A stretch of 11,275 nt of DNA from Huberarchaeum crystalense [NCBI: Candidatus Huberarchaeum crystalense] (lineage in GTDB: Archaea; Huberarchaeota; Huberarchaeia; Huberarchaeales). The stretch is from NCBI GenBank assembly GCA_002790315.1, contig PFUW01000018.1, positions 1 through 11,275 of the forward strand. The letters are read 5' to 3'. The position numbers and the translations under genes are program-made. The notes under the pieces were generated by a model. That model did not search any database and was not told the DNA's origin. It saw nothing but the letters and a program-made list of their open reading frames with translations. Below are positions 1 to 11,275 of this stretch, piece after piece (within the stretch, counting starts at the first letter, position 1; every line of letters starts with the position of its first letter).

Positions 1-19
1 GCTGGGCGGGATTCAATCC

Positions 20-40
20 GCAAAATCCTCTGGATTTTGC
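20..40 (-). terminator. Perfect hairpin next to the serpin remnant stop
   Basis: GCAAAATCC and GGATTTTGC form a perfect 9-bp stem around a 3-base loop. The hairpin abuts the TGA (41-43) that ends the serpin remnant on the minus strand. The position suggests a former transcript end, but no T-run follows, so the terminator role is an inference from position. The flanks carry further GGATT/AATCC pieces (9-13, 15-19, 54-58). Confidence 0.3.
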
Positions 41-365
41 TCAAAGAAAGTTCGGATTTCGTCCAACAAACACCACTATTTATTAGTTGCTGCTGTTTTG
101 CTTTTTTGTAAAAAAGAGAATTAAAATAATATTTTTTTTCTCAGATTTATTGAGTTCAGAATACAACTCAAAAGCAAATTTATTATTAGCATTTACTATT
201 TCTTGGATTCCTTGTGGGGTTGAGCCAACTTCATTTAATTTTAGGGTTGTTTTAGTTCATAAAGAAAAAGAAACAATATTATTATAGCAATTAAAATAGC
301 AACTGTTAAAAATACTATTCTAAAATTTTTTTGTTTGTTTTTATTATATTATATTTATTTATCAT
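41..365 (-). pseudogene. Serpin gene remnant, internally deleted and frameshifted
   Basis: Read on the minus strand from an ATG at 365, this begins as a short basic N-terminus. After a one-base slip in the A7 run (T7 at 326-332 on the plus strand) it continues as a hydrophobic anchor, RIVFLTVAILIAIIILFLFL. A second one-base slip near 247 leads into GIQEIVNANNKFAFELYSEL, which closely matches helix A of serpins (pattern xANNxFAFDLYxxL), followed by KKNII where serpins have NIFFSPYSI. The same frame then passes into ILFFTKKQNSSN, two TAA stops (80-85), and IVVFVGRNPNFL with a TGA stop at 41-43. This resembles the serpin C-terminus, with an FLFFIRD-like strand and then an ILFxGRVxNP-like strand. 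About 300 residues, including the reactive-centre loop, are missing. The serpin identity of the N-terminal part is fairly firm; the C-terminal match is weaker. A TATA-like ATATAAAG (412-419 on the plus strand) lies upstream. Confidence 0.62.
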
Positions 366-693
366 ATTATTATTTAAATTATAATTAAAAATTAAAAAAT
401 TTGATTTAGGATATAAAGAATAGTGCGCGCTTTGGAAAAACTTATCAATTATAATAAATAAGGGTTTGGTTAGCAGCACTCACAAAATCATGCTTTTAAT
501 AGGATTTTGAAGATAAAAAGGGCTTAATGATGCGGAAAATGTGGAAAACAAAGAGATTTAAGAAAAATTAAGAAGATAAAAATTTTTATCTTTGAACTGT
601 AAGTCAATTAGCATATGGTTTTGCTTAAAAAAAGTTTTGACATTCTCTATCAAACAAAGTATTTGCGCGCTCCTTTTTTTTACTTTATTTTTT
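366..693. other. AT-rich non-coding stretch
   Basis: No convincing gene was found on either strand. The stretch holds two copies of GCGCGC (425-430 and 665-670) and a perfect 20-bp palindrome at 573-592. The only methionine-led reading frame noticed on the plus strand encodes 13 basic residues (from 530) and is not supported as a gene. It probably carries the upstream regions of the serpin remnant (leftward) and of the surface glycoprotein gene (rightward). Confidence 0.5.
573..592. repeat. 20-bp perfect palindrome
   Basis: AAGATAAAAATTTTTATCTT is its own reverse complement, with no spacer. In RNA it could form a weak A/U hairpin and in DNA a dimeric protein site. It is about 170 bases upstream of the surface glycoprotein start and outside any gene. 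Its role is unknown. Confidence 0.6.
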
Positions 694-711
694 ATTTATA
701 AAAATATATAA
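694..711 (+). promoter_or_regulatory. TATA box of the surface glycoprotein gene
   Basis: TTTATAAAAATATATAAC is a strong archaeal TATA-like element about 50-65 bases before the ATG at 760. With the usual spacing of about 25 bases, transcription would start near 730, giving a short leader. No Shine-Dalgarno sequence is visible in that leader, which contains a long T-run. Confidence 0.5.
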
Positions 712-759
712 CTTGTTTTTTTTTGTTTTTTCATTTTAAACCACATTACTAAATATATT

Positions 760-2901
760 ATGAAAAATACCTCCATTCTTTTTTTTTTGTCGCTTGCTCT
801 TGTTGTTTTGGTAGCATCTTTTGCAATTGTAAATGCCAATGAGCTTGAAATTACACTTGACGAAAAAATTAGTGTGCAAGCAGAAGGTGATGGAATGTAT
901 GTTGCATATTATAATGTGACAGGGGGTCAAGTTTCAATTATAATTAACAATTCTAATTCTGATTATATGTCTGGCGTATCTGACACCCAGCTTGCTGATA
1001 TTTGGGTACCTATCAATGATTCAAAAAGCACGCTTTTGTTTTCTACTTGCCGTGTAAATAATGCGAGCACAGCAACAACAGACGGAATTATTTCTAATAC
1101 GAGCAATTATCCGTGTGCAGCGCAAATATGTAAAATAGTTAGTGGCGGTTTATCTGATTGTTTTTGTCTTGGAGATGGAGCAGCGACAACTGTAAATAAA
1201 ATAGAAGTGCTTGATTATAATGAGCATTTAAATGGAACTTCTAATTATGATTATGTTATTCATATCAATCAACTTAATAGTAGCAAGCAAGCCACAATTC
1301 TTTGCAATCTCAACACAACAGCAATGCAAAACAATAATAATGTTGTTTTTTCTTTTGCAGAGACATACACTCCTGCTAAAATTATCAACCGCGGATGCAC
1401 AGATGTTAGTGTTGTTTTAAATGTTACAAACAATTATTCTTCATCTTGCAATATTTCAGCAACAATTCAAAAGAAATTAGCAACGCGCGGAACAGGAACT
1501 TCTTGGAGTAATTTAACATTTAATTCAGCAACTAGTGCGACTATAAACAACACTAATAATGGGGCTTCTGCTCAGTGGAATAATTTAATTTTTACACCAA
1601 GCCAAACCCAAACATTTAATTTTACAATAAGCGCCTGTCCAAATATGACTGCTAATACATCAAAACTTGAAATGGGGCGCGTGCATATTTCTTTTAGTTT
1701 AGCAAATAATTCTTGCGCAAACGAAACAAAAACAGGCCTAAAAATAGGCCATGTTTCAGCAGTTGGTTCTGGTAGAATTGAGCCGCAAAAAGGATATAAT
1801 GGAACAGATTGGAATGAAACATCAACTTTTTACAATACTGCAACTGATTTGAATTATACTGTTTACAGTATGCGGGTTTGGGCTACAAATGGAACAGTTC
1901 CTTCTGCAAGCCCTAATGATGTATCAATTTCTGGTAGTGAATGGGCAAATTGCTTGGCAACATCTCCTTCTTTTGTTACTAATGGTTCAAGTGTTGGCTG
2001 CAATGGTGTACAAAGCTTTAAATTTAATGGAACACCTGTTGTGTGGGCGCGACCACTATTTGAATTGTCTCAAGGTGGAAATCGTGGTTGGCAAACCTAT
2101 ATTCAATTTGGAAACAGCGAAAATGCAAGTTATGCTTTGGGTTCTGATTATATGTTTATTGAAAAAATATGGGTTGTAAATGATTATCTTATACGCACAG
2201 CAAAACGAGTTATCCCTATTTCTCAACCAGGTTGCTATAATATTTCAATAAATGTAACAAATATGGGGCCAAGCTGTTCGCCGTATGTTTATATATATGA
2301 TATTGTTCCGCGCAAATTTAATGAAAGTATTTCTAACTTAGTTGTATTTAAAGACGACAGTGCAGGGAATGGAGTTTTTAGTAATACTTGCGATAATATA
2401 GCAAAACCAGGCAACACAGTAACAAATGTATCGCAAGGATATTTGCTTTCATTTGCAGATTCATCTGCAAGCGAAACTTGGAGTTTAGTGAGTTGCACAA
2501 ATACTTTCAATAAATCTCAATACACAGGAAAGCAAACAATGAGCGGTAAGTATAATGGAACGGGCTATTATTGGAAATTATTCCCTCTTGCTGGCTCTGT
2601 AAGTGGTGGAGAGTGTGTAGATGGAAAGTATCAAAACCTTGAAAATATGAGTATTGAGCAAAGTGTAATGATAAGTTATACAACATGCGCAGATGAAAAT
2701 GCTACTTATTATGCAAGCGACTTGTTTATTATTGGTGTAGACCCTGCAAATGCTGAAGGCAACGCAGCACCCCCACTTTTAGCAGGAATGGGAATAATAA
2801 GTTCAAGTAGTTTATCTGAAATTCTTTTGATTTTAGCATTGGCTGCTATTTTTGGCATAATTATCTTTGTTTATAGAAGGAATCAAAAGAAAAATGAATA
2901 A
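760..2901 (+). CDS. Secreted, membrane-anchored surface glycoprotein, 713 aa
   Basis: The family is not recognised. The N-terminus is a classical signal peptide: a basic start, a hydrophobic core at residues 6-24, and likely cleavage after ANA (residue 26). One C-terminal transmembrane helix lies at about 687-705, followed by a basic tail (YRRNQKKNE), so about 660 residues should face outward. The outer part carries about 33 N-x-S/T sequons, consistent with archaeal AglB-type N-glycosylation, and many cysteines that could form disulfides. It looks rich in beta-sandwich, Ser/Thr/Asn-rich sequence without obvious internal repeats. The stop overlaps the start of the next surface-protein gene by 8 bases, so the two are probably co-transcribed. 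An S-layer or cell-contact protein is plausible but is an inference. A run of ten T (779-788) lies inside the signal-peptide codons. Confidence 0.85.
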   Translation: MKNTSILFFLSLALVVLVASFAIVNANELEITLDEKISVQAEGDGMYVAYYNVTGGQVSIIINNSNSDYMSGVSDTQLADIWVPINDSKSTLLFSTCRVNNASTATTDGIISNTSNYPCAAQICKIVSGGLSDCFCLGDGAATTVNKIEVLDYNEHLNGTSNYDYVIHINQLNSSKQATILCNLNTTAMQNNNNVVFSFAETYTPAKIINRGCTDVSVVLNVTNNYSSSCNISATIQKKLATRGTGTSWSNLTFNSATSATINNTNNGASAQWNNLIFTPSQTQTFNFTISACPNMTANTSKLEMGRVHISFSLANNSCANETKTGLKIGHVSAVGSGRIEPQKGYNGTDWNETSTFYNTATDLNYTVYSMRVWATNGTVPSASPNDVSISGSEWANCLATSPSFVTNGSSVGCNGVQSFKFNGTPVVWARPLFELSQGGNRGWQTYIQFGNSENASYALGSDYMFIEKIWVVNDYLIRTAKRVIPISQPGCYNISINVTNMGPSCSPYVYIYDIVPRKFNESISNLVVFKDDSAGNGVFSNTCDNIAKPGNTVTNVSQGYLLSFADSSASETWSLVSCTNTFNKSQYTGKQTMSGKYNGTGYYWKLFPLAGSVSGGECVDGKYQNLENMSIEQSVMISYTTCADENATYYASDLFIIGVDPANAEGNAAPPLLAGMGIISSSSLSEILLILALAAIFGIIIFVYRRNQKKNE

Positions 2902-3697
2902 ATCAATTTTATATTTATTTATTGCAACCTTTTTAACAGGAATATTACTAACCACAATCTCACCTATATATGGGCTTGATACTGATGATTCATCAGATAT
3001 TTATTTTGAACAACAAAATTATCTTATTAATTTGAATAAGAATAATGATAGTACTATCTCTCTTTTTACTACATTAAAGAACAATGGAAAAGATGCTCGC
3101 ATTTTTGGATATTTTACTTATTATTCAAACTTGCCTTTAAAAGATGTTGTATTAATTATAAATGGAGAACAAGCAGATGCGAAGAAATTGCGCGTAGAAA
3201 ATTCAATACTTACTTATGAGGGTTTATGGGAGCCATTGCCATCAGGACAAACATTAAATATATTTTTAACTCATTCTGTAGATTTTAATCCCAAAGGCAT
3301 TTTGTTTAAAGAAATTGAAATTATTCCCGGAAAATTTTATTTTAAGGATTTTTCTAACATATCTATAAAATTTGCCACGATAGCAATACAAACTCCAAAC
3401 AAAATAACATATAGCAATTATCCTAAATTTGAGATTAACTCAGCAGATGAGTATTCTGTTATTTGGCAAGATGATGGCTCTAATCGCCAATACATAGTTG
3501 AATATTCAGCAATTCCTTTTTTTAAAAATCATATTGTGCAGGGTTATTTTATTTTTTGGGTGTTTTTGTTTTTAGTTGCAGTAGGTGTGTTTTATATGTA
3601 TGAAAAAAAAGTGAGGCAAAAAGATTTTGTTGGTGTTGATCCTTTTATAGAAAAAAGTGCAGCCAAAAAGAAGAAAAAAAATAAACCAAGTAAGTAG
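2894..3697 (+). CDS. Membrane-anchored surface protein, 267 aa, unknown family
   Basis: The start is placed at ATG 2894 (MNKSILYLFIATF) rather than the in-frame ATG 27 bases upstream, because 2894 gives a clean signal peptide (likely cleaved near SPIYG, residues 23-27) and an 8-base overlap with the preceding gene. The extracellular part of about 190 residues looks all-beta, with LKNNGKDARIFGYFTYYSN reminiscent of Ig-like or CARDB-type folds, and has few sequons compared with its neighbour. One transmembrane helix lies at about 217-236 (YFIFWVFLFLVAVGVFYMY). A cytoplasmic tail of about 30 residues ends in a lysine cluster (KKKKKNKPSK). The gene arrangement suggests a partner of the 713-residue glycoprotein. 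The function is unknown. Confidence 0.8.
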   Translation: MNKSILYLFIATFLTGILLTTISPIYGLDTDDSSDIYFEQQNYLINLNKNNDSTISLFTTLKNNGKDARIFGYFTYYSNLPLKDVVLIINGEQADAKKLRVENSILTYEGLWEPLPSGQTLNIFLTHSVDFNPKGILFKEIEIIPGKFYFKDFSNISIKFATIAIQTPNKITYSNYPKFEINSADEYSVIWQDDGSNRQYIVEYSAIPFFKNHIVQGYFIFWVFLFLVAVGVFYMYEKKVRQKDFVGVDPFIEKSAAKKKKKNKPSK

Positions 3698-3813
3698 AAA
3701 GAGAAAGCAAAGCAAAAAGTAAATATATTGTGTGTGTTAAACATATTAAATAAATTTTGGCTGAAAAAAACTTTAATTTTTTAAACTTTAACAAATATAA
3801 TAATTTTAGTTTT

Positions 3814-3895
3814 TATACATTAATTAGATTTAGTTATACATTAATTAGATTTAGTTATACATTAATTAGATTTAGTTATACATTAATTAGATTTA
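3814..3895. repeat. 21-bp tandem repeat, four copies
   Basis: Units at 3814-3834, 3835-3855 and 3856-3876 are identical (TATACATTAATTAGATTTAG plus T). A fourth copy at 3877-3895 is cut short by two bases. There are no spacers, so this is not a CRISPR array. It lies between the 3' ends of two convergent genes. The unit contains TTAATTA-type palindromic sequence. A slippage product or transcription-end region is possible; neither is shown. Confidence 0.95.
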
Positions 3896-3938
3896 CTCTA
3901 TGTTTTTCTAATTTGGAATATATTATTTAGTAAAATAA

Positions 3939-5801
3939 CTATTTTTTTGCTGTTTTTTTCTCATTTGTAGAATGTGGCGCGCCATCTTTAACCACAATCA
4001 TATAAGCAACTAAAAGAACAAAATAAGATATTAAAAAGTATAAAACTACACATAACATATTGCAAGTAGTAGGCAAAAGAGGAAGAATGGGTAAGCAAGC
4101 GATGATTGCGATTGCTAGCAAGATTCTCCAAGATTTTTTTTGTTTTACTGATAAAAGCACACAACCTAAAATTAAAAGTAAAATAACAAAAGGAAGAAAT
4201 TCAGATTTTATGATGCAAAATTGCGCGCAAAACGTTTTTTCTTGATATATATAATTAATCATTGTGCTGTATGCTGTCATTGATGTATAAATAGTATATT
4301 TTCCACTTTCGCTAAGTTCAAGATAATATATTCCATTTTCATTTGTTGTAATATTTTGTTTTTTTCCAGAAAGGAACATATAAGTTAAATTAAAAAAGGG
4401 CAAAGGTTCTCCATATTGGTCTTTGACAAAAATAATTAAAATTTTATCATCTTGCCGCAATGTAATATTTGGGATTATTGTTTGTTTTTGCAAGTACACA
4501 CTAAAATTTGCTTGGTTATAACAAGTTCTGTTTATACTTGGGGCAGTAATTGAGAAATTATAAATGCCGAGTTCATTAGCTAAAAATTGCAATGTTTTGT
4601 TTTGGTAATAATAATCTATAATTTTATTTCCTGATGGAAAGATTATTTCAACACGCGCATCGTATATTGGTTGGTTGTAAACATTAAAAATATTCAATGT
4701 TGAGTTTTTGAGATAGTTGATTTTTAGTTCATAATAGATAGTCTCATTTTTTAAACAAGATTTGTATTTTTGTCGGGAAACAGAATAATGCCTTTGCTTT
4801 AGCTTAACTTGAATTGTTGGCTCTTTTATTTTTCCAGTATAATTTACAAAAAAATTTTGATCAAAAATAATGCTAAATTTTGGCAAAGACCAAAACACAG
4901 GAACATAATTTACAGAGTAATTTACAATAGGAGAATTCCAACTTTGACCTGGATTTAAAATTGTGTTTGGTGTGAAAATAAAATATTGGTTGGCATTGCA
5001 AGGTTGAGAATTACAAATAGATGTTTCATTTCCTTCCCACAAACGAATTTCTGTTAAATTTATTTGGGTTTCTGAAGGATTTGAGAAAATTGCAGATGCT
5101 TTCCAAATGTCGCCCTCGCGCGATTTTTCAACAATATTTTCAGCAGTTGTTAATGCAGAACCAAAGTAATTTTCTGTGCTATTATGTGAAGAAAGTATTT
5201 CTATTTCAGCATCTGCAAGTTGATGTGATGGCAACTTATAGGAATTTTCAAAATAAGCATAAAATGTTGTTGATGCGCTTTTATTTAAAGTTTGTTTCCA
5301 AATTACTTGGTTTTCTGAAATATTTCCATTACTTTCTTTTATTTTTCCAGGCAATGTTTTTTTAAGTGTTAGGTTTATTGGTTTGTTTAATTTGTTTTGT
5401 ATTGTGATTGCTAAATTTATGCCTGTTTTTTCATTTTCAGTTACTTGTGAGGGAACTATGCTTTCAGAGATATGCAAAATGCTTTGCGATTTGTTTCCAA
5501 AAAACTGTTTTTTTTCGCCAGATTGCAATTCATTAATAAAAATAGGGCATATTATTGTGTTGTTTTGACTATCTTTCCAATTTACAGAAGCATCGCAAGA
5601 CAGATTTATGTTCCAAATGCGGCTATTAGTAGGGTTATATATTTCAAGAGTGATTTGTTTTTCTACAATATATCGGTTATTTTGCTCAACAATATTCCCT
5701 GATTCTACAATGTTTATTTGTGGATTTAGAGCGTGCGCCGATGTAAAAATTATTAAACTCAACAAACTGAAACTCAAAAATAGTGCAATATTGTTTTTCA
5801 T
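3939..5801 (-). CDS. Large surface protein with three C-terminal membrane helices, 620 aa
   Basis: The family is not recognised. A signal peptide is clear (MKNNIALFLSFSLLSLIIF, likely cleaved after AHA at residue 24). About 500 outward-facing residues follow, with roughly 20 N-x-S/T sequons. Two segments look like carboxypeptidase-regulatory or Ig-like modules: one near residues 370-425 (NQPIYDARVEIIFPSGNK, then GIYNFSITAP) and one near 450-510 (VKDQYGEPLPFFNLTY, then NENGIYYLELSESGKYTIY). The C-terminus has three predicted helices (about 536-552, 560-577 and 582-604) and a short charged tail, unlike the single anchors of the two genes opposite. Shared style and adjacency suggest a common cell-surface role. 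The gene is divergent from the helicase gene, with a 78-base gap carrying both promoters. Confidence 0.82.
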   Translation of the reverse strand: MKNNIALFLSFSLLSLIIFTSAHALNPQINIVESGNIVEQNNRYIVEKQITLEIYNPTNSRIWNINLSCDASVNWKDSQNNTIICPIFINELQSGEKKQFFGNKSQSILHISESIVPSQVTENEKTGINLAITIQNKLNKPINLTLKKTLPGKIKESNGNISENQVIWKQTLNKSASTTFYAYFENSYKLPSHQLADAEIEILSSHNSTENYFGSALTTAENIVEKSREGDIWKASAIFSNPSETQINLTEIRLWEGNETSICNSQPCNANQYFIFTPNTILNPGQSWNSPIVNYSVNYVPVFWSLPKFSIIFDQNFFVNYTGKIKEPTIQVKLKQRHYSVSRQKYKSCLKNETIYYELKINYLKNSTLNIFNVYNQPIYDARVEIIFPSGNKIIDYYYQNKTLQFLANELGIYNFSITAPSINRTCYNQANFSVYLQKQTIIPNITLRQDDKILIIFVKDQYGEPLPFFNLTYMFLSGKKQNITTNENGIYYLELSESGKYTIYTSMTAYSTMINYIYQEKTFCAQFCIIKSEFLPFVILLLILGCVLLSVKQKKSWRILLAIAIIACLPILPLLPTTCNMLCVVLYFLISYFVLLVAYMIVVKDGAPHSTNEKKTAKK

Positions 5802-5812
5802 ATACTATTTGT

Positions 5813-5827
5813 AAAAAATATTTATGC
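5813..5827 (-). promoter_or_regulatory. TATA-like element of the 620-aa surface protein gene
   Basis: On the minus strand GCATAAATATTTTTT lies about 12-26 bases before the ATG at 5801. That spacing would put the transcription start close to the start codon (a leaderless or nearly leaderless message). The region is AT-rich throughout, so the exact element is uncertain. Confidence 0.35.
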
Positions 5828-5850
5828 AATTACTCCACTTTGTTTCGTAA

Positions 5851-5860
5851 TTTATAAATA
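5851..5860 (+). promoter_or_regulatory. TATA box of the helicase gene
   Basis: TTTATAAATA is centred about 25 bases before the ATG at 5880, the usual TATA-to-start spacing in archaea. The message is therefore probably leaderless. No Shine-Dalgarno sequence is seen. Confidence 0.5.
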
Positions 5861-5879
5861 TTTTTCTTTAAAAATATTT

Positions 5880-7424
5880 ATGCTTAAAAAACCATTGCAA
5901 TTGCGCGCATATCAACAAAACATTTTGACAAATATTTTAAACAAAAATTCGCTTGTTATTTTACCAACAGGAACAGGAAAAACCTTTCTTGCTTTGGCTT
6001 TGGCAGTTGAAAAGTTAAAAACCCACCCAAATCAAAAAATTTTAATAATGGCTCCGTCAAAACCATTAGTGCACCAGCATTTTTTGACATTTGTTGAGTT
6101 TTTAGATGCTGAAATTGTTGAAATTACAGGTCAGGTTCCTGCTTTTAATAGAGAGAAAATATATGCACAAGCAGACATTATTATAGCCACACCGCAGACA
6201 ATTGAGAATGATCTTATTACTGGTCGCTTGGACTCTAATAATTTGTCGTTTGTTGTGTTTGACGAAGCGCATCATGCGGTTTCTAATTACAGTTATGTAT
6301 TTATTTCAAAGTTTTTTCAAACAAAGGATTCAAAACCGCAACATCTTGGACTTACTGCTTCTCCTGGTAGCAACCAAGAAAAAATTGATGAAATTATAAA
6401 CAATTTGTTTATCAAACACATAGAAATTAGAAGCGAGGAAGATAAAGATATGAGTTTGTATATAATGAAAAAACAAATAGAGTGGAGAAAAATAAATTTG
6501 CCGGAACAATTTTTGAGCATAAAAAAAGCACTAACTGTTGCTTCAAAAACTTTACAAAAGCAATTATATAACTTAGGTTTTTCTGTTGAAAATAACAGCA
6601 AACGAGACTTAATCTTGCTGCAAAACAAACTTCACAACCTTGTAGCAAATAGTGGTGAAAAAACAGTTTTTCGCGCACTATCTTTGCTTGCTGGACTTAT
6701 AAAAGTAGAATATGCAATTGAACTTTTAGAAACGCAAGGGATTAGCGCACTTTTAGGGTTTTTTGAGAAATTAAAAAAGCAAAAATCAAAAGCAGCAAAA
6801 TCGCTTTTATCTGATGAAAATTTTAAATTTGCTTGTGAAAAAGCACAATATTTATCAACAGAAAAGTTGGAACACCCAAAAATACCAGAGTTAGTGAAAA
6901 TTATTGAAGAAAACAAGAACAAGCAAATCATTATATTTTCGCAATACCGTTCTACTGTTGATGTGATTATTAACTCGATTTGCGCGGTTTGTGTTCCTGT
7001 TAAGCTTATCGGGCAAAAAGAAGGGATGACACAAAAACAACAACAAGCAGCAGTTGAGCGATTTAGGCAAGGAAAATCAAATGTGCTTGTTTGCACTTCT
7101 GTTGGCGAAGAAGGCTTAGATATTTTGGGGGTAGATATTGCTATTTTTTTTGAAGCAGTTCCGTCTGAAATCCGCGCAATTCAACGCGCAGGCAGAGTGG
7201 CGCGCCACAAAGTTGGCAAAATAATTATTTTCTTGGCAAAAGGAACGCGCGACGAGGTTTATTTTTGGAGCGCGCAATGGAAAAAAAAGCAAATGAAAAA
7301 AACAATAGATATTTTAAAAAATAACAACTTTGCTGATAAATCTTGGCAACCAGATAAAAATTCTTTTGCTGATAAATCTTCATCTTCAAGCAAAAGTCAT
7401 AAGAATCTTTTGGATTTTGAATAA
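5880..7424 (+). CDS. hef: Hef/FANCM-type SF2 DNA helicase, stand-alone, 514 aa
   Basis: This is an ATP-dependent DNA helicase/translocase of the archaeal Hef family, which acts on stalled forks and branched DNA. RecA domain 1 has the Q-motif-like LRAYQQNI (8-15), Walker A PTGTGKT (29-35), motif Ia APSKPLVHQH (58-67), DEAH (128-131) and TAS (159-161). A helical insert at about 200-335 matches the thumb-like insert of Hef, MDA5 and FANCM. RecA domain 2 has IIFSQYRST (351-359), TSVGEEGLDI (406-415) and motif VI QRAGRVAR (435-442). Motif VI is unusual, since the family normally has GRTGR. Hef also carries an ERCC4 nuclease in the same chain; here the protein ends after the helicase, and the nuclease is encoded separately at 8476. 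The tail (about 484-506) has a duplicated FADKS segment and ends LLDFE, faintly like a PCNA-binding box. Confidence 0.93.
   Translation: MLKKPLQLRAYQQNILTNILNKNSLVILPTGTGKTFLALALAVEKLKTHPNQKILIMAPSKPLVHQHFLTFVEFLDAEIVEITGQVPAFNREKIYAQADIIIATPQTIENDLITGRLDSNNLSFVVFDEAHHAVSNYSYVFISKFFQTKDSKPQHLGLTASPGSNQEKIDEIINNLFIKHIEIRSEEDKDMSLYIMKKQIEWRKINLPEQFLSIKKALTVASKTLQKQLYNLGFSVENNSKRDLILLQNKLHNLVANSGEKTVFRALSLLAGLIKVEYAIELLETQGISALLGFFEKLKKQKSKAAKSLLSDENFKFACEKAQYLSTEKLEHPKIPELVKIIEENKNKQIIIFSQYRSTVDVIINSICAVCVPVKLIGQKEGMTQKQQQAAVERFRQGKSNVLVCTSVGEEGLDILGVDIAIFFEAVPSEIRAIQRAGRVARHKVGKIIIFLAKGTRDEVYFWSAQWKKKQMKKTIDILKNNNFADKSWQPDKNSFADKSSSSSKSHKNLLDFE
7329..7380 (+). repeat. 16-bp direct repeat in the helicase tail
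   Basis: TTTGCTGATAAATCTT occurs at 7329-7344 and again at 7365-7380. The 36-base spacing keeps the reading frame and duplicates FADKS in the protein. It lies in the low-complexity tail after the last helicase motif, so it probably does not affect catalysis. Confidence 0.9.
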
Positions 7425-7441
7425 GTGTAGGTATTAATATG

Positions 7442-7611
7442 TTTAGTTTGAATAAGCAATAATTAATAGTGAAATGTTTAGATTTGTTAATAAGCAACAA
7501 TTAATAATAAAACATTTAGATTTGTTAATAAGCAACAATTAATAATAAAATATTTAGATTTGTTAATATAAAATACTTAGTGGTAAAATGTTTAGTTTGT
7601 TAATAAGCATT
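7442..7611. repeat. 38-bp tandem repeat reaching the PP-loop gene start
   Basis: Five diverging copies lie at 7442-7476 (35 bp), 7477-7514, 7515-7552, 7553-7590 and a partial copy at 7591-7611. Copies 2 and 3 are nearly identical; the others have drifted. Each begins TTTAGATTTGTTAATAAGC or a close variant. The fourth copy carries the likely TATA box (around 7565-7574), and the last stops right at the chosen start codon of the next gene. Short methionine-led frames inside the array are by-products of the repeat. Confidence 0.92.
7563..7578 (+). promoter_or_regulatory. TATA-like element of the PP-loop/nuclease pair
   Basis: TTAATATAAAATACTT in the fourth repeat copy is the best TATA candidate. 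It implies a transcription start near 7595-7602, just upstream of ATG 7612 and downstream of the alternative ATG at 7588. It would drive the PP-loop gene and probably the nuclease gene 15 bases further on. Confidence 0.4.
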
Positions 7612-8460
7612 ATGATAGGCGAAATAGAAATAAACAACATAATAAGTAAAATGAAAAATAATGATTATGTTAAGACTTTCAAAAATATGATTAAACACAA
7701 CATCACAAACCAAGCCCAAAAACAAGAAGTAGCAGTGGCTTTTTCTGGCGGCGTTGATAGTTCTGTTTTATCAAAATTATTAAAGGATTTGGGTTATACA
7801 CAAACTTGCTATGTTGTTGGTGTAAGTGGTTGTAGTGATTTTAAGATAGCAGAATTGTCTTGCTGTGAGATAGGTATTAAATTAAAAAAAATAATTGTCT
7901 CTGAAAAAGAAATTAGTGATGCAGTTGAAATTTTGGGTAAAATTTTGAGCGCGCTCTATGAAAAGCATAAAGACGAATTTTTGCGTCCTACTCTACTTTC
8001 AATTTCTTATAATCTGCCTTTGTTTTTTGTTGCAAAATATGCTGTTGAAAATATTGTTTTTGTTGGTCAAGGACCTGACGAACTTCTTGGAGGTTATAGT
8101 CGCCACAGCAAAATGTTATTTGACGCAGCAGTTAAAGAAATAGCAAAAGATACAAACAATTTACACTTTGTTTTGCTTCAAAACAAAGCAATATTTGATT
8201 ATTTTGATAAGAAGTGCGCGCTTCCCTATATAAGCACAGAAATTGCAGATTTTTGCCTTGATTTGTTGTTTGAACTCAAAATAAATAACAAAACCAACAA
8301 ATACCTTTTAAGGTTGCTGGCAAAACATCTTAGATTGAGCAATGAAATTGCTTTTAGGAAAAAGAAAGCGAGCCAATATGGATCAGGAATGTGGAAAATT
8401 GTAAACAAACATCTTAAAAATAGTTCTGCTTTTGTATGTTTTTTGTTAGCTTGTGGATAA
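7612..8460 (+). CDS. Stand-alone asparagine-synthase-type PP-loop ATPase, 282 aa
   Basis: This is an N-type ATP pyrophosphatase related to the synthetase half of asparagine synthetase B. Such enzymes adenylate a carboxyl group and transfer an amine to it. The PP-loop AFSGGVDSS is at residues 43-51. The second family motif GQGPDELLGGY is at 152-162, matching GxGxDELFGGY of AsnB. A late KKKASQYGSG (250-259) matches the C-terminal substrate-loop region of AsnB. The glutaminase domain is absent, so ammonia or a partner must supply the amine, or the substrate differs. ATG 7612 is preferred over 7588 because 7588 lies inside the tandem repeat and too close to the TATA candidate; ATG 7645 is also possible. 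Its place between the helicase and nuclease genes is unexplained. The substrate is unknown. Confidence 0.85.
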   Translation: MIGEIEINNIISKMKNNDYVKTFKNMIKHNITNQAQKQEVAVAFSGGVDSSVLSKLLKDLGYTQTCYVVGVSGCSDFKIAELSCCEIGIKLKKIIVSEKEISDAVEILGKILSALYEKHKDEFLRPTLLSISYNLPLFFVAKYAVENIVFVGQGPDELLGGYSRHSKMLFDAAVKEIAKDTNNLHFVLLQNKAIFDYFDKKCALPYISTEIADFCLDLLFELKINNKTNKYLLRLLAKHLRLSNEIAFRKKKASQYGSGMWKIVNKHLKNSSAFVCFLLACG

Positions 8461-8475
8461 ATCTTCAAAAATTAT

Positions 8476-9120
8476 ATGTCTGTTCCTGAATTTATTCCAA
8501 AAATAATTATAGATTCGCGCGAATTTCATTCGCTTGTTACGCGCGAACTTGCTTTACTTGGCGCGAAAATTGAAATGAAGCCTTTAGATGTTGGTGATTA
8601 TGTTGTTTCTTGCGATGTTGTTGTAGAAAGAAAAGAAATAGGAGATTTTATTTTATCTATTTTAGACAACCGCCTGTTTGAGCAACTAGCGAATTTAAGG
8701 AAAGCAGAGTCACCAATTTTACTCATAGAGGGAACAAATTCTACACACAATCTTGGCCCAAATGCATTTTTTGGAGCATTAGCATCTGTGGCTGTTGATT
8801 TTAAAATTCCAATATTGTGGATGAAAAATAGTAATGAAAGCGCGCGCTTTTTGTTTCAGCTTGCCAAACGCGAGCAGTTTGATTTAAAAAAAGAAGTAGT
8901 AGTCAGGTGTCAAAAGAAAATATCAACAATTCAAGATACGCAAGAGTTTTTTATCGCTGGTTTGCCTAATATAAATACTGTGTTGGCGCGTCGACTTCTT
9001 AAAAAATTTAAAACACCTAAAAAAATTGTTGTTGCTTCCAATGAAAAACTTCAAAAAGTTGAAGGGATTGGCAAGAAAAAAGCAGAACAGATAAGAGAGG
9101 TTTTAGATAAATGCTATTAA
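8476..9120 (+). CDS. xpf: XPF/Hef-type ERCC4 structure-specific nuclease, 214 aa
   Basis: This is an endonuclease of the XPF/Mus81/Hef family, which cuts branched DNA such as forks, flaps and 3' overhangs. The nuclease core has DSRE (13-16) and the diagnostic GD...ERKxxxD signature, seen as GDYVV (40-44) and ERKEIGD (51-57), which supply the metal-binding acidic residues. The LLIEG strand (82-86) fits the fold. A tandem helix-hairpin-helix domain follows at about 158-212 (AGLPNINTVLARRLLKKF, then VEGIGKKKAEQIREVL), used for dimerisation and DNA binding. The length fits the nuclease-plus-HhH arrangement of helicase-less archaeal XPF. The protein begins 15 bases after the PP-loop gene and is probably co-transcribed with it. 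With the helicase at 5880, it would supply the two halves of a Hef. No clear C-terminal PCNA-binding box is seen. Confidence 0.94.
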   Translation: MSVPEFIPKIIIDSREFHSLVTRELALLGAKIEMKPLDVGDYVVSCDVVVERKEIGDFILSILDNRLFEQLANLRKAESPILLIEGTNSTHNLGPNAFFGALASVAVDFKIPILWMKNSNESARFLFQLAKREQFDLKKEVVVRCQKKISTIQDTQEFFIAGLPNINTVLARRLLKKFKTPKKIVVASNEKLQKVEGIGKKKAEQIREVLDKCY

Positions 9121-9172
9121 ATATGTAGAAAGTAAAACGTTTTGAAAGTTTTGATCCAATAAAAACATACCA

Positions 9173-9283
9173 TAACAAAATAGTTTATAATTATAATATT
9201 ACCAAATTAATATATTTCCCTAACAAAATAGTTTATAATTATAATATTACCAAATTAATATATTCCCCAACAAAATAGTTTAT
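9173..9283. repeat. 48-bp tandem repeat forming the next gene's promoter and start
   Basis: Two nearly identical 48-bp units (9173-9220 and 9221-9268) are followed by a 15-base partial third copy (9269-9283). They differ by one base near the end (TTTCCC versus TTCCCC). The third copy runs through AACAAAATAGTTTAT and changes at the next base, so that TTTATA of the repeat becomes TTTATG, the start codon of the following gene. Each full unit carries a TATA-rich core (GTTTATAATTATAATATT), so the promoter element is duplicated. Confidence 0.95.
9231..9248 (+). promoter_or_regulatory. TATA-like element inside repeat unit 2
   Basis: GTTTATAATTATAATATT in the second repeat unit sits 35-50 bases before ATG 9282, giving a very short leader. 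An identical copy lies 48 bases upstream and could act as a second, weaker promoter. Confidence 0.4.
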
Positions 9284-9875
9284 GACTAAAACAGCGTTAG
9301 ACTATGTCAAAACATATTTTACTTATGCTATAATTGTATTTATTTTAATGCTTTTGATTAAGCAGATTATCACAACATCTTTTCCAACAATATCATTTAT
9401 TCCTATTGATAATACTCCAACACCAACAGCAGAAATTCAGATGCAGGAATTAAAGAAGCAAATAGCAGCCCATAAGCAGTTAACTTTTGCGCGCGCAGTT
9501 GAAAATACTATTTTTGATTTTAAGGATTATTTATTTTCTCAAGTGATGTATAGCTTAAAAATTGAAAGCAATAAACAGCTTGTGTTTTTTTACGGAAGAA
9601 TTCCTGTGTGCGAAGGTGATAAAGTAGTTTATAGGGGAGCTAATTTAATATATGATTTTGATGAAAAAAAGCCAAAATACCTTGAAATTTTTAATTCTCG
9701 AGTTGAATTTGGTTGTAATATTCACTTTGCCATAGAACAAGCAGACATTATTGCTAGTGAAGTTAAATCCAAATGCCTTGCTTTTGATCCTGAGCCGATG
9801 TGGATGTTTGTATGTGGAAATAAAACCTTTTTAGTAGATGTTAAGACCTGCCAGTTAAAACCTTCTGTTGATTAG
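9282..9875 (+). CDS. Small membrane-anchored protein of unknown function, 197 aa
   Basis: The family is not recognised. A single transmembrane helix lies at about residues 14-32 (FTYAIIVFILMLLIKQII), near the N-terminus and without a clear cleavage site, so it is probably a signal anchor. A short Pro/Thr-rich linker (about 40-50) and a charged helical stretch (about 53-80, LKKQIAAHKQLTFARAVE) follow. The rest looks like a compact alpha/beta domain with about five cysteines (VCEGDK, FGCNIHF, SKCLAF, FVCGNK, KTCQL) that could pair outside the cell. The start codon is created at the edge of a tandem repeat, and the last codons are duplicated downstream of the stop. It sits just before the ribosomal genes but has no evident link to them. 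Confidence 0.75.
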   Translation: MTKTALDYVKTYFTYAIIVFILMLLIKQIITTSFPTISFIPIDNTPTPTAEIQMQELKKQIAAHKQLTFARAVENTIFDFKDYLFSQVMYSLKIESNKQLVFFYGRIPVCEGDKVVYRGANLIYDFDEKKPKYLEIFNSRVEFGCNIHFAIEQADIIASEVKSKCLAFDPEPMWMFVCGNKTFLVDVKTCQLKPSVD

Positions 9876-9933
9876 TGTATATTTAGTAGATGTTAAGACC
9901 TGCCAGTTAAAATCTACTGTCTCTTAGTAAATA
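9830..9933 (+). repeat. 52-bp tandem duplication of the gene's 3' end
   Basis: A 31-base block (TTTAGTAGATGTTAAGACCT and 11 more bases) occurs identically at 9830-9860 and 9882-9912. The following 21 bases are similar, including a second TAG. The whole unit is 52 bp. The first copy encodes LVDVKTCQLKPSVD and the stop. The second, shifted by one frame, would read LVDVKTCQLKSTVS and stop, so it is a silent copy of the C-terminus lying after the gene. Confidence 0.93.
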
Positions 9934-9999
9934 GATTTATGAATAAAACTATAAAAAACAAGCTAAAATTATAAACAATATATTTTTCTATTGTGTTTC

Positions 10000-10018
10000 T
10001 TTATAAAATATATAAAAG
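10000..10018 (+). promoter_or_regulatory. TATA box of the ribosomal protein genes
   Basis: TTTATAAAATATATAAAAG lies about 47-65 bases before the eL19 start. It implies a transcription start near 10035-10045 and a leader of about 20-30 bases. No Shine-Dalgarno sequence precedes the ATG. Confidence 0.5.
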
Positions 10019-10064
10019 TTGTTTCAAACTTTTTATATTATTTTTAACTTTGTTAAAATATCTT

Positions 10065-10604
10065 ATGGCTAAATACAAAACTTTACGAAGATTAGCGAGC
10101 GACATTTTGAAAGTTGGCGAAACTAAAATAAAGTTTGACGCAGGGTATGCTGATGATTTCAAGAGTTCTGTTACGCGCGAAGATGTTAAAGCGTTAATCA
10201 AAGCAGGCGCGATTTTCAAAGTAAAGAAAGTTGTCAAAAGTAAAGAAAAACAAGCAAAAAAAAATAAAAAGCAAGGCCAAGGACGAAAAAGAGGCACTAA
10301 AAATGCAAGAACCCCACGAAAAGAACAATGGGTGAAAAAAGTGCGCGCACAACGTGACGAATTAAAAAAAGCAGTAGAAAGTCTTAAACTTACTTCAAAA
10401 ACAAAGCGAAAATTTTATTCTCAAATTTCAGGAGGCAAATTTAAATCAAGAGCTGATCTGCGAAGGGGCCTTGAGTCAGAAAGAATGTCAGAAGAAAAAG
10501 ACAACCTTTCTAAATCAAAAGACAAAAAAACAAGATTAGGAAGAAATCAAGATGAAAGCCAAACAAAAAGACAAAAAAATAAGGAAGAAGGAAAATTAAG
10601 ATGA
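10065..10604 (+). CDS. rpl19e: Large-subunit ribosomal protein eL19, 179 aa
   Basis: This is an archaeal/eukaryotic-type protein of the 50S subunit. The start MAKYKTLRRLASDILKVGET matches the conserved N-terminus of eL19 (LRxQKRLAAxILxVGExRV). A very basic middle follows (GQGRKRGTKNARTPRKEQW, about 77-95, matching the family's GxGKRKGTxxARxPxKxxW), then the long helix with the R-x-L-R-R pattern near 125-140. A longer ATG-led frame starting 72 bases upstream is rejected because it adds a non-conserved hydrophobic stretch that overlaps the TATA region. The last 30 or so residues (NLSKSKDKKTRLGRNQDE and on) are a charged extension beyond the usual family end. The stop overlaps the uL18 start (ATGA). 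Confidence 0.95.
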   Translation: MAKYKTLRRLASDILKVGETKIKFDAGYADDFKSSVTREDVKALIKAGAIFKVKKVVKSKEKQAKKNKKQGQGRKRGTKNARTPRKEQWVKKVRAQRDELKKAVESLKLTSKTKRKFYSQISGGKFKSRADLRRGLESERMSEEKDNLSKSKDKKTRLGRNQDESQTKRQKNKEEGKLR

Positions 10605-11029
10605 AAGCAAGGCAAATTTACAAAAGACGGCGCAAAGGCAAGACATATTATCAAAAGCGAATAAAACTTTTGCTTTCAAGATTGCCAAGATTAGTTGTTA
10701 GATTTACAAACAAACACATTATTTGCCAAATAGTTGAATATAAAGAAAAAGGAGATCTTGTAAAAGCAACTTGTTTTGATAATAAAAATCAAGAGGGCTG
10801 CCAAAAAGCAGGTGTAAAAATTGGAGAAAAGGCAAAAGAGCTTGGAATTAAAAAAATGATTTTGGATTTAGGGCTTGGGAAAAATAAAGCAAGAGTTGTA
10901 GCGTGCGCGCGCGGTGTTTTAAGCACAGATGTTGATTTGCCATTTTCATTTGATGAAAGTAAAAAAGAAGATAAAGATAAAACTAAAAAAAATGAAGAAA
11001 AACCAAAAGTAAAGAAAGAGCAGAATTAG
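10601..11029 (+). CDS. rpl18: Large-subunit ribosomal protein uL18, 142 aa
   Basis: This 50S protein binds 5S rRNA. The N-terminus YKRRRKGKTYYQKRIKLL (7-24) and PRLVVRFTNKHIICQIVEY (29-47) match archaeal uL18 (YRRRREGKTDYRxRLxLL, then PRLVVRxSNKHIxAQIIxY). A conserved LDLGLGKNKARV region is at about 88-99, and the family's GxxxAGL pattern is represented only loosely by CARGVLSTDVDLP. The middle is shorter than in most archaeal homologues, and the C-terminus is a Lys/Glu-rich tail of about 25 residues. It overlaps eL19 by 4 bases, which indicates coupled translation, and the order eL19-uL18 is the standard archaeal ribosomal order. Confidence 0.93.
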   Translation: MKARQIYKRRRKGKTYYQKRIKLLLSRLPRLVVRFTNKHIICQIVEYKEKGDLVKATCFDNKNQEGCQKAGVKIGEKAKELGIKKMILDLGLGKNKARVVACARGVLSTDVDLPFSFDESKKEDKDKTKKNEEKPKVKKEQN

Positions 11030-11071
11030 TTGGCATGGTAGAGCGCGCCTTTTTACTTTGTTAAAAAATAT

Positions 11072-11275
11072 ATGGTTGATTTAGACAATAAAAATAACAG
11101 AGGAACAAAAGAAAAAGAGAGCGGTGTTGAAGCAGAGAAATTATCTGATTCAAAAATATCAACAATATCTCTGCCTAAAAATCAAGAAAACCAAACCCCT
11201 GATAGTGTTTTTGTTAAAAAAGCTGCTGAAAATATAGCAGAACCTGAAAAACAAGATAATATAGCAGAACCTGAA
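11072..11275 (+). CDS. 5' end of a gene, probably uS5 with an N-terminal extension (partial)
   Basis: An ATG at 11072 opens a frame that continues without a stop to the window edge (68 residues, MVDLDNKNNRGTKEKESG onward). The residues are polar, acidic and of low complexity, with no recognisable domain yet. Two in-frame copies of NIAEPE at the end (from 11231 and 11258; an 18-base identical block with a 27-base period) start what may be a longer repeat. In archaeal ribosomal clusters uL18 is normally followed by uS5, so this is probably a uS5 with an unusual disordered extension. The identity rests on gene order only. Confidence 0.55.
   Translation, partial: MVDLDNKNNRGTKEKESGVEAEKLSDSKISTISLPKNQENQTPDSVFVKKAAENIAEPEKQDNIAEPE

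What the first reader, a model, noticed from the sequence alone, without database searches (positions are those of the whole stretch)
425..11048. GCGCGC is strongly over-represented in AT-rich DNA
GCGCGC was found by eye at about 14 sites: 425, 665, 3977, 4223, 5903, 7200, 7270, 7949, 8216, 8840, 9489, 10343, 10905 and 11043. At roughly 30% GC, about 0.1 would be expected in a window this size. Inside genes it falls in all three codon phases (GCG-CGC for Ala-Arg, xGC-GCG-Cxx, and xxG-CGC-GCx), and it also occurs between genes, so protein sequence does not explain it. It could be a recognition site for a chromosome protein, a methylation or restriction-related motif, or a biased mutation or repair outcome.
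Basis: partly seen in the sequence, partly recalled or inferred. Interest (0 to 1): 0.6.

Follow-up and report, generated by a model that had tools for sequence, protein, structure and literature searches.

The report
Genome-wide GCGCGC palindrome in tiny archaeon
One six-letter palindrome, GCGCGC, recurs about once per thousand bases through an AT-rich miniature archaeal genome, far more often than its base composition or its proteins predict, much like a feature described from cyanobacteria.

Summary
In detail: 17 GCGCGC words at the 14 listed places, against 0.6 expected. It is not local. In the near-identical genome G001 (454 kb readable, 31% GC) there are 485 copies, about 1.07 per kb, against 16 from dinucleotides; by standardised excess it is the top hexamer at Markov orders 1-3. 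It lies in all three codon phases (352 copies against 28.6 after synonymous shuffling) and between genes (64 against 1.1). Exact GCGCGC runs are favoured, mismatches are tolerated most at the outer bases, and copies avoid each other within 50 bp. Among 394 archaea G001 has, by my reading, the highest density of AT-flanked copies, but relative to trinucleotides another genome, G031, is as extreme. The pattern resembles cyanobacterial highly iterated palindromes (HIPs), here in a deep archaeon, perhaps Huberarchaeota (inferred). HIPs usually come with a matching methyltransferase. I found no cytosine methyltransferase, MutS or NucS in the 74%-complete G001, so membership is not claimed. I favour a protein that reads the hexamer; biased repair and passive mutation bias remain serious rivals.

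The parts
425..430 (.). GCGCGC, between genes
665..670 (.). GCGCGC, between genes (upstream of the ORF at 760)
3977..3982 (.). GCGCGC inside ORF 3939-5801 (-), phase 1
4223..4228 (.). GCGCGC inside ORF 3939-5801 (-), phase 1
5903..5908 (.). GCGCGC in helicase gene, phase 2
7200..7205 (.). GCGCGC in helicase gene, phase 0 (Ala-Arg)
7270..7275 (.). GCGCGC in helicase gene, phase 1
7949..7954 (.). GCGCGC in Asn_synthase-domain gene, phase 1
8216..8221 (.). GCGCGC in Asn_synthase-domain gene, phase 1
8840..8847 (.). GCGCGCGC in ERCC4-domain nuclease gene
9489..9496 (.). GCGCGCGC in ORF 9282-9875
10343..10348 (.). GCGCGC in ribosomal protein L19e gene, phase 2
10905..10912 (.). GCGCGCGC in ribosomal protein L18 gene
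11043..11048 (.). GCGCGC just after the L18 gene

Best explanation
GCGCGC is a genome-wide, highly iterated palindrome kept at about one copy per kb by a pressure that acts on DNA, not on protein (shown). The likeliest cause is a cellular DNA-recognising protein whose site is (G)CGCG(C): a chromosome-organising, replication or repair factor that needs a site every kb or so but gains nothing from a second one next door (inferred). The protein is not identified.
For: 30-fold over dinucleotide expectation, and top hexamer by standardised excess at orders 1-3. 352 against 28.6 (sd 5.2) in 40 synonymous shuffles, all phases. Between genes 64 against 1.1 at order 1 and 17.7 at order 2. Ala codons are GCG in 88% of 150 cases before CG but 1-6% before G. 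Of 300 Ala-Arg pairs 137 are spelt exactly GCGCGC. Run lengths favour the G-start hexamer: GCGC 419, GCGCGC 286, GCGCGCGC 59, against CGCG 203, CGCGCG 45, CGCGCGCG 1. One-mismatch words keep 4.0-8.0x at the outer base, 2.7-4.4x at the second and 0.9-1.8x at the centre (same order), as a binding-energy matrix would give. Copies avoid each other within 50 bp: 5 against 18.8 (sd 4.4), 0 of 500 simulations as low; three other palindromes (TTGCAA, TTATAA, CAATTG) do not. Among 394 archaea G001 has the highest AT-flanked density by my reading of the table, and order-1 O/E 21.6 against at most 4.8 in 31 sampled others.
Against: No binding protein was identified or tested. The five-base word GCGCG already predicts GCGCGC (order-4 O/E 1.05). 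CGCGCG, counted with overlaps, is itself 26x over order 1 (186 against 7.0), and GCGCGA and CGCGCA are enriched too, as a context-dependent mutation bias could give. Relative to trinucleotides G001 is not unique: O/E at order 2 is 2.5 in G001 and 2.6 in G031 for the AT-flanked word, and 3.0 against 4.0 for GCGCGC itself (485/160 and 61/15.4). By plain ratio at order 2, CGGCCG (9 copies, 4.4x) and GGGGGG (4.1x) exceed GCGCGC. The short-range avoidance may only be avoidance of hairpins, since two copies form an inverted repeat; GCGC runs and GCGCA avoid each other more weakly below 25 bp.
Confidence: 0.38

Rival explanations
1. Modification plus biased repair: a CGCG-specific cytosine methyltransferase and a repair bias for G-methylC ratchet CGCG into GCGCGC, as Elhai proposed for CGATCG into GCGATCGC in cyanobacteria. 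The hexamers are then a by-product.
For: Elhai's model predicts saturation near one site per 1000 nt and one-off words that deviate at the outer positions (PMC4390886: abstract, found passages and part 1 of section 3.4). Both hold here: 1.07 per kb and outer-base tolerance. GCGCGC is G+CGCG+C, just as HIP1 is G+CGATCG+C.
Against: In G001 no match to C5 methylase PF00145, N4/N6 methylase PF01555, MutS PF00488, NucS PF01939 or Vsr PF03852. PADLOC scans of 279 ORFs of 170 aa or more listed as methylases only models that the D12 adenine enzyme itself matches; the lists were capped at 25 of 94 and 25 of 91 families for two sets and complete (23) for the third. CGCG stays 3.7x enriched outside GCGCGC. 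The assembly is 74% complete, so these absences are provisional.
Confidence: 0.25
2. Passive, context-dependent mutation and repair bias: CpG is kept or made next to GC and lost elsewhere, so alternating CG tracts accumulate without any reader of the hexamer.
For: CpG is depleted in ACGT (0.19), TCGA (0.46) and CCGG (0.45) but raised in GCGC (3.2) and CGCG (5.1). Effects at separate positions are roughly multiplicative. Other archaea show milder forms: GCGCGC 5.7x in G012 and 7.5x in G031 at order 1, and G031 equals or exceeds G001 at order 2. GCGCG accounts for GCGCGC at order 4.
Against: The reach is 5-6 bp and the size 30-fold. The run-length curve is not geometric: GC-start runs fall 419 to 286 to 59 to 0. 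Copies repel within 50 bp. GGCGCC and AGCGCT, which hold the same GCGC core, are below expectation (0.47 and 0.44), although TGCGCA is not (1.09).
Confidence: 0.29
3. Slippage or Z-DNA-type selection for alternating purine-pyrimidine tracts.
For: ATATAT and TATATA are 2.8x and 2.2x and ACACAC 2.1x over order 1.
Against: At order 2 these are 0.97, 0.75 and 1.29, while GCGCGC keeps 3.0 and CGCGCG 2.65. No alternating run of ten occurs and runs of nine number 4; isolated CGCGCG runs number 45 against 286 of GCGCGC.
Confidence: 0.04
4. A DNA-uptake tag, as in Haemophilus or Neisseria (recalled), which marks the symbiont's own DNA.
For: Density near one per kb is of the order of known uptake sequences (recalled).
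Against: No ComEC (PF03772) match in G001, 74% complete; uptake words known to me are not palindromes (recalled).
Confidence: 0.03
5. Codon usage or protein composition.
For: Ala-Arg and Arg-Ala are 1.34x and 1.57x over expectation.
Against: Synonymous shuffling leaves only 28.6 of 352 copies and all phases are used; the order-1 ratio is greater between genes (64/1.1) than in genes (422/15.3).
Confidence: 0.01

Closest known systems
Highly iterated palindromes of cyanobacteria: HIP1 (GCGATCGC) and alternates such as GGCGCC in Calothrix PCC 7103 (Elhai 2015, PMC4390886: abstract, found passages and part of one section seen)
   Same: A GC-rich palindrome and the most over-represented oligomer by standardised excess; about one per kb (the paper gives about 500-2500 per million nt); one-off words deviate at the outer positions.
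   Different: An archaeon, not a cyanobacterium; the word is GCGCGC; no matching methyltransferase found; 31% GC background.
DNA uptake sequences of Haemophilus and Neisseria (recalled)
   Same: Short word near one copy per kb in the whole genome.
   Different: Palindromic here; no ComEC match in G001.
Very-short-patch repair bias (Vsr) in E. coli (recalled)
   Same: A repair enzyme can inflate one word and deplete its neighbours.
   Different: No Vsr match; the transition neighbours GTGCGC and GCGCGT are enriched, not depleted (4.6x and 4.1x at order 1).

Membership tests
Highly iterated palindrome (HIP) | GC-rich palindrome that is the most over-represented oligomer of the genome | tested here: met
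   Top hexamer by standardised excess at Markov orders 1, 2 and 3, not at order 4; by plain ratio at order 2 CGGCCG and GGGGGG are higher
Highly iterated palindrome (HIP) | Density of about 500-2500 per million nt | tested here: met
   485 in 454,049 readable bases; range from PMC4390886
Highly iterated palindrome (HIP) | One-nucleotide deviations concentrated at the first and last positions | tested here: met
   Outer 4.0-8.0x, second 2.7-4.4x, central 0.9-1.8x over order 1
[quoted passage not shown]
   None found: PF00145 and PF01555 no match, only a D12 adenine enzyme; assembly 74% complete
Highly iterated palindrome (HIP) | Cyanobacterial genome (the group in which the paper describes them) | tested here: not met
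   Archaeal-type L19e and L18; the 80 RpoA' relatives kept are archaeal records at 31-40% identity
Restriction-modification recognition site | Site avoidance in the genome | tested here: not met
   GCGCGC is 30x enriched at order 1
Restriction-modification recognition site | Cognate methyltransferase | tested here: inconclusive
   No cytosine methylase found in a 74%-complete assembly
DNA uptake sequence | ComEC-type DNA import | tested here: inconclusive
   PF03772 no match in G001, 74% complete
Strand-oriented chromosome motif (Chi, KOPS type; recalled) | Orientation bias along replichores | not testable with these tools
   A palindrome has no orientation, and the assembly is in 74 contigs

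The most novel reading that the evidence does not exclude
A HIP-type palindrome evolved independently in an ultra-reduced archaeal symbiont that has neither cytosine DNA methyltransferase nor methyl-directed mismatch repair, so dense iterated palindromes can be kept by selection for an unknown chromosome-wide DNA-reading system rather than by methylation.
Probability: 0.32. Interest if true: 0.75.

Novelty: new variant of a known kind. Interest (0 to 1): 0.6.

Why it matters
What keeps HIP1 in cyanobacteria is open in the paper I read: a methylation-linked repair by-product, or selection for function. A second origin in a half-megabase archaeon with few repair genes separates these: if GCGCGC is unmethylated there, the methylation ratchet cannot be general. 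It also gives a way to look for an unknown genome-wide DNA-binding system, or an extreme mutation bias, in small archaea.

Tried and rejected
Codon or protein bias: rejected. Local artefact of the window: rejected, since G001 carries it throughout (58 windows of 5 kb, mean 4.9 copies, variance 4.9, range 0-11). Dispersed repeat or mobile element as carrier: not supported, since the flanks show only weak base preferences. Slippage: see rivals. Regulatory motif concentrated between genes: density is 0.86 per kb there and 1.11 in genes. Phase between copies: spacings modulo 3 are 126/126/111. Comparison of orthologous sites with a sister species was not possible: none of the 394 genomes drawn as relatives is nearer than the same domain, and the best 80 of 583 rpoA' matches lie at 31-40% identity (which warns that near records may be left out). 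Window against G001: three substitutions and two gaps in 11.1 kb, none at a GCGCGC, so uninformative. The HhH-GPD protein of G001 is most like OGG and 3-methyladenine glycosylases in the PDB and NCBIfam matches. Two histone-fold proteins are present, but sequence specificity cannot be judged. DNA phosphorothioation: the DndA/SspA hit is L054:7244-8386, which scores highest as an ordinary NifS/IscS cysteine desulfurase, and five neighbours gave no other Dnd or Ssp protein beyond a weak cross-match of a Sep-tRNA:Cys-tRNA synthase; weak DndD and type IV restriction hits were not followed. A regular-expression hit for an amino-methylase motif, L002:1-1773(-), is a DNA polymerase II small subunit.

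Limits: genes are my longest-ORF calls. The synonymous shuffle and one search used 288 ORFs from the first 60 stretches, not the later ones. Of 281 ORFs of 170 aa or more, 279 went to the PADLOC scans (the two largest left out); shorter ORFs were not scanned there. In the O/E comparison G146 and G182 dropped out (too few readable bases), G381 had no such contig, and G006, G041 and G046 were sampled but not put in. Sampled genomes were picked for high counts or high ratios, most with 20 kb or less for the background model. The ranking of 394 genomes is by eye from a table with rounded sizes.
Full report
Observation. GCGCGC occurs 17 times at 14 places in the window, at exactly the coordinates given, with 0.60 expected from 200 dinucleotide-preserving shuffles and none reaching 17. 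Three places are eight-base runs. Three places lie between genes and 11 inside ORFs, in all three codon phases. The window encodes ribosomal proteins L19e and L18, a DEAD/Helicase_C helicase, an ERCC4/HhH nuclease and an Asn_synthase-domain protein.

Genome. The window's own assembly is not held; the nearest, G001, shares 100% of the sampled 31-letter words, and 11.1 kb align with three substitutions and two gaps. G001 is listed at 500,000 bases and 74% completeness, with 485 GCGCGC and 186 CGCGCG. I fetched all its 74 contigs: 454,049 readable bases, 31.2% GC, 485 copies.

Strength. Expected counts are 6.5 (composition), 16.1 (order 1), 160 (order 2) and 266 (order 3); GCGCGC ranks first among hexamers by standardised excess at orders 1, 2 and 3. 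By plain ratio at order 2, CGGCCG (9 copies) and GGGGGG are higher. At order 4 the observed/expected value is 1.05, so the five-base word GCGCG already carries the signal, and CGCGCG counted with overlaps is 26x over order 1. Most other palindromes are scarce: the median O/E of the 64 six-base palindromes is 0.50 at order 1, and 14 of 64 exceed 1.

Not protein. In 288 predicted genes of the first 60 stretches there are 352 copies against 28.6 (sd 5.2) in 40 synonymous shuffles, with 111, 103 and 138 in phases 0, 1 and 2. Alanine is written GCG in 88% of 150 cases before CG but in 1-6% before a codon starting with G. Of 300 Ala-Arg pairs 137 are GCGCGC. In 74,696 intergenic bases at 25.2% GC there are 64 copies against 1.1 at order 1 and 17.7 at order 2.

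Anatomy. Maximal alternating runs number GCGC 419, GCGCGC 286, GCGCGCGC 59 and none of ten, against CGCG 203, CGCGCG 45, CGCGCGCG 1. The hexamer that starts with G is the favoured unit. Replacing an outer base leaves 4.0-8.0x enrichment, a second base 2.7-4.4x, a central base 0.9-1.8x, against 30x for the full word. With GCGCGC masked, CGCG is still 3.7x and GCGCGA 9.8x over order 1. Copies are spread almost at random (variance/mean 1.01 in 58 windows of 5 kb), except that neighbours under 50 bp are rare: 5 against 18.8 (sd 4.4), none of 500 simulations as low. Of eight bins this one and 400-800 bp (100 against 83.6) stand out. TTGCAA, TTATAA and CAATTG show no such avoidance; GCGC runs and GCGCA show it more weakly below 25 bp, and CGCG runs do not.

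Relatives. None of the 394 genomes drawn as relatives (G001 itself is counted in the 394) is nearer to it than the same domain. AT-flanked WGCGCGCW is densest in G001 by my reading of the table: 180 in the 500 kb listed, the next being G279 with 175 in 800 kb. Scaled to dinucleotide background G001 has O/E 21.6 and 31 others sampled have at most 4.8; scaled to trinucleotides G001 has 2.5 and G031 2.6. For GCGCGC itself G012 has 5.7x and G031 7.5x at order 1, and G031 has 61 against 15.4 at order 2, a higher ratio than G001's 485 against 160. Of the 80 named loci around rpoA', 38 have none; among the highest order-1 ratios are L067 (10 against 1.5 at 43% GC) and L082 (5 against 0.8 at 31% GC). 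So the strength at order 1 and the density are peculiar to G001 among what I sampled, while a tendency to alternating CG is wider.

Organism. The RpoA' protein matches archaeal records, many DPANN, at only 31-40% in the best 80 kept. Ca. Huberarchaeum crystalense is described as a deep lineage with a genome of about 0.5 Mb and 11 reconstructed genomes (PMC6792436, passages). This fits but is an inference: no named record was matched.

Machinery. In G001 there is no match to PF00145, PF01555, PF00488, PF01939, PF03852 or PF03772. There is one D12 adenine methyltransferase fused to a helix-turn-helix domain, one HhH-GPD glycosylase and two histone-fold matches. A DndA/SspA-like hit is an ordinary cysteine desulfurase by its best NCBIfam matches. 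With 74% completeness, absence is provisional.

Reading. The features match those of cyanobacterial HIPs: palindromic, about one per kb, outer-base tolerance (PMC4390886). By Elhai's logic GCGCGC would be the HIP built on a CGCG methylation core, but the expected methyltransferase and mismatch-repair genes were not found. I therefore favour a protein that reads the hexamer, with the repair ratchet and passive mutation bias as serious rivals that these data do not exclude.

Print status. Searches of the paper library (listings, with passages or sections seen only of PMC4390886, PMC6792436 and PMC8407392) showed no account of an iterated GCGCGC in archaea in what I saw. 'Archae' and 'GCGCGC' do not occur in the main text of PMC4390886. 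Subscription papers are mostly not in that library.

Noticed in passing
G001 (450 kb in ungapped pieces): TCCGGA is wholly absent (order-4 expectation 4.1; order-1 expectation 15.5 in the 392 kb fetched first), which may mark a restriction system.
   Followed up: partly
L161:4366-5466 (-); L149:800-1412 (-): A D12 adenine methyltransferase fused to a helix-turn-helix domain lies beside two small ORFs that match no PADLOC or NCBIfam family at E 0.01; possibly a compact restriction-modification unit.
   Followed up: partly
window 5880-7424 and 8476-9120: A helicase and an ERCC4/HhH nuclease, which in many archaea are one Hef protein (recalled), are separate genes here with an Asn_synthase-domain gene between them.
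   Followed up: no
G001 genome-wide: Broad scarcity of palindromes (ACGT 0.19, CATG 0.28, CTAG 0.36 at order 1) in a genome where my searches found one DNA methyltransferase.
   Followed up: no
G012 and G031 (unnamed archaea): A weaker order-1 excess of GCGCGC (98 against 17.3 and 61 against 8.2); in G031 AGCGCG is also 5x over expectation, and the order-2 excess of GCGCGC equals or exceeds that of G001.
   Followed up: partly
G001, L017:982-9783 (-) and L042:1-6891 (+): Two very large ORFs (over 2000 codons each) in a half-megabase genome, left out of the family scans.
   Followed up: no
window 760-2901 and 3939-5801 (-): Large ORFs beginning with signal-like segments; the first has no Pfam match and the second only carboxypeptidase-regulatory-like matches below the cut-off; possible surface proteins.
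   Followed up: no
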